Notes under the pieces: generated by a model
Seen by the model: only the letters and a program-made list of their open reading frames with translations
What the model was told of the DNA's origin: nothing
Databases searched by the model: none
Source: Thermodesulfovibrionales bacterium
GTDB taxonomy: Bacteria; Nitrospirota; Thermodesulfovibrionia; Thermodesulfovibrionales; JdFR-86
Direction: 5' to 3'
Assembly (NCBI GenBank): GCA_030682405.1
Contig: JAUXOF010000055.1
Coordinates: 1-52,312 of the forward strand
DNA: 52,312 bases
Shown: positions 1-52,312 of the stretch, piece after piece
Layout of the letters: each line of letters begins with the position of its first letter
Numbering within the stretch: the first letter of the stretch is position 1
Made by a program: the position numbers and the translations under genes

Positions 1-34
1 CAGTATTGACAAGAGTTCTCGTCATTCTCCGGCC

Positions 35-61
35 CTATGGGTCGTGACCCACGGGTCATAG
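35..61. repeat. 27-nt double-hairpin repeat, copy 1
   Basis: The element starts CTATGGGTCGTGACCC and ends GGGTCATAG. The middle GACCC can pair with the GGGTC on either side, giving two mutually exclusive hairpins. A second copy at 11566-11592 differs at three positions (G to C, C to G, G to C) that keep all pairings. It sits inside a larger palindromic intergenic repeat (about 19-100) of the gtcattctccgg / gaatcca type seen elsewhere in the window. Confidence 0.6.
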
Positions 62-132
62 ACTTGACCGGCCACTGGCTCGCAGGAGAGAATCCAGTAA
101 TTTTCTTGTTTTTTACATAGTTATGTCTCTGG

Positions 133-155
133 ATACCCCGATCAAGTCGGGGTAT
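133..155. repeat. Perfect hairpin ATACCCCGA / TCGGGGTAT, REP-like
   Basis: A 9-bp perfect stem with loop TCAAG lies in the non-coding stretch before gspD. It belongs to the class of short palindromic intergenic repeats also seen at 11281-11302 (cattccgcacttgatgcggaatcc). It may end transcription entering from the left, but there is no clear T-tract. Confidence 0.5.
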
Positions 156-224
156 GACAAATAAAGCAATATCCGGTAAATTTACAAAGCCCACTTTTAT
201 GTCGCAGACCCCAACAATGGTTTT

Positions 225-249
225 GGCTTGACGATTTGGGCGTCAAGCC
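225..249. promoter_or_regulatory. Perfect 9-bp inverted repeat upstream of the T2SS operon promoter
   Basis: GGCTTGACG and CGTCAAGCC flank a 7-nt spacer and abut the putative -35 hexamer at 250-255. The position suits an operator for the whole gspD-N operon. It could also fold as a hairpin. No regulator can be assigned from sequence. Confidence 0.45.
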
Positions 250-278
250 TTGACCTGACCGTGCGTATAATATATATT
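250..278 (+). promoter_or_regulatory. Putative sigma-70 promoter of the gspD-N operon
   Basis: TTGACC (250-255), a 17-nt spacer and TATATT (273-278) make a good promoter. The -10 box ends only 6 nt before the gspD ATG at 285, so the expected transcription start falls on or next to the start codon. An overlapping TATAAT lies at 266-271. No Shine-Dalgarno sequence precedes the ATG. Confidence 0.55.
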
Positions 279-284
279 TAGAAG

Positions 285-2390
285 ATGAAATTTTTTAACC
301 CCCTGGCGCTTGTCGTCATGTCCGTCTGCCTGCTTTTACCGTCCGGCGTATCGTCCGCCGCCCAGCAGGAGGATAGGGTCGCATTCAATTTCGTGGACAT
401 AGAGCTTTCCACGATAACGAAATTCATAAGCGGGATTACAGGGAAAAACTTCATATTCGACGAGCGCGTAAAGGGCAAGATAACCATAATAGCGCCGGGG
501 AAGCTCTCTACCAAGGACGCCTTCAGCCTTTTTACCTCCGTGCTTGAGCTTAAGGGGTTTACCGTCATCCCCTCAGGGGTGGACGCATATAAAATCGTCC
601 CTTCGGCGCAGGCAAGGCAGAGCGGGTTAGCAGTCTCCACGGAGAGGACGCCGGTCAATGAGAGCTACATGGCAAGGCTCATCCCCATAAAACACATCTC
701 CCCTGACGACGCCCTGCGGTTTCTTCAGCCTGTGGTCTCAAAGGACGGCCACATATCCGCCTTCGGCCCGGGCAACATGCTCCTTGTGATAGATTCAGGG
801 CTAAACATAGAAAAGCTGCTCTTCATCCTTGAGGCCATAGACCAGCCGTCTGTCAAAGAGGAGCCGGAGATAATATTCCTTAAGTATTCAAGCGCGGACA
901 CGGTTGCAAAGGTCATAGCCGAGGGGCTTAAGCCCCGGCCCGGGCAGCCGCCTGCGACCGCAGGGAAGGTGATGCCGGATTCAAGGCTCAATGCGCTCAT
1001 ACTTTTCGGAGACCAGCTCACGCGGGAGGCGATGAAAGGGCTTGTCTTGATACTGGATGTGCCCCCGCCTGAGGCGCAGGGAAGGATTAATGTCTATTTC
1101 TTAGAAAACGCCGATGCCTCGGAACTCGCAAATGTCATTAAGGGGATGCTCGGGGGCGGGCAGCCCGCGCCGGGAGCAGCGCCGTTTGAGGCGGCCAAGG
1201 GCATAAGCATTACAGCGGACAAGGCCACAAACTCCCTCGTCATAGTCGCCTCTCCCGGAGACTACCAGAGCATTGAGGAGGTCATCAGGCAGCTTGACAA
1301 AAGAAGGAAACAGGTGTTTGTAGAGGCGATGATAGTCGAGGTCTCCATAGATAAGGCCATAGACCTCGGCACCAAGTGGCGGGCCGCGGCCACGCGCAAA
1401 GGCGAACCCGCTTTAATAGGAGGGGTCGGGCAGGTGGACCAGACGACAATGGGACAGATACTGAGCGGGCTTCAAGGCCTTACGATGGGCGGCCTTGGAA
1501 ACTACTTCACAGTGCCCTCCTCATTCGTCTCGCTCGGCGCAACAGGCGACATGAAGGTGCCGGGTCTTGCCGCCCTATTCAGCCTTAACGAGTTCAAGGG
1601 GGTGGTCAACGTGCTCTCCAGCCCTCAAATCCTTACATCCGACAACAAGGAGGCCGAGATAATCGTCGGCGAAAACGTGCCGTTCGTCTCAAAAAGAGAA
1701 ATCACAACAGGCACCAGCCAGCTATTTAATAACATAGAAAGAAAGGACGTGGGCATAACCCTGAGAATCACCCCTCAGATTACTGAAGGCGATTACGTGA
1801 AGTTGGACATATATCAGGAGATATCGTCCGTGAAGCAGGAAGTAAACCCGAATATAATAATAAACGTAGGCCCGACAACGACAAAACGCTCCACAAAGAC
1901 CTTCGTGGCTGTTAAGGACAAGCAGACCGTAGTCATAGGAGGGCTTATGCAGGAAAGAGCCGATGAATCAGTCGCAAAGGTGCCTTTCCTTGGGGACATC
2001 CCCCTTATCGGGTGGCTCTTTAAGTCCAAAAGCGTAAAGAAAAATAAGACGAACCTCCTTTTGTTCATCACTCCGCACATAGTCAAAGAGGCCGAGGCTA
2101 TAGCACAGCTTACAAGCGAAAAGCAGTTAGCATTTGCAAAGGCCAACAACCAGTACACGGAGGGGGAGCTTCTGGTAAAATTTAAAGAGAATGTCTCCGA
2201 GGACAATGCCATGCTCCTGCTCCTTAAAAAGGGCGCATCCATCATAAAATACATGGAGGGCGTTAAGGTCTACCACATAAAACTCAAGGAAAAGCAGAAG
2301 GTAAAGGATGCGATAAAGGAGTATCAGGCCCTGCCTGAGGTGGAGTACGCAGAGCCTGATTACAAAGTAAATATTCAAGATGCAAAATGA
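285..2390 (+). CDS. gspD: Type II secretion system secretin GspD with C-terminal subtilase-propeptide-like extension
   Basis: Outer-membrane secretin forming the T2SS exit channel. A signal peptide (about residues 1-26, ending near SSAA) is followed by an N0 domain (about 33-100), N1-N3 repeats (about 115-340) and the secretin core (about 380-615). The core holds VGENVPF, VGITLRITPQI, VVIGGLMQE and the terminal FLGDIPLIGWLFK region. Residues 626-701 (DNA 2160-2387) are not standard secretin or S-domain sequence. They carry [15 protein letters not shown] and PEVEYAEPDY, which align with the propeptide of the subtilisin-like protease at 28980-31382. An in-frame TAG at 279-281 fixes the upstream limit. 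The start is ATG 285, or possibly ATG 318. It is first in the operon, and gspE overlaps its end. Confidence 0.95.
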   Translation: MKFFNPLALVVMSVCLLLPSGVSSAAQQEDRVAFNFVDIELSTITKFISGITGKNFIFDERVKGKITIIAPGKLSTKDAFSLFTSVLELKGFTVIPSGVDAYKIVPSAQARQSGLAVSTERTPVNESYMARLIPIKHISPDDALRFLQPVVSKDGHISAFGPGNMLLVIDSGLNIEKLLFILEAIDQPSVKEEPEIIFLKYSSADTVAKVIAEGLKPRPGQPPATAGKVMPDSRLNALILFGDQLTREAMKGLVLILDVPPPEAQGRINVYFLENADASELANVIKGMLGGGQPAPGAAPFEAAKGISITADKATNSLVIVASPGDYQSIEEVIRQLDKRRKQVFVEAMIVEVSIDKAIDLGTKWRAAATRKGEPALIGGVGQVDQTTMGQILSGLQGLTMGGLGNYFTVPSSFVSLGATGDMKVPGLAALFSLNEFKGVVNVLSSPQILTSDNKEAEIIVGENVPFVSKREITTGTSQLFNNIERKDVGITLRITPQITEGDYVKLDIYQEISSVKQEVNPNIIINVGPTTTKRSTKTFVAVKDKQTVVIGGLMQERADESVAKVPFLGDIPLIGWLFKSKSVKKNKTNLLLFITPHIVKEAEAIAQLTSEKQLAFAKANNQYTEGELLVKFKENVSEDNAMLLLLKKGASIIKYMEGVKVYHIKLKEKQKVKDAIKEYQALPEVEYAEPDYKVNIQDAK

Positions 2391-3897
2391 AAAAACCATC
2401 AATGCCATAAAAGACGAGGACGTTGAGCTTTCCCTCGTAAAAGAAGTCCCGCTGTCTTTTGCGAGGGGCAACACGCTCATGCCCCTCCGGAGGGAGGGCG
2501 GCCTCCTCCTTGCCGCAGTTGCCAACGGAAAGGGAGCGCTTGCCCTCAGGGAACTCGCAGGACACTTCGGCCTTAACCCCTCCCCAATCACCGCCCCGCC
2601 AGGGGCCGTCATAGACGCGATAAACAGGTTCTACGGACAGGTGGGCTCGGCAGAGGAGGTCATGGGCAACATAACCGGAGAGGACCTGTCCTCTCTTGCC
2701 ACTGAGTTTGAAAAGCCCAGAGACATACTTGAGCTTACAGAGGAGGCCCCGATAATCCGGCTCCTAAATGCGATACTTCAGCAGGCCGTAAAGGAGAGGG
2801 CAAGCGACATCCATTTAGAGCCTTATGAAAAGGAGCTTGACGTGAGGCTCAGGGTGGACGGCATGCTCCACAGGGTTCTGTCCCCGCCCAAGATTATTCA
2901 GGACGCCCTGATAAGCAGGGTCAAAATCATGGCGAACCTTGACATAGGGGAGAAGAGGCTTCCTCAGGACGGAAGGATCAGGCTCCTTATAGGCGGCAGG
3001 GACATAGACATCAGGGTCTCGGTAATCCCGACCTCTTTCGGAGAAAGGGCGGTGCTGAGGCTTCTTGACAGGAAGCAGGGGATAATCGGGCTGTGGGAAG
3101 TGGGCCTCAACAAAGAGGACATAAGGCATCTTGAGGAACTCCTTTCAAGGACAAGCGGAATACTTTTGGTTACAGGCCCCACTGGAAGCGGAAAGACCAC
3201 AACCCTTTATGGGATGCTCAACAGGATTCATACGGAAGAAAAAAACATCCTCACAGTCGAAGACCCGGTGGAGTACCAGATTAAGGGCATCGGCCAGATA
3301 CAGGTCAACCCCAAAATCGGCCTTACATTCGCCTCCGGCCTGAGGTCTATTTTAAGGCAGGACCCGGACGTGATTATGGTCGGCGAGATACGGGATTTTG
3401 AGACTGCGGAGATTGCGATTCAGGCATCCCTCACGGGCCATCTCGTCCTGAGCACCCTGCACACAAACGATGCGCCTGCTGCCGTAACAAGGCTTGTGGA
3501 CATGGGCGTTGAGCCTTTTCTTGTGGCCTCCTCAATAGCAGGAGTGCTCGCCCAGAGGCTCGTCAGGGTCATATGCCCGCACTGCAAGGAACCGCACGGG
3601 CCGACAGAGGAGGAGGCAAGATACGTCTCAGTCCCGGAGGTCTGGAGGGGAAAGGGCTGCGGGAAATGCGCAGGCTCGGGTTATCTTGGAAGGACCGGAG
3701 TGTTTGAGCTTCTTGTCGTGGACGACGAAATAAGGCACATGATTACCGAAAAGACGGACGCCCAAAGCATTAAAAGCTTTGCGGTCTCAAAGGGCCTTAA
3801 GGCGCTGAGGCTTGACGGCTTTGAGAAGGTGGCAACCGGCATCACCACTTTAGAGGAAGTCTTGAGGGTGACGCAAAAAGACGCCCAAGAAACGTAG
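2380..3897 (+). CDS. gspE: Type II secretion ATPase GspE
   Basis: Cytoplasmic hexameric ATPase that powers pseudopilus assembly. The 505-residue protein has an N-terminal MshEN-like region (about 1-90), which docks to GspL in this family. Then come the Walker A motif GPTGSGKTT (about 267-275), the Asp box, Walker B DPDVIMVGEIRD, the His box LSTLHTNDA and a zinc-binding tetracysteine motif (CPHC about 399, then CGKC). All catalytic elements are present. The start overlaps the gspD stop by 11 nt with no clear Shine-Dalgarno, so translational coupling is likely. The tetracysteine separates it from most PilT-type retraction ATPases. Confidence 0.95.
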   Translation: MQNEKTINAIKDEDVELSLVKEVPLSFARGNTLMPLRREGGLLLAAVANGKGALALRELAGHFGLNPSPITAPPGAVIDAINRFYGQVGSAEEVMGNITGEDLSSLATEFEKPRDILELTEEAPIIRLLNAILQQAVKERASDIHLEPYEKELDVRLRVDGMLHRVLSPPKIIQDALISRVKIMANLDIGEKRLPQDGRIRLLIGGRDIDIRVSVIPTSFGERAVLRLLDRKQGIIGLWEVGLNKEDIRHLEELLSRTSGILLVTGPTGSGKTTTLYGMLNRIHTEEKNILTVEDPVEYQIKGIGQIQVNPKIGLTFASGLRSILRQDPDVIMVGEIRDFETAEIAIQASLTGHLVLSTLHTNDAPAAVTRLVDMGVEPFLVASSIAGVLAQRLVRVICPHCKEPHGPTEEEARYVSVPEVWRGKGCGKCAGSGYLGRTGVFELLVVDDEIRHMITEKTDAQSIKSFAVSKGLKALRLDGFEKVATGITTLEEVLRVTQKDAQET

Positions 3898-3900
3898 GGC

Positions 3901-5073
3901 ATGCCTATTTTCCAGTACAGAGGGTATAAGCCTGACGGCTCTTCCGCATCAGGCACAGTGGAGGCCGACGGGCTTTCCGAGGCGGTCTTAAATGTCAGGG
4001 AATTGGGCGTCTACCCAAAAGAGGTCTCTGAATATATCCCTAAGGGCGCCGGGGCTTTCAAAAGGTCCGATGCCGTTCTCCTGCCATACGTAACAAGACA
4101 GCTTGCAACCCTGCTTGGAGCAGGGGTGCCCTTGATAGAGTCTTTGCGGTCTTTGGCCGAAGAAAGCAAGGGCGGGTGGAAGCATGTGCTTTTAAACGTG
4201 AGGGAGAGGGTCTCAGGGGGGGAGAGCCTCTCAAGGAGCCTTGAGGGGCAGGGGAAGGTCTTCCCCGGATTTTATGTGAACCTCGTTTCCGCAGGAGAGG
4301 AAAGCGGCGCCCTCGACAAAGTGCTTCTTAGTCTTTCGGATTTCCTTGAGCAGGAGGCCGCAATAAAGGCAAGGATACGGGCTGCCATGACATATCCTGC
4401 ATTCATGGTCTCTGTCGGGTTTGTAGTCCTTGCGTTTCTTTTTGTGTTCGTCATACCCAAAATAGTGAAAATCTTTGAGACCACAAAGAGCGCCCTTCCC
4501 CTTATCACGGTAGTCCTCATAGGGGTAAGCAACTTCTTCTTAAACTACTGGTGGCTTGTCATTATCGCGCTTCTGGGCGCTGTAACAGGGGCAAGGAGGC
4601 TGAACGAAAGGCACAGGCAGAAGGTTGACGCCTTAAAACTCAGGGCGCCGGGCAATGTCATCCAGAGCCTTTATTACACGCGGTTTGCGCGCACGCTCGG
4701 ATTTCTGCTTAAGGCCGGGCTTCCGATGCTCAAGGCCCTTGAGCTTACGGCCAAATCCATAGGAAACACGGTTCTTGAGGTTAGGGTTTCGGCTGCTGCC
4801 AAAAGGGTCGGGGAAGGCGCAAGGCTGTCCCAGTCCCTTGAAGGGTTTCCTCCTGTGCTCCTTCAGCTTATCTCAACAGGGGAAAGGAGCGGCAGGCTGG
4901 CAGAGGTCTTAGGTAGCGCAGCCAATTCCTATGAAGAGGAGTTTACGCGGAGGGTTCAGAGGGCGCTTTCCCTGCTTGAGCCGGGGATGATTCTGGTTAT
5001 GGGACTTGCCGTGGGTTTTATAGTCATGGCAGTGCTTCTGCCGCTGTTTCAGCTTAACCAACTGATAAAATGA
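3901..5073 (+). CDS. gspF: Type II secretion inner-membrane platform protein GspF
   Basis: Polytopic platform protein of the T2SS, made of two repeated T2SSF domains (about residues 55-180 and 258-380). Hydrophobic segments lie near 165-190, 200-222 and 358-382. Typical elements include RQLATLLGAGVPLIESL in the first half, its counterpart RFARTLGFLLKAGLPMLKAL in the second, and ending LLPLFQLNQLIK. Its 390 residues are normal for the family. It begins 3 nt after the gspE stop, within the same operon. Confidence 0.94.
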   Translation: MPIFQYRGYKPDGSSASGTVEADGLSEAVLNVRELGVYPKEVSEYIPKGAGAFKRSDAVLLPYVTRQLATLLGAGVPLIESLRSLAEESKGGWKHVLLNVRERVSGGESLSRSLEGQGKVFPGFYVNLVSAGEESGALDKVLLSLSDFLEQEAAIKARIRAAMTYPAFMVSVGFVVLAFLFVFVIPKIVKIFETTKSALPLITVVLIGVSNFFLNYWWLVIIALLGAVTGARRLNERHRQKVDALKLRAPGNVIQSLYYTRFARTLGFLLKAGLPMLKALELTAKSIGNTVLEVRVSAAAKRVGEGARLSQSLEGFPPVLLQLISTGERSGRLAEVLGSAANSYEEEFTRRVQRALSLLEPGMILVMGLAVGFIVMAVLLPLFQLNQLIK

Positions 5074-5106
5074 TATAATTATTAAATGCCTATGACTCGG
5101 AGGAAA

Positions 5107-5571
5107 ATGAAATTTAAAATAAAAGGCCGCGCCTCTTTCGCAGGGGGCCGTGCCCCGGGTTTTACACTGCTTGAGCTTATAATCGTGGTCTTTATCCTGA
5201 GCCTTCTTGCCGCTATTGTCGCGCCAAAGCTTATAGGCAGAACAGACGATGCCCGCATTGCAGAGGCAAAGGTTCAGATAAGGAATTTTGAGACCGCCTT
5301 AAAGCTCTTTAAGCTTGACACCGGGTTTTACCCGGACACGGGACAGGGGCTTGAGGCCCTCATAGAGAAACCCTCAACCGGCAAAATCCCCGGCAACTAC
5401 GGGGAGGGGGGGTATCTTGAGCAGAAGAAGATTCCGCTTGACCCGTGGGGGAATCCATACGTCTACGTATCGCCCGGGCTTAACGGCGATTTCGACATCA
5501 TAAGCTACGGCGCCGACGGAAATGAGGGCGGTAGCGGCAAAGACAAAGACATTGCGAATTGGGACATGTAA
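5107..5571 (+). CDS. gspG: Major pseudopilin GspG
   Basis: Major pseudopilin of the T2SS. The class III signal PGFTLLELIIVVFILSLLAAI places prepilin peptidase cleavage after the Gly, with Glu at position +5. The globular domain has the GspG hallmarks FYPDTGQGLEALIEKP, DPWGNPYVYVSPG and DIISYGADG, with acidic residues near the end fitting the calcium site. ATG 5107 is chosen because CGGAGGAAA directly precedes it. An upstream in-frame ATG at 5086 lacks a ribosome site. The last 50 nt overlap the predicted start of gspH. No prepilin peptidase (gspO) is in the window. Confidence 0.93.
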   Translation: MKFKIKGRASFAGGRAPGFTLLELIIVVFILSLLAAIVAPKLIGRTDDARIAEAKVQIRNFETALKLFKLDTGFYPDTGQGLEALIEKPSTGKIPGNYGEGGYLEQKKIPLDPWGNPYVYVSPGLNGDFDIISYGADGNEGGSGKDKDIANWDM

Positions 5572-6031
5572 CGCAGCGCCTGCAGACGGCCGTGCCCGTG
5601 GTTTTACCCTCCTTGAGCTTATAGCGGTAATATTCATAATCTCGCTTCTGGCTGCCGTGGCATTCCCCTCTTTCCGGGGGACAGGGGAAAGGAAACTCAG
5701 GTCGGATGCAAGAAATATATCTTCCATGCTGAGGTACCTCAACGACAGCGCGGTTGCGGCAAAGGAGACCTATTCCGTGAAGTTTGACATAGGCTCAGGT
5801 GCTGTGCTTTGGGAAGGCCCTGAGGGCAAAAGGACTGAAAAGTTCAAAAGCATCGCAGCCCTCTATTTGCAGTCAAAGGGCACGGTCAGGGAGGGCGAGG
5901 TTAAGGTCTTTGCCGGGCCGATGGGGTTTCAGGAACATTTAAAAGTGCATCTAAGAGACGGCGACAACGCAATGACCGTGGAGTTCAATCCCATAAGCGG
6001 AAGGACGAAGATAACCGGGGATGAGAAATAA
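5522..6031 (+). CDS. gspH: Minor pseudopilin GspH
   Basis: Minor pseudopilin with the class III signal RGFTLLELIAVIFIISLLAAVAFP at about residues 26-49 and a beta-rich C-terminal region. It overlaps gspG by 50 nt. The N-terminal leader is long, and an alternative in-frame TTG at 5552 would shorten it to 15 residues before the Gly-Phe cleavage site. Length and position between gspG and gspI support GspH. It caps or seeds the pseudopilus together with GspI, J and K. Confidence 0.85.
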   Translation: MRAVAAKTKTLRIGTCNAAPADGRARGFTLLELIAVIFIISLLAAVAFPSFRGTGERKLRSDARNISSMLRYLNDSAVAAKETYSVKFDIGSGAVLWEGPEGKRTEKFKSIAALYLQSKGTVREGEVKVFAGPMGFQEHLKVHLRDGDNAMTVEFNPISGRTKITGDEK

Positions 6032-6359
6032 CAGGGGCTTTACACTTTTGGAAATCATAATTGCGCTTGCCGTTGTGGGCAGCCTTCTTGTCACGCTTAT
6101 TTATACATTAAACCACCACCTCGGCATTGCCGAAAGGCACGAGTCGGTCACAGTAGCCTCCCTTCTGGCAAAAAACAAGATGGCTGAGATGGAGGAAAAA
6201 CCCGAGCCTTCCACAGGCACATTCCCTGAGCCTTACTCCGGATACGGCTATGCAACTCTGGTAAATGCATCCCTGTTTGCCGGCCTGTCCGAGGTCTCGG
6301 TTAAGGTTATAAGGGGCTCGGAGAGCATCAAACTCACAGAGCTTATAAGGAGCAGATGA
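6021..6359 (+). CDS. gspI: Minor pseudopilin GspI
   Basis: A 112-residue pseudopilin with a very short leader and prepilin signal RGFTLLEIIIALAVVGSLLVTLIYTLNHH. It is followed by the family-typical KNKMAEME segment near residue 55. It overlaps gspH by 11 nt and gspJ by 4 nt, indicating coupled translation. The assignment rests on size, order and the helix sequence. Confidence 0.85.
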   Translation: MRNNRGFTLLEIIIALAVVGSLLVTLIYTLNHHLGIAERHESVTVASLLAKNKMAEMEEKPEPSTGTFPEPYSGYGYATLVNASLFAGLSEVSVKVIRGSESIKLTELIRSR

Positions 6360-6961
6360 TGCTGGAGAGGCTGAAGAATAAAGGCTTTACACTCATAGAG
6401 GTGCTTATTGCCGTCACCCTGCTTTCGATAATCTTAGGCGCCCTTTACAGCACCTTCTTCCTTTCCGAAAGGGCGATGGGGGCTGTTGACGAATCCCTTC
6501 TTAAGCTCCGCGAACTGCGGACGGCCCTCGATACCATCGGCAGGGAGGTTGAGGCAGTCTCTTACAGCAGGACAGCCGATTATACTGCCTTCAGAGTGCA
6601 GGACAGGGATATATACGGGAAGCAGGCGTCGAGGTTTTCGTTTTCCTGCTTTTCCCCGCTTTCACCGGGCCTCTCTATGGTCTCCTACTACGCCGAGGAA
6701 ACAGACGGCAGGCTCGTGCTTTTTAAGAAAGTGAAGCCGGCCCGGCCCGGCCCTTTTGATGACGAGGAGGCGGAAATCATGGAGGACATCAGAGAGTTTT
6801 CGGTTGAGGTAAAAAGCGGAGACCGGTGGGTAAGGACATGGGATGCCGGGGAGACCGGAAGGGTGCCTGAGGAAATAAGGGTCAGCATTACGGTCTCGAT
6901 TAAGGGAAGGGAGCTGTCCCTCTATGAGACCCTGCGGCCCAAGATAGGAAGGCTGCTGTGA
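6356..6961 (+). CDS. gspJ: Minor pseudopilin GspJ
   Basis: A 201-residue pseudopilin with signal KGFTLIEVLIAVTLLSIILGALYSTFF at about residues 10-36. The REL-T-LDTIGREVEAV and FRVQDRDIYG... regions are typical of GspJ. The start overlaps gspI (ATGATG) and the stop overlaps the GTG of gspK. In known systems GspJ joins GspI and GspK at the pseudopilus tip. Confidence 0.85.
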   Translation: MMLERLKNKGFTLIEVLIAVTLLSIILGALYSTFFLSERAMGAVDESLLKLRELRTALDTIGREVEAVSYSRTADYTAFRVQDRDIYGKQASRFSFSCFSPLSPGLSMVSYYAEETDGRLVLFKKVKPARPGPFDDEEAEIMEDIREFSVEVKSGDRWVRTWDAGETGRVPEEIRVSITVSIKGRELSLYETLRPKIGRLL

Positions 6962-7860
6962 AGGCAGGCAGGAGGCGGCGAGGGCGCGTGATGGATGGAG
7001 GGGGCATGGCGCTTGTGCTTGTGCTCATGGTGATTGCAATAATAACCGCTCTTGTTGTGGAGTTCGCATACGGGGTTTACATAAATACAAGCTCTTTAGC
7101 CAACTGGCAGGCAGGCCAGAGGCTTTCGCTTGCCTCAAGGTCAGCCGTGAGGCTGGCGGCAAAGACCATAGCTGAGAAGGCAGAGGGCCGAAAATACACC
7201 TATCCGGGTTTTATAGAGCTGTCTTACGAAAACCCTCTTGAGGCCGGAGGGGCAGTGCTCATCAGGGCCGAGGACGAGAACTCCAAGTTCAACATAAACA
7301 CAGTCATCTACCCCAACGGCAAGCTGAACAAAGAGGCGTACGATTCCCTTATGCGACTCCTTGGAGCGCTTGAGCTTGACCCCGGCATTGCAGGCAGGGT
7401 TGCCGACTGGATAGACCCGGACTCCGAACCGCGGCTTACAGATTCAGAGGATGAGGCAAAAAACGCCCCGCTTAACAGCGTTGATGAGATATTATTAATA
7501 AGGAGCATAGACAGGGAGGCTTACGCCAAGCTTCAGCCCTATATTACGATATACGGCTCCGGAGCGATAAACATAAACGGCGCCGATGTCCTTGTGCTTA
7601 TGTCTTTGTCTGAGGGAATAGACAGGGAGATGGCTGGAAGGGTTGTGGGGTACAGGGATGTTACGCGCTTTGAGAGCCCGGGGGAGATTTCCAAGGTGGC
7701 GGGTTTTGAGGGGGATTTAGGCATATACCTCATGGGAAAAATAACAGTAAAAGGCTCTGTTTTTCGTATAATATCCACTGCGGTGTCAGGGGATATAAAA
7801 AGGACCATAGAGGCTGTTGTTGACCTCGGCGAGGTTGTAAAATACTGGAAGGAGACATGA
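6958..7860 (+). CDS. gspK: Minor pseudopilin GspK
   Basis: Large tip pseudopilin of 300 residues. The prepilin segment G-MALVLVLMVIAIITALVVEF begins near residue 16 and, as is usual in GspK, lacks the Glu at +5. Family features follow: DENSKFNIN, VADWIDPDSEPR and NAPLNSVDEILLI, then a helix-hairpin-helix-like INGADVLVLMSL segment. The start is GTG at 6958, overlapping the gspJ TGA. An internal ATG at 6991 would leave a 5-residue leader and is also plausible. Confidence 0.88.
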   Translation: MKAGRRRRGRVMDGGGMALVLVLMVIAIITALVVEFAYGVYINTSSLANWQAGQRLSLASRSAVRLAAKTIAEKAEGRKYTYPGFIELSYENPLEAGGAVLIRAEDENSKFNINTVIYPNGKLNKEAYDSLMRLLGALELDPGIAGRVADWIDPDSEPRLTDSEDEAKNAPLNSVDEILLIRSIDREAYAKLQPYITIYGSGAININGADVLVLMSLSEGIDREMAGRVVGYRDVTRFESPGEISKVAGFEGDLGIYLMGKITVKGSVFRIISTAVSGDIKRTIEAVVDLGEVVKYWKET

Positions 7861-7882
7861 GGGCTGTGATAAGGTGTATGGG

Positions 7883-8950
7883 ATGGGAAAAGTAGCGTTT
7901 ATAGATTATAAGGAAGGCGAAGGCTCGGTTTATATAATAGACAAGGGCTCAGGCGGAAGCGAAACCGTGCCCCTGTCTTTAAGCGGTGACGGCTCATTCG
8001 GCACAAACAGGACGTTTCAGAACATTGATGAGACATATCTCAGCCTGCCCATGGGCCTCCTTAATTTCCGCATCCTTGAACTTCCCTTTGACAATATGGA
8101 CAGCATCAGGGAAGTGCTCCCGTTTGAACTTGACGGCATCATCATTGGAGGCTCGGAAAGCGTTGTCATAGACGCTGTTGTCATTGGAAAGGGCAACGGG
8201 AAGTTCAGGGTCATTGCCGTATATGTCTTAAAGGATGTTTTAAGGACTGCCCTTAAAAAGTTCAAGGCCATCGGCATAGACCCACGGGCCGTGACTTCCA
8301 TAGAGCTTGCCTCTGTTGTCGGCTCGTCTTCAGCCGGAGACGGGCTTGCCGAAGCGCTCCTTGCCCCGTGCCGGATGGAGGACGGGGAGCGCATGGATGC
8401 CGCGTTAAAGGAAATTGCAGGCCCTTTTATAAACCTCAGAAGGGGAGAATTCTCCTACCGGGTAGATACCGAGAAGGCGCGAAAATCACTGATGATTGCC
8501 GCAGGGCTGGGCCTCCTGATTGTCTCGGTTTTCATATTCGGCACGGGCTTTAGGATTATTACGGCAAAAAAGGAGATAACAACCCTCAAAGACGGAATAA
8601 GGAAGACATATACAGGCGTTTTCCCCGAAGAAAAGAAGATAACCAACGAGCTTTATCAGATGAAGGCCCACATGAAGGAGTTAAAGGAAAAGGAGCAGTC
8701 ATTAACAGGGGTCAGCCCGCTTGAGCTTCTGCTTAAGCTGTCAAAGGTCGTAAAGCCGGGCCTCTCCTTTACCGAGATATCCGCTGACAAGGAGAGGATA
8801 GCGCTTAAGGGCGAATGCCCTACGCTCAGCGACGTGCAGGGGATAAAAGACGGGCTTGAGGGGTTCCTCGCCGGGGTAAGCATTTCGGACGCAAAGCCCT
8901 CAGGGGCAAAGACCGCATTTACGATTACCGCAAAGGGGAGAAAAGATTGA
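7883..8950 (+). CDS. gspL: Type II secretion inner-membrane protein GspL
   Basis: Bitopic assembly-platform protein. The cytoplasmic actin-like domain (about 1-190) binds GspE in known systems. It is followed by a single membrane helix (SLMIAAGLGLLIVSVFIFGTGF, about 202-223) and a periplasmic coiled and ferredoxin-like region. The start is taken as ATG 7883 because AAGG lies 8 nt upstream. A GTG at 7874 in the same frame is the alternative. It overlaps gspM by 4 nt. Confidence 0.85.
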   Translation: MGKVAFIDYKEGEGSVYIIDKGSGGSETVPLSLSGDGSFGTNRTFQNIDETYLSLPMGLLNFRILELPFDNMDSIREVLPFELDGIIIGGSESVVIDAVVIGKGNGKFRVIAVYVLKDVLRTALKKFKAIGIDPRAVTSIELASVVGSSSAGDGLAEALLAPCRMEDGERMDAALKEIAGPFINLRRGEFSYRVDTEKARKSLMIAAGLGLLIVSVFIFGTGFRIITAKKEITTLKDGIRKTYTGVFPEEKKITNELYQMKAHMKELKEKEQSLTGVSPLELLLKLSKVVKPGLSFTEISADKERIALKGECPTLSDVQGIKDGLEGFLAGVSISDAKPSGAKTAFTITAKGRKD

Positions 8951-9444
8951 TGCCCAAAAACAGGATGCTCGTAGCCGCTGCCTGCGCTCTGGCCTTTATA
9001 GCCGGCTCTATTGCGCTTTTTAACTATTCCTCATCCCTTAAGAGGGAGGTTACGGACCTCAAGGCACGGCAGAAGGAACTGATTGCGCTTAAGGACGAAT
9101 ACCAGTCATTAAAGGGCAGGGTTGATACGGTGGAGGGCAAGAAGTCGCTTACGAAAGTGGAGGGCATAGTTTCCGCTGTGGATGAGGTCTTTCAGTCAAT
9201 AGGGCTTAAGCAGAGCTTAAAATCGGTAAAACCAACGGCACAAAGGGAGTTGGCGGACTCTGTGGAGGAAGAGGCTGAGATACAGATAGAGAAGGTCGGC
9301 ATGAACGAGATGGTGAACATATTCCACAAGTTCGACACCGCACCCATGCTCATTACCGTAAAAAAGACTACCATCAAGACATCGTTTGATAACCCCTCGC
9401 TTCTGAATATAACGATAACGGCCTCTTTGATTAAACCCAAATGA
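8947..9444 (+). CDS. gspM: Type II secretion protein GspM
   Basis: A short bitopic protein with a membrane helix at about residues 8-26. A heptad-like coiled segment (LKREVTDLKARQKELIALKDEYQSLKGRV) and a small ferredoxin-like periplasmic domain follow. Size, topology and its place after gspL support GspM, which partners GspL. It overlaps gspL and gspN by 4 nt each. Confidence 0.8.
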   Translation: MMPKNRMLVAAACALAFIAGSIALFNYSSSLKREVTDLKARQKELIALKDEYQSLKGRVDTVEGKKSLTKVEGIVSAVDEVFQSIGLKQSLKSVKPTAQRELADSVEEEAEIQIEKVGMNEMVNIFHKFDTAPMLITVKKTTIKTSFDNPSLLNITITASLIKPK

Positions 9445-10229
9445 AGTGGTTCTGGCGGATTCTCGCTGCCGGTATGAGCCTGACCATACTCGTATCCGGC
9501 GCATGGCTGATAGCAGTGCCTGAGGGACTTCTAAGGGATGTCATCGAGACTCCGAGGGGAGACATCTCGGCAGAGGCCGGGGGACTGAGTAAGGGATGGT
9601 TTTTCAACTTCCGAGCCGATGAGATTACTCTCATCAGGCAGGATAAAGAGATTCTAACGATAGAAAATGTCTCATGCAGGATAAACCCTCTCCCTCTCCT
9701 TCTTTTAAAGGTCTCCCTTGAGATTGAAGGAGACCTTGCCGGCGGAAGGCTCGCGGGCAGAGCGACCCTCCATAGAAAGGGCATCTCCGCCTCGGTCAGG
9801 GTAGATGCCGCGGACGCCTCCGGCATAGCCTTCCTAAGCTCCCTCGGAGTGGTCGAGAGGGGCACGCTCTCCGGAGACCTTTCTTTAAGGGACGGAAGCG
9901 GAGAGGTAAGGTTCTCGCTCGATGACGCGCGGCTTAAAGACAGGGTGTTTTCCGGCGTCCCCGTTCCTCTAAGCCTGTTCCGTGCCGCGAAGGCCGCGCT
10001 CACGGTCAAAGACGGCTCGCTCTCCGTAACATCCTTCAGCCTTAAAGGGGAGGGCATTTATGCAAGGGTCAAAGGGGATGTTAAGGCGCGGGTTCTTGAT
10101 TTAACAATAGAGATAATGCCGGATGCCTCATTTAAGGAAAAACCCTTCCTCTGGGCGATTATGCAGTATCAGGTCTCACCGGGGTATTATGTGATACCTG
10201 TAAGGGGAGATTTGACTCAGGGTTCGTAA
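9441..10229 (+). CDS. gspN: Type II secretion protein GspN
   Basis: A 262-residue protein with one N-terminal membrane helix (about 5-24) and a long beta-rich region with alternating short hydrophobic strands (LSGDLSLRDGSGEVRFSL, VKDGSLSVTSFSLKG). This pattern fits the GspN family, whose exact role in secretion is unsettled. It is last in the operon, and its stop lies inside a triple hairpin repeat (10219-10277). Identification rests on position, topology and general pattern more than on invariant motifs. Confidence 0.75.
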   Translation: MKWFWRILAAGMSLTILVSGAWLIAVPEGLLRDVIETPRGDISAEAGGLSKGWFFNFRADEITLIRQDKEILTIENVSCRINPLPLLLLKVSLEIEGDLAGGRLAGRATLHRKGISASVRVDAADASGIAFLSSLGVVERGTLSGDLSLRDGSGEVRFSLDDARLKDRVFSGVPVPLSLFRAAKAALTVKDGSLSVTSFSLKGEGIYARVKGDVKARVLDLTIEIMPDASFKEKPFLWAIMQYQVSPGYYVIPVRGDLTQGS

Positions 10230-10277
10230 CCTATCCCGCCGGGGTTCGTAACCCATCCCGCAGGGGTTCGTAACCCC
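10219..10277. repeat. Three tandem hairpins (GGGTTCGTAACC) between convergent genes
   Basis: Three copies of a roughly 23-bp unit, GGGTTCGTAACCYATCCCGC, lie in tandem. Each forms a short stem such as GGGGTT-CGT-AACCCC. The first copy contains the gspN stop codon. The array fills the 49-nt gap between gspN and the convergent cysteine synthase gene, so it may act as a bidirectional terminator, although no T-tract is visible. Confidence 0.6.
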
Positions 10278-10278
10278 C

Positions 10279-11187
10279 TTAAGGCGGACACTTGCCGCAG
10301 ATGGAGGTAAAGAGCGCGGTGCTCAGGTACCTGTCTCCCCTGTCAGGGAGGATGACAACGATAAGCCCTTCTTTAAGCTCGCTGGATTTTCTGAGGGCGA
10401 TGTACATTGCCGCGCCGCTTGACATGCCTGCGAATATCCCCTCACGGACGGCCAGTTTTCTTGTAGTGTCAAATGCCTCGTCGTCGTTTACTATGTGCCG
10501 CTCGTCAAGGCTTGAAGGGTCGAATATCTTTGGGACTATGGACTCGGACATGTTCTTTAAGCCCTGCACCCTGTGACCTAAGACAGGCTCAACGCCCACT
10601 ATCTTTATGTCTTTATTGAACTCCTTGAGCCTCCTGCCCGCGCCCATCAGGGTGCCTGATGTGCCCATGCCTGCCACAAAGTGGGTTATGCGTCCTCCGG
10701 TCTGCTCTATAATCTCCCTGCCTGTGGTCTCGTAATGCGCAAGGATGTTTGCAGGGTTGTCAAACTGGTTGGGCATGAAGTACTTGCCGGAATCCTCTGA
10801 GAGTATCTTGTGGGCCAGCCTTATTGCGCCGTCCGTGCCCTCCTCGGAAGGGCTGATGATAAGCTCCGCGCCGAAGGCCTCGAGCACCCTCCTTCGCTCA
10901 ATGCTCACGCATGCGGGCATTGTGAGCTTCACCCTGTAGCCCTTTGCCGCCGCAACCATCGCAAGCCCTATGCCGGTGTTGCCGGAAGTTGCCTCAAGTA
11001 TCACCCTGTCCCTTGTAAGGCGGCCCTCCTTTTCAGCCTGCTCTACCATGTAGAGGGCTATGCGGTCTTTTACCGAACCTCCGGGGTTGTTGCCCTCAAG
11101 CTTGGCAAAGAGCTTCACATTGGGGTTGGGGTTAATGCCCTCTATGGCTGAAAGGGGTGTGTTGCCTATGCACTCAAGAATTCCCAC
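10279..11187 (-). CDS. cysM: Cysteine synthase (PLP-dependent, CysM/CysK family)
   Basis: O-acetylserine (or O-phosphoserine) sulfhydrylase making cysteine. The PLP-binding Lys lies in NNPGGSVKDR (about residue 41). The substrate loop TSGNTG (about 69-73), the phosphate-binding GMGTSGT and the C-terminal PDRGDRYLS are all present. The 302-residue length is normal, and GAGRRLKE leans towards CysM. The protein ends with a CGKCPP tail. The start is a GTG at 11187 with no Shine-Dalgarno, but a strong promoter lies just upstream. It is convergent with gspN. Confidence 0.9.
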   Translation of the reverse strand: MGILECIGNTPLSAIEGINPNPNVKLFAKLEGNNPGGSVKDRIALYMVEQAEKEGRLTRDRVILEATSGNTGIGLAMVAAAKGYRVKLTMPACVSIERRRVLEAFGAELIISPSEEGTDGAIRLAHKILSEDSGKYFMPNQFDNPANILAHYETTGREIIEQTGGRITHFVAGMGTSGTLMGAGRRLKEFNKDIKIVGVEPVLGHRVQGLKNMSESIVPKIFDPSSLDERHIVNDDEAFDTTRKLAVREGIFAGMSSGAAMYIALRKSSELKEGLIVVILPDRGDRYLSTALFTSICGKCPP

Positions 11188-11195
11188 GACTTTTT

Positions 11196-11225
11196 ATTAT
11201 AGATTCCGGCCGCAAGTGCGGTCAA
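11196..11225 (-). promoter_or_regulatory. Promoter of the cysteine synthase gene, leaderless arrangement
   Basis: Read on the minus strand: TTGACC (11225-11220), 18 nt, TATAAT (11201-11196). Eight nt then separate the -10 box from the GTG start at 11187. Transcription should begin at or beside the start codon, and no Shine-Dalgarno is present. Confidence 0.6.
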
Positions 11226-11296
11226 GGTCAACTTTCACGAGTCGTCTTTCACGAGCCGTCTTTTATTCTCCCTCTCCGTCATTCCGCACTTGATGC

Positions 11297-11354
11297 GGAA
11301 TCCAGTCCTTTTTCTGCTGCACTTTTCAGTCTCCTTGCTTTAATTTAAGGGGGG
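11297..11354 (-). repeat. Inverted repeat flanking the defence island, left copy 1
   Basis: On the minus strand this reads ...CTTAAATTAAAGCAAGGAGA... and matches 15799-15855 on the plus strand at about nine of ten positions. The two copies face each other across the 11.8-15.7 kb island. Confidence 0.7.
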
Positions 11355-11565
11355 AGGGGGGGGGTATGGCCGTAACCCATTGATTTTATTCAATCCAAAG
11401 TTTAATAAGTTTACATTTGGTTTACAAACCAGCACCTTTTTAAACCTCACTTTGAACTGTTTATCCCCTCTTTATTCCTAAACTCCCCCTCCATCCCCCT
11501 TTGCCAAAGGGGGAATAATATCTCCTCCTGCGGTCTACCATTTATCCCCTCTTTAACAAAGAGGC

Positions 11566-11592
11566 CTATGGCTCGTGAGCCACGGCTCATAG
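11566..11592. repeat. 27-nt double-hairpin repeat, copy 2
   Basis: Matches 35-61 at 24 of 27 positions. The three differences change GGTC/GACC/GGTC into GCTC/GAGC/GCTC, so both alternative stems are retained. That pattern of change argues for selection on structure. Confidence 0.6.
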
Positions 11593-11603
11593 AGGGCGAG
11601 GGT

Positions 11604-11653
11604 GAGATTTTCTCTGTCGTCATTGTCCGGCTTGTCCGGGGAATCCATTTTTT
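11604..11653 (-). repeat. Inverted repeat flanking the defence island, left copy 2
   Basis: The minus strand reads aaaaaatggattccccgg...gagaaaatctc and matches the plus strand at 15841-15891. Together with 11297-11354 it makes the left side a split, inverted version of the single composite element on the right. Confidence 0.7.
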
Positions 11654-11685
11654 TCTCCGCACCTCCGTGTCCTCCTGCGGTTAAT

Positions 11686-11740
11686 ATATTACAGTGTTAA
11701 GGAACTGGTCTACCCGAACTGGTTCAGCCAAACGAGGACA
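11686..11740 (+). repeat. 55-bp direct repeat shared with the RloAB locus, copy 1
   Basis: Identical to 43942-43996 at 51 of 55 positions by eye. It contains GAACTGGT twice (ggaactggtctacccgaact...). It lies about 95 nt before the first gene of the Z1/Dcm/Vsr island. Confidence 0.8.
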
Positions 11741-11800
11741 GTGGGGGGGGGGTGGCTGAGTGTATTTTACAAATAACTACTTATTTATGACATTGCATAG

Positions 11801-11830
11801 TTGACACCCTTTGTAATAGCGTGCTATTTT
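11801..11830 (+). promoter_or_regulatory. Promoter of the Z1/Dcm/Vsr operon
   Basis: TTGACA (11801-11806), 18 nt, TATTTT (11825-11830). The -10 box ends 5 nt before ATG 11836, again predicting a leaderless transcript. It lies within AT-rich sequence at the island edge. Confidence 0.5.
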
Positions 11831-11835
11831 TATCC

Positions 11836-12270
11836 ATGATAGATAAACAAGAATTTTATCATGGCGCGGCTATTGTTCGATTACTCGAATATCAAGATTT
11901 TAAAACAATTAAAAAATATGACAATGGATATTTAATAAATGAGGAAGCCTACATTTTTTTTAAATATACAACCAAAAACCGTTCACCTTGGAGGTTCACT
12001 TTAAGCCAAGCTGAAATAGAGCGTCTAAATGCAGTTGCCGAAATTTATAAAAAGAGTATTATTGCACTTATTTGTGCAGGTGATGGAATTTGTGCAATTT
12101 CATGGAAAGACGGCAATGACATTTTAGGCGATAGTGCTGGCTGGATTTCAGCCCGCCGAAATTTCAACAAATACTATAGTGTTGCAGGTTCTATCGGAGT
12201 GCTGAAGAGAAAAGTTTCTTCCCAGCAGTGGCCTTCAATAATATTTAATCCAGTTTTTATTTTGGAGTAA
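11836..12270 (+). CDS. Small conserved-looking protein of a Z1/C5-methyltransferase/Vsr operon, function unknown
   Basis: About 144 residues from ATG 11836 (GTG 11821 in frame is the alternative). The sequence has an N-terminal helix-rich part (IDKQEFYHGAAIVRLLE), then YIFFKYTTKNRSPWRFTL and a hydrophobic beta segment IIALICAGDGICAISW. It ends with SARRNFNKYYSVAGSIGVLKRKV. No catalytic motif is certain. The pattern of strands with charged ends could suit a degenerate nuclease-like or DNA-binding fold, but that is inference. It is the first gene of the AT-rich operon and ends 6 nt before the Z1 gene. Confidence 0.65.
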   Translation: MIDKQEFYHGAAIVRLLEYQDFKTIKKYDNGYLINEEAYIFFKYTTKNRSPWRFTLSQAEIERLNAVAEIYKKSIIALICAGDGICAISWKDGNDILGDSAGWISARRNFNKYYSVAGSIGVLKRKVSSQQWPSIIFNPVFILE

Positions 12271-12276
12271 ATTATT

Positions 12277-14265
12277 TTGACTACAGCAATAAAAAGGAAA
12301 ATTATCACTGATGGACAACACACGCTTGAGGTCATAAATGTTTTACAAACTGAGATAAGAGCGCCTGATTCTTTAGACGCTATCAAAGAAAAGGCTTTTC
12401 AAATAATTGAGCGTTCAGTCGATCCGATTGCGGGGCCCCCGGAGCAACCTAGCGATGGCTTGCTTTACGGGCTGATTCAAAGCGGGAAAACAAGCATAAT
12501 CACAGTTGTTGCCGCAATGGCTGCTGACAATGGCTTCCAATGTGTCGTTATTCTAACCTCTGACATTGATCTACTTTACGAGCAAACCTTAAGGCGTATT
12601 CGCAATGCATTGCGTGGCTTGAATGTTCTTGGTAAAAATGACTGGAAGGATGCGCAAAGATTCAAAAGTCAGTTGCAAACACCGCCGTTTGTTATTGTTT
12701 GTTCAAAAAATGGGAGCAAGTTAAATAGTTTGCTTGAGGCATTCAAAGGTGTGCGGGCGCGCAGTTTTTCTGCAATGATTATTGATGACGAGGCTGACCA
12801 AGCAAGCCTGAATACATTAACCAGTAAAGGCGGGGATCAAATCAGCAGAATTAATGAGGTTATTACAAATTTTCGGAATTTTTTTAGTGTCAATACATAT
12901 CTGCAAGTAACTGCAACGCCGCAGGCCTTATTTCTTCAAAGACCAGACCATCGTTACAGGCCCTCTTTTACCGTTTTGAGTCAGCCGGGCTACGGATATG
13001 TCGGCGGGGAAAAATTTTTTGGCGACCAATCTATATTACTGAGAACTGTAGACATTGATGAAGTAGAACAATTGCGGACTACTTATCAGCCATCTCCTTC
13101 TGGCATAGTTCCCATGGGATTAAAAACTGCATTGTATACTTTTTTAGTTGGTGCAACTGCCGGAATTATATTAAAAAAAGGCGCTGGTTATGCTTTCCTT
13201 TGTCATGTAAGTATCAATAGGACAGATCATAGACATATCGTAAGTTTAATCGATCGTTTCAAAGAAGAAACGTATAATATTTTACAGAATCCCTCTCATA
13301 AAGAATATAAGCGGTTACGCGATGCATATGACGATATAGCCGAGACTCAAAGTGGACTACCGGAATTTGAAGTTGTTGTTGAGCGTATTAAATTTTATCT
13401 TCGCGGTGCTAACATAAAATTGATCAATGCATCCTCCAATGAAGAAATTACGCTTGATTCTGCATATAACATATTTGTAGGCGGAAATAAGCTCGGGCGC
13501 GGCGTTACCATAAAAAATTTGATAGTCAGCTATTACGGGAGAAACCCAAAAAAACCTAATGCAGATACAGTACTTCAACATGCCAGAATGTACGGCTACC
13601 GTGAAAGCGATTTGGGCATAACCAGATTGTTTTTACCTGAAAGATTAGCTGAGCATTTTAGACTGATTCATCAAATGGAAAGTGCACTCCGAGAATTGGT
13701 GATGAAATATCCTGAAGGGAAATTCGAGGGGCTATACATCTCTTCTCCGCTAGAGGCAACAAGAAGGAATGTATTAGATCCTAATTCTCTGGGAATGTAT
13801 GTCGCTGGTAGGAGTTATAATCCGGCATATCCTTTACGTACTCCAGAAATGAAAGAAAATACAGACTGGATAGATAATAAGTTAGCAGATTTTAACGATG
13901 TGGATAGTTACCGTGAAGTAGCTATAGATTTCCTTATAGAATTATTAGACAAGTGTATCCCCGATTCTAAACATGGTCTTGAACTGTGGGACTTGCGAAC
14001 AATCAAAACAGCCCTTGAGAAAATTAAGTCCTTGCAAGGTGATAGAGGATACTTAGTAGTTAGACGTGGAAGGGCATTAATGACCGTACGTCACGAAACA
14101 CAAGGAATTTTATCTGGCGGCGAAGAAAGTTTGGCTCCAAAGGATGCGCCGACCCTTTTTATGTATAGACAAAACGCAAATTCAAAAGGAGAAGTTGAGA
14201 TTTGGTGGCCACAACTCAGGTTCTCGGAAGGCAACTATGTTTTGGCATTTAGCTTTAACCGCTAA
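12277..14265 (+). CDS. Z1-domain superfamily II-like ATPase/endonuclease component
   Basis: The 662-residue protein shows helicase-like motifs in order. These are Walker A GLIQSGKTS (65-73), Walker B IIDDEADQAS (about 168-177), VTATPQA (about 211-217), GGNKLGRGVT (about 405) and QHARMYGYR (about 437). The last two are hallmarks of the Z1 family, which is known from restriction-modification operons with C5 methyltransferases and Vsr-like nucleases. It probably senses or translocates unmodified DNA. The start is TTG 12277 with GGAG about 9 nt upstream. The AT-rich composition differs from neighbouring core genes, which suggests transfer. No MutL/MORC-like ATPase partner is present. Confidence 0.88.
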   Translation: MTTAIKRKIITDGQHTLEVINVLQTEIRAPDSLDAIKEKAFQIIERSVDPIAGPPEQPSDGLLYGLIQSGKTSIITVVAAMAADNGFQCVVILTSDIDLLYEQTLRRIRNALRGLNVLGKNDWKDAQRFKSQLQTPPFVIVCSKNGSKLNSLLEAFKGVRARSFSAMIIDDEADQASLNTLTSKGGDQISRINEVITNFRNFFSVNTYLQVTATPQALFLQRPDHRYRPSFTVLSQPGYGYVGGEKFFGDQSILLRTVDIDEVEQLRTTYQPSPSGIVPMGLKTALYTFLVGATAGIILKKGAGYAFLCHVSINRTDHRHIVSLIDRFKEETYNILQNPSHKEYKRLRDAYDDIAETQSGLPEFEVVVERIKFYLRGANIKLINASSNEEITLDSAYNIFVGGNKLGRGVTIKNLIVSYYGRNPKKPNADTVLQHARMYGYRESDLGITRLFLPERLAEHFRLIHQMESALRELVMKYPEGKFEGLYISSPLEATRRNVLDPNSLGMYVAGRSYNPAYPLRTPEMKENTDWIDNKLADFNDVDSYREVAIDFLIELLDKCIPDSKHGLELWDLRTIKTALEKIKSLQGDRGYLVVRRGRALMTVRHETQGILSGGEESLAPKDAPTLFMYRQNANSKGEVEIWWPQLRFSEGNYVLAFSFNR

Positions 14266-14267
14266 TT

Positions 14268-15308
14268 ATGGGTAAGGCTCGTTTTAAAACATACGCCGCT
14301 ATTGATTTATTTTCAGGCTGCGGCGGTCTTTCGGAAGGTCTGCGCAAGTCTGGCTTTCATGTTGTTGCAGCTGTTGAAATGGATAGGACATCGGCTGAAT
14401 GCTATCGCTCTAACCATTTAAATACAGTCGTTATAAATAAAGATATACGTAACGTCAGAACCGAAGCCTTGAAAAAACCTTTAAGCGGCAATTCTCTTTA
14501 TCTACTTGCCGGATGCCCTCCGTGCCAAGGATTTTCTTCAGTTCGACGCCTCAATAGAAAAATACCTGCAATAGATAATAGGAACAGATTGATTTTACAA
14601 TATCTTCGTTTTGTTAAAGCATTAAGGCCGCTAACTATTATGCTTGAGAATGTTCCCGGCATTAAAGACTATGACCTTTTCCATGGGATAGTACATGACC
14701 TGAGAAATTTGGGCTATTTTATTGATTATCAAATAATAGATATCGCACATTACGGCGTCCCTCAACGCCGCAAACGATTGGTTTTAGTCGGCTCTAGGTT
14801 AGGTAACATTAAAATAGCTCCTGCACCGAATATAAAAAAAACTGTTAAGCAAACGATAGGACGTTTAGAGTCCGTTGAAACTTCAAACGATGCGTTACAT
14901 AAGATTCTTCCCAAGCATACAGCAGGAATACAAAAATTAATAACATTGATTCCGCGTAACGGGGGAAGCAGGAAAGATCTGCCTGAAAAGTACCAGTTAT
15001 ACTGCCATAAAAAACCCATGGTGGGCTTTAATGACATTTACGGGCGTTTGCATTGGGATAGGCATTCTTCAACTATAACCAGTGGTTGTTTAAATCCTTC
15101 TAAAGGAAGATTTTTGCATCCTGAAGAAGATAGAGTTATAACGCCGCGCGAGGCAGCATTACTTCAGACCTTTCCCAAAAGATATAAATTTCCACTATCT
15201 ATATCAAAAGCGGAACTTGCTTTGTTGATAGGAAATGCCTTGCCCCCGAAATTTAGCAGTATACAGGCAACTCATATTTTAAACCATATAAAACAATATA
15301 ATGGCTGA
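14268..15308 (+). CDS. DNA (cytosine-5)-methyltransferase
   Basis: C5 cytosine methyltransferase of 346 residues. It has motif I DLFSGCGGLSEGL (13-25), motif IV CPPCQGFS with nucleophile Cys86, motif VI ENVPGI (about 126), motif VIII QRRKRL and motif X GNALPP near the end. The target-recognition region between VIII and IX is short. It should modify host DNA against the Z1/nuclease part of the operon. It starts 2 nt after the Z1 stop and overlaps vsr by 8 nt. The recognition site cannot be read from sequence. Confidence 0.93.
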   Translation: MGKARFKTYAAIDLFSGCGGLSEGLRKSGFHVVAAVEMDRTSAECYRSNHLNTVVINKDIRNVRTEALKKPLSGNSLYLLAGCPPCQGFSSVRRLNRKIPAIDNRNRLILQYLRFVKALRPLTIMLENVPGIKDYDLFHGIVHDLRNLGYFIDYQIIDIAHYGVPQRRKRLVLVGSRLGNIKIAPAPNIKKTVKQTIGRLESVETSNDALHKILPKHTAGIQKLITLIPRNGGSRKDLPEKYQLYCHKKPMVGFNDIYGRLHWDRHSSTITSGCLNPSKGRFLHPEEDRVITPREAALLQTFPKRYKFPLSISKAELALLIGNALPPKFSSIQATHILNHIKQYNG

Positions 15309-15723
15309 TATTTTCCCCCCCAAGAAACGCGCTGCGATAATGAGGGAAATAGGCCCAAAAAATTCACAGCAAGAACTGTTTATCAGAAAAATGATATTCG
15401 CACTTGGCTTTCGTTTTCGTTTGCATCGTAAAAATTTACCAGGAACGCCTGATATTGTGTTTCCGAAATATAAAAAAGTCATTTTTGTTAATGGTTGTTT
15501 TTGGCATGGACATAAAGGCTGCAAGCGTTCAGCCTTGCCTGGAACTAATCGTGCCTTTTGGGAAGGTAAGATCAGTAGCAATATGAGACGCGACAAAGCG
15601 AATTATATATTTCTGAATAAAGCTGGTTGGAAGTATTTTGTTGTTTGGCAGTGTGCTATAAAAAGAGAAAAAATAAATGCATTAAAAAGAAAAATTATCC
15701 GCTTTTTAGGAAATACTATATGA
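15301..15723 (+). CDS. vsr: Very short patch repair endonuclease (Vsr)
   Basis: Vsr-like nuclease of 140 residues. GTPDIVF places the catalytic Asp at residue 51, as in the E. coli enzyme. GCFWHGHKGC supplies Cys66, His69, His71 and Cys74, and the helix-forming N-terminus MADIFPPKKRAAIMREIGPKNSQQE is typical. In known systems Vsr nicks T:G mismatches arising from deamination of 5-methylcytosine. In Z1 operons it may instead serve as the restriction nuclease. It overlaps the methyltransferase gene and is the last gene of the island. Confidence 0.9.
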   Translation: MADIFPPKKRAAIMREIGPKNSQQELFIRKMIFALGFRFRLHRKNLPGTPDIVFPKYKKVIFVNGCFWHGHKGCKRSALPGTNRAFWEGKISSNMRRDKANYIFLNKAGWKYFVVWQCAIKREKINALKRKIIRFLGNTI

Positions 15724-15798
15724 AAAAGTTAAGTGCCCTAGTCGAGAATTGTGTTGACAGTTGGCCTTCCGGTCGCCAACGGAATAGCCCCCTCTCCT

Positions 15799-15891
15799 CC
15801 CCCCTCAAATTAAAGCAGGGAGGCTGAAAAGTGCGGCAGAAAAAAGATGGATTCCCCGGTCAGGCCGGAGAGTGACGAAAGAGAAAATCTC
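15799..15891 (+). repeat. Composite inverted repeat flanking the defence island, right copy
   Basis: Positions 15799-15855 match the reverse complement of 11297-11354, and 15841-15891 match that of 11604-11653. The segment contains attccccggtcaggccggagagtgac, a palindromic intergenic repeat, and is followed by cgctttggcaaagggg (15902-15917). Confidence 0.7.
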
Positions 15892-16013
15892 CTCAAGCCC
15901 CGCTTTGGCAAAGGGGAAACAGGGGGATTAAAAATCAGGTTTATGGTAAAATTATAACCCTATTGACCCTATTAACGGATAGGGGCGGATAAGGGATACA
16001 CAGGGGGTTTTAC

Positions 16014-17186
16014 ATGATTTCCGAACGCGCAAAAAGGATTAAGCCTTCACCGACGCTTGCGATGGACGCAAAGGCAAAGGCCATGAAGGCCCAGGGCGTG
16101 GATGTCGTCAACTTCGGGGTGGGCGAGCCGGACTTTGATACGCCTGAGAACATAAAAGAGGCGGCGATAAAGGCTATCCGTGAGGGCAAAACAAAATACA
16201 CCCCTGTCGGCGGGATAGACCCGCTTAAAGACGCGATAATCGAAAAATTCAGAAGGGACAACAGCCTCGATTACTCCAGAGAGGAGATAATAGTCTCCTG
16301 CGGGGCAAAGCACAGCCTCTATAACATTGCGCAGGCCATCCTCAGCCCCGGGGACGAGGTTGTAATCCCAGCCCCCTACTGGGTCTCGTATCCTGACCAG
16401 ACCCTCTTGAACGATGCAGTGCCGGTGTTCGTAAAGACCCATGAAAGCGACTCCTTCATGCTCAAGCCGAATGCGCTTGAGGCGCATATCACAAAGAAGA
16501 CAAAGGCCCTGATACTTAATTCGCCTTCAAACCCCACGGGGCTTACTTACGACGAAAAGACGCTCAAGGACATAGCCGAGATAGCCCTCAGACACGGCAT
16601 CTATGTGGTGTCCGACGAGATATACGAAAAACTGCTCTATGACGGCCAAAGGCACACAAGCATTGCGTCTTTAAGCGATGAGATGAAGGAAAAAACCCTT
16701 GTCGTAAACGGCCTCTCCAAGTCCTATGCCATGACAGGCTGGAGGGTCGGATTTACAGCAGGCCCAAAGGACATCATAAAGGCCATGACGAACATCCAGA
16801 GCCAGTCCACGTCCAACCCCTCCTCCATAACCCAGTGGGCGTCGGTTGAGGCATTAAACGGCCCTCAGGACTTCATAGAAAAGATGCTTAGGGAGTTCGA
16901 CGTTAGAAGGAAGTTCCTCATAAGCGGGCTTAACTCCATAGCAGGGGTGAAATGCCTTACGCCCACAGGCGCATTCTATGCCTTCCCTAACGTCTCAGGG
17001 CTTTATAAGGGCAGGATAAAATCCTCCGACGACCTTGCCCTCCATCTCCTTGAGGAGGCCAAAGTAGCGCTCGTTCCGGGAAGCGCATTCGGCGACGACA
17101 ACCACATCAGGCTATCTTATGCCACATCGCTTGATGAAATCAAAAAGGGGATTGGCAGGATTAAAGAGGCAGTGGCGCGGTTTTAG
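16014..17186 (+). CDS. aspC: Aspartate aminotransferase (class I/II PLP aminotransferase)
   Basis: PLP enzyme of 390 residues interconverting aspartate and oxaloacetate. It has the fold-type I pattern: [12 protein letters not shown] near the N-terminus, NSPSNPTG (about 164-171), [12 protein letters not shown], the PLP Lys in [14 protein letters not shown] (about 235) and a C-terminal RLSYA Arg (about 364). This is the subgroup Ib aspartate/prephenate aminotransferase pattern. AGGGGG lies 7 nt upstream of the ATG. gatA follows within 45 nt, so the two are probably co-transcribed. Confidence 0.92.
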
Positions 17187-17230
17187 CGGGGAAAGCGCTC
17201 CGGAGAGGCCGCCTTAAAGGAGAGTGTTTT

Positions 17231-18679
17231 TTGGAGCTTTTCAGACTTGGCATACACGAGATACGGGAGCTTCTCGATAAAAAAGAGGTCTCCCCAAAAG
17301 ATGTTCTCGATTCCGTATTCAGCCGCATCGCGAGCGTTGAGGAGAAGGTCAAGGCATTCGTAACCGTCACAAAGGACAGGGCATACGACATGCTTGATGA
17401 TGCGCTCGCTGAAAACACAATCTTAAGCGGAATCCCTCTGGCGATAAAAGACAATATGTGCACAAAGGGCATCCGCACCACCTGCTCGTCAAGGATGCTT
17501 GAGAACTTCATCCCACCCTATGAAGGCACAGCCACATCAAGGCTCAGGGGCTATGTGCTTGCGGGAAAAACGAACCTCGATGAGTTTGCAATGGGCTCCT
17601 CCACAGAGAACTCGGCATTCCACACGACGAAAAACCCGTGGGACTTAAGCAGGATTCCGGGGGGCAGTAGCGGAGGCTCTGCTGCTGCGGTTGCAGCGGA
17701 TGAGTGCATTGCCGCCTTAGGCTCTGACACCGGAGGCTCGATAAGGCAGCCTGCGGCCCTCTGCGGGGTGGTCGGGCTTAAGCCCACATACGGGAGGGTC
17801 TCCCGCTACGGCCTTATAGCATTCGCCTCCTCGCTTGACCAGATAGGGCCTATCACGAAAAACGTGCGGGATTCGGCCTTGCTCATGAATATAATCTCAG
17901 GCCACGACCCTCTGGATTCAACCTCCGCTCCGGTTACAGTGCCGGATTTCACTGCTTCATTGGGCAGGCATATAAAAGGGCTGAAGATAGGAGTGCCTAA
18001 AGAGTACTTCATAGAGGGCATGGACAGAAAGGTGGAAAATGCCGTAAGGGATGCCGTCGGTAAATTAGAATCCCTCGGAGCGATTCCCATAGAAGTATCG
18101 CTCCCCCATACCGAGTACGCTGTTGCAACATACTATGTGCTTGCCGCATCGGAGGCCTCGTCAAACCTTGCAAGATACGACGGCGTCAAGTACGGCCTGA
18201 GGGTGGAAGGCAAAGACCTGATTGACATGTACATGAATACAAGGGCCGCGGGGTTCGGCCCGGAGGTCAAGCGGAGGATAATGCTCGGCACATACGCTCT
18301 GTCGTCCGGTTACTATGAGGCATACTACAGGAAGGCCCAGCAGGTGAGGACTCTTATAAAGAGGGATTTTGAGGAGGCGTTTAAGACAGTGGATGTTATA
18401 GCCACTCCGACAGCGCCCGAGGTTGCGTTTCAGGCGGGAGAGAAGACCGAAGACCCGCTTAAGATGTATCTAAGCGACATATTCACAATCTCGGTCAACC
18501 TTGCAGGCGTGCCCGCTATATCCGTCCCCTGCGGGTTTGCATCGCAGGAAGGAGGCGCCGCCTCCCTGCCTATCGGACTACAGCTCATTGGAAAACATTT
18601 CCACGAGCAGACGATACTTCAGGCTGCATACGCATACGAGCAGGCAACGGACTGGCATAAGAGAAGGCCGGAGCTGTAG
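17231..18679 (+). CDS. gatA: Aspartyl/glutamyl-tRNA amidotransferase subunit A
   Basis: Amidase subunit of GatCAB, which releases ammonia from glutamine to amidate mischarged Glu-tRNA(Gln) or Asp-tRNA(Asn). The catalytic Ser-cisSer-Lys triad is visible: Lys in GIPLAIKDN (about 77), GGSSGGSAA and [10 protein letters not shown]. The 482-residue length is standard. The start is TTG 17231 with AAGGAG 8 nt upstream. The partner gatB lies 4.1 kb downstream, separated by a toxin-antitoxin pair and a restriction-modification gene. gatC is not in the window. Confidence 0.95.
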
Positions 18680-18685
18680 AATTGT

Positions 18686-18714
18686 TTGACATATTGTTTA
18701 ACAAAAAGTAAAAT
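18686..18714 (+). promoter_or_regulatory. Promoter of the vapBC module
   Basis: TTGACA (18686-18691), 17 nt, TAAAAT (18709-18714), a near-consensus promoter. The vapB ATG at 18721 lies 6 nt beyond the -10 box, so the mRNA should be leaderless. It gives the inserted module its own start independent of gatA. Confidence 0.65.
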
Positions 18715-18720
18715 TAGGAC

Positions 18721-18942
18721 ATGAAAATAGTCGCCCTCAGAGTGCCGGAAGACATTAAAAAAAGGATGAAAGAAGTCCCCGAGGACTGGAGCGATTATTT
18801 GCGCAAGGCCATCGAAGACAGGATAAATATGGAAGACCGGAAAAGGCTTTTAACCGAAGTAAAAGCGCTCTTAAAAAACGTCCCCAAGGCGCCCAAAGGC
18901 ACTGCGGCTAAAATCATCAGGGAGATGAGGAACCGTGGATAA
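18721..18942 (+). CDS. vapB: VapB-type antitoxin
   Basis: A 73-residue protein. MKIVALRVPEDIKKRMK and WSDYLRKAIEDRI form a ribbon-helix-helix-like DNA-binding N-terminus, and a charged C-terminal tail (KALLKNVPKAPKGTAAKIIREM) would wrap the toxin. The size, the 8-nt overlap with a PIN-domain gene and the strong promoter fit a VapBC operon, which in known cases represses itself. Confidence 0.85.
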   Translation: MKIVALRVPEDIKKRMKEVPEDWSDYLRKAIEDRINMEDRKRLLTEVKALLKNVPKAPKGTAAKIIREMRNRG

Positions 18943-19330
18943 GCTCGTGGTAGACGCCAGCGTGCTATGCGCTTTTTTTCTCGCGGAGGAGGGAAGCGAG
19001 GATGTTGAAGAAGTTCTTAACGCCGTCTCTGAAATTCATGCCCCCTCGTTCTGGAAATTCGAGGCCGCAAACGCCGTATGGAGGAGGAGGGATATTCCGG
19101 AAAAAATCGGCGAGGCCCTCATAGAGCGGCTCTGGAAATTCAAGATTAATGACGGAGATTTCATAAAAGGGGCAAATTACGCGTTTATTATCGGCAGGAA
19201 ACACAACATCCCTTTTTATGACTCCTCTTATATCGCACTGGCAAAAAGCCTGAACGCCCCTTTATGGACATTGGACAAGGTTCAGGCGGCGGCGGCCCTT
19301 AAATCAGGGGTTTCCTTATGGGGAAAATAA
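18935..19330 (+). CDS. vapC: VapC toxin, PIN-domain ribonuclease
   Basis: PIN-domain protein of 131 residues. The acidic active-site set is complete: Asp7 (VVDASV), Glu43 (FEAANAVW), Asp96 (FYDSSYIALA) and Asp114 (TLDKVQ). Members cleave tRNA or rRNA when released from VapB. It lies 27 nt ahead of the type IIG gene, and both are inserted between gatA and gatB. Confidence 0.9.
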   Translation: MDKLVVDASVLCAFFLAEEGSEDVEEVLNAVSEIHAPSFWKFEAANAVWRRRDIPEKIGEALIERLWKFKINDGDFIKGANYAFIIGRKHNIPFYDSSYIALAKSLNAPLWTLDKVQAAAALKSGVSLWGK

Positions 19331-19357
19331 AAAAAGTAAGAGGCCTTATGAGAGACC

Positions 19358-22300
19358 ATGGACATTAAATCCAACGAGCGTGAATTCATGAGCCAGGTAA
19401 TATCTTGGCTTAATGAGTTCTTAAAGGAAGGTTCTTACCCCTTTGAAGTCGCCTCATCAGAGGCCGGAGTTAAATCCGAGGGAACGACAAAATTCCCGGA
19501 TGTCCAGATATGGCTTAACAGAGCCGCTAATCAAGGATTTTGCGGATGGGAACTAAAGACGCCTATTACTCCGGTTGACGACCATGAATTACTAAATAAT
19601 GCGGCTGAGAAGGCAAGGGCAATGCATGCCGATTATTTCGTGACGTGGAACATGAAAGAAGCTGTTATCTGGAGGACGCCTCAATGGCACGAAGAAGTTA
19701 CAAGGATTCATAGGCTTAAGACATATTCTCCTATTCACCGTATAGCAAGCCCTGACGACCTCTGGGTGGGCTTTAAAAAAGAGCTTTTAAGGGCAAAGGC
19801 AAAAGAGATATTGAATGACCTCTCCACACTTTATCGTGAAGGTCACCTCCACTTAATAGATGTAGACTCTGTTTTCTTCGTTCATAAGCTCGCAGAGGCG
19901 GTTAAAACTCTCAAACCATACATGCATAAATCTCTGATATCCGAGATAGGAAAAAGCCCAAAATTTAAAGACGGGCTTTTTAACTGGGCTGTTAAACAGG
20001 GAATCGCAAGATACGAAGAAGGTGAGACATTTTTTGATACGGTTTCAAGGCAGATTGTTTACAGGCTGTTAGGCAAAATCCTTTTTTATCTCACATTAAG
20101 ACGATTCCGTTCCGACATCCCGAAGTTAGACTTGCACGGAGACCCTAAAAGGGTATCGGAAAAATTAAAAGAATACTTCGAGATGGCAAGACAAATTGAT
20201 TATCAGGCAGTATTCGAGGAAGACTTCACCGACACGGTCCCTTTCCCCGTGGGCGGGGTCGAGCCATTGATAAAGCTCCTCGACGACCTCCAGAGATATA
20301 ACTTTTCCCATATGCCCCACGATGTTATCGGAAATGTCTTTGAAAAACTGATACCCCATGAAGAAAGACACTCTCTCGGCCAGTATTTTACTAATGAAAA
20401 TCTTGTTGATTTGATACTTGCCCTTTGCGTGAGAACCAAATCCGATACGGTCTTAGACCCTACATGCGGAACGGGGACTTTTATCATAAGGGCATATGAC
20501 AGGCTTAAGAATGCAGGAGAGAAAGACCATAAGAAATTGCTTTCTCAACTGTGGGGAATTGACGTTGCCCATTTCCCCGCCGAGCTTGCAACAATAAACC
20601 TTTACAGGCAAAACATTGATGACTATGCGAACTTTCCGAGGATAATTTCAAAAGACTTTTTTGAGGTTAAGCCCGGGGATATTTTCAAGTTCCCACCGCC
20701 CAAGCCGACAGGCGGGTCTGATTTCATGATTGATGAAAAGCTGCCTGAGTTTGATGCGATAGTGGGAAACTTCCCGTATATCAGGCAGGAACTAATTGAA
20801 AAAAGGAATCCGGGTTATAAAGATAAGCTCACAAAAGTTCTCGCAGAGGACTGGAAAGCAGACTATAGAGAGCTTTTTGATAACGGAGATTTAAGGCTTT
20901 CAGGACAGGCGGACATCTACGCATATCTATTCTTTCACACGGCAAGGCATCTCAAAGATGCCGGCAGAATGGGCATTGTAACATCCAACGCATGGCTTGA
21001 TGTTGCTTACGGTTATGAGCTTCAAAAGTTTTTCCTTAAGAACTTTAAGATAGTTGCGATACTTGAATCCCGTTGCGAGCCGTGGTTTGAAGAAGCCGCA
21101 GTAAATACGATTGTTACAGTCCTCGAGCGGTGCAAGGATAACGAGCAAAGGGATGAAAACAATGTCAAGTTCGTGAAAATCAAAAAGAGGCTCAAAGAGC
21201 TTATCCCGTGGGACATAAAGCTTCCGATGGAAAGGTGGCTGGGGCTTGACAGGCTGATGCATTCAATCGAACATGCAGGCTCCGAGCACTATAAACTTAG
21301 AGGTGCAAAAATTACAAACACCCTGGAAAAACTTGCATGTTATGAGGATGAGAATTTCAGGATAAGGGTTATAAAACAAAACAATCTTCTCAAAGAGGTT
21401 GAGAGTGCAGGCAAGACCGTTAAATGGGGGCAGTATTTAAGAGCGCCGGAGATTTATTTCGAGATATTTGAGAAGTGTAAAGATAGGCTTGTGCCATTAA
21501 AGGAAATAGCAGATGTGAGGTTTGGGATTAAACCCGGGATTACGAAATTTTTCTTTTTGACAAAAGACGAAATAAAGCACTGGAAAATTGAAGATAAGTT
21601 TCTATCTCCAATAATTAGAACCCCTAAGGAAGCGTTTGGAATTGCAATAACCCCCGAAAATTTAAAACATAGGATGGTACTGTGCAGAAATGATATTAAG
21701 ACTCTTATTAAATATCGAGGCATATACTCCTATATTAAATGGGGTGAGAAACAAGTAACTAAAAATGGGACACCATGGACAGAAGTCCCGTCTGTTCAAG
21801 GGAGAAAATATTGGTATGACCTCGGAAAGAGAGAAGTTGCAGATGGTTTTTGGCCGGAAATGTATTATGATTCTTATAGGGTAATGTTCAACTCTGCCAA
21901 AGTTTATGAGACAGATAAGTTTTATGGTATTACTTCAAAAAACAAAAAAGACAATAGATTGCTTATTGCTGTATTAAATTCAAGCATTGTAAACATACAG
22001 AGAGAATTAATAGGCTTCCACTCTTTAGGTGAAGGAGTGTTAAAAGCAGCAGTTTATGAAGTTGAGGACTTATTAACTCCTAATCTCAAGAAAATAAATT
22101 CTGACACAAAAAAGAAAATTCTTAAAGCCTTTGACAAGCTCCTCACCCGCCCCATTAAGCCCATTTTTGAAGAAGTCAAAATGAAGGACAGGCAGGCCCT
22201 TGACAGCGCAGTCTTTGAGGCTCTCGGCCTTGACCCAAAGAAATATTTAAAGCCTCTTTACGAGGGGCTTACCAATATGGTCGGAGAAAGGCTTGACCTC

Positions 22301-22774
22301 GGAAAATCCCGCACGAAAATAAAGAATGCAAAGACCCTGAAAAACATCGAAGAGCTAAAAAAGCAGATTATTGAGGAGATTATCCCCGAAGGACCAAAGA
22401 GATTTCCTGAAGAATTTATAGATTCGCGATATTTAAAGGATGTAAAAGAAATCTCAGTCCCTAACGAACCCTTAAAGCTCGGCTCTTATTTTATGGGCAA
22501 GCAGGAAATAATCTCGGAGGGTGGTTTCAGATACGAGGCTGAAAACCAAGACGAGGCAAAATTTATCGTCTATTCGCGGAAGCCTGACAGTTTTATTGTA
22601 AAAATACCGAAACAAAAAGAGGTTATAATTAAATCTATTGACGAATACGAAAGATATATTAAAGACCTTAAGGCGAAGCTCTTTGAAGCCTTCTTTAACC
22701 GGATACTTGACCACAAACAGGCGGATACATTAGTCCAGCAAGTTTTTAATGAGTTGGGCTCGCCGGAAACATAA
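19358..22774 (+). CDS. Type IIG-like restriction-modification enzyme (nuclease, N6-adenine methyltransferase, specificity domain)
   Basis: Single-chain enzyme of 1138 residues. The N-terminus has a PD-(D/E)XK nuclease site: FPDVQIW with Asp48, then WELK with Glu65 and Lys67. The methyltransferase part has motif [11 protein letters not shown] (about 366) and motif IV as NFPY (about 470) instead of the usual NPPY. The C-terminal third (about 710-960) resembles a target-recognition region and ends in helical sequence. The central and C-terminal codon use is more AT-rich than in gatA and gatB, suggesting acquisition. It ends 17 nt before gatB, with no terminator between. Confidence 0.88.
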
Positions 22775-22791
22775 AATTCAGGGGAAACAAC

Positions 22792-24225
22792 ATGCATTAT
22801 GAGGCCGTAATAGGGCTTGAGGTTCATGCCCAGATGTCCACTGAGACGAAGATATTCTGCGGGTGTCTGACGAAGTTCGGCTCGGAGCCGAACACGCAGA
22901 CCTGCCCTGTGTGCATCGGGATGCCCGGGGCGCTTCCGGTCTTAAACAAAAAGGCCCTTGAGTTTGCAGTAAGGGCGGGGCTTGCGCTGAACTGCGGGAT
23001 ATCGCCTATGAGCAGGTTTGCACGGAAGAACTATTTCTACCCGGACCTTCCCAAGGGCTATCAGATAAGCCAGTACGAGCTTCCGATATGCGAGCACGGC
23101 TTTCTTGAGATAGTCGCAGACGGGGGGCTTAAGAAAATCGGCGTCACCAGAGTCCATATGGAAGAGGACGCGGGCAAGAACATCCACGAGGGTGCGGGAA
23201 ACTCAAGCCTCGTTGACTTAAACAGGGCCGGAGTGCCGCTGATGGAAATCGTGTCCGAGCCGGACATTAGAAGCCCGAAAGAGGCCGCAGAATACATGAA
23301 AAAGCTGAGGACAATGCTCCGCTATCTTGGGGTCTGCGACGGAAACATGGAGCAGGGGTCATTAAGATGCGATGCCAATGTCTCTGTGCGGGAAGAGGGA
23401 AGCAAGGGGCTTGGCGTGAAGGTTGAGGTCAAAAACATAAACTCCTTCAGGTTCGTAGAAAAAGCCCTTGAGTATGAGATAAAGCGTCAGATAAAGGCCA
23501 TAAAAGACGGCGGCAGTATAATACAGGAAACAAGGCTCTGGGACTCGGACGCTGGCATCACGCAGTCTATGAGGACAAAGGAGGAGGCCCACGACTACAG
23601 ATACTTCCCTGAGCCTGACCTTGCGCCCATAGCAGTAAGGCAGGAGTGGATAGATGAGATTCGCGCCTCGCTACCGGAACTGCCGGATGCCAAAAGGCAG
23701 AGGTTCGTGTCCTCCTACAGCCTCCCGGAATACGATGCGGATATTCTTATCTCTGAAAAGCCTCTTTCAGAGTGGTATGAGGAGGCGGTGAATGCGGGAG
23801 GACAGCCCAAGGCAGTAAGCAACTGGATGATGGGCGAGATGATGAAGCTCCTTAACGAAGACGGTATAAACATAGAAAACTGTCCTCTTAAACCTGAACA
23901 ACTTGCGGACATGCTTTCGTTAATTGACAAAGGTACGATAAGCGGAAAAATCGCAAAGACCGTGTTTGAGGAGATGTTCAGAACCGGCAAAGACGCGGAG
24001 TCCATCGTGATAGAAAAGTCCCTCGTGCAGATAACGGACAAGGATGCCATTTTAAAAGCAGTTGATGAAATTCTGGCCAAAAGCCCAAAAGAGGTGGAAA
24101 GATACAGGGCTGGCGAGGAAAAGCTCATCGGGTTCTTTGTTGGTCAGGCGATGAAGCTCACAAAAGGAAAGGCAAACCCGGCGGCGTTAAATGAGATACT
24201 AAAGAGGAAACTTTCGGACAAATAA
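22792..24225 (+). CDS. gatB: Aspartyl/glutamyl-tRNA amidotransferase subunit B
   Basis: The kinase-like and tRNA-binding subunit of GatCAB. The family signature is clear: [54 protein letters not shown] and [11 protein letters not shown] GatB/Yqey tail domain ends in [13 protein letters not shown]. The 477-residue length is standard. Shine-Dalgarno AGGGGAAA precedes the ATG. It is convergent with nadC, only 10 nt apart. Confidence 0.96.
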
Positions 24226-24235
24226 ATGCCTGCCC

Positions 24236-25111
24236 TCAGCCGTTATCCGATTCCTCATCCGTCACTGCCTGCCTCGTTATTATCTTCATGCTTATGTCAA
24301 CCGCAGGGGCGGAATGGGTTATGGCGCCTACTGAGATGAGGTCTACCCCAATATCTGCTATCTCCCTTACGTTGTCCAACGTAACATTGCCTGAGACCTC
24401 AATGGTTACCTTCCCTTTTACGAGTTTTACCGCCTCTTTGATTTCTTTTAAAGGCATGTTGTCAAGCATTATGATATCTGCTCCTGCCGAAAGGGCGTCT
24501 TTTACGTCTTTGATGTTTTCGGCCTCCACCTCGATTCTTGAAAGGTAGCGGCCCTCTTCGGCCATGGCAACGGCCCATTTTATGCCGCCTGCCGCCTCGA
24601 TATGGTTGTCCTTTATAAGTATCCCGTCATAGAGGCCGAACCTGTGGTTCTTGCCCCCGCCCATCCTGACGGCATATTTTTCCATAAACCTCATGCACGG
24701 CATCGTCTTTCTGGTGTCCAATATCTTTGCCTTGGTGCCCTTTACCTTTGCTACGAACTTGTATGTCATGGTCGCTATGCCTGAAAGGTGCTGAAGGATA
24801 TTAAGCGAGACCCTTTCCCCCATCAAAAGAACCCTCGTCCTTCCGTTTATCTCGGCTATGATGTCCCCTTTCCTTACGCGCGAGCCGTCCTCTATGAGGG
24901 CATCGAACTTCACCGAGGCGTCGAGGATGTCGAACACCTCTTTTACAAACGGAATACCGGCAAGCACGAAGTTGTCTTTGGCAACAATAAGGGCAGTGGA
25001 TTCATGCTCCGTCGGAACGATAAGCGAAGTGGTCACATCCCCGCTTCCGATGTCCTCCTCAAGGGAGTGCTCGATGAGCTGTCTTATTGAAGAAGGTATA
25101 TCCAAAGCCAC
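24236..25111 (-). CDS. nadC: Nicotinate-nucleotide pyrophosphorylase (quinolinate phosphoribosyltransferase)
   Basis: Converts quinolinate and PRPP to nicotinate mononucleotide in NAD synthesis. Motifs include EDIGSGDVTT near the N-terminus, LNILQHLSGIAT, LDTRKTMPCMR, GGGKNHRFGLYDGILIKDNH and the phosphate-binding SVGAITHSAPAVDISMKI. Its 291 residues are normal. The start is GTG at 25111, 1 nt after the valS stop, with the GGAGG of the valS tail as ribosome site. Confidence 0.95.
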   Translation of the reverse strand: MALDIPSSIRQLIEHSLEEDIGSGDVTTSLIVPTEHESTALIVAKDNFVLAGIPFVKEVFDILDASVKFDALIEDGSRVRKGDIIAEINGRTRVLLMGERVSLNILQHLSGIATMTYKFVAKVKGTKAKILDTRKTMPCMRFMEKYAVRMGGGKNHRFGLYDGILIKDNHIEAAGGIKWAVAMAEEGRYLSRIEVEAENIKDVKDALSAGADIIMLDNMPLKEIKEAVKLVKGKVTIEVSGNVTLDNVREIADIGVDLISVGAITHSAPAVDISMKIITRQAVTDEESDNG

Positions 25112-25112
25112 A

Positions 25113-27746
25113 TCACACCTCCAGACCGCTTATCCCTTTTATACTCTCGGCAAGCCTCTCGTTCTTTTCAAGAAGATCCTCAAGCCTCTGCCTCTCCTTT
25201 GCTATGATGTCCTCCGGAGCCTTCCTTACGAAATCCTCGTTCATAAGCTTCTTCCTTATAAACAACACCGACTCCTCAACCTTCTGCTTTTCCTTGTTGA
25301 GCCTCGCCAGCTCCTTTTTAACGTCAAGCACCCCTTCAAGCGGCACATATACCTCAAGCCCGGCCCTGACGGACGTTGCCGAGCCGCGCGGCTTTCCGAC
25401 ATCCCTGCCGAGGGTTATCTCCCCTGCCCTCGCAAGCCTCCTGACGTAATGGAGGTTTTCCCTTATGACCCTTTCGGCCTCGTCGGATGACGTCTTTATG
25501 ACGGCCTTAAGCTCCAGAGAAGGGGATATGTTCAGTTCCCCCCTTATGTTCCGTATCCCGGTGACGGTATCCATAATATAAGACATTTCAGCCTCGGCAT
25601 CAAGGTCTCTCCTTATGCCTCCGGGCGCGGGATACGGCGCGGTCATAATGCTTTGCCCTTTGCGCCCCTTAAGGTTCTGCCATATCTCCTCTGTTAGAAA
25701 CGGCATGAAGGGATGAAGAAGCAGAAGCGCTGTCTCAAGAGAGGTCATGAGGCACTTCTTAGTTTCCTCCGAGGACGTCTCGGTCTTTGACAGCTCTATG
25801 TACCAGTCGCAGAACTCATGCCAGACAAACCGGTATATGCCTCCCGCGGCATCGTTGAACCTGTACTCCTCAAGCGCCCTGTTGACCTCGGAAACGGTAT
25901 CCGAAAGCCGCGAAAGTATCCACCTGCCCGAAAGTGGGACAACGTCCCCTTTCGTGTCATTCTCCGTGGGATTCGCAGCCCCCATCATTATGAATCTTGT
26001 GGCATTCCAGAGTTTGTTGATAAAGTGCCTGTAGCCCTCGACCCTCTCCACTGAGAACTTGATATCCCTGCCCTGTGCGGCAAAGGCGGCAAGCGTAAAG
26101 CGGAAGGCATCCGTGCCGTACTTGTCTATAATTATCAGCGGGTCTATGACATTGCCCTTTGACTTGCTCATCTTCTGGCCTTCGGCATCCCTGACAATGG
26201 CATGGATGTAGACATCCCTGAACGGGACTTCGCCCATGAACTTAAGCCCCATCATTATCATCCTTGCGACCCAGAAAAAGAGGATGTCAAACGCCGTAAC
26301 AAGAACGCCCGTAGGGTAAAACGTCTTTAAATCCTCCGTCTCTGAGGGCCAGCCCAGCGTGGAGAAAGGCCAGAGGGCTGAGGAAAACCACGTATCAAGC
26401 ACATCCTCATCCTGCCTGAGGTTTTTCCCCCCGCACTTGCGGCATGCCGTAGGCGCCTCCCTTAGAACGTTCACTTCCTTGCAGTCCCCGCAGTACCACA
26501 CCGGTATCCTGTGGCCCCACCATATCTGCCTTGATATGCACCAGTCCTTTATGTTCTCCATCCACGCATAGTAGCTGTTGGCCCAGCCCTCTGGCAGTAT
26601 CCGTATCCTGCCCTGCCTGACCGCCTCTATGGCGGGTTCGGCAAGGGGCTGGATTTTCACATACCACTGGGGCGTGGAAAGAGGCTCTATTATGCTCTTG
26701 CACCTGTAGCAGTGGCCCACTGAGTGCCTGTAGGCTTCTATCTTCTCTATAAGCCCCTGCGTCTTAAGCTCATCTACCGCAAGCCTCCTTGCCTCGTACC
26801 TGTCAAGCCCTGCATATTTTAAGCCCGCAAGCCTGCTCATCTTCCCGTCATCCCCTATGACTGCAATGGACGGGAGGCCGTGCCTCTTTGCCATGGCCTC
26901 GTCGTTGAAATCGTGCGCAGGGGTCACCTTCACAGCCCCGGTGCCGAATGCAGGGTCAACCCCGCTGTCGGCTATAATCGGTATTACCCTGCCGGTCAGG
27001 GGGAGGCTCAGGGACTTGCCTATCAGGTCTTTGTACCTCTCGTCATCAGGGTTAACGGCAACAGCAGTGTCCCCGAACATGGTCTCCGGCCTTGTCGTAG
27101 CAACTGTGATATAGCCGTCAGCGCCGTTTACAGGGTATTTTATGTAAGTAAGAGCGCCTTCCATGTCCTCGTGCTCCACCTCAAGGTCGGAAAGCGCGGT
27201 AAGGCATCTGGGGCACCAGTTGATAAGCCTTGTGGCCCTGTAGATGAGGCCTTCCTCGTAAAGCCTGACAAAGACTTCCCTTACAGCAGCCGAAAGGCCC
27301 TCATCGAGCGTAAACCTCTCCCGCGACCAGTCGCAGGAGGCGCCCATCCTTTTAAGCTGGTGTGTTATCCTTCCGCCGTACTCCTTCTTCCATTCCCAAA
27401 CCCTCCGTACGAATGCATCCCTGCCGAGCGTATGCCGGTCAAGCCCCTCAGCTTCGAGCATCCTTTCAACCACGTTCTGGGTTGCTATGCCGGCATGGTC
27501 CGTGCCCGGAAGCCAGAGCGCCTTGTCGCCTAACATCCTCCTCCACCTTATGAGGATGTCCTGAAGGGTTGCATTAAGGGCATGGCCCATGTGAAGGGAG
27601 CCTGTTACGTTCGGCGGGGGTATGACTATTGAGTACGGCGTGCCTGCGGGGTTTATCTCCGGCTTAAAAAAGCCTTCCCTGACCCACAAGTCATACCATT
27701 TCTCCTCTGCAGCTTTTGAATCGTAGCTTTTAGGGAATTCAGTCAT
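25113..27746 (-). CDS. valS: Valyl-tRNA synthetase
   Basis: Class I aminoacyl-tRNA synthetase of 877 residues. The HIGH motif is in PPPNVTGSLHMGHAL (about 44-58) and KMSKS in GQKMSKSKGNV (about 525). A CP1 editing domain with TTRPETMFGDTAVAVNP and C-terminal coiled-coil arm (LDVKKELARLNKEKQKVEESV) complete the family layout. It is the first gene of a two-gene unit with nadC. Confidence 0.97.
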   Translation of the reverse strand: MTEFPKSYDSKAAEEKWYDLWVREGFFKPEINPAGTPYSIVIPPPNVTGSLHMGHALNATLQDILIRWRRMLGDKALWLPGTDHAGIATQNVVERMLEAEGLDRHTLGRDAFVRRVWEWKKEYGGRITHQLKRMGASCDWSRERFTLDEGLSAAVREVFVRLYEEGLIYRATRLINWCPRCLTALSDLEVEHEDMEGALTYIKYPVNGADGYITVATTRPETMFGDTAVAVNPDDERYKDLIGKSLSLPLTGRVIPIIADSGVDPAFGTGAVKVTPAHDFNDEAMAKRHGLPSIAVIGDDGKMSRLAGLKYAGLDRYEARRLAVDELKTQGLIEKIEAYRHSVGHCYRCKSIIEPLSTPQWYVKIQPLAEPAIEAVRQGRIRILPEGWANSYYAWMENIKDWCISRQIWWGHRIPVWYCGDCKEVNVLREAPTACRKCGGKNLRQDEDVLDTWFSSALWPFSTLGWPSETEDLKTFYPTGVLVTAFDILFFWVARMIMMGLKFMGEVPFRDVYIHAIVRDAEGQKMSKSKGNVIDPLIIIDKYGTDAFRFTLAAFAAQGRDIKFSVERVEGYRHFINKLWNATRFIMMGAANPTENDTKGDVVPLSGRWILSRLSDTVSEVNRALEEYRFNDAAGGIYRFVWHEFCDWYIELSKTETSSEETKKCLMTSLETALLLLHPFMPFLTEEIWQNLKGRKGQSIMTAPYPAPGGIRRDLDAEAEMSYIMDTVTGIRNIRGELNISPSLELKAVIKTSSDEAERVIRENLHYVRRLARAGEITLGRDVGKPRGSATSVRAGLEVYVPLEGVLDVKKELARLNKEKQKVEESVLFIRKKLMNEDFVRKAPEDIIAKERQRLEDLLEKNERLAESIKGISGLEV

Positions 27747-27839
27747 AATGAATAAAGCCCGAAAGTTCTCAAATCAGACAGACGGACAATCTCAATTTCC
27801 ATAATGCGGCGGGACATTTCTCCGGGGCTGCGCCCCCTC

Positions 27840-28883
27840 CTACATCTCGGACTTTATCTTCTCTATCTCTTTTTTAATTAGGGACTCGGCAAGATCCGGG
27901 ACCGTCTCCCATATGACCTTCTCTATCTCCTTTGTAAGAGAGGCCATAGCGTCCTTCAGCGCCTCCCGTGCAATCCGTTCCGTAAGTTCCGGAGCCACTT
28001 CCCAGAGAACCTTTTCCACAGAGTCCTTTATGCTGGAGGCGATATTGGCAAGCAAAGCCTCTTTTAAATCAAGCCCCTTTATTGCCTCCCCTACCCTCTC
28101 GTCCGCTGCCTGCATGAAGGCTTTAAGCAGGTCATCAGAGGACAATGCAGGCATCACAGGTGCGGGAGCAGCCGCAGTCCAAGCCTCCGCCTTCATTGGC
28201 CGGGGTTTTTCCATCTCAATCTCAACCTCGGCATCGGGCAGAGAAACCTCTCTTAAGAGGGCCTCGTCAACAGCGGAAATATCCTCAAAGGAGATATCCT
28301 CCATGCCGGCCTCGGAAACAGCCTCGGCCTCGGCAAACACCTCTGCCGCCTCCACGGGATCAAACTCTTCGGCAACCGCCTCGGCCACCATCTCCTCTTC
28401 GGCAAAAGGAGCCGCGCCTGTCTCTTCCTCCATACCCCAGAGGTCATCTTCAACCGCAAGAGCCTCAACCACTTCGGCAACCTCCTCCGAGGCCGCCTCG
28501 GCGGTTTCCTGTGCGGCAAAGGCTATCAGTAAGGCGTTTATCTTTTTTATCAGGTCCTCGGACTCAAACGGCTTTATGAGGAAATCGTTTGCGCCGACCT
28601 TTTTGGCAAGCTCCTCGTCAAGAGGCTCAAATGCCCCGGCAAGGAGCATAACCGGTATGTCCTTCATTCCCGGGTCGGATTTCACCTTTTCGCAGAGCTG
28701 GTAGCCGTTCATCTTCGGCATTTCTATATCCGCAAGGATTATATCCGGCCTAAAGGAGGTCAGCATATTGAAGGCGTCGGCCCCGTTGTTTGCGGCCTTT
28801 ATCTCAAACCCCTCGTCCGCAAGCACGAGCTCGACCACTTTTTGTATGGTAATGCTGTCGTCTGCAAGTAGTAGTTTAGCCAT
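27840..28883 (-). CDS. Response regulator with acidic linker and repeated amphipathic C-terminal helices
   Basis: The REC domain (1-120) has phosphoacceptor Asp in ILADIEMPKMNG (about 52), the acidic pair DD near residue 8 and Lys in LIKPFESE (about 104). Residues about 125-230 are an Ala/Glu/Val-rich acidic linker. The C-terminal 110 residues are helical and contain two related units, EKVLWEVAPELTERI and EKVIWETVPDLAESL. The tail LIKKEIEKIKSEM recalls the helical C-termini of PopZ-like (DUF2497) and FrzS-like proteins. No DNA-binding or enzymatic output domain is seen, so it probably acts through protein contacts. No histidine kinase is nearby. Confidence 0.8.
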   Translation of the reverse strand: MAKLLLADDSITIQKVVELVLADEGFEIKAANNGADAFNMLTSFRPDIILADIEMPKMNGYQLCEKVKSDPGMKDIPVMLLAGAFEPLDEELAKKVGANDFLIKPFESEDLIKKINALLIAFAAQETAEAASEEVAEVVEALAVEDDLWGMEEETGAAPFAEEEMVAEAVAEEFDPVEAAEVFAEAEAVSEAGMEDISFEDISAVDEALLREVSLPDAEVEIEMEKPRPMKAEAWTAAAPAPVMPALSSDDLLKAFMQAADERVGEAIKGLDLKEALLANIASSIKDSVEKVLWEVAPELTERIAREALKDAMASLTKEIEKVIWETVPDLAESLIKKEIEKIKSEM

Positions 28884-28894
28884 GTTATCTTAAG

Positions 28895-28923
28895 ATTTTA
28901 TTGTTAAGCTCTTAAAAAGTCAA
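28895..28923 (-). promoter_or_regulatory. Promoter of the response regulator gene
   Basis: Minus strand: TTGACT (28923-28918), 17 nt, TAAAAT (28900-28895). The ATG at 28883 follows after 11 nt, leaving a leader of only about 4-5 nt and no Shine-Dalgarno. Confidence 0.65.
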
Positions 28924-28979
28924 GGTTTTTTCTTGGGTTCAAGCCAATTTAGAAATGTCCTATTCAGATTTAGGCCGTG

Positions 28980-31382
28980 TCAAGCGTTTTTTAAGTTTTT
29001 GGGAATAATCGCCAAGGGCATAAAGGCGGCAAGGCAGAGAACAAGCAGGGACAAAAACGGGTATTTAATCCCAAAAACAAACGGGGCGAGGCCGGCCCTC
29101 GCAATAAGCCTCAAAATCTCATGTTCTCTTATGTAGTCCGCCACAGGCGGGGACGTCCTGTAGTAAAGCCTCACAAACGCCCTGCCTGCGGGGTTTGTAA
29201 GAAGATAGTTGTCCCTGAAGTCCCTTAAGACTTTCACATTGGGGTCAAGGTAAGAGCCGTACGCGGCAGTTGCAATGAAGCATCTGCCTCCGCCCCCGCC
29301 TTCTGGGGAAGAGCCTCCGGGGGTTGTTATGCCCGCCTCATTAGTATAGGCAGAGTCCGTATATTGCGTATATGCCTTTACCCTGTAGTAGTAGGTCACG
29401 CCCGGCAGGAAAGCCGTGTCCGTGTATGTGGTCACGTTTGCCCCTGTAGTCGCTACCGGGTTGTATAAGCCTGTTGACGTTGCCTTGCGCTCCACCTTAA
29501 AGCCTGTTTCGGCATTGGAGTTGTCGGTCCAAGAGAGGTCAACCTTCAAGGCCGATGCGCTTGCCAGGAGGCTGTCCGGTGCGGAAAGAGCGGTAGTTAC
29601 GGATGCCCCTTTTGAGGGCGAGGAAGCTCCCGATACCACGGAGTTTACCGCGACTACGCGGTAGTAATACGTTATGCCCTCGGTTAAGCCGGTGTTCTGA
29701 TAAGTAGTCGTATCAGCCGGGAGCGTGGTAATTAGGGCGTAGACGCCTGCAGAGCCTTCTTTTTTCTCCACATTGAAGTCCGTCTCGTTTGCAGAATTGT
29801 CCGCCCACGAAATATTAGCGGCTGAGGCTGAAACCAATGCGGCGGACACTCCCGAGGGCGGCATGATAATGGCCTGAGGGTCAAGGGAAAGCGCCCTTTT
29901 CGCGTTTATCCTTGCCTCTGTAATGAGCGTGCCGTTAAGGGAGCCGAGCCTGTCCGAGGTCGCCAGTATGACCTCTTTTAGCTCACGGTAGGTGTAGGAG
30001 GGCCTGTAGGACGACAGGAGCGCAACAAGCCCGCTGACGTGCGGGGCCGCCATGGACGTGCCGCTCATATAGCCGTAGCTTCCGAGCGCAACCCTTATAG
30101 TGCTCCTGATGTTCATCCCCGGTGCGGCAATATGCACCGAGCTTGCCCCGTAGTTTGAAAACCATGCGAGGTTGTCCTTTTGCTCAGTGGCTAAAACCGC
30201 TATTATGTTCGGCAGGTTGTGGCTTGCAGGGTAAGTGGGAGAACCGTCATTATTATTCTGACAATTTCCCGCAGCAGCCACAAAGAGTATTCCGGCGTCC
30301 GCTGCTGCCGAAATCGCGGATTTCTCGGCAATTGAAGCAGGAAGATTTACACAAGAAGAAGTTGTATATGCATAGCTTGCGTTTATCGCCCTTATATTAA
30401 CGCCTCTTTGGCGCATCATGACTGCATAATCTATGGCTGCCAATTCATCGGATGTGTTGCCTGAGCCTGTTGAGTCAAGAAATTTTAGCGGCATGAGCTT
30501 TACGCTCCAGTTGACCCCGCTTACGCCTGTTAGGTTATTGCCAATCGCTCCGATGATTCCTGCCGCATGGGTCCCGTGGCCGTCAATGTCGTCGTCCATG
30601 GGGTTGGGTGTGCCGTAAGCGAAGTTCCATCCCCGGCAGTCGTCTATATATCCGTTTCCGTCGTCGTCAATGCCGTTTGATGAGTTCGTAAGAGCGCATT
30701 CCTCCGGGTTCTGCCACATGTTTGCGGAAATATCAGGATGGTTATAATCAATGCCCGTATCCAAGACGGCAACGATGACATTCCCAAGCCCTGTGTGCAG
30801 GTCCCACGCCCCATCATTCCCGGATGAACCGGCATCAATGTCGGCATCTACCGTGCCGGTCACCGTCCCCTGGTCCCCTGAGATGGTCTGCCCTGTGTTA
30901 TGCAGTCCCCACTGGCTGCCAAAATACACATCGTTGGGGATGACCGCCTTATGAATCATGTAATTCGGCTCTGCGTACTCAACATCAGGGTCTTCCATGT
31001 ATTTTTTGACTGCATCGGCCACGGAAAGCCCGTGGGGGAGCTTTATATGCTCTACCCCTATGCCCTTGAACCTCTGTTTAAGCGTTGCGCCTGCCGACCT
31101 GTGAGCGGACTGCGCCTTAAGTTCTCCTCCGGGCTTGAACTTGACAAGGAGTTCGCCCTCTTTATACGCCCCCTTAGGAGCGGACTTGAGCCTTTCACCC
31201 GAGAGGACGGCCTCCTGACCGGCGGGAGGGGAATCACCGCTTCCGCATGATACTAATAAGTGCAGAAGTAAGAGGACATATATATAATAAAATCTCCCCT
31301 CGCCCCTCTTTGCTAAAGAGGGGTTAAATGCCTCCCTTTGGCAAAGGGAGGTTAGGAGGGATTTTATATTTAATGTCTTCAT
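28980..31382 (-). CDS. Subtilisin-like serine protease lipoprotein with propeptide, FN3 domains and CFI-box C-terminus
   Basis: Secreted S8 protease of 800 residues. The N-terminus has an unusually long n-region (1-31), then a hydrophobic core and lipobox LLVSC (Cys46). A propeptide (75-147) with EGELLVKFK and [11 protein letters not shown] precedes the catalytic domain: Asp208 (AVLDTGID), His269 (GHGTH) and Ser443 (GTSMAAPH). Two fibronectin III domains lie at about 510-600 and 605-690. A Gly-rich spacer is followed by [10 protein letters not shown] (Cys701) and a C-terminal hydrophobic segment, matching the CFI-box-CTERM class. Shine-Dalgarno AAGGAG is 9 nt before the ATG. The propeptide matches the C-terminus of GspD, pointing to the T2SS. 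Confidence 0.92.
31290..31361 (-). repeat. Palindromic intergenic-type repeat lying inside the protease signal peptide
   Basis: It contains two palindromes, cctctttgctaaagagg and cctccctttggcaaagggagg, of the same type as those at 11497-11514 and 15902-15917. Here the element is translated as residues of the n-region ([12 protein letters not shown] and neighbours) of the subtilase signal peptide. Confidence 0.6.
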
Positions 31383-31454
31383 ATTTATGAACTCCTTAGT
31401 AAGGCCAGCAGAATGAACATCATGGGAACCGTGAGCTTGAAAAGACCGGGGCTT

Positions 31455-31988
31455 TTAGTTGCCGGAGTAGAAATAGACCTTGTCCCCCTTTACGAGCATG
31501 TTGAGGGAGTGCTCCGGCCTTATGCCAAAGCCTTTCTGCTTCAAGTCCCTCACTCCGGTTATCTTCATGCGGGTGAACTCCTCGTTTGAGAGCGCGGCCT
31601 CGGCTGTGAAGCTCAGGCTCCTTTCGCCCTCTTTTAGCTCTACCTTGACAAACCTAAGCCTGAGCTTGAGGCCCTTTTCCTCCATCACCATCTCTATGAG
31701 GTTGGGTGTGCGGGTCTTTATGTTCGGCTCAACCGCACCCGCCTCTATCATAAGCAAGGAGGCGCCGAACTGTTTTTTGATTTTCACGCCCGCCATCTTC
31801 TGGCGCTGTGTCATGGGAGGGGGTTTTTCTTCCTCAGGGGGTTTGTTGCATGACGAAAAAACAAGGGAAACAGACAGCGCCGCAAAAAGCAAAGCTCTCG
31901 CCTTATATGCTGCCCTGGTTTTTGCCATAAAAGACTTTGCCATAAAAGACTTTGCCATAAAAGACTTTGCCATAAAAGACTTTGCCAT
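31455..31988 (-). CDS. Small lipoprotein with a 15-bp start-codon repeat at its N-terminus
   Basis: Lipoprotein of unknown function. The outermost ATG (31988) begins four MAKSF repeats. The fifth ATG (31928) gives MAKTRAAYKARALLFAALSVSLVFSSC, a good lipoprotein signal with the lipid Cys right after VFSS. The mature part is about 150 residues, rich in Lys and Glu, with predicted beta strands (MVEEKGLKLRLRFVKVEL..., RSLSFTAEAAL). No Shine-Dalgarno precedes any of the five ATGs. It sits between the subtilase and a large lipoprotein gene on the same strand. I do not recognise the family. Confidence 0.75.
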   Translation of the reverse strand: MAKSFMAKSFMAKSFMAKSFMAKTRAAYKARALLFAALSVSLVFSSCNKPPEEEKPPPMTQRQKMAGVKIKKQFGASLLMIEAGAVEPNIKTRTPNLIEMVMEEKGLKLRLRFVKVELKEGERSLSFTAEAALSNEEFTRMKITGVRDLKQKGFGIRPEHSLNMLVKGDKVYFYSGN

Positions 31989-31995
31989 AAAAGAC
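31921..31995 (-). repeat. Five perfect 15-bp tandem repeats, each carrying an in-frame ATG
   Basis: The minus-strand unit GTCTTTTATGGCAAA occurs five times without a mismatch. In-frame ATGs begin at 31988, 31973, 31958, 31943 and 31928. Because the unit is a multiple of three, copy-number change would lengthen or shorten the N-terminus without a frameshift. Confidence 0.9.
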
Positions 31996-31996
31996 T

Positions 31997-32031
31997 AAGG
32001 GATGAGGCGGGAAAAACACGCCTCATCCCTT
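31997..32031 (-). terminator. Stem-loop terminator after the 573-codon lipoprotein gene
   Basis: AAGGGATGAGGCG and CGCCTCATCCCTT form a perfect 13-bp stem around a 9-nt loop. On the minus strand it is followed by AGTCTTTT. It lies just upstream of the MAKSF start ladder, so it also forms the 5' boundary of that gene. Confidence 0.6.
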
Positions 32032-32050
32032 AACTAACCTTAACTAACCG

Positions 32051-33697
32051 TCAGTTGCCTGAGAAGCTCACGCCCGAAGGCAGGCTTCCCACGCCTGTAA
32101 GCGTAACCGCTGTGGGGCTTAGAGTATTCAGATACCCGTAACCCGTATCCGTGCATGTATTTGTTGAGCTGCTGTAAGTGCGGTAAGGATTGGTTCCGCC
32201 GTCCGTGCATGTTGCGGACAATGTGGCCTCGCACCTGCCGTTTAACTGGTTGTAAGTGAACCCTGACTCCCAGCAGGTGGGAGGGGTCGTGGATGTGTTG
32301 ACGTCGGAGCTTTTGCACATGGTCGCGCCTGCCGCGTTTTTGAATGCGCCTGCCCCATCCTCCATATAGCAGATGTCTGCGCCTGTCGTCTTGTTTATGG
32401 TCGTAATCTTGTAGTTGAACGAGCATACCTCGCCGAGATAGTAGTCGCAGATGCCGTCCTCGTTGCCGATGCCGTCTCCAATGACCTCAACAGGCTCTGT
32501 GGCTGAGGCGTTGGTCAAGGCGCAGCCGGTCATGGTCGTTCCTGATGCAATGCTGAGCACGCAGGGGTTGACCTTTGCAGCCGTAACCGTTGAGGGCGAG
32601 CCGAAGGTCAATTCCACGCCGTTTTGAATAGTCCCGCCTGTCATGGCCTGCTCTATCTTCAGGGATGTTTCCATTTTTGCCAGAACAGGCTTAAAGCAGG
32701 TATAGCGGTTGTACGGGGGGTTAGGCAGGGATACATATTCCACGCCCCAGCACTTAGTGTACAGGTCTTCACTGTACATGTCGGTGATGTAATCTATAAC
32801 AGGCATAGTGCCTGATGTAATTCCTCTCATCCAGCCGTCTCCATCCGTGGTGTTGGCAAACCCGCCGATTACAAAGACCTTTTCATCTTTATAGCCCTCG
32901 CCTGTGGTTGCGTTTGTGATGATAAAGTTTTCCTTGCCTCCGCCCATGGCAAGACGGGGCTTGTTGAAGCCGTTTGAGTATGCCCCGCCCCCAAAGGAGC
33001 CGGCGGCTTCGTCCATCAGGCTTACCCACGAGCCTCCTATTTTGAACATGCCCATGTAGAAGCACCCCAAGTCGTTATAGCACTGTATGCCGGTTGAAAT
33101 GGGGTCGCCCGCCATGTCCGGGTTTCCGTCGTAAATGGCAGGGTACTCGGACGTTGTGGAGGTGCTTACCCCGCCCGAGCCTACGGGCCTTGTGAGCGCT
33201 ATGGCAGTAACATCGCCCTGAGGCGCGGCAAAGCCCGCGCTGAGAGTCCATGTGCCCCTCAGCATCGTAAGGGTTACGGTGTTGGCGCCGGGGATGAGCG
33301 TGCCTGATGTGCAGGCAGACTCAAGACGGGTGCTCGTTACCGTGTTGTTGGGGTTGTCGTCGTACTGGGATGCGCAGATTCTCGTATAAGTCGGCAGAAG
33401 GTCAAGAGTTGCGCTCGGAGAGGCCTTCGTAAGAAGGGACTTGTCCACGTTTATCTTCGTCATGTCTCCAAGCTCGCCCACTGTCCACTGCTTTACCTGA
33501 ACCAGTATGTTGGTGGTCTGGTCCGAAAGCAGGGCCGAGTTCAACTCCCCCTTTGGGAAACTGAACGAAACCGTAGTCTTGGCCGTCTTGTCGGCAGGGT
33601 CAACCGTAAGGGAGCTTGTAGTCGCCCCCTGAGTTCCGCAGCCGATAATGAAAGCCGTTAAGACAAGCAAAGTGCATATGCCCAAAAACTTTTTCAT
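32051..33697 (-). CDS. Cys-containing secreted lipoprotein, function unknown
   Basis: A lipoprotein of about 548 residues starting at ATG 33697, which has AGGAGGAAGAAG directly upstream. The signal MKKFLGICTLLVLTAFIIGC gives lipid Cys20. The mature protein is rich in Thr, Ser and Gly with about 20 scattered Cys, many near the C-terminus. It looks beta-rich, and no catalytic motif was recognised. The same frame is open further upstream to a GTG at 33772. It follows the PKD lipoprotein gene by 91 nt and is probably co-transcribed with it. Confidence 0.75.
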   Translation of the reverse strand: MKKFLGICTLLVLTAFIIGCGTQGATTSSLTVDPADKTAKTTVSFSFPKGELNSALLSDQTTNILVQVKQWTVGELGDMTKINVDKSLLTKASPSATLDLLPTYTRICASQYDDNPNNTVTSTRLESACTSGTLIPGANTVTLTMLRGTWTLSAGFAAPQGDVTAIALTRPVGSGGVSTSTTSEYPAIYDGNPDMAGDPISTGIQCYNDLGCFYMGMFKIGGSWVSLMDEAAGSFGGGAYSNGFNKPRLAMGGGKENFIITNATTGEGYKDEKVFVIGGFANTTDGDGWMRGITSGTMPVIDYITDMYSEDLYTKCWGVEYVSLPNPPYNRYTCFKPVLAKMETSLKIEQAMTGGTIQNGVELTFGSPSTVTAAKVNPCVLSIASGTTMTGCALTNASATEPVEVIGDGIGNEDGICDYYLGEVCSFNYKITTINKTTGADICYMEDGAGAFKNAAGATMCKSSDVNTSTTPPTCWESGFTYNQLNGRCEATLSATCTDGGTNPYRTYSSSTNTCTDTGYGYLNTLSPTAVTLTGVGSLPSGVSFSGN

Positions 33698-33788
33698 CTT
33701 CTTCCTCCTTTTGATTTCCTTGTAATTTGGCATTTCCATAGCCCTTACCTTTATTTTCAGGATATTGCTCACCTCCTTAAGACTTTAA

Positions 33789-36700
33789 TCATATTTTAAT
33801 CCTGTTGATAATTATCGTATCGTCGGAACCTGTCGGAGCGCTCACGAGCACTGCCTTGCTCTGATAGGCAGTGTCTTTTCCGTCGCTTACTGTGAGCGAT
33901 ATGGTGAATGTCCCTCCTGCCGTGGGATTCCAGCTTACCGACGTTCCGGTGCCGATTGTCGTGCTGTCCGCCTTCCATGTGTATGTGAGTGTGTCTCCGT
34001 CAGCGTCTGTTGCCGAGCCGGAGAGGGTTATGGCCACCCCCACGCTTGCGGTGCTCGGAACGCTGAATGAGGTTATCACAGGCGGATTGTTTGCGGGAAC
34101 TGAGACGCTCACCGCCCTGCTCTGAGAGGCAGTGTCTGTTCCGTCGCTTACCGTGAGCGTTATGGTGTAAGTGCCTGCGGATGCGGGAGTCCAGCTTATC
34201 GACGTGCCCGTGCCGATAGTGCCGAGGTTGTCAGTCCACATGTATGTGAGTGTGTCTCCGTCAGCGTCCGTTGCCGAGCCGGAGAGCGTGTATGTCGAGC
34301 CGACCAGAGCGGTGCTCGGAACGCCGAATAAGGTTATCACAGGCTTATTGTTTACCACGCTCACCGTCTTGCTCTGAGAGGCCGAGGCCTGTGAATCGCT
34401 CACATTGAGTGTGATTATGCAGGTTCCCGACGCCGGGGGCGCGGTCCATGTGGGGTTCTGCGCTGTTGTGCTTGAGAACGCCCCTGAGCAGTTGTCGCTC
34501 CAAGAGTATGTGAGGGCGTCGCCGTCAAAGTCATTGGCCGAAGAATAGAGCTGTACGGTTTTCTTCTTGGCCACGGGAGAGGGCGCGTTGATGCTCTGTA
34601 TCACCGGCGCCCTGTTCGCAAGAACGGTTATGTACGCATTCCTCGAAGCCGTCGCTCCGCCGGGGGAGTCGGTTACGAGCAGGGTGAGAGTGCAGGAACT
34701 CCCTGTGCCGGGCGCGGTCCATGTGGGGTTCTGCGCTACCGCGTTTGAGAACGCCCCTGAGCAGTTGTCGCTCCAACCGTATGTGAGGGTGTTGTTTATG
34801 TCAGGGTCGTAAGAATTAGAGGTGATTCTCGCAGATGCGTTCACTTTCATGAACATGGGAGAGAGTATGCTCGTGATTACGGGCGCCCTGTTGCCGATTT
34901 TTGAAACCTGTATGTCCACAGAGGCGGTGCCGGTTCCTCCCTGCCCGTCATTGGCGGTAATGGTCAGGCTGCACACTGTCCCGTTTGCGATTACGACCGG
35001 CGCGGTCCACTGGGGATACTGGCTGCTATAGGGGCTTGTTGTGTTGAACACCCCGCCGCAGGTATCGCTCCATGTGTATGTCAGGGGGTCATTGTCAGGG
35101 TCGGAACCCCATGAGGAAAGCGGAACCTTGCCTCCCTCGAAAACCCTCGTGTCCCACGCAGAGGCATACACGGAAGGGAGGTTGTTTGCGAGCGTGATGT
35201 CCTTCATCGTGACCACAGTGCCGGTGTCCGTGGATTCGTGGTATGGCTTCCCTGCGGCATTATTGCCCACCGCATTGGCTATGCCGTCAGCAATAAATGC
35301 CTTTTCAGTGCCCCCGAGTTTCATCGTATATTCCGTGTTGCAGGCGACATCAATGTCGTATGCGCCGTTATCGTCAGTGCGTTTCCATTTCTGGCCGTAC
35401 CATGTGTTGGGCTGACTAACGAATATAAGCCTGTCGTTTGCGGGTGCTGTGCCGCTCGGCTTATAGACAACCCCCTTCACCTTGCAGCTATAGGGGTCTG
35501 CTATCTGCAGGTTAAGCACATAACAGCCCTGGGCGTCCTTATTGGAATCGGACAGCGAATTCGATATTGTGGTCCAGCTCCATGTGAACGGGTTTGAATA
35601 ATTCAGCGTTGCATTCGGGTTGGAAAGCGCGTCGGTATATGTGAATTCTATATTGTATGAGCCGTTCTGCTTGGTAGTGCCGTAGGAGCTTCTGAAGCCG
35701 CCCTTCGTGGTCCCGCCCACCGTAAGGTCGGAGAGGTAAATATACTGCCCTTTAAGCGGCTCCATCGTGCCGTCCGATTTTACCGAATTCACGACGCCGG
35801 TTAGACAGCCCGTATTGATTGTGCCTATGGCCACGTAGTCCAAGTTCCACCAGTTGTTGGAGAAATCAAGGTCCGTGATGTCCGTCTGGTTCATAATCGC
35901 ATAGGGCAGGTTCAGAGCGGCGCAGTCGCCCACGTTTGACATCAACTCTGAGTCGTCTATCGTGCCGTCCTTCGGGTTGTTGTCAACGTAAAGCGTCGCG
36001 TTGCCTAACTTTCTCCACTTGCCGTCCCTCAGGAAATAAAAGCCGACCTGAACGCCGGGCTTCACGGTGTCTTCGTCTTTTATTATGAGGGTGCAGTTTG
36101 GTATCTGCCGTTTAACCTTATATGTGACCGTAGCGGAAGTCGAGATGCCGGAAACGGACGAGGTAGAGAGCTTAATCGGCTGCCCGTTCTGGTCCCTTAC
36201 GTCTATGAAATCGAACCCCGTAGAGATGAGCGTGTTCCCCGATGCGTCCACGTTAGAGGGGAACCTCCTTGAGTCGTCCTCGTTCGAGGGGTCGTAGTTG
36301 TTGGCGTTGACCTTGACGCTTGTAATATTTGCGGCGAGAAGCGCCCTTCTCGGCATGTCGAGCTGCCAGATGACGCTGCTTCCGTCCGCCGCCGCCGACT
36401 TTATCTCCGACGAATTGGTGAGAATCTGTTTCTCGCCCCTTGAGTTCTTTACTATGGCGATGCTTACGGTGTCGTCGCCGGAAGCGCTCGTGAAATTGCC
36501 CGCCTGCGCTATGGGAATGACCTTTGTCAGAACTGGGTCTATCTCGGCGAGAATGTTGAGGCCCTCAAGGTCGGAGAGCGAGCTGTACTTGAAAGTCTTT
36601 TCGTAGTGCGTGAAGCCGTCCGAAACCGCTGACACGGTTATGTAACCGCCGGTAGATACGACCTTGATATTGCCGTTGAAAGCGCCGCCGCTGATGGTGG

Positions 36701-36992
36701 TGGTCTGAACCTCATCCAGCAGATTCCCGCTCGTGTCGTACGACTTTATTGTCACCTTAGAGCCGATTAAAAAACTCGCCTCTGAGATCGCGCTCCCGCG
36801 CAGGCTGGCGCCCGACGAGGATGAGCCTCCTCCTCCGCTGCCCACCAATCCGGATATGCTGACCGACGAGGTGGACGAACCGGATGTAGCACCTCCGCCT
36901 CCGCCTCCTCCGCCTCCGCCGCAGGCGGCAAGAACAAGCGCCAGCGCGCTTGAAATGACTATTGCCAACAGATATTTCTTGCGAATCTTCAT
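33789..36992 (-). CDS. Large PKD/Ig-like repeat lipoprotein
   Basis: Starts at ATG 36992 with AGGAGGAATT upstream; an in-frame start at 37031 is less likely. The signal MKIRKKYLLAIVISSALALVLAAC gives the lipid Cys, followed by a Gly run and Ser/Gly-rich linker. The N-terminal 600 residues hold carboxypeptidase-regulatory-like beta domains. The C-terminal 450 residues hold five PKD-like domains marked by DGDxLTYxWxD (e.g. SDPDNDPLTYTWSD, ATDADGDTLTYMWTD). It is probably a surface adhesin or scaffold. The last two PKD units are very similar in DNA, suggesting recent duplication. Confidence 0.85.
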   Translation of the reverse strand: MKIRKKYLLAIVISSALALVLAACGGGGGGGGGGATSGSSTSSVSISGLVGSGGGGSSSSGASLRGSAISEASFLIGSKVTIKSYDTSGNLLDEVQTTTISGGAFNGNIKVVSTGGYITVSAVSDGFTHYEKTFKYSSLSDLEGLNILAEIDPVLTKVIPIAQAGNFTSASGDDTVSIAIVKNSRGEKQILTNSSEIKSAAADGSSVIWQLDMPRRALLAANITSVKVNANNYDPSNEDDSRRFPSNVDASGNTLISTGFDFIDVRDQNGQPIKLSTSSVSGISTSATVTYKVKRQIPNCTLIIKDEDTVKPGVQVGFYFLRDGKWRKLGNATLYVDNNPKDGTIDDSELMSNVGDCAALNLPYAIMNQTDITDLDFSNNWWNLDYVAIGTINTGCLTGVVNSVKSDGTMEPLKGQYIYLSDLTVGGTTKGGFRSSYGTTKQNGSYNIEFTYTDALSNPNATLNYSNPFTWSWTTISNSLSDSNKDAQGCYVLNLQIADPYSCKVKGVVYKPSGTAPANDRLIFVSQPNTWYGQKWKRTDDNGAYDIDVACNTEYTMKLGGTEKAFIADGIANAVGNNAAGKPYHESTDTGTVVTMKDITLANNLPSVYASAWDTRVFEGGKVPLSSWGSDPDNDPLTYTWSDTCGGVFNTTSPYSSQYPQWTAPVVIANGTVCSLTITANDGQGGTGTASVDIQVSKIGNRAPVITSILSPMFMKVNASARITSNSYDPDINNTLTYGWSDNCSGAFSNAVAQNPTWTAPGTGSSCTLTLLVTDSPGGATASRNAYITVLANRAPVIQSINAPSPVAKKKTVQLYSSANDFDGDALTYSWSDNCSGAFSSTTAQNPTWTAPPASGTCIITLNVSDSQASASQSKTVSVVNNKPVITLFGVPSTALVGSTYTLSGSATDADGDTLTYMWTDNLGTIGTGTSISWTPASAGTYTITLTVSDGTDTASQSRAVSVSVPANNPPVITSFSVPSTASVGVAITLSGSATDADGDTLTYTWKADSTTIGTGTSVSWNPTAGGTFTISLTVSDGKDTAYQSKAVLVSAPTGSDDTIIINRIKI

Positions 36993-37195
36993 AATTCCTC
37001 CTTTTCTGCTTTGCTGCTTATTCCTAAACATTTAATTCTTATCCCTATAACTTTTATTCCTACAACATTTAACTAACGAATAACTAACGAAAGACCCATG
37101 TATCTGTAAAATGAAAGACCATGGACATGTTTATTGAAAGTTTATCACCTGAACAACCCCCTGTCAAGGGAATATTCCCGCAATTATTTCCGCAA

Positions 37196-37858
37196 CTATA
37201 AATTCGTATTGGGGGGAATCAGGATGAAATAGTCCCCTGCCTCTTTGATTATGCCCTTTGAGACGAAAATCTTCATGCACTTAGAGACCGCCTCTCTGGA
37301 TGAGCCGATTCTGCCTGCAAGCTCTTTGTGGGTGAGCTTGCCTATCCTGCGTCCGCCTTCGTGGTCATGGCCTTCTATCTTTGCTATATCAAGCAGGGTA
37401 TTCATGAGCCTCTCCGAGACCTCAAGGAAGGCAAGGGACTCTATCAGCTCATCGGCCTTCCTCATGCGGGAAACGAGGGTAATCATCATCTCAACCGCTA
37501 TTTTTGAGTCCTTCAGAAGGAGGTCCAAAAACACATCCCTCCGGAGGAAGGCAAGCTCGGAATCCTCGTCCGCCACTATGGTTGCGGAGCGGCCCCTGCC
37601 GTCTATCAGGCTCAGTTCTCCGAAAAAGTCTCCCTCCTTGAAGTGCGAAAGCACAATCTCGGCGCCGGCATCGTCTATGAGAACCGCCTTGAGCCTTCCT
37701 GCGACCACAACATACAGATCTGTGCTGATGTCGGTCGTATGAAAGACAATCTCGCCTTTTTTAAAGAAAACGCTCTTGCACATGGATGCCATCTCGCGGA
37801 TGCGGGATTCCTTGAGGTGGGAAAATATCGGAACATTTCTCAGGTATTCGACAAGCAT
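37196..37858 (-). CDS. Crp/Fnr-family transcription regulator
   Basis: A 220-residue regulator with an N-terminal cyclic-nucleotide-binding barrel (about 10-120). It includes the phosphate cassette FFGELSLIDGRGRSATI, which retains the Glu and Arg used by cNMP binders. A dimer helix and C-terminal winged helix (about 150-220) with LTHKELAGRIGSSREAVSKCMK follow. It has no Fnr-type N-terminal cysteine cluster. Shine-Dalgarno AAGGGAT lies 9 nt upstream. It follows gspC by 12 nt, so it could regulate secretion genes. Confidence 0.9.
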   Translation of the reverse strand: MLVEYLRNVPIFSHLKESRIREMASMCKSVFFKKGEIVFHTTDISTDLYVVVAGRLKAVLIDDAGAEIVLSHFKEGDFFGELSLIDGRGRSATIVADEDSELAFLRRDVFLDLLLKDSKIAVEMMITLVSRMRKADELIESLAFLEVSERLMNTLLDIAKIEGHDHEGGRRIGKLTHKELAGRIGSSREAVSKCMKIFVSKGIIKEAGDYFILIPPNTNL

Positions 37859-37870
37859 TCTAATATCCCT

Positions 37871-38767
37871 TCATCTCAGCTGGTAGGTCATCGTAAGTTT
37901 TGAGCCTTCCCTGAAAATGTCAAGCTGCACCCTGTCCATCCCCTTCAGGGCCGTAAACGCCTGAAGCGCGGCCTCCGGGCTTGAGATGTCAAACTCGTTG
38001 ACCCTGAGGAGTATGTCGCCGTTTCTGAGCCCCAGGCTTGCGTAAACCCCGCCCGGTTTGACCTCGCCCATGGAAAACCCCTCCTGCCGCCCGTTTACGA
38101 TATTCGGCAGTAGCCGCGCGTCGGTCATAATCTGCCGGGGGTTTTCCAGCGCAAGCTGAACCCTCTGTTGGTCAAGGGCGTATGTGGTCTCCCCTGTCTT
38201 TGTGGCAAAACCGGCAAGGGCATCCGCGCCGGCCCTTGCCTTTGAAAGCTCCACGGTCGTCACATCTGAAAGGGCTATCTCCACCTGCCTGCCGTTTGCA
38301 TTCAGAAACACCCTGTCCATCCTGACCTCCTTAAGCGCGCCTATGCCAAAGACGGATTGGCCTATGCCGAAGACTTCCTGCACTCCGGCCTTGTCCGCAA
38401 ATACGGCATAGCTCAGTCGCCGGGAGCCGGAGACCGTACCTATCAGGGATATGTCCAATGCAGAGACCGAGGCGGCCTGTGCGTCCACACCCGTAAGTTG
38501 GGCAAGCTCGCCGCCGGGGAACCCGAACGGGTTGTCCTTTAATATCGCCGCATAGTCGGAAAAAACATACCTCTCCCGCGCCTCTGCCTTTTTCCTCTCC
38601 CCTGCCGCCTTGTCCTTCGGGGCAAGGACTGTTGAAGCAATATCCCGCACCGTAAATAAGACGGCTGCGATAAGAAGAAGTCCCAGAAAGGCGTTGACCG
38701 CAGGGATAACCCTCCGGTCTTTAAGCAGACGTTCAGGGATAAGGCGCTCAAGACTCGGTATTTTCAT
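37871..38767 (-). CDS. gspC: Type II secretion protein GspC (HR and PDZ domains)
   Basis: Inner-membrane protein that links the platform to secretin GspD. A membrane helix lies at about residues 23-45 (VIPAVNAFLGLLLIAAVLFTV). The homology region follows (about 75-165, with LSLIGTVSGSRRLSYAVFADK and GIGQSVFGIGALKEV). A C-terminal PDZ domain (about 205-298) contains GVYASLGLRNGDILLRVNEFDI. It is usually the first gene of gsp operons, but here it is on the opposite strand and 27 kb from gspD, paired with a Crp-like regulator. Shine-Dalgarno AAGGGGA precedes it. Confidence 0.9.
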   Translation of the reverse strand: MKIPSLERLIPERLLKDRRVIPAVNAFLGLLLIAAVLFTVRDIASTVLAPKDKAAGERKKAEARERYVFSDYAAILKDNPFGFPGGELAQLTGVDAQAASVSALDISLIGTVSGSRRLSYAVFADKAGVQEVFGIGQSVFGIGALKEVRMDRVFLNANGRQVEIALSDVTTVELSKARAGADALAGFATKTGETTYALDQQRVQLALENPRQIMTDARLLPNIVNGRQEGFSMGEVKPGGVYASLGLRNGDILLRVNEFDISSPEAALQAFTALKGMDRVQLDIFREGSKLTMTYQLR

Positions 38768-38798
38768 AGTCCCCTTGAAAGTGCAGCGAAACTGCTTA

Positions 38799-38828
38799 AT
38801 GCTATCCGATAGCCCGCCGCAGTGTCAA
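38799..38828 (-). promoter_or_regulatory. Putative promoter of gspC-crp
   Basis: Minus strand: TTGACA (38828-38823), 18 nt, TAGCAT (38804-38799). It leaves a leader of about 25 nt containing AAGGGGA ahead of the gspC ATG at 38767. Confidence 0.45.
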
Positions 38829-38901
38829 GCCGCTCATGAAACAGCGCAAGCCATAGAACATCCGAGGGAGGGATGCCCTGCGGCTGAATTCCGGCGCGCC
38901 T

Positions 38902-38930
38902 TTGACAACCCCCCGTGTCCATGATATATT
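38902..38930 (+). promoter_or_regulatory. Near-consensus promoter of the 28-codon gene
   Basis: TTGACA (38902-38907), exactly 17 nt, TATATT (38925-38930). The predicted start is near 38937, leaving a 24-nt leader with GGAGG at 38951-38955. Confidence 0.65.
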
Positions 38931-38960
38931 GAATTGTAAATTTCAAAAAAGGAGGTCTCT

Positions 38961-39047
38961 ATGTCCTGCAAACCGAAGGGCGCGCCGTGCGGAACGGAAA
39001 AACCCGCAACCAAGAAGACCGCACCGAAAAAGACGAAGAAAAAGTAG
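38961..39047 (+). CDS. 28-residue Lys-rich small protein with its own promoter and terminator
   Basis: A short open frame not overlapping any other gene. It begins MSCKPKGAPCGTEKP and ends with a run of Lys, Thr and Pro (APKKTKKK). It has two Cys and about ten Lys. A near-consensus promoter, a strong Shine-Dalgarno (AAAGGAGG, 5 nt before the ATG) and a stem-loop terminator frame it as a compact monocistronic unit of about 160 nt. The basic tail resembles those of small nucleic-acid-binding or histone H1-like peptides. The paired Cys could bind metal. Function is unknown, and the transcript could also act as an RNA. Confidence 0.6.
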   Translation: MSCKPKGAPCGTEKPATKKTAPKKTKKK

Positions 39048-39061
39048 GCTGTCCTGCTCTG

Positions 39062-39100
39062 AAAAGCGGGCTGTAGATAATCCCTGCAGCCTGCTTTTTT
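39062..39100 (+). terminator. Intrinsic terminator after the 28-codon gene
   Basis: AAAAGCGGGCTGTAG pairs with CTGCAGCCTGCTTTTTT through a stem that is continuous if two G-U pairs are allowed. Six T residues follow. Confidence 0.75.
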
Positions 39101-39180
39101 CATTCATGCACAATCTCTATGACAGTGACCTCCAGAGGGGCCAAAAACCTTTTGTGGCCACTTGTCAGGCAGGGCCGTGA

Positions 39181-39186
39181 TATAAT
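39181..39186 (+). promoter_or_regulatory. Consensus -10 box (TATAAT) just before the cysteine desulfurase gene
   Basis: TATAAT ends 9 nt before the ATG at 39196, leaving at most a few nt of leader. No well-spaced -35 is present; TTGTCA at 39162-39167 is only 13 nt away. No Shine-Dalgarno is visible. Confidence 0.4.
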
Positions 39187-39195
39187 AACCACTTT

Positions 39196-40365
39196 ATGAA
39201 GACAATATACCTCGACAACAACGCAACGACCCGCATAGCCCCGGAGGTCAGGAAGGCCATGACCCCCTATCTTGCCGGGCTCTACGGCAACCCCTCAAGC
39301 AGCCACCGCTTCGGAAGCCGTCTCAGAAAAGATACAGAGGAGGCAAGGGCGAAGGTGGCCGCACTTATAGGCGCAGAGCCTGAGGAGGTAGTGTTTACGG
39401 GTTCAGGCACGGAATCGGACAACACCGCGCTCATGAGCGCTCTTGAGTGCAGCCCCAAAAAAAGGCATCTAATCACCACTAAGGTCGAACACCCTGCCGT
39501 GCTGAACTTTATAAGTCACCTTGCCCGGAAGGGCTGCACCGCGACATACCTTCCCGTGGACGGCTCAGGCAGGCTCGATATGAAGGAACTCATTAAATCC
39601 GTAGGGAAGGATACTGCGGCTGTCTCGATAATGTACGCCAATAACGAAACAGGCGTGATATTCCCCATGGCGGAGATTGCGGAGGCCCTGAGGGGAAGGG
39701 GCGTCGTCTTTCACACGGATGCGGTTCAGGCCGCAGGCAAGGTGAGGGTTAACGTAAAAGAAACCCCCCTTGACATGCTTTCAATATCAGGCCACAAACT
39801 GCACGCACCCAAGGGGGTGGGGGCGCTTTATGTAAGAAAAGGGCTTCAGTTCCATCCCTATATTATAGGCGGGCATCAGGAGAGCGGAAGGAGGGCGGGG
39901 ACTGAGAACGTGGCATCTATAATCGGGCTCGGTCGCGCATGCGAGCTTGCCCTTGAAAGGCTTGAGAAGGACTCGGTTTATCTTAAGGGCCTGAGGGACA
40001 GGCTTGAGTCCGAGATAATCAGGAGATGCCCTGATGTGCGCGTAAACGGAGCCGGGGCCGAGAGGCTTCCGAACACGGTAAACATAAGCTTTTCGTATAT
40101 AGACGGAGAGGCTATACTCCTTAAGCTCGACAAAGAGGGCATCTGCGCCTCATCGGGCTCTGCATGCACATCAGGCTCGGTTGAGCCGAGCCACGTGCTC
40201 CGCGCAATGGCAGTGCCGGTTGAGGCCATACAGGGCTCCATCAGGTTTTCCCTGAGCTGCTATAACACGGAGGCGGAGATAGAGGTGGCAGCAGACGCAC
40301 TGCCGGGAATCATAAAGGAACTGAGAGACTTGTCCCCTTACGGCAGGGGAGAGAAGATGTGCTGA
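39196..40365 (+). CDS. Cysteine desulfurase (NifS/IscS family)
   Basis: PLP enzyme of 389 residues that moves sulfur from cysteine to a persulfide for Fe-S cluster or tRNA thiolation. The start MKTIYLDNNATTRIAPEV is typical. The HTDAVQAAGK motif, PLP Lys in SISGHKLHAPKG (about 202) and the active-site Cys loop SSGSACTSGSVEPSHVL (about 325) follow. The short loop of the IscS/NifS group is present. It heads a three-gene run with a PHP-domain gene and a TPR gene, and no scaffold (iscU) gene is adjacent. Confidence 0.93.
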   Translation: MKTIYLDNNATTRIAPEVRKAMTPYLAGLYGNPSSSHRFGSRLRKDTEEARAKVAALIGAEPEEVVFTGSGTESDNTALMSALECSPKKRHLITTKVEHPAVLNFISHLARKGCTATYLPVDGSGRLDMKELIKSVGKDTAAVSIMYANNETGVIFPMAEIAEALRGRGVVFHTDAVQAAGKVRVNVKETPLDMLSISGHKLHAPKGVGALYVRKGLQFHPYIIGGHQESGRRAGTENVASIIGLGRACELALERLEKDSVYLKGLRDRLESEIIRRCPDVRVNGAGAERLPNTVNISFSYIDGEAILLKLDKEGICASSGSACTSGSVEPSHVLRAMAVPVEAIQGSIRFSLSCYNTEAEIEVAADALPGIIKELRDLSPYGRGEKMC

Positions 40366-40369
40366 CGCC

Positions 40370-40399
40370 TTTACATTTACCGCCGTATTACGGTATCTT
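40370..40399 (+). promoter_or_regulatory. Promoter before the PHP-domain gene, leaderless arrangement
   Basis: TTTACA (40370-40375), 18 nt, TATCTT (40394-40399). The ATG at 40406 follows 6 nt after the -10 box, and no Shine-Dalgarno is seen. Confidence 0.45.
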
Positions 40400-40405
40400 T
40401 TTATT

Positions 40406-41068
40406 ATGATAGACCTTCACACCCATACCATATTCAGCGACGGAGAGCTGCTTCCGTTTGAGCTTATAAGAAGGGCCCATGCAGCCGGCTACAGGGCAAT
40501 CGCGATAACCGACCATGTGGACGCATCCAACATAGGCCATGCGATTGGGGGCATCGTCAGGGCGGTCTCAAAGATACGGGGACTTGTCCCGATGGACATC
40601 ATAGCCGGGGCAGAGATAACCCATGCCCCGCCGGAGCTGATAAGGGAGCTTGTGAAGGAGGCGCGCGGACTGGGCGCCGAACTCGTCGTCGTGCACGGAG
40701 AGACCATCACCGAGCCTGTGGCCGAGGGCACGAACAGGGCTGCAATACAGGCCGGAGCGGACATATTAGCCCACCCCGGACTCATAACCACGGAGGACAT
40801 CCTCCTTGCGAAGGAAAAAGGGGTTGCGCTTGAGATTACGTCGAGAAAAGGACATTCCCTTGCAAACGGGTATATCGCAAGGGCGGCGGTGAAGTTCGGC
40901 GTGCCCATAGTCATAAATACGGACTCCCACGGCCCAGGAGACCTCATCACGCGGGATATGGCGTCAAGGATACTGCGTGCCGCGGGCATAGAGGAAGGCC
41001 GGATAGAGTCGGTGTTTGAGACTTCGTCCATGCTTGTGGATAAAGCGCTGAGGAGGATTAATGCCTAA
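40406..41068 (+). CDS. PHP-domain metal-dependent phosphoesterase (histidinol-phosphatase type)
   Basis: PHP-domain protein of 220 residues. Metal ligands are visible in order: DLHTHTIFSDGE (3-14), ITDHVD (about 35), AGAEITH (about 72), VVHGET (about 99), LAHPGL (about 127) and NTDSHGPGD (about 171). The substrate cannot be fixed. Family members act on histidinol phosphate, 3',5'-nucleotide phosphates or similar compounds, and no his genes are nearby. It overlaps the next gene by 8 nt. Confidence 0.85.
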   Translation: MIDLHTHTIFSDGELLPFELIRRAHAAGYRAIAITDHVDASNIGHAIGGIVRAVSKIRGLVPMDIIAGAEITHAPPELIRELVKEARGLGAELVVVHGETITEPVAEGTNRAAIQAGADILAHPGLITTEDILLAKEKGVALEITSRKGHSLANGYIARAAVKFGVPIVINTDSHGPGDLITRDMASRILRAAGIEEGRIESVFETSSMLVDKALRRINA

Positions 41069-41741
41069 GGCAATAAAGAAAAAGACAGTAAAGCAGGCTA
41101 AAAAAGAAGAGAACCTGACAACCGTCCTTTCAACGGCAAAACGGTTCCGCTCATGGGAGATGCATTACCGCATCGCCGCAATCGCAGCGCCCCTCGTAAT
41201 ACTGCTGATGGCGGGTTTTTATTTTTACGGCAAGACCGCGTCATCAGAGGCGGATAAGTTTCAGTACGAGGGATATAAGCTCTTCTACGGGCTGTATCAG
41301 GCCACGCCGGTGCCCGGGGCCGCAAGATACGAGCGGGCGGCTGAAAACTTCATGAAGGCATACAGGGAAAAAGGCTCTCCGGTCTCCCTCTATTTCATGG
41401 CAGCCTCTTATTACGAACTGGGCAGGTATGAGGAGGCAGCCGCGGCGCTTACGGAGCTGAACGCCAAGTTCCCCGACGACGAGAGGTTCGTGCCGCTTAC
41501 TTATTACAAGATGGCGATGATTAACCTCAGGCAGGGCGGCATGGAAGAGGCCCTGAGGCATCTGGAGACGCTTTACAATTACAAAACAGCCTCGTACAAG
41601 GACCTCTCTCTTATGGAGTCGGCAAGTATACTTAAGGGGATGGGCAGGAACGAGGAGGCAAAGCGCAAATACGAGGCGCTGCTTAAGGACTTCCCTAACT
41701 CGCCATTTGCCAAAGAGGCGGAGGAAAAGCTCAAGGGCTAA
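41061..41741 (+). CDS. Membrane-anchored tetratricopeptide repeat protein
   Basis: A 226-residue protein with a basic N-terminus, a membrane helix (about 34-54, IAAIAAPLVILLMAGFYFYG) and an extracytoplasmic helical part. The latter has at least three TPR-like units (YEEAAAALTELNAKFP, EEALRHLETLYNYK, EEAKRKYEALLKDFPNSPFA). The layout resembles YfgM/YbgF-type envelope proteins. It overlaps the PHP gene by 8 nt and is convergent with the lytic transglycosylase gene. Confidence 0.8.
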   Translation: MPKAIKKKTVKQAKKEENLTTVLSTAKRFRSWEMHYRIAAIAAPLVILLMAGFYFYGKTASSEADKFQYEGYKLFYGLYQATPVPGAARYERAAENFMKAYREKGSPVSLYFMAASYYELGRYEEAAAALTELNAKFPDDERFVPLTYYKMAMINLRQGGMEEALRHLETLYNYKTASYKDLSLMESASILKGMGRNEEAKRKYEALLKDFPNSPFAKEAEEKLKG

Positions 41742-41801
41742 GGGAATCCAGCTCCCGCCGGAGACCCTCCATGTCCACCGACCCTATCAGAGCCGCTCTT
41801 G

Positions 41802-42953
41802 TCAGCCCCTCTTGGGGGAAAGATGAAGCACCTGACCCCGCTTGATTAGCGACTTCTTATTTCTCTTATTTATGGAATTGAAGTGGAGGATGTCGTTAAT
41901 GGGCACCCCTGTCTTCCTTGAAATCCCTGAAAGCGTATCCCCCTTTTTGACCGTGTAGAGGACGGGCTTATACTTGTTGCAGTCCTTTGAGGGAGCAGGC
42001 GCATTTGCGATTAACGCCTCCTTTGCGCCCACGGGTATCCTCAGCCTGTACTCCTTGTCGTCAGGAGGGGTGCATGCCCTTAACAGTTCGGGGTTAAGCT
42101 CTTTTATCTCATTGACGGTCAAGCCCGCGGATTTTGCGACCTCTTCAAGGGGCACTCCCCCGGAGACGGCAACCTCCTCAAAAATGAACTTGTCTTCGTA
42201 CTCAACCGAATCAAAGCCGTATTTTCCGGGGTCATCAGCGATGAGCGTTGCGGCTATGAACTTGGGCACATAGGCTCTGGTTTCGCTCTTGATGTAGCTT
42301 GTCCTTTGGATGTCCCAGAAATCACTGCCCTTTGCTTTCATGAGCGCCCGATGTATCTTCCCCTCGCCGGCATTATAAGCCGCAAGGGCGAGGCCCCATG
42401 AGCCGAACCTTTCATAGAGGTTGCTGAGATATTCAGCCGCGGCAACCGTGGACTTAACAGGGTCTTTCCTTTCGTCCACCCACCAGTTTATCTTAAGGCC
42501 GTAAAGACGTCCCGTAGAGGCTATGAACTGCCACGGGCCTACGGCCTGCATCGGCGACTTTGCATTGACGCTGAATCCGCTCTCTATGAGGGGCAGGAAG
42601 GCAAGCTCATCGGGCAGGCCTTTTTCCGCAAGGATGCCCTGCATCAGCCCCAGATATTTGCCGGACCTGCTCAGGTATAAACCGAACCTTTTCTTTATGG
42701 TCTCGCTGAAAAGGTTCAACTGCTTTTCCACGGCGTCTAAGGCATGGGTGTTAGGGCTGAAAAACATAAGGTCAAGGAATGACGGCTCTGCGGCTTCCTG
42801 AGGCTCAACGGCCTCCTCAACGGCCTGCGCCGCATCCGTTTTTACGGCCTCTATGGCGGTCTCCTTCTCCGATGACCAGCCATTTACAGGCAGAAGGGCA
42901 ATGGCCGCGCAGATGAAAATCAAAAGCAATTGAAGTGTCGGTTTATCCTTCAT
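41802..42953 (-). CDS. mltD: Membrane-bound lytic murein transglycosylase with LysM domain (MltD-like)
   Basis: Peptidoglycan-cleaving enzyme of 383 residues. A signal peptide (about 1-27) is followed by an SLT domain with catalytic Glu in FLPLIESGFS (about 123), the MQAVGPWQFI motif and LALAAYNAGEGKI. A LysM domain (about 335-380) with YTVKKGDTLSGISRKTGV lies at the C-terminus. No lipobox is present, unlike E. coli MltD. It starts 5 nt after the ribH stop and is probably co-transcribed with it. Confidence 0.9.
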   Translation of the reverse strand: MKDKPTLQLLLIFICAAIALLPVNGWSSEKETAIEAVKTDAAQAVEEAVEPQEAAEPSFLDLMFFSPNTHALDAVEKQLNLFSETIKKRFGLYLSRSGKYLGLMQGILAEKGLPDELAFLPLIESGFSVNAKSPMQAVGPWQFIASTGRLYGLKINWWVDERKDPVKSTVAAAEYLSNLYERFGSWGLALAAYNAGEGKIHRALMKAKGSDFWDIQRTSYIKSETRAYVPKFIAATLIADDPGKYGFDSVEYEDKFIFEEVAVSGGVPLEEVAKSAGLTVNEIKELNPELLRACTPPDDKEYRLRIPVGAKEALIANAPAPSKDCNKYKPVLYTVKKGDTLSGISRKTGVPINDILHFNSINKRNKKSLIKRGQVLHLSPKRG

Positions 42954-42958
42954 ATTTT

Positions 42959-43420
42959 TTACAATTTCTTCATGACCTGCGCCATCTCTATGGCGGTAAG
43001 CGCAGCGTCAAATCCCTTGTTGCCGCTCTTTGCGCCCGCCCTCTCCACGGCCTGCTCTATTGTGTCGGAGGTTATCACTCCGAAGGCTATGGGCACCCCG
43101 GTTTCCAACGAGGCCGCTGCAATGCCTTTTGAGACCTCTGAGGCAACGTATTCGAAATGGGGGGTGGCCCCCCTGATTACCGTCCCAAGGCATATTATTG
43201 AATTATATCCGCCCTTCTCGGCCATCTTTTTTGCGACCAGAGGTATCTCAAAAGACCCGGGCACCTTAACCACGTCTATGTCCTCTTCCTTTGCCCCGTG
43301 CCGGAGAAGCGCATCCAGCGCTCCATCAAGGAGCTTGCTTGTGATAAAATCGTTGAACCTGCTGACCACGATTCCGAACTTAAGGCCGTTTGCCTGAAGC
43401 TCGCCCTCTATTGTCTTCAT
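42959..43420 (-). CDS. ribH: 6,7-dimethyl-8-ribityllumazine synthase
   Basis: Penultimate enzyme of riboflavin synthesis, 153 residues. Family motifs are clear: [11 protein letters not shown] near the N-terminus, [39 protein letters not shown] with the catalytic His, and [20 protein letters not shown]. Shine-Dalgarno GGAGGTCTT lies upstream. No other rib genes and no recognisable FMN riboswitch precede it. Confidence 0.96.
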
Positions 43421-43456
43421 AAGACCTCCGTCCGCGCCTTTTTAAAAGACCTTATG

Positions 43457-43485
43457 ATTTTACGATATTTCAGCCTCAAAGACAA
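43457..43485 (-). promoter_or_regulatory. Promoter of ribH-mltD
   Basis: Minus strand: TTGTCT (43485-43480), 17 nt, TAAAAT (43462-43457). A leader of about 30 nt with GGAGG follows before the ribH ATG at 43420. Confidence 0.6.
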
Positions 43486-43499
43486 GAAGATTCTGAAAG

Positions 43500-44035
43500 T
43501 TCGTATTTCTCCGAAAGCCCGACCGCGAACCTGATTCCTGATATGCCCTATAGGCTGTCTCCTTGTTTGCGTAAGCCCCTTTCATCTATACCCCTCCTTT
43601 CTCTTCTTTCCGTGGTTAATACGGCTTTTGGCAGTTTGACAGGGGGGAGGGGGGTGTATGGGTCGCAACCCCTTGATTATTAAAGATTCCCATGTCATAA
43701 AATGGCAAAATATGGCAGGAATTGACGGAAAAACAGGGTGTTTTTGAGTGTTTTTGACTTGTTTTGCCGTTCAAATTGCCTCCTCTTTCTTGCCATTCAT
43801 CCCGTAGGGGCAGGCCCCTGTGCCTGCCCTGATAAAAAACCCATATTTAGGGGCAACCACGGGGGGTTGCCCCTACGAGAGTTGCCCCTACGAGAGCGTA
43901 ATCACCCGCCTTTTTAAAGAGCATCCTGAGCCTGTCGAAGGATATTACAGGCTTAAGGAACTGGTCTACCCGAACTGGTTCAGCCGAATGAGGACATGGA
44001 GGGGGTGATGGGTCGTGACTACGACTAATTAGTCT
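43500..44035. other. Repeat-rich non-coding stretch beside the RloAB pair
   Basis: No credible gene is seen. It holds a G-run element (43641-43679) resembling 11349-11386. Nested palindromes of the gtaggggcaggcccctgtgcctgccc and ggggcaaccacggggggttgcccctac types lie at 43805-43895. A cctgagcctgtcgaagg motif (43926-43942) and the 55-bp repeat (43942-43996) complete it. Short open frames across it are translated repeats. Confidence 0.6.
43942..43996 (+). repeat. 55-bp direct repeat, copy 2, next to rloB
   Basis: Matches 11686-11740 at 51 of 55 positions. It ends 39 nt before the 3' end of the rloB gene. Confidence 0.8.
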
Positions 44036-44701
44036 CTAATTCTCTTTTATGTTTTTACTCAAATGTGTCTTTTTCTTAATAGTTCTCAAATACGCTACAA
44101 GCTTATGCACCTTTGTCGATGGGTTGTCTGTGTTCGCGCCTTTCTGCCGTATTTCAAGCAACTCTGCTCGTTTCGTCGCCGTATCAACGGACGGATAGGT
44201 TAGAGCAAAAATACCTACAGTGCCTTTCTTATAATTGGGCACATGCCTTTTTAAATCATGGACCACACTATCGCAGACGGAGTTATTGCCCGCAGAAGCA
44301 TAGGGCCGGGCTGATTCTTCGAAATGCAATAAAAGCCAGAACTCAAAGCAGGGGACGGACGTTATGGCAGAGAATTTCTTGGAATCTTTTATCTCCTTTA
44401 TCTTTTGAAGTGCTACATCGTACGTTTCATGCTGATCCTTATCAAAAACGCAGAAAACCCTATCATATTCGCGGGATTTCTTGTACTCACTAAGAGCATA
44501 GTCAACAACAGATAGCGGTGCAGAGCCGCATTCCTTACCGCATATGCGGATGTTGACACTGCTAAGGCGTAGTTCGTTCTTCAGGGCAGTGAAATAAACC
44601 GGCTCAGTTTTTCTGCCCTCGCAGACAATAAGGACTGCATCATATGGCTCCCGAATCGCCCTTCGGCGCTTCAAAGAAGCGTTTTTTCGCTCTCTACCCA
44701 C
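44036..44701 (-). CDS. rloB: RloB-like protein (AbiLii-type partner of an ATPase defence pair)
   Basis: About 221 residues from GTG 44701, which overlaps the rloA stop by 8 nt. An upstream start at 44794 would force a 101-nt overlap and adds unrelated sequence. The N-terminus GRERKNASLKRRRAIREPYDAVLIVCEGRKTEPVYF is the RloB signature with a Toprim-like Glu. VFCVFDKDQH (Asp pair) and SVPCFEFWLLLHFE follow. RloB proteins pair with AAA ATPases in AbiL-type phage-abortive systems and are thought to be nuclease effectors. The family role is known in outline; action here is inference. Confidence 0.85.
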   Translation of the reverse strand: MGRERKNASLKRRRAIREPYDAVLIVCEGRKTEPVYFTALKNELRLSSVNIRICGKECGSAPLSVVDYALSEYKKSREYDRVFCVFDKDQHETYDVALQKIKEIKDSKKFSAITSVPCFEFWLLLHFEESARPYASAGNNSVCDSVVHDLKRHVPNYKKGTVGIFALTYPSVDTATKRAELLEIRQKGANTDNPSTKVHKLVAYLRTIKKKTHLSKNIKEN

Positions 44702-45980
44702 TCTTAGCACCGGGGAGGAGCTCTTTAATAACCGGGATAGCACCGTAGCGGCCCCGAAGGTAGCCCCGTTCCAATGCTTCGTGTTCCCGGACATTTAAAT
44801 CCGAAAGCGGATAAAGCTTCGATGCATTCGATTCATCTTTTTCTACAAACCAAATCTGATCTCTTCGCAGGATATCCTGCCCGAGAATAGTTGTGTCGTG
44901 CGTTGTGAACACAAGCTGAGCCTTGCCGCCTGACCCATGTAACAGTCGCACCATCTGGTGAACAACGAGGGGGTGTAGACTGGAATCAATCTCGTCCACA
45001 AAAAGGATTTTATCGTTACCGATCACATCAAGCCACGGGCCCGCGAAGGAAAAGAGATTTAATGTCCCATCGGATTCATATTCAGCGGCGAAAGGAACAA
45101 GCTCGGCAGTTTCGGAATTCTTATGCATAAATTTGATATCTTGAATGTCCTTGCCTTCAAGTTTTTTGAGAAGACCTTCTTTTAATTTATCCGGCATTCC
45201 CTTAGGCAAATCTTCATAAGAAAATCTTTTCTTATCTATGCGAATGTCTGCAATGCTTAAATCGGCCGCATTCAGGAAGTCGAGCATTTTCTTCTTGCCT
45301 TCCTCGGTTTCACAGGTATCGCATGTATATTGAGGTGAAAGAGAAACGCGGTGTGGAATTACTCTAAGGCTCTTTTGAAACCAAAGGTATAGAGGCTTAA
45401 GCTGTTCGCTGTTGAACTGAACCGCCACTGAGAGAAACAGGGCGTTGCTGCGAGTTGCATTTTTCCAGTCCTCGCGCAGACGACCACCGAGAAACTTTGA
45501 ACCAAATTCATACGTATCCTTTTTGGTTTCATGATTATATTTTCGCTCAAACCATCTCTGGGGACGTCCCTCAGGATATGCGATTAGCCATTCGCTGTGA
45601 ATCCGCATTTTGTCTAAGGCAAAGCCATACTGAAATCGAATTCCGCCTTCGATAAAGATTATCTCAAACTCGCTCTCCCTCTCTTTGCTTGCTTGATCAA
45701 GCAGAAAGGGGACAACATTGAGTTCCTCGCCCTCTTGGATTTTCTTTGCGGACGAAAGAACCATGTATCGCATAAAAGAGAGCGCTGAGACTAAATTGCT
45801 CTTTCCCGAAGCGTTGGGGCCGTAGATTGCGATGGAGCGTAAGAGTTTTGGTAGACCTTTTATCTCGGTATCGAAACAGTTTTGCTCCACCCTATCCTTG
45901 AAATACCGACTTGTAGCCAAACTGAGAGTTTGCTTTTCCCTAAAGGAGCGAAAATTGGTTACACTAAATTCGATAAGCAT
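44694..45980 (-). CDS. rloA: RloA-like AAA ATPase (AbiLi-type)
   Basis: ABC/SMC-like ATPase of 428 residues. N-terminal FSVTNFRSF begins the family. Walker A GPNASGKSN lies at 54-62. The C-terminal half has LFVDEIDSSLHPLVVHQ (Walker B and D-loop) and LVFTTHDTTIL (switch His). A CDTCE motif sits mid-protein (about 205). It forms a two-gene unit with rloB. The same AAA and Toprim-like layout occurs in PARIS and OLD-type systems, but the RloB partner points to AbiL. Confidence 0.88.
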   Translation of the reverse strand: MLIEFSVTNFRSFREKQTLSLATSRYFKDRVEQNCFDTEIKGLPKLLRSIAIYGPNASGKSNLVSALSFMRYMVLSSAKKIQEGEELNVVPFLLDQASKERESEFEIIFIEGGIRFQYGFALDKMRIHSEWLIAYPEGRPQRWFERKYNHETKKDTYEFGSKFLGGRLREDWKNATRSNALFLSVAVQFNSEQLKPLYLWFQKSLRVIPHRVSLSPQYTCDTCETEEGKKKMLDFLNAADLSIADIRIDKKRFSYEDLPKGMPDKLKEGLLKKLEGKDIQDIKFMHKNSETAELVPFAAEYESDGTLNLFSFAGPWLDVIGNDKILFVDEIDSSLHPLVVHQMVRLLHGSGGKAQLVFTTHDTTILGQDILRRDQIWFVEKDESNASKLYPLSDLNVREHEALERGYLRGRYGAIPVIKELLPGAKSG

Positions 45981-46344
45981 CGTTTAAACCCCTCAAGTGA
46001 TATTTTATAGCCCCATTATTGCACTATTTATGCATAAAAGCAAGCATAAATCTCCGCTACCGGAATTTAACTGCGATATACTTAATCTCGCAACCCTGAT
46101 AATAGTGACAGGGGCTGTTATATATGTTTACAATGAAGATGTTATCCCGTCCTTTCGTTTCGCAGGAAGGACTCCGGTTGAATAATCCAAATAAAGGTTG
46201 CCATTGTATAGTAGTAGCTCCGGCTTAACCAGACTCTCCATGTGAAAAGGGGTTTTGTTCAGAACCCTTAAGGCCATGCAGTATTTTAGCACTTATATTC
46301 TGTTCATTTTGCTATTTCATTATCTGCCCTGTCAGGCCTCTGCC
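45981..46344. other. Non-coding stretch between rloA and the SAM hydrolase gene
   Basis: It holds the rloA upstream region (GAGGGG before the ATG, minus strand). A possible terminator for the pyr operon is the short stem AAGGGTT / AACCCCTT at about 46248-46272 (minus strand). A 51-codon plus-strand frame from 46030 to 46185 encodes a peptide with one hydrophobic stretch (LATLIIVTGAVIYVY). It has no ribosome site and is not called a gene. Confidence 0.4.
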
Positions 46345-47139
46345 CTAAACCGCAAGTCTTACGGCCACAGGGTCTCCTGCCTTCATATTAAATGCCGCCG
46401 ATGCGTTGCCTTTATAAAGGAAAAGCTCAAGCCTGCCGCTTGAGTTTATCACTCCGGAAAGGACGTTCTCCTTTGCCTCAGAATAGTGATTCCTCAAGGC
46501 CGCCGTAGCGCCCGCAGCCGTTATTTCAATGCCCCCCATGGGATTTATGATGTAAAGGCCGTCTATCTCGAGCTGACGGATATTGGTTATGGCGTTTCCG
46601 AAACGGTCTATGGAGATGACCTCGCCTTCTACTCTATCATCCTTGCTTTGCGCCTTTGGAATCTTAATGGTCATGTAATCCGTTATCCTTTCGCCCATGT
46701 TTTCCACGCTGATGCCCCTTGAAAGCCATGCGGCCACAGGCGCAAAAACATCCCTTCCGTGAAACGTATTCCCCTTTTTGGGCAGGAAGTAATGCTCTGC
46801 GGTCAGGTGTATGACATCGAGGGTCTCGGCTCCGGCATCAAACACAGGGGTGAAAACGCCGTTGTCAGGCCCTATGAAGTAACAATCGTCTGCCTGAACC
46901 AGTATCGGCCTTCTGCCTGAGCCGACCTCAGGGTCCACCACGACCACATGTATGCTCTTTTGAGGGAAATATCCGTAACTTTCCTCCAATGCAAGCGCAG
47001 CCTCCATGACATTATGGGGGGGTATGCCGTGGGTTATGTCCACTATGAGGGCAGAGGGGTTTATATTGAGTATTGTGCCCTTCATTATCCCGACAAAAGG
47101 GTCTTTATAGCCGAAATCCGTGAGCAGGGTTATCAGCAT
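46345..47139 (-). CDS. SAM hydroxide adenosyltransferase / SAM hydrolase (DUF62 family)
   Basis: A 264-residue protein with MLITLLTDFGYKDPFVGIMKG at the start, VDITHGIPPHNV, VVDPEVGSGRRPI and FIGPDNGVFTPV. This is the full signature of the SAM hydroxide adenosyltransferase family, which splits S-adenosylmethionine to adenosine and methionine using hydroxide. Its physiological purpose is unclear. It is last in the operon and overlaps pyrD by 7 nt. Confidence 0.92.
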   Translation of the reverse strand: MLITLLTDFGYKDPFVGIMKGTILNINPSALIVDITHGIPPHNVMEAALALEESYGYFPQKSIHVVVVDPEVGSGRRPILVQADDCYFIGPDNGVFTPVFDAGAETLDVIHLTAEHYFLPKKGNTFHGRDVFAPVAAWLSRGISVENMGERITDYMTIKIPKAQSKDDRVEGEVISIDRFGNAITNIRQLEIDGLYIINPMGGIEITAAGATAALRNHYSEAKENVLSGVINSSGRLELFLYKGNASAAFNMKAGDPVAVRLAV

Positions 47140-48038
47140 ATAAGCCCCTTTATGATGTCTTTAACGTCCTCCGTGCCCGTCTCCCTCATATATGCCTCTA
47201 TCCCTTCCACAACCTCAAGCGCGGCAGCCGGGTTTACAAAATTTGCCGTGCCCACGGCAACGGCAGTCGCACCTGCCAGCATGAACTCCACGGCATCCAC
47301 GGCGTTCATTATCCCGCCCATGCCTATCACCGGAATGCCCACGGCCTTTGCAGCCTCCCAGACCATTCTCAGGGCTATGGGCTTTACGGCAGGCCCTGAA
47401 AGACCGCCGGTTATGTTAGAAAGCACGGGTCTTCTTGTCCTTATGTCTATGGCCATCGCCGGGATAGTGTTTATCAAGGAGACTGCATCCGCGCCCGCAT
47501 CCTCGGCGATTTTGGCAAACCCGCCGATATCCGAGGCCTTTGGAGAGAGCTTTACTATCAGGGCCGTCCCCACGGCCTTTCTCACATTTAAAACAAGCCT
47601 TCTTAGAGCCTTCTTATCAATCCCGAACTCTATCCCTCCGCGCTTTACATTCGGGCAGGAGACATTAAGCTCTATGGCATCCACGCCTGCGTCAGAGAGG
47701 GACTTTGAAAGCCTCACATACTCGGAGACCGATGTGCCGAGTATGTTTACGATGAGAGCCGTGTCGTAATTCCTCATAAACGGGAGTTTTTCTTTTATGA
47801 ACCTCTTAAGTCCCACATTCTGAAGCCCTATGGCGTTGAGCATGCCGCAGGGGGTCTCGGCGAGCCGGGGCGGGGGGTTGCCCTCCATGGGCTTAAGGGA
47901 TATCCCCTTTACAACTACCGCGCCGAGCCTTCCGAGGTCAAAGAACTCCGAGTACTCCTCTCCATAGCCGAATGTGCCTGATGCGGTCATCACCGGGTTT
48001 TTAAGGGTGAGATTGCCTATGGTTACATTTGTGTTCAT
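47133..48038 (-). CDS. pyrD: Dihydroorotate dehydrogenase B catalytic subunit
   Basis: FMN enzyme of pyrimidine synthesis, 301 residues, class 1B. Evidence is NPVMTASGTFGYGEEY, GNPPPRLAETPCGMLNAIGLQN, NVSCPNVKRGG with the catalytic Cys (about 129) and GMGGIMNAVDAVEFMLAGA for phosphate binding. Class 1B enzymes need the PyrK electron-transfer subunit, which is in the same operon but separated by two unrelated genes. The ATG overlaps the stop of the preceding gene by 4 nt. Confidence 0.95.
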   Translation of the reverse strand: MNTNVTIGNLTLKNPVMTASGTFGYGEEYSEFFDLGRLGAVVVKGISLKPMEGNPPPRLAETPCGMLNAIGLQNVGLKRFIKEKLPFMRNYDTALIVNILGTSVSEYVRLSKSLSDAGVDAIELNVSCPNVKRGGIEFGIDKKALRRLVLNVRKAVGTALIVKLSPKASDIGGFAKIAEDAGADAVSLINTIPAMAIDIRTRRPVLSNITGGLSGPAVKPIALRMVWEAAKAVGIPVIGMGGIMNAVDAVEFMLAGATAVAVGTANFVNPAAALEVVEGIEAYMRETGTEDVKDIIKGLIC

Positions 48039-48838
48039 ACCAATTCACCGTTCCGTATTTGCGTTCCTTCTTTTATATGGCAATTAATTTTATTTCTCCT
48101 GCAAAAATTTATAACAGATAACGCAAGACTATTATAGTATTCCTTGGAATACTTAAATTCCGATGACTTAGCATTGTAATTCAACCTGCCAAAGACAATC
48201 TTATCTACAAAGGCCACCGCTTCTAATATTTCCATCAAGTCCTGCGCGATTAAATTAGGGGTGGGATACGGCTCTATGCTCACCCACGTTTTAAAACCTT
48301 TTCCATGGAGATATTTTAGCGAGGCGATTCTGTCCTTAAACTTAGCCGAATTCGGCTCGAATTCTTCCCTGAATGTTTCACTTAAAGAAACCAGCGTGAT
48401 GCCATATTCATTCGCCCTACTAAAACCATTTCTTTTGCCAAGCTCGCCCGGAAAAATCCCTTTTGTTAATACAGTGCAGCGGATATTATTCGTGTTGAGC
48501 TTATCTATAATTTCCAAACTCAAGTCACACACTTCTTCTTGTTCGTACATAAACGGGTCCGTGGAAAAACATAGGTGAACATATTTTATTTTGTTTTTAT
48601 ATCTCGGTATTTCTTTGTCCAAAAGCTGCAAGGCGTTAGAAACTATCTTGGGCCTGCACCACTCTTCATAGGTTTTAACGACTCCGCATCTTCTTTTCAT
48701 CATATAGGCATAGCATGGATACTTACACCCGTGAGAACAACCCTCAACATGATTTAAACAAAAGTCCGCATATTCCACTTCGCTTTTATAAAGAAGGGAT
48801 TTCCTTTCGATAGTTTGCAAGGTATTTTTTGACATCAA
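48035..48838 (-). CDS. Radical SAM-like protein with C-x3-C-x3-C motif, partner of TcmP
   Basis: A 267-residue protein. The Cys cluster GCSHGCKYPCYAY places Cys34, Cys38 and Cys42 with three residues between the last two, where classic radical SAM enzymes have two. The remaining sequence looks like a spore-photoproduct-lyase-like TIM barrel: YVHLCFSTDPFMYEQ, CTVLTKGIFPGEL, YGITLVSLSE, WVSIEPYPTPNL and VFGRLNYNAK. Fe-S binding is likely. The substrate is unknown. It is coupled to the TcmP gene and to pyrD by 4-nt ATGA overlaps, and its composition is more AT-rich than pyrD. Confidence 0.82.
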   Translation of the reverse strand: MMSKNTLQTIERKSLLYKSEVEYADFCLNHVEGCSHGCKYPCYAYMMKRRCGVVKTYEEWCRPKIVSNALQLLDKEIPRYKNKIKYVHLCFSTDPFMYEQEEVCDLSLEIIDKLNTNNIRCTVLTKGIFPGELGKRNGFSRANEYGITLVSLSETFREEFEPNSAKFKDRIASLKYLHGKGFKTWVSIEPYPTPNLIAQDLMEILEAVAFVDKIVFGRLNYNAKSSEFKYSKEYYNSLALSVINFCRRNKINCHIKEGTQIRNGELV

Positions 48839-49656
48839 TAAGCCCTTCTGTATTTGTCGAAAATATCATTCACTATATTCTTAGCCACGTTTTTTTGAGA
48901 TGCGAAGCAGAGGTAATAAAGCGGGCCTCCTTTTTTATTTCTCATTAAGATAGGTTCAGGGGCATCATTGAATCCGACCCGTTTAAGCCTCATGCAAAAT
49001 TCTTTGGACAGTATTTGGTAATCTTCAATTCTCACTTGACGAGTCTCTCCAAAAAACGTCTCCTGTTCTCTGTAAAGAAGCTCCTTCCAGCTTTCGTCGC
49101 CCCAGAAAGCGTTCATTCTTTCAATGTCTTCAGGCTTTGCCCGAGCAAGGTCTTCAAATAACACATTTCGATTAGCATCCTGGATTGAGAAATTGATAAA
49201 GATGTCTATCGTTTTAAGTTCAGCCGCCGCCTTAATGGTCTCCCATTTAAGGTGTAACCCGTAGGGATCAAGAATACACAAGGCCCTCTTACGGGAATTA
49301 TAGGTGAGTGCCGGAAAAATCTTTGTTTTAAGGATTTCATTACAGTCACCGTGATATGCATGGACGTTCGGGTTCTTTTTGGCCATCCTTCGAAATACAT
49401 CCGCCCGCTCCTCATCAAGGTCAATAAAGTGATATTCGGTGAACGGCGGTTCGACCTCCAGAGCGTTCAGCGGAGACCCCTGAATCATCTCGCCGGACTG
49501 CTTACTAATATGCTTCCCAGCCCCGGCAAAAGCGTCAATATAAACATATCCCTTACACCAAGACTGGCTGCTCATAATTTTTGTATACGCACTGGCGTAT
49601 TCCTTGATTATCTCAAGCTTGATTTCAGACCAGATGCCGACTTGATCAAGTTTCAT
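48835..49656 (-). CDS. tcmP: Three-Cys-motif partner protein TcmP
   Basis: A 273-residue protein with a methyltransferase-like Rossmann layout: YIDAFAGAGKH (about 39-49, motif I-like), YHFIDLDEERA (about 74), VHAYHGDCNEIL (about 97) and ALCILDPYGL (about 122, DPYG in the catalytic-motif position). TcmP proteins are named for their regular pairing with a three-Cys-motif protein, as here. Activity is unknown; methyl transfer to a nucleic acid is a reasonable guess. It begins 4 nt after the pyrK stop and overlaps the radical SAM gene by 4 nt. Confidence 0.82.
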   Translation of the reverse strand: MKLDQVGIWSEIKLEIIKEYASAYTKIMSSQSWCKGYVYIDAFAGAGKHISKQSGEMIQGSPLNALEVEPPFTEYHFIDLDEERADVFRRMAKKNPNVHAYHGDCNEILKTKIFPALTYNSRKRALCILDPYGLHLKWETIKAAAELKTIDIFINFSIQDANRNVLFEDLARAKPEDIERMNAFWGDESWKELLYREQETFFGETRQVRIEDYQILSKEFCMRLKRVGFNDAPEPILMRNKKGGPLYYLCFASQKNVAKNIVNDIFDKYRRAY

Positions 49657-49660
49657 TTCT

Positions 49661-50422
49661 TTATCTCTCCCAACCCACTTCCTCCATCTTAAACACCGGC
49701 CCTTCCTTGCACACGCGCTTATATCCGCCTGATGTCATTTTCACCGCACACCCAAGGCAGGCTCCGAGGCCGCATGCCATGTTCTCCTCAAGTGAGACAT
49801 ATCCCTTAATGCCTCTTTTTGATGCGAACTCCGAGACGGCCCTGAGCATCGGAAGGGGGCCGCAGCAATAGATGATTTTCCCCTCATCGGGGATGTCCTC
49901 TATAAAGTCCATTACCGTGCCTTTGCCTCCGCATGTGCCGTCATCCGTGCATATTGCAAGCTCCATAGAAAGCGCCTTCACCTCATCGAGCATAAGAAGC
50001 TCATTCTTAGTCCTTGCACCGTAGATTACATGCGCCCGGCCTTCAAGCGCCTCTATCAGGGGGAATAAGGATGCGATGCCTATTCCGCCTGCAACTACGA
50101 GGGCGGTATCTTTCTTGGGCGGCATGGGATAGGAGTTTCCGAGCGGCCCAAGGACGTCGAGCACGTCGCCTGTCTTTAGTCCACTGAGGAGTTTGGTCCC
50201 CTTGCCCTTTATGCGGTAAAGCATCTGTATGCCGAGGTCCGTTTTCCTAAAAAAGCAGAACGGCCTTTTAAGCAGGGGGTCGTATGAGCCGCTTGCGGCC
50301 ACCATGTAGAACTGTCCCGGCCTTGGCTCCGGGGCTTCCTCAAGCGGGGCGAAGGTAAGCAGGAAATGGTTTTTATTAAGAGGCGTATTTTCTTTGACCC
50401 CTGCCTTAAAAAACCTTTTCAA
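49661..50422 (-). CDS. pyrK: Dihydroorotate dehydrogenase B electron-transfer subunit
   Basis: FAD and 2Fe-2S protein that passes electrons from PyrD to NAD+, 253 residues. It has the FAD-binding RPGQFYMVAA and DPLLKRPF region, the NAD-binding VVAGGIGIASLFPL, and the ferredoxin Cys cluster MACGLGACLGCAVK...VCKEGP near the C-terminus. Its ATG overlaps the greA stop by 4 nt. Confidence 0.94.
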   Translation of the reverse strand: MKRFFKAGVKENTPLNKNHFLLTFAPLEEAPEPRPGQFYMVAASGSYDPLLKRPFCFFRKTDLGIQMLYRIKGKGTKLLSGLKTGDVLDVLGPLGNSYPMPPKKDTALVVAGGIGIASLFPLIEALEGRAHVIYGARTKNELLMLDEVKALSMELAICTDDGTCGGKGTVMDFIEDIPDEGKIIYCCGPLPMLRAVSEFASKRGIKGYVSLEENMACGLGACLGCAVKMTSGGYKRVCKEGPVFKMEEVGWER

Positions 50423-50931
50423 GGGGTCTCCGGCCCATTTTCGCCGGGGGTCGCACCCCCTTCAAATCGTATCCCTAATATTTCGTACTCTATGGTTCTT
50501 GCAGGCGCTTTAACTGTGACGGTATCTCCCACTTCTTTGCCAATAAGCGCCCTTCCTACAGGAGAGCTTATTGAGAGCTTTCCGTGCTTTATGTCCGCCT
50601 CCTCAACGCCTACGAGAAAGAAAACATATTCCACGTCCGCCTCTATATCGAGCACTGTGACGCGAGCGCCGAAGGCAGCCCTGGACTGGTTTATTTTTGA
50701 GGGGTCTATCACCTCGGCGTACGCAATCTTTCCTTGAAGCTCCTGTATTCTTCCCTCCATGAAAGACTGCCTCTCCCTTGCGGCATGGTACTCGGCATTC
50801 TCCGAGAGGTCTCCGTGGGCCCTCGCCTCTGCTATGGCCTGAATGTTCTTCGGCCTTTCGACCTTAAGAAGCCTGTTAAGCTCCTCCTGCATCTTTCTGA
50901 AGCCATCGGGAGTTACCGGTATCCTCTGCAT
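50419..50931 (-). CDS. greA: Transcription elongation factor GreA
   Basis: Binds RNA polymerase and rescues backtracked complexes. The N-terminal coiled coil (about 8-78) carries the conserved EARAHGDLSENAEYHAARE, and the C-terminal FKBP-like domain has ISSPVGRALIGKEVGDTV. It is slightly longer than typical (170 residues) because of a Gly/Pro tail. Shine-Dalgarno GAGGAGGGG precedes the ATG. It is the first gene of the pyr-containing operon. Confidence 0.96.
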   Translation of the reverse strand: MQRIPVTPDGFRKMQEELNRLLKVERPKNIQAIAEARAHGDLSENAEYHAARERQSFMEGRIQELQGKIAYAEVIDPSKINQSRAAFGARVTVLDIEADVEYVFFLVGVEEADIKHGKLSISSPVGRALIGKEVGDTVTVKAPARTIEYEILGIRFEGGATPGENGPETP

Positions 50932-51027
50932 CGCCCCTCCTCTTCTTCTTCTGATTAGTTAATTTAACAGATTCCGCATGGGAATTTAAAGGGTTGCGTG
51001 TCCCGCCAAAGCTACAGCAAAAATCTC

Positions 51028-51059
51028 TTGACAGAAAGGAGGCGGCTGCTTAGTATAAT
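51028..51059 (+). promoter_or_regulatory. Putative promoter of the Lcl-domain lipoprotein gene
   Basis: TTGACA (51028-51033) and TATAAT (51054-51059) with a long 20-nt spacer. TAGTAT at 51051-51056 gives a 17-nt alternative. The leader of about 135 nt contains two potential hairpins (51063-51090 and 51094-51123). Confidence 0.45.
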
Positions 51060-51200
51060 GCAACCTGTCTGCGTGCATCGCACAGGCAGGCCGGAGTCCT
51101 TCCTACGAAACGAAAGGAAGGGACAATATCATCGATTGAGGGGGAAGAAATAAGATTATCTATAGAAGGCTGAAATTACAGACAATGGAGGATAAACAAC

Positions 51201-51902
51201 ATGAAGAAGGTATTGATTTTATTTTCAGTTGCTTTGATTTTAGTTTTTGTAAGTGTTGCCTGCGAGGCTGGCAAAAAAGGAACGAACATTGAAGGGAAGG
51301 TAGTTGACAAGGACGGCAAGCCGCTCTCAGGCGTAAAAGTAGTGGCTATACAGCAAGAGCCTCTTAAGGGTTATGAGAAGTTTGAAACCAAGACTAAAGG
51401 CGATGGAATATTTGTGTTTAAAGGTCTCTATCCTAAATCAGCATATAAGCTTTTACCCGAAGGCGGACAGTGTAATTCTGCAAAGAAAGAGATATACACC
51501 GGGCCTGCTGGTGAGACGAAGATGCTTAACGACCATATTGTATTGAAGTTCTCACCATTTAAAATTTCTAATGATGGCGTCATAACCGATTCGAGAACTG
51601 GCCTTGAATGGGCGCCTGCACCCAACAAAGCTATGAATTGGGATGAGGCGAATCAGTATGTTCAAAGCCTGAGCCTTGCCGGAGGAGGTTGGAGGCTTCC
51701 GACACGAGTTGAACTCAGAGGACTATATCGGAGCGGAAAAACTGGCTGTGGAATTGGTCGCGAATTTCTTAATGAGGGCAGCGCGGCATGGTCGTCGGAA
51801 TTGGATGGCTCGTCGTACGCGTGGTCCTTCCGCGTTGTTGACGGCAACGAGAGTAGCGACTACTCCGCCGCGCGCGCTCTGGCAGTGCGTTCCCGAAGGT
51901 GA
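51201..51902 (+). CDS. Lipoprotein with carboxypeptidase-regulatory-like and Lcl/DUF1566 domains
   Basis: A 233-residue protein. The signal MKKVLILFSVALILVFVSVAC gives lipid Cys21. A CarbopepD_reg-like domain follows (about 30-105, GTNIEGKVVDKDGKPLSGVKVVAI). The C-terminal Lcl/DUF1566 domain (about 123-233) has TDSRTGLEWAPAP, MNWDEANQYVQSL, GGGWRLPTRVELRGLY and WSSELDGSSYAWSF. Such domains occur in surface proteins, and ligand binding is possible but unproven. A good ribosome site (ATGGAGGATAAAC) precedes the ATG. Confidence 0.85.
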   Translation: MKKVLILFSVALILVFVSVACEAGKKGTNIEGKVVDKDGKPLSGVKVVAIQQEPLKGYEKFETKTKGDGIFVFKGLYPKSAYKLLPEGGQCNSAKKEIYTGPAGETKMLNDHIVLKFSPFKISNDGVITDSRTGLEWAPAPNKAMNWDEANQYVQSLSLAGGGWRLPTRVELRGLYRSGKTGCGIGREFLNEGSAAWSSELDGSSYAWSFRVVDGNESSDYSAARALAVRSRR

Positions 51903-52230
51903 TGATATAGTATCATGGAAATCCATTAGCATAGCGGAAAAGACTTGCGTCAAAACCCTGCGGACTTCTTTTCCGCAAGGAACGTTAGCAGAAATTGTGG
52001 ACATGAAAAGAGTTAAAATGGTCAGACTGCACTTTTTTGATTTGACATTTTGATTTGAAAAAGTTGATTTTTTTATATAGAAACATTATTATTTAGCTTA
52101 AATTTAGGACCCCATTAAGGGTATTCAAAGAAGCATAGCTTCTTTTTAAATTTGAACGAGGGATTTGGAAACGCCAGTTCAATGAGGAAGTGCAACACTT
52201 GGGGCTACGAAGGAGTTACCCTAAGTGTTT
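51903..52230. other. AT-rich non-coding stretch before the IS30-type transposase
   Basis: No gene is seen. It contains a small palindrome (TGATAtagTATCA, about 51904-51916) and AT-rich sequence. The probable left end of the insertion element lies near 52165-52229, where AAGTGCAACACTT and a longer hairpin occur. Confidence 0.4.
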
Positions 52231-52312
52231 ATGGAGAGACGATATAAGCAATTAAGTTTACAAGAGAGGGACAGGATAACGGAGTTGAAGGCAGGGGGTT
52301 TTAGTCTGAGGG
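52231..52312 (+). mobile_element. IS30-family transposase, N-terminal fragment cut by the window edge
   Basis: The first 27 codons read MERRYKQLSLQERDRITELK, followed by AGGFSLR. This is the opening of the helix-turn-helix domain of IS30-type transposases. The rest lies beyond the window. An imperfect inverted repeat (52194-52229) just before the ATG holds the AAGGAG ribosome site (52210-52215) in its loop and stem. Confidence 0.75.

Follow-up and report, generated by a model that had tools for sequence, protein, structure and literature searches.

The window analysed here, a stretch of 52,312 nucleotides from a Thermodesulfovibrionales bacterium (contig JAUXOF010000055.1), carries a type II secretion system (T2SS) operon that begins with the secretin gene gspD, and a separate gene for an S8 subtilase. 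The features discussed below are as follows.

285–2390, + strand: gspD, T2SS secretin of 701 aa, with N0, three Secretin_N domains, the Secretin core and then a PF22148 tail
2118–2387, + strand: propeptide-like tail of GspD (residues 612–701), made up of the PF22148 match (residues 612–692) and a short C-terminal peptide
2349–2363, + strand: AEPDY motif of the tail, with E690 aligned with Glu69 and D692 with Asp71 of the BPN' propeptide
2364–2387, + strand: C-terminal peptide KVNIQDAK following AEPDY, at the position from which a processed propeptide would reach into the active site of its protease
2380–10229, + strand: remainder of the T2SS operon, gspE, F, G, H, I, J, K, L, M and N in order, of ordinary make-up
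28980–31382, − strand: S8 subtilase of 800 aa, with a lipobox (..LLVSC), PF22148, Peptidase_S8, two fn3 domains, CFI-box-CTERM and a C-terminal hydrophobic segment
30963–31193, − strand: cis propeptide (PF22148) of the S8 subtilase, 74 bits
29076–29282, − strand: CFI-box-CTERM (NF041770) of the S8 subtilase, also present on T2SS-operon subtilases of relatives

The gspD reading frame is unbroken in the window, and its product passes the equivalog profile TIGR02517 (type_II_gspD) over residues 34–610 (E = 3e-164; 547.7 bits against a cut-off of 351). This match, the N0, three Secretin_N and Secretin domains found in Pfam, and the gsp operon around the gene identify the protein as a T2SS secretin, which up to residue ~610 is by its sequence an ordinary one. 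A long helix (about residues 600–620), at the position of the S-domain helix, precedes the tail. The contig starts just upstream of gspD, and no gspC adjoins it within positions 1–284; most relatives have a gene of gspC size (about 290–300 aa) ahead of gspD. On the − strand, the ORF at 3–194 encodes a repeat-like peptide of the VIPRLDRGIQ type.

The GspD tail is a true subtilase-propeptide domain. Residues 612–692 match PF22148 (Fervidolysin_NPro-like) over profile positions 3–81 of 81 with 61 bits (E = 1.5e-16), far above the Pfam cut-off of 21 bits; PF05922 (Inhibitor_I9) is not matched. The initial annotation had proposed that GspD ends in a subtilase-propeptide-like domain matching the subtilase of the same window, and PF22148 was found independently in both proteins. 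Its alignment and coordinates were also right, with the domain starting slightly earlier, at residue 612 and not 626. In that alignment, 32 of 71 positions (45%) are identical between GspD residues 626–701 and protease residues 75–144 (58.9 bits), the E-value of 3e-16 being that of one single pairwise comparison; such similarity greatly exceeds chance expectation. Used as a query on its own genome, the tail matched at two places only, GspD itself and the window subtilase, and the same two proteins account for all PF22148 matches in the genome at E ≤ 0.01. The GspD chain contains no S8 domain and ends with PF22148; hence the domain is not a cis propeptide.

The AF2 model of the tail has a predicted propeptide topology (core pLDDT about 91). 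The leading Foldseek matches of this model in the PDB were the propeptides 3whi, 1r6v, 1spb, 1scj and 3cnq, with a probability of 1.00 for the first three. The E-values were modest (best, 1.5e-3), as is expected for a domain of only 70 residues. Subtilase propeptides filled nearly all top ranks, and ORF2 (3wqb_B), external chaperone to the subtilase ASP of Aeromonas, appeared lower in the list. When a profile of 53 tails was searched against all PDB sequences, fervidolysin (1r6v, E = 0.007) and the prosegment of subtilisin BPN' (1spb, E = 0.1) took the first places, a weak signal that points to the right domain. Both the structure prediction and the propeptide profiles, which had been put forward as checks on the domain, thus favour a subtilase propeptide.

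In a tree built from 82 columns, in which many forks are unresolved and the finer branching is not settled, the GspD tails mostly cluster together, apart from cis propeptides, and stand-alone Nitrospirota proteins (described below) lie nearer to the tails (support 82/89). The special match of the tail to the window subtilase that had been claimed is not supported: the tail clusters with other GspD tails, and the subtilase gene is 27 kb from gspD, a distance at which the link between the two is by itself weak. An origin of the tail as a recent copy of the window subtilase propeptide is rejected by the same clustering, as far as the short alignment allows. The window subtilase is a probable T2SS cargo. 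An ORF at 31455–31988 (− strand) begins with four tandem MAKSF copies followed by a signal-peptide-like stretch, and its true start may lie after the repeats.

Of the 95 distinct related GspDs compared, 78 carry the tail, as at least 95 residues past the secretin core that include the domain; it is absent in this comparison from the closely similar GspDs of Nitrospinota and Deltaproteobacteria. Among 396 Nitrospirota genomes, about 85–90 (counted by hand from the match table) have a match to the tail profile from the secretin end onward, all of them in the class of the window. Two of 297 genomes in the phylum of L094 (L189 and L190) also carry the tail, which is probably due to transfer or misbinning. 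The tail has been lost in a few lineages (G017, G073 and G074) and is strongly diverged in a Magnetobacterium-like family (27–57 bits). Because of its class-wide distribution, we regard the tail as an old and retained feature, and the best explanation is that it became part of the T2SS secretin through an early fusion in this Nitrospirota class and has persisted from then on. An origin by local fusion or through an assembly error, for which close relatives were to be checked, is rejected, since the tail is clade-wide.

Glu69 and Asp71 of the propeptide cap surface helices of the protease, and the stand-alone SUB1-ProM keeps Glu and Asn at the cap positions (PMC6993865). GspD E690 corresponds to Glu69 of the subtilisin BPN' propeptide by direct alignment, and D692 corresponds to Asp71 by extension of that alignment; both cap residues of I9 propeptides are therefore present in the window GspD. 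Every one of the 78 tails in the first set has Glu690; at position 692, N or D occurs in 85%. In a wider sample, the exceptions are confined to family f4, in which (i) K or R replaces Glu690 in G040, G389, G058 and G076, all four without S8; (ii) T or S replaces it in G008 and G049, of one genus, with S8 elsewhere in the genome; and (iii) Glu690 is retained in all three genera with an operon S8 gene. This pattern of Glu loss against S8 absence comprises few independent events and is suggestive. The argument that an invariant Glu690 proves protease binding is weakened by degenerate PF22148 domains on anti-sigma-like proteins, which have no known protease and yet retain the Glu, though not the N/D.

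Such degenerate domains, presumably periplasmic, form the ends of transmembrane proteins of about 205–213 aa (L126, 2477–3109, −; L127, 3457–4095, +; L165, 783–1403, +; L169, 1103–1714, −). The L126 protein, the one scanned, has a weak zf-HC2 match in an anti-sigma-like N-terminus, and some of the transmembrane PF22148 proteins sit in genomes without this T2SS gspD. Because anti-sigma-like proteins end in a degenerate copy, the PF22148 fold can serve without a known protease partner.

Of 77 tails, 52 end 6–9 residues past the N/D of the AEP(N/D)Y motif, and the window GspD ends at +9 after D692; the remaining tails are extended, some with a SPOR domain. Stand-alone PF22148 homologues end within the same 6–9 residues in 18 of 25 cases, nearly all at +7 and with a terminal Q-K. 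Tails and stand-alone proteins share this ending, usually with Q or Q-K last, and cis propeptides have no such chain end by construction. The processed BPN' propeptide likewise ends six residues past Asp71; the tail ending lies about where a processed propeptide stops. In ORF2 of Aeromonas sobria, the C-terminal Gln-Pro-Lys lies in the active site of ASP and inhibits it with an IC50 of 84 nM (PMC5638518), and SUB1-ProM combines Glu and Asn/Asp caps with a C-terminal tail in the active site (PMC6993865). By analogy with these two proteins, KVNIQDAK may have an active-site role.

Genes for S8 subtilases with PF22148 lie inside the T2SS operon, on the same strand, in 11 genomes (L057, L066, L038, G014, G020, G031, G035, G044, G053, G067 and G071), a better link between tail and protease than the distant window subtilase provides. 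Three arrangements were observed, upstream of gspC, downstream of gspN (often with overlapping frames), and between gspF and the pseudopilin genes. In a systematic sample of 39 genomes, 8 such cases were found against 0.6 expected by a rough estimate. The Asp, His and Ser catalytic motifs are intact in most operon subtilases; the exceptions are L120, whose gene is split, and L115 and L066, which do not fit the motif patterns applied. A lipobox is common among the operon subtilases, and some of them have a terminal CFI-box-CTERM, like the window subtilase. The gene for a non-S8 protein with CFI-box-CTERM and a HELFHAF-like motif lies within or next to the T2SS operon in L053 (9760–11637, +; with a DUF6055 match), L055 (11489–13345, +) and L054 (12602–15055, +), and in L053 and L055 it occupies the position of the subtilase in related genomes. 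These occurrences suggest that CFI-box-CTERM marks T2SS cargo.

At the level of whole genomes, 39 of the 48 that carry this gspD have S8 genes, versus 9 of the 33 that lack it (Fisher p = 2e-6, kinship ignored). A one-to-one partnership of tail and protease, however, is contradicted by eight tailed genomes, several of them 98–100% complete, in which S8 was not found at E ≤ 0.01; five of the eight keep Glu690. Conversely, three genomes with a tailless gspD carry S8 with PF22148. Tail loss as a strict proxy for S8 loss is thus rejected, with mismatches both ways. A tie between tail erosion and the absence of S8 with PF22148 was also considered, and tail scores are lower in such genomes (median 78 versus 112 bits, p = 0.002), a difference confounded by kinship.

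The next-best matches to the tail profile, in other Nitrospirota (mostly family f29), are single-domain proteins of about 130–160 aa, most of which have a lipobox-like ..STSCD.. (read by eye from the sequence). In each of 14 Nitrospirota loci that contain such a gene in full, it directly adjoins an S8 gene; these loci were chosen by the tail profile alone, and a 15th locus at a contig end and another without a stand-alone gene were left out. The neighbouring S8 protein has its own propeptide in all but one of the 14. In G017, whose gspD is tailless in an otherwise complete operon, a stand-alone PF22148 gene lies just upstream of a subtilase gene. Small stand-alone proteins of this kind, ending in YAEPNYxxxxQK, are encoded directly beside S8 in L173–L186 (Nitrospirota outside the class of the window) and also in G539 and G683 (another phylum). 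The arrangement looks like a widespread gene pair of a trans propeptide and its subtilase.

In published structures of T2SS secretins, nearly the whole secretin is periplasmic and the C-terminal S-domain lies on the outer face of the channel (PMC6532946). The tail stands in place of the S-domain end in GspD. In the GspD paralogues of L099, L102, L105 and L108, a linker and then a SPOR domain come after the propeptide-like domain; SPOR domains bind peptidoglycan. Given the S-domain position and the SPOR extensions, the tail is most likely periplasmic and would flank the channel on the outside. Of the earlier proposal that the protease is held at the exit, the fixation to the T2SS secretin stands, and a location at the extracellular exit is not supported.

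We favour, at slightly better than even chances, a role of the tail as a periplasmic, secretin-tethered propeptide that acts in trans to inhibit or chaperone a subtilase cargo. Because such proteases are often encoded within the T2SS operon, the secretin probably carries a built-in handler or inhibitor for the exported protease. A more specific scheme, in which a ring of secretin-fixed propeptides holds or folds the protease cargo in the periplasm and passes it to the channel, is put forward tentatively, at somewhat less than even chances. In the favoured reading, a secretin would bear up to about 15 copies of the tail along its periplasmic side, beneath the outer membrane. Each copy would hold a subtilase cargo by its catalytic domain, using the sheet face and the cap residues (Glu690 and Asp/Asn692) with which a cis propeptide binds, and the free C-terminus of the tail would lie in the active-site groove. 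The waiting protease would be kept inactive, and the tail would perhaps also aid its folding or queue it at the machine; the secretin and the envelope would be protected until the protease leaves. Protease cargo of the T2SS can damage the envelope if export fails: in V. cholerae, T2SS mutants are relieved by mutations in the gene for one such cargo, VesC (PMC7771236). ORF2 performs a comparable task for ASP as a free protein (PMC5638518). Besides the eight tailed genomes in which S8 was not found and the three tailless ones with S8 and PF22148, four points count against the tethered trans propeptide: (i) a second propeptide is not obviously needed, because the subtilases already have their own in cis; (ii) the tail C-terminus is not always free, because some GspDs extend past the tail, either at length or with a SPOR domain; (iii) the tail of the Magnetobacterium-like family is strongly diverged; and (iv) the fold also occurs on the anti-sigma-like proteins described above.

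Because eight tailed genomes have no detectable subtilase, the chief rival is a purely structural role, in which the propeptide fold was exapted for assembly, piloting or stability of the secretin as a substitute for the S-domain end, with no protease involved. The location of the tail exactly at the S-domain position, the SPOR extensions after some tails and the persistence of diverged tails in Magnetobacterium-like genomes fit such a role. We consider it a serious but less likely alternative: conservation is focused on the protease-capping motif, the C-terminus ends at propeptide length, G017 has a tailless GspD in an otherwise complete operon, and the stand-alone relatives examined adjoin subtilases. 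The tail could instead be a docking receptor that recruits a propeptide-free subtilase, or a wider cargo, as a reader of a targeting signal and not as an inhibitor or foldase. The operon S8 genes and the co-occurrence of S8 with gspD fit docking as they fit the tethered trans propeptide, and a site on the periplasmic part of the secretin suits recruitment; we also know of no universal cargo signal for the T2SS. Known trans propeptides inhibit tightly, however, and the terminal Q/K of the tails, versus mostly small residues at the equivalent position of cis propeptides, weakly suggests a retained inhibitor, which makes mere docking quite improbable. That the tail is a mere passenger, left from an old fusion and under no selection for function, accords with its loss in the three tailless lineages and is very improbable for a domain kept over most of the class with an almost invariant motif and an intact frame.

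How the T2SS recognizes folded cargo is a long-standing question, and T2SS-exported proteases are dangerous while periplasmic. A propeptide-fused secretin offers a domain for which the sequence suggests a partner and whose removal can leave the channel intact; the likely cargo is encoded in the same operon. If the ring of secretin-fixed propeptides is real, the secretion machine would have built-in, cargo-specific protease control, and the T2SS would have a defined cargo-binding element. The stand-alone gene pairs of other Nitrospirota provide a simpler parallel system for the same domain.

In agreement with the initial annotation, a search of the open-access literature found no secretin described as having a propeptide domain; an automatic domain-architecture listing of the tailed secretin may well exist. 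Secretin and propeptide are both known kinds; what appears to be new is their fusion across a clade, together with the operon link and the pairing of stand-alone genes with subtilases. The tail can be compared with four known systems. (i) The S-domains that act with pilotins (PulD/PulS, EpsD/EpsS and ExeD) occupy the same place past the secretin core, and a helix likewise precedes the tail; they are short helical segments, and the S-domain description consulted mentions no propeptide-like domain. (ii) The fervidolysin propeptide (1r6v) also belongs to PF22148 and is the best sequence match among solved structures, but it acts in cis, N-terminal to its protease. (iii) The MEROPS I9 inhibitors (POIA1, the yeast proteinase B inhibitor, Arabidopsis SPI-1, Toxoplasma MIC5 and Plasmodium SUB1-ProM) are propeptide folds freed from the protease; none is fused to a secretion channel, and the GspD tail matches PF22148 and not their PF05922. 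(iv) ASP/ORF2 (3wqb) likewise has a propeptide fold that acts in trans on a secreted subtilase and is encoded next to the subtilase gene. ORF2 is separate and soluble and ASP lacks a propeptide of its own, whereas the GspD domain is fused to the secretin and the subtilases keep their cis propeptides.

Follow-up and report, generated by a model that had tools for sequence, protein, structure and literature searches.

A conserved 28-codon gene for a lysine-rich peptide with a Cys/His head in Thermodesulfovibrionales

A short gene unit and its signals

The window, that is, the whole stretch of 52,312 nucleotides analysed from contig JAUXOF010000055.1 of a Thermodesulfovibrionales bacterium, contains at 38902-39100 a gene of 28 codons that lies between its own promoter and an intrinsic terminator (Table 1). 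An earlier note had pointed to a near-consensus promoter, a strong Shine-Dalgarno sequence, a short frame and a terminator within 200 bp, and all of these can be read directly from the DNA. The promoter agrees with the consensus at 11 of 12 positions (scan), and the 17-nt spacer between its -35 and -10 elements carries the extended -10 (TGATATATT). With the predicted start placed 7 nt past the -10 element, the distance to the terminator is consistent with the RNA of roughly 160 nt that had been proposed. The terminator hairpin has a folding energy of -26.3 kcal/mol (z -5.6), which none of 200 shuffles equalled. It is absent from the list produced by a simple terminator scan of the window, presumably because A-T pairs carry the stem into the T run.

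Table 1. Features of the peptide gene unit in the window.
Feature	Position	Strand	Basis
-35 element TTGACA	38902..38907	+	direct reading and promoter scan
Extended -10 element TG-A-TATATT (TG 38922-38923, TATATT 38925-38930)	38922..38930	+	reading and scan
Predicted transcript, about 164 nt	38937..39100	+	inferred from promoter and terminator positions
Shine-Dalgarno AGGAGG, 5 nt 5' of ATG	38950..38955	+	reading; kept in relatives
28-codon gene MSCKPKGAPCGTEKPATKKTAPKKTKKK, ATG 38961, stop TAG	38961..39047	+	ORF list; homologues; pN/pS
Head M-S-C-K-P-K-G-A-P-C-G (Cys3, Lys4, Cys10)	38961..38993	+	alignments A2, A3
Lys/Thr/Pro/Ala tail, length varies among relatives	38994..39044	+	alignment, peptides of relatives
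Intrinsic terminator, 16-bp stem 39061-39076/39084-39099, loop 7, T6 39095-39100	39061..39100	+	folding

The extended -10 promoter pattern has a single exact match in the window; allowing as many as 2 mismatches gives 2 matches, where 0.25 would be expected. Across the whole 2.0-Mb genome, TTGACA-N14-TGATATATTGAA gave 5 matches at up to 3 mismatches (reversed control, 2), and the sole match with fewer than 2 mismatches is the promoter of the peptide gene, which is itself present in one copy in its own genome (protein search). The 28-codon frame is overlapped in the ORF list by frames of 92 aa (+) and 89 aa (-). Neighbouring genes in the window encode a type II secretion C protein, a Crp-like regulator, a class-V aminotransferase, which we read as being of the cysteine-desulfurase type, and a PHP protein. 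A second sigma-70-like site (TTGACA-17-TAAACT with a TG extension, 37139-37167, minus strand) is found upstream of a lipoprotein gene. This gene (33789-37031, minus strand) encodes a lipoprotein of 1080 aa with PKD/Ig domains (Pfam), in which ten glycines immediately follow the lipobox cysteine (LAACGGGGGGGGGG).

Distribution and genomic context among relatives

Relatives were searched for the MSCKPKG start, as the earlier note had advised, and clear homologues came out of a protein search covering 176 genomes from the same order. Members are found in 63 of these 176 sampled Thermodesulfovibrionales (Nitrospirota) genomes and in 8 of 13 families (f1, f2, f4, f5, f8, f10, f12 and f13); a further genome of the same class (G315) lies outside the order and brings the number with frame homologues to 64. 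No member was detected in families f3, f6, f7, f9 and f11 of the 176-genome order sample. The family of the window itself has the peptide gene in 2 of 6 sampled genomes, with none detected in the other 4, and the distribution is thus patchy. One copy per genome is the rule (profile search, 176 genomes). The view that chance was an unlikely source of these signals is borne out, since the frame, the promoter and the Shine-Dalgarno sequence are kept in dozens of genomes; the frame was neither lost from a retained RNA nor missing along with it.

The count of 63 combines profile matches, DNA pattern matches and members read from DNA-similarity and further pattern searches. Profile A2, built from 32 sequences, matched 35 of the 176 order genomes at E<=0.01. 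A DNA pattern consisting of a Shine-Dalgarno sequence, ATG-NCN-TGY-AAR and an AAR-AAR-TAR end matched 32, and its reversed form none. In a phylum sample of 395 genomes the profile and the pattern gave 26 matches each, again with 0 for the reversed pattern, and the only match outside the order in both searches was G315. A looser pattern returned mostly chance matches plus 4 new members, while each of the 3 matches of a further pattern search was read, giving 2 members and one locus (L256) that was rejected. G018 and others were missed by profile A2 and caught only via DNA similarity or pattern, and some genomes in which no member was detected may hold diverged copies.

In a collection of named genomes, 25 of 40 matched stretches carry the peptide, and all 25 are titled Nitrospirae, Nitrospirota, Nitrospiraceae, Nitrospira or Thermodesulfovibrio(nales); an example is JAGUWT010000211.1 of Thermodesulfovibrionales bacterium DeMMO4_11. 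The remaining 15 stretches (Actinobacteria, Desulfobacterales, Nitrosomonas and others) encode different or longer proteins, or hold very short frames, and were set aside. The pattern used here required a second Cys with Gly, so the result outside the phylum applies to peptides of that form and not to the CKPGH branch described below.

Upstream DNA was long enough for comparison in 59 members, of which 46 match TTGACA in at least 5 of 6 positions and also have a TG-extended -10 element (average in shuffles, 1.3). GAA often stands directly 3' of the -10 element in relatives, and the distance from the -10 element to the ATG is 24-50 nt, mostly 28-38 nt. A script that overlooked some visible hairpins recorded terminator-like ones for 27 of 60 members (shuffles, 3.2); some members outside the 27 may be without a terminator. 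The promoter, the ribosome site and often the terminator travel with the gene, and the neighbours and the sequence of the 3' RNA do not. The promoter stretch ATGATATATTGAATTATATATT also occurs twice in a genome of family f9 (L013 1501-1525, G070:C15; and G070:C6:4081-4105). The L013 copy has no peptide gene behind it, and other strong promoters in the order may share the motif.

Flanking regions were clustered for 37 loci, mainly profile matches, plus G018 (found by DNA similarity) and G315. Conserved neighbours occur mainly within families (cluster 2, for example, is present in 12 loci, all of them f13), and no partner gene is shared among the 37 regions. Inference of the operon type was therefore dropped, as was functional linkage by neighbourhood, given that neighbours are not shared between families. 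Conservation of the gene's own promoter and Shine-Dalgarno sequence amid varied neighbours supports the earlier description of a monocistronic unit. This state need not hold everywhere, because each of the 3 members in family f4 (L172, L173, L255) has the gene immediately after tRNA-Ala(GGC), where it may be linked to translation. At these f4 loci, where tRNA-Ser and tRNA-Pro are also nearby, the peptide gene is MACKGKCGTGKTKGKEADKGTKKK-like with acidic tail residues.

Selection on the frame and composition of the peptide

In 19 independent pairs of equal-length members, pN was 0.058 and pS 0.378, giving a pN/pS of 0.153 (bootstrap 95% interval 0.11-0.19). When the same base changes were placed at random, the ratio was 0.64 +/- 0.09 with a minimum of 0.42 in 500 trials. 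Differences at codon positions 1, 2 and 3 numbered 37, 24 and 123. For the same pairs, mean identity is 88% in the frame as against 60% over the 80 nt past the stop and, together with the selection, this indicates that the protein has been kept rather than the RNA. The proposal of a translated Lys-rich peptide thus holds, with a conserved frame under purifying selection, and judged from these comparisons of sequence 38961..39047 is almost certainly a real protein gene. A recurrent, selected microprotein family is thereby added to Thermodesulfovibrionia, a class with few cultivated members.

The members comprise 57 distinct peptides of 22-44 aa with net charges of +7 to +23. Their 1519 residues include 582 Lys and 2 Arg, and no Leu, Phe, Trp or Tyr. 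The consensus is M-[A/S/P/T]-C-K, then a second Cys and/or His, then a tail of Lys, Ala, Thr and Pro. All 57 have Cys3; two early Cys, as first described, are present in 52, while the other 5 have a single Cys with His instead, in residues 5-9. In 13 peptides both a second Cys and the His are found. Between 3 and 10 residues separate the two Cys, and two branches can be recognised, CKxKGxPCGT and CKPGHK.

The extraction filter and the DNA patterns require ATG (another start in the looser pattern) followed by NCN-TGY-AAR, and Cys3, Lys4 and A/S/P/T at position 2 are therefore partly present by construction. Profile A2 was itself built from members with such residues. All of the 37 flanking regions gave a peptide under the same filter, so there was no match among them without the filter residues. 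Neither the filter nor the first and the looser DNA pattern called for the second Cys or His.

Conservation is higher in the head than in the tail, and the head may thus carry the main function, a point against the tail-centred reading favoured below. Tails consist of runs such as KKTAKK and in a few members are expanded into KKKxx repeats. Long tails are found in four f2 members, L217 (KKKVVKKKAVKKKVAKKK), L220, L221 and L224, the first three of which have tails of the KKKVVKKKAVKKK type. Three f4 members have acidic tail residues (GKEADKGTKKK). A short-tail branch in f5 is MACKxGxKxSxCGTKKTAxKKKK-like (L044/G068, L007/G050, L072/G059, L111/G041, L157/G021, L252/G009). A Desulfobacterales protein of 78 aa (L076, about 355-590; L093, reverse strand) starts with MACKSKSCGT, followed by an apparent winged-helix domain. 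A similar Cys-Lys head would here, perhaps by convergence, sit on a protein that probably binds DNA.

The 57 members have no significant match in Pfam (best E 0.038, 1 member) or NCBIfam (best E 0.29, 2 members), and the family is one without a match in either; the window member hits 0 families of both. One or two of the 57 weakly match three unnamed PHROGs families, with a best E of 0.006, a weak signal given the low-complexity tails; the window member has no PHROGs match. A profile search against PDB chains, ribosome chains included, returned nothing at E<=10, and the strings MACKSKG and MACKPGHK were absent from open-licence PMC full texts. Papers of that collection that came up for small proteins of this lineage concern CydX and ribosomal protein trees. 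The GMSC catalogue is described as admitting ORFs from 30 nt, and its smORF families are likewise predicted without annotation (PMC11364881). Sequence catalogues of this kind may hold unannotated members of the present family.

Candidate functions of the peptide

We suggest, at roughly an even chance, that the product is a disordered polycation that binds DNA, RNA or polyphosphate through its tail and whose head binds metal or dimerises, making it a small condensing peptide associated with the nucleoid or with RNA. Nucleic-acid or metal binding, as put forward in the earlier note, is plausible. With its strong promoter and ribosome site, the stand-alone gene would provide a short, intrinsically disordered polycation; the tail is taken as flexible because a chain that lacks hydrophobic residues is not likely to fold around a core. 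Its Lys would bind polyanions by charge, as histone-H1-like tails do. Residues of the A/S/P/T kind at position 2 permit removal of Met, which would leave an A/S/P/T-Cys-Lys terminus followed by the second Cys and/or His. The head might then bind a metal ion or link two molecules, so that the peptide could cross-link a polyanion or couple it to redox or metal state. Metal ligands typically show such interchange of Cys and His, and members with a single Cys would still allow a dimer held by one disulfide. If the tail does serve nucleic acid and the head metal, these would be among the smallest stand-alone bacterial proteins with a two-part design.

The composition of the 57 peptides agrees with that of an H1-like tail, namely Lys with Ala, Pro and Thr and no hydrophobic residues. 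The KPAA-repeat H1-like tail of AlgP has been described in such terms; fragments of it bind DNA, and the Lys-rich tail is required for the spacing of polyphosphate granules (PMC9239181). Such binding by the AlgP tail, together with the Cys/His interchange, suggests a peptide that binds polyanions and has a head for metal binding or dimerisation. AlgP, PhaF and Hc2 likewise have disordered Lys/Ala/Pro/Thr tails, and the Hc2 of Chlamydia is described as varying by Lys-rich pentamers (PMC2848022), with short Lys repeats seen here in a few members. In contrast to the present peptides with their Cys/His head, these proteins are long (the AlgP repeat region is given as 154 aa; PMC9239181) and AlgP has another domain. 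The resemblance is one of composition, a comparison that does not establish sequence homology. Against a polycation, the f4 tails with their acidic residues would make a poor one; against a condensing peptide stand the patchy distribution and the lack of a functional clue from genome neighbours.

Lineage-specific ribosomal proteins can be small and basic, bTHX being an example. A product of this type, filling an rRNA pocket or binding tRNA or rRNA like bTHX, bS22, bL37 or bL38, is an unlikely alternative to the polyanion-binding peptide. Small size, basicity, a strong promoter and Shine-Dalgarno sequence, and the position behind tRNA-Ala in f4 are all in keeping with it. In the account of the Borrelia ribosome, bS22 and bL38 are small, basic and unannotated; bS22, very basic and missing from the genome annotation, was found by cryo-EM, and very small, very basic proteins such as bS22, bL37 and bL38 are likewise easily missed (PMC10618245). 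However, bS22 is helical and rich in Lys and Arg, which make up 61% of its residues (PMC10618245), whereas Arg is nearly absent here and the tail, low in complexity, varies in length. The peptide also went undetected in, or is missing from, 113 of 176 genomes, and its profile matched none of the PDB ribosome chains at E<=10.

The nickel protein CooT, which has an N-terminal Cys, is left out of the comparison; the hook motif of Ni-SOD is HCxxPCGxY. A metal-handling peptide, in which the free X-Cys-Lys terminus and His or Cys chelate Ni, Cu or Zn like the Ni-SOD hook while the tail localises it, is somewhat less probable again. As in that hook, the Cys would be at mature position 2, with a PCG motif in many members and a free N-terminus expected; the CKPGH branch has His at mature position 6. 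The motif itself is not reproduced, as the first residue is A/S/P/T, the spacing differs and both His1 and Tyr9 are absent. The Ni-SOD ligands are reported as His1, Cys2 and Cys6, but a heptapeptide with Ala at position 1, ACDLPCG, is reported to degrade superoxide with Ni at 1.2 x 10^6 per M per s, and N-terminal acetylation abolishes the activity of a His1 model peptide (PMC5722923). The mature A-C-K-S-K-G-P-C-G of many relatives resembles this heptapeptide. Unlike Ni-SOD as described in that source (PMC5722923), the peptides have no SOD domain, and their wider, variable Cys spacing leaves no fixed metal site; no metal-gene neighbours were recognised in the flanking regions or the window. 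A redox version, in which the amine, amide and thiolate of X-Cys-Lys plus His or Cys coordinate Ni (or Cu) while the polylysine tail keeps the site on DNA or RNA, appears improbable. It would amount to a genome-tethered device of 22-30 residues for scavenging superoxide or metal, made from a stand-alone, strongly expressed gene.

Small size, cationic character and a stand-alone gene would also suit a secreted antimicrobial peptide or the toxin of a toxin-antitoxin pair. Both are very improbable for a product that has no signal or leader and no hydrophobic or amphipathic residues, with no partner gene kept alongside and usually one copy per genome. Hardly more credible, and if anything slightly less so, is a regulatory RNA or leader peptide that works through the RNA or through being translated rather than through its product. 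The short transcript closing in a terminator fits such a role and codon bias may be involved, yet selection acts at the protein level, the 3' RNA diverges, the downstream gene and its orientation are inconsistent, and Rfam gave 0 matches in the window at the gathering score. A chance ORF between chance signals, conceivable when the surrounding 4 kb contain 47 ORFs of 25 aa or more, has a probability close to nil and is refuted by conservation, with frame homologues in 64 genomes, most with promoter and Shine-Dalgarno sequence, and by the absence of matches to the reversed pattern. A gene of 28 codons was in this case recognisable from raw sequence signals and was then confirmed by evolution.
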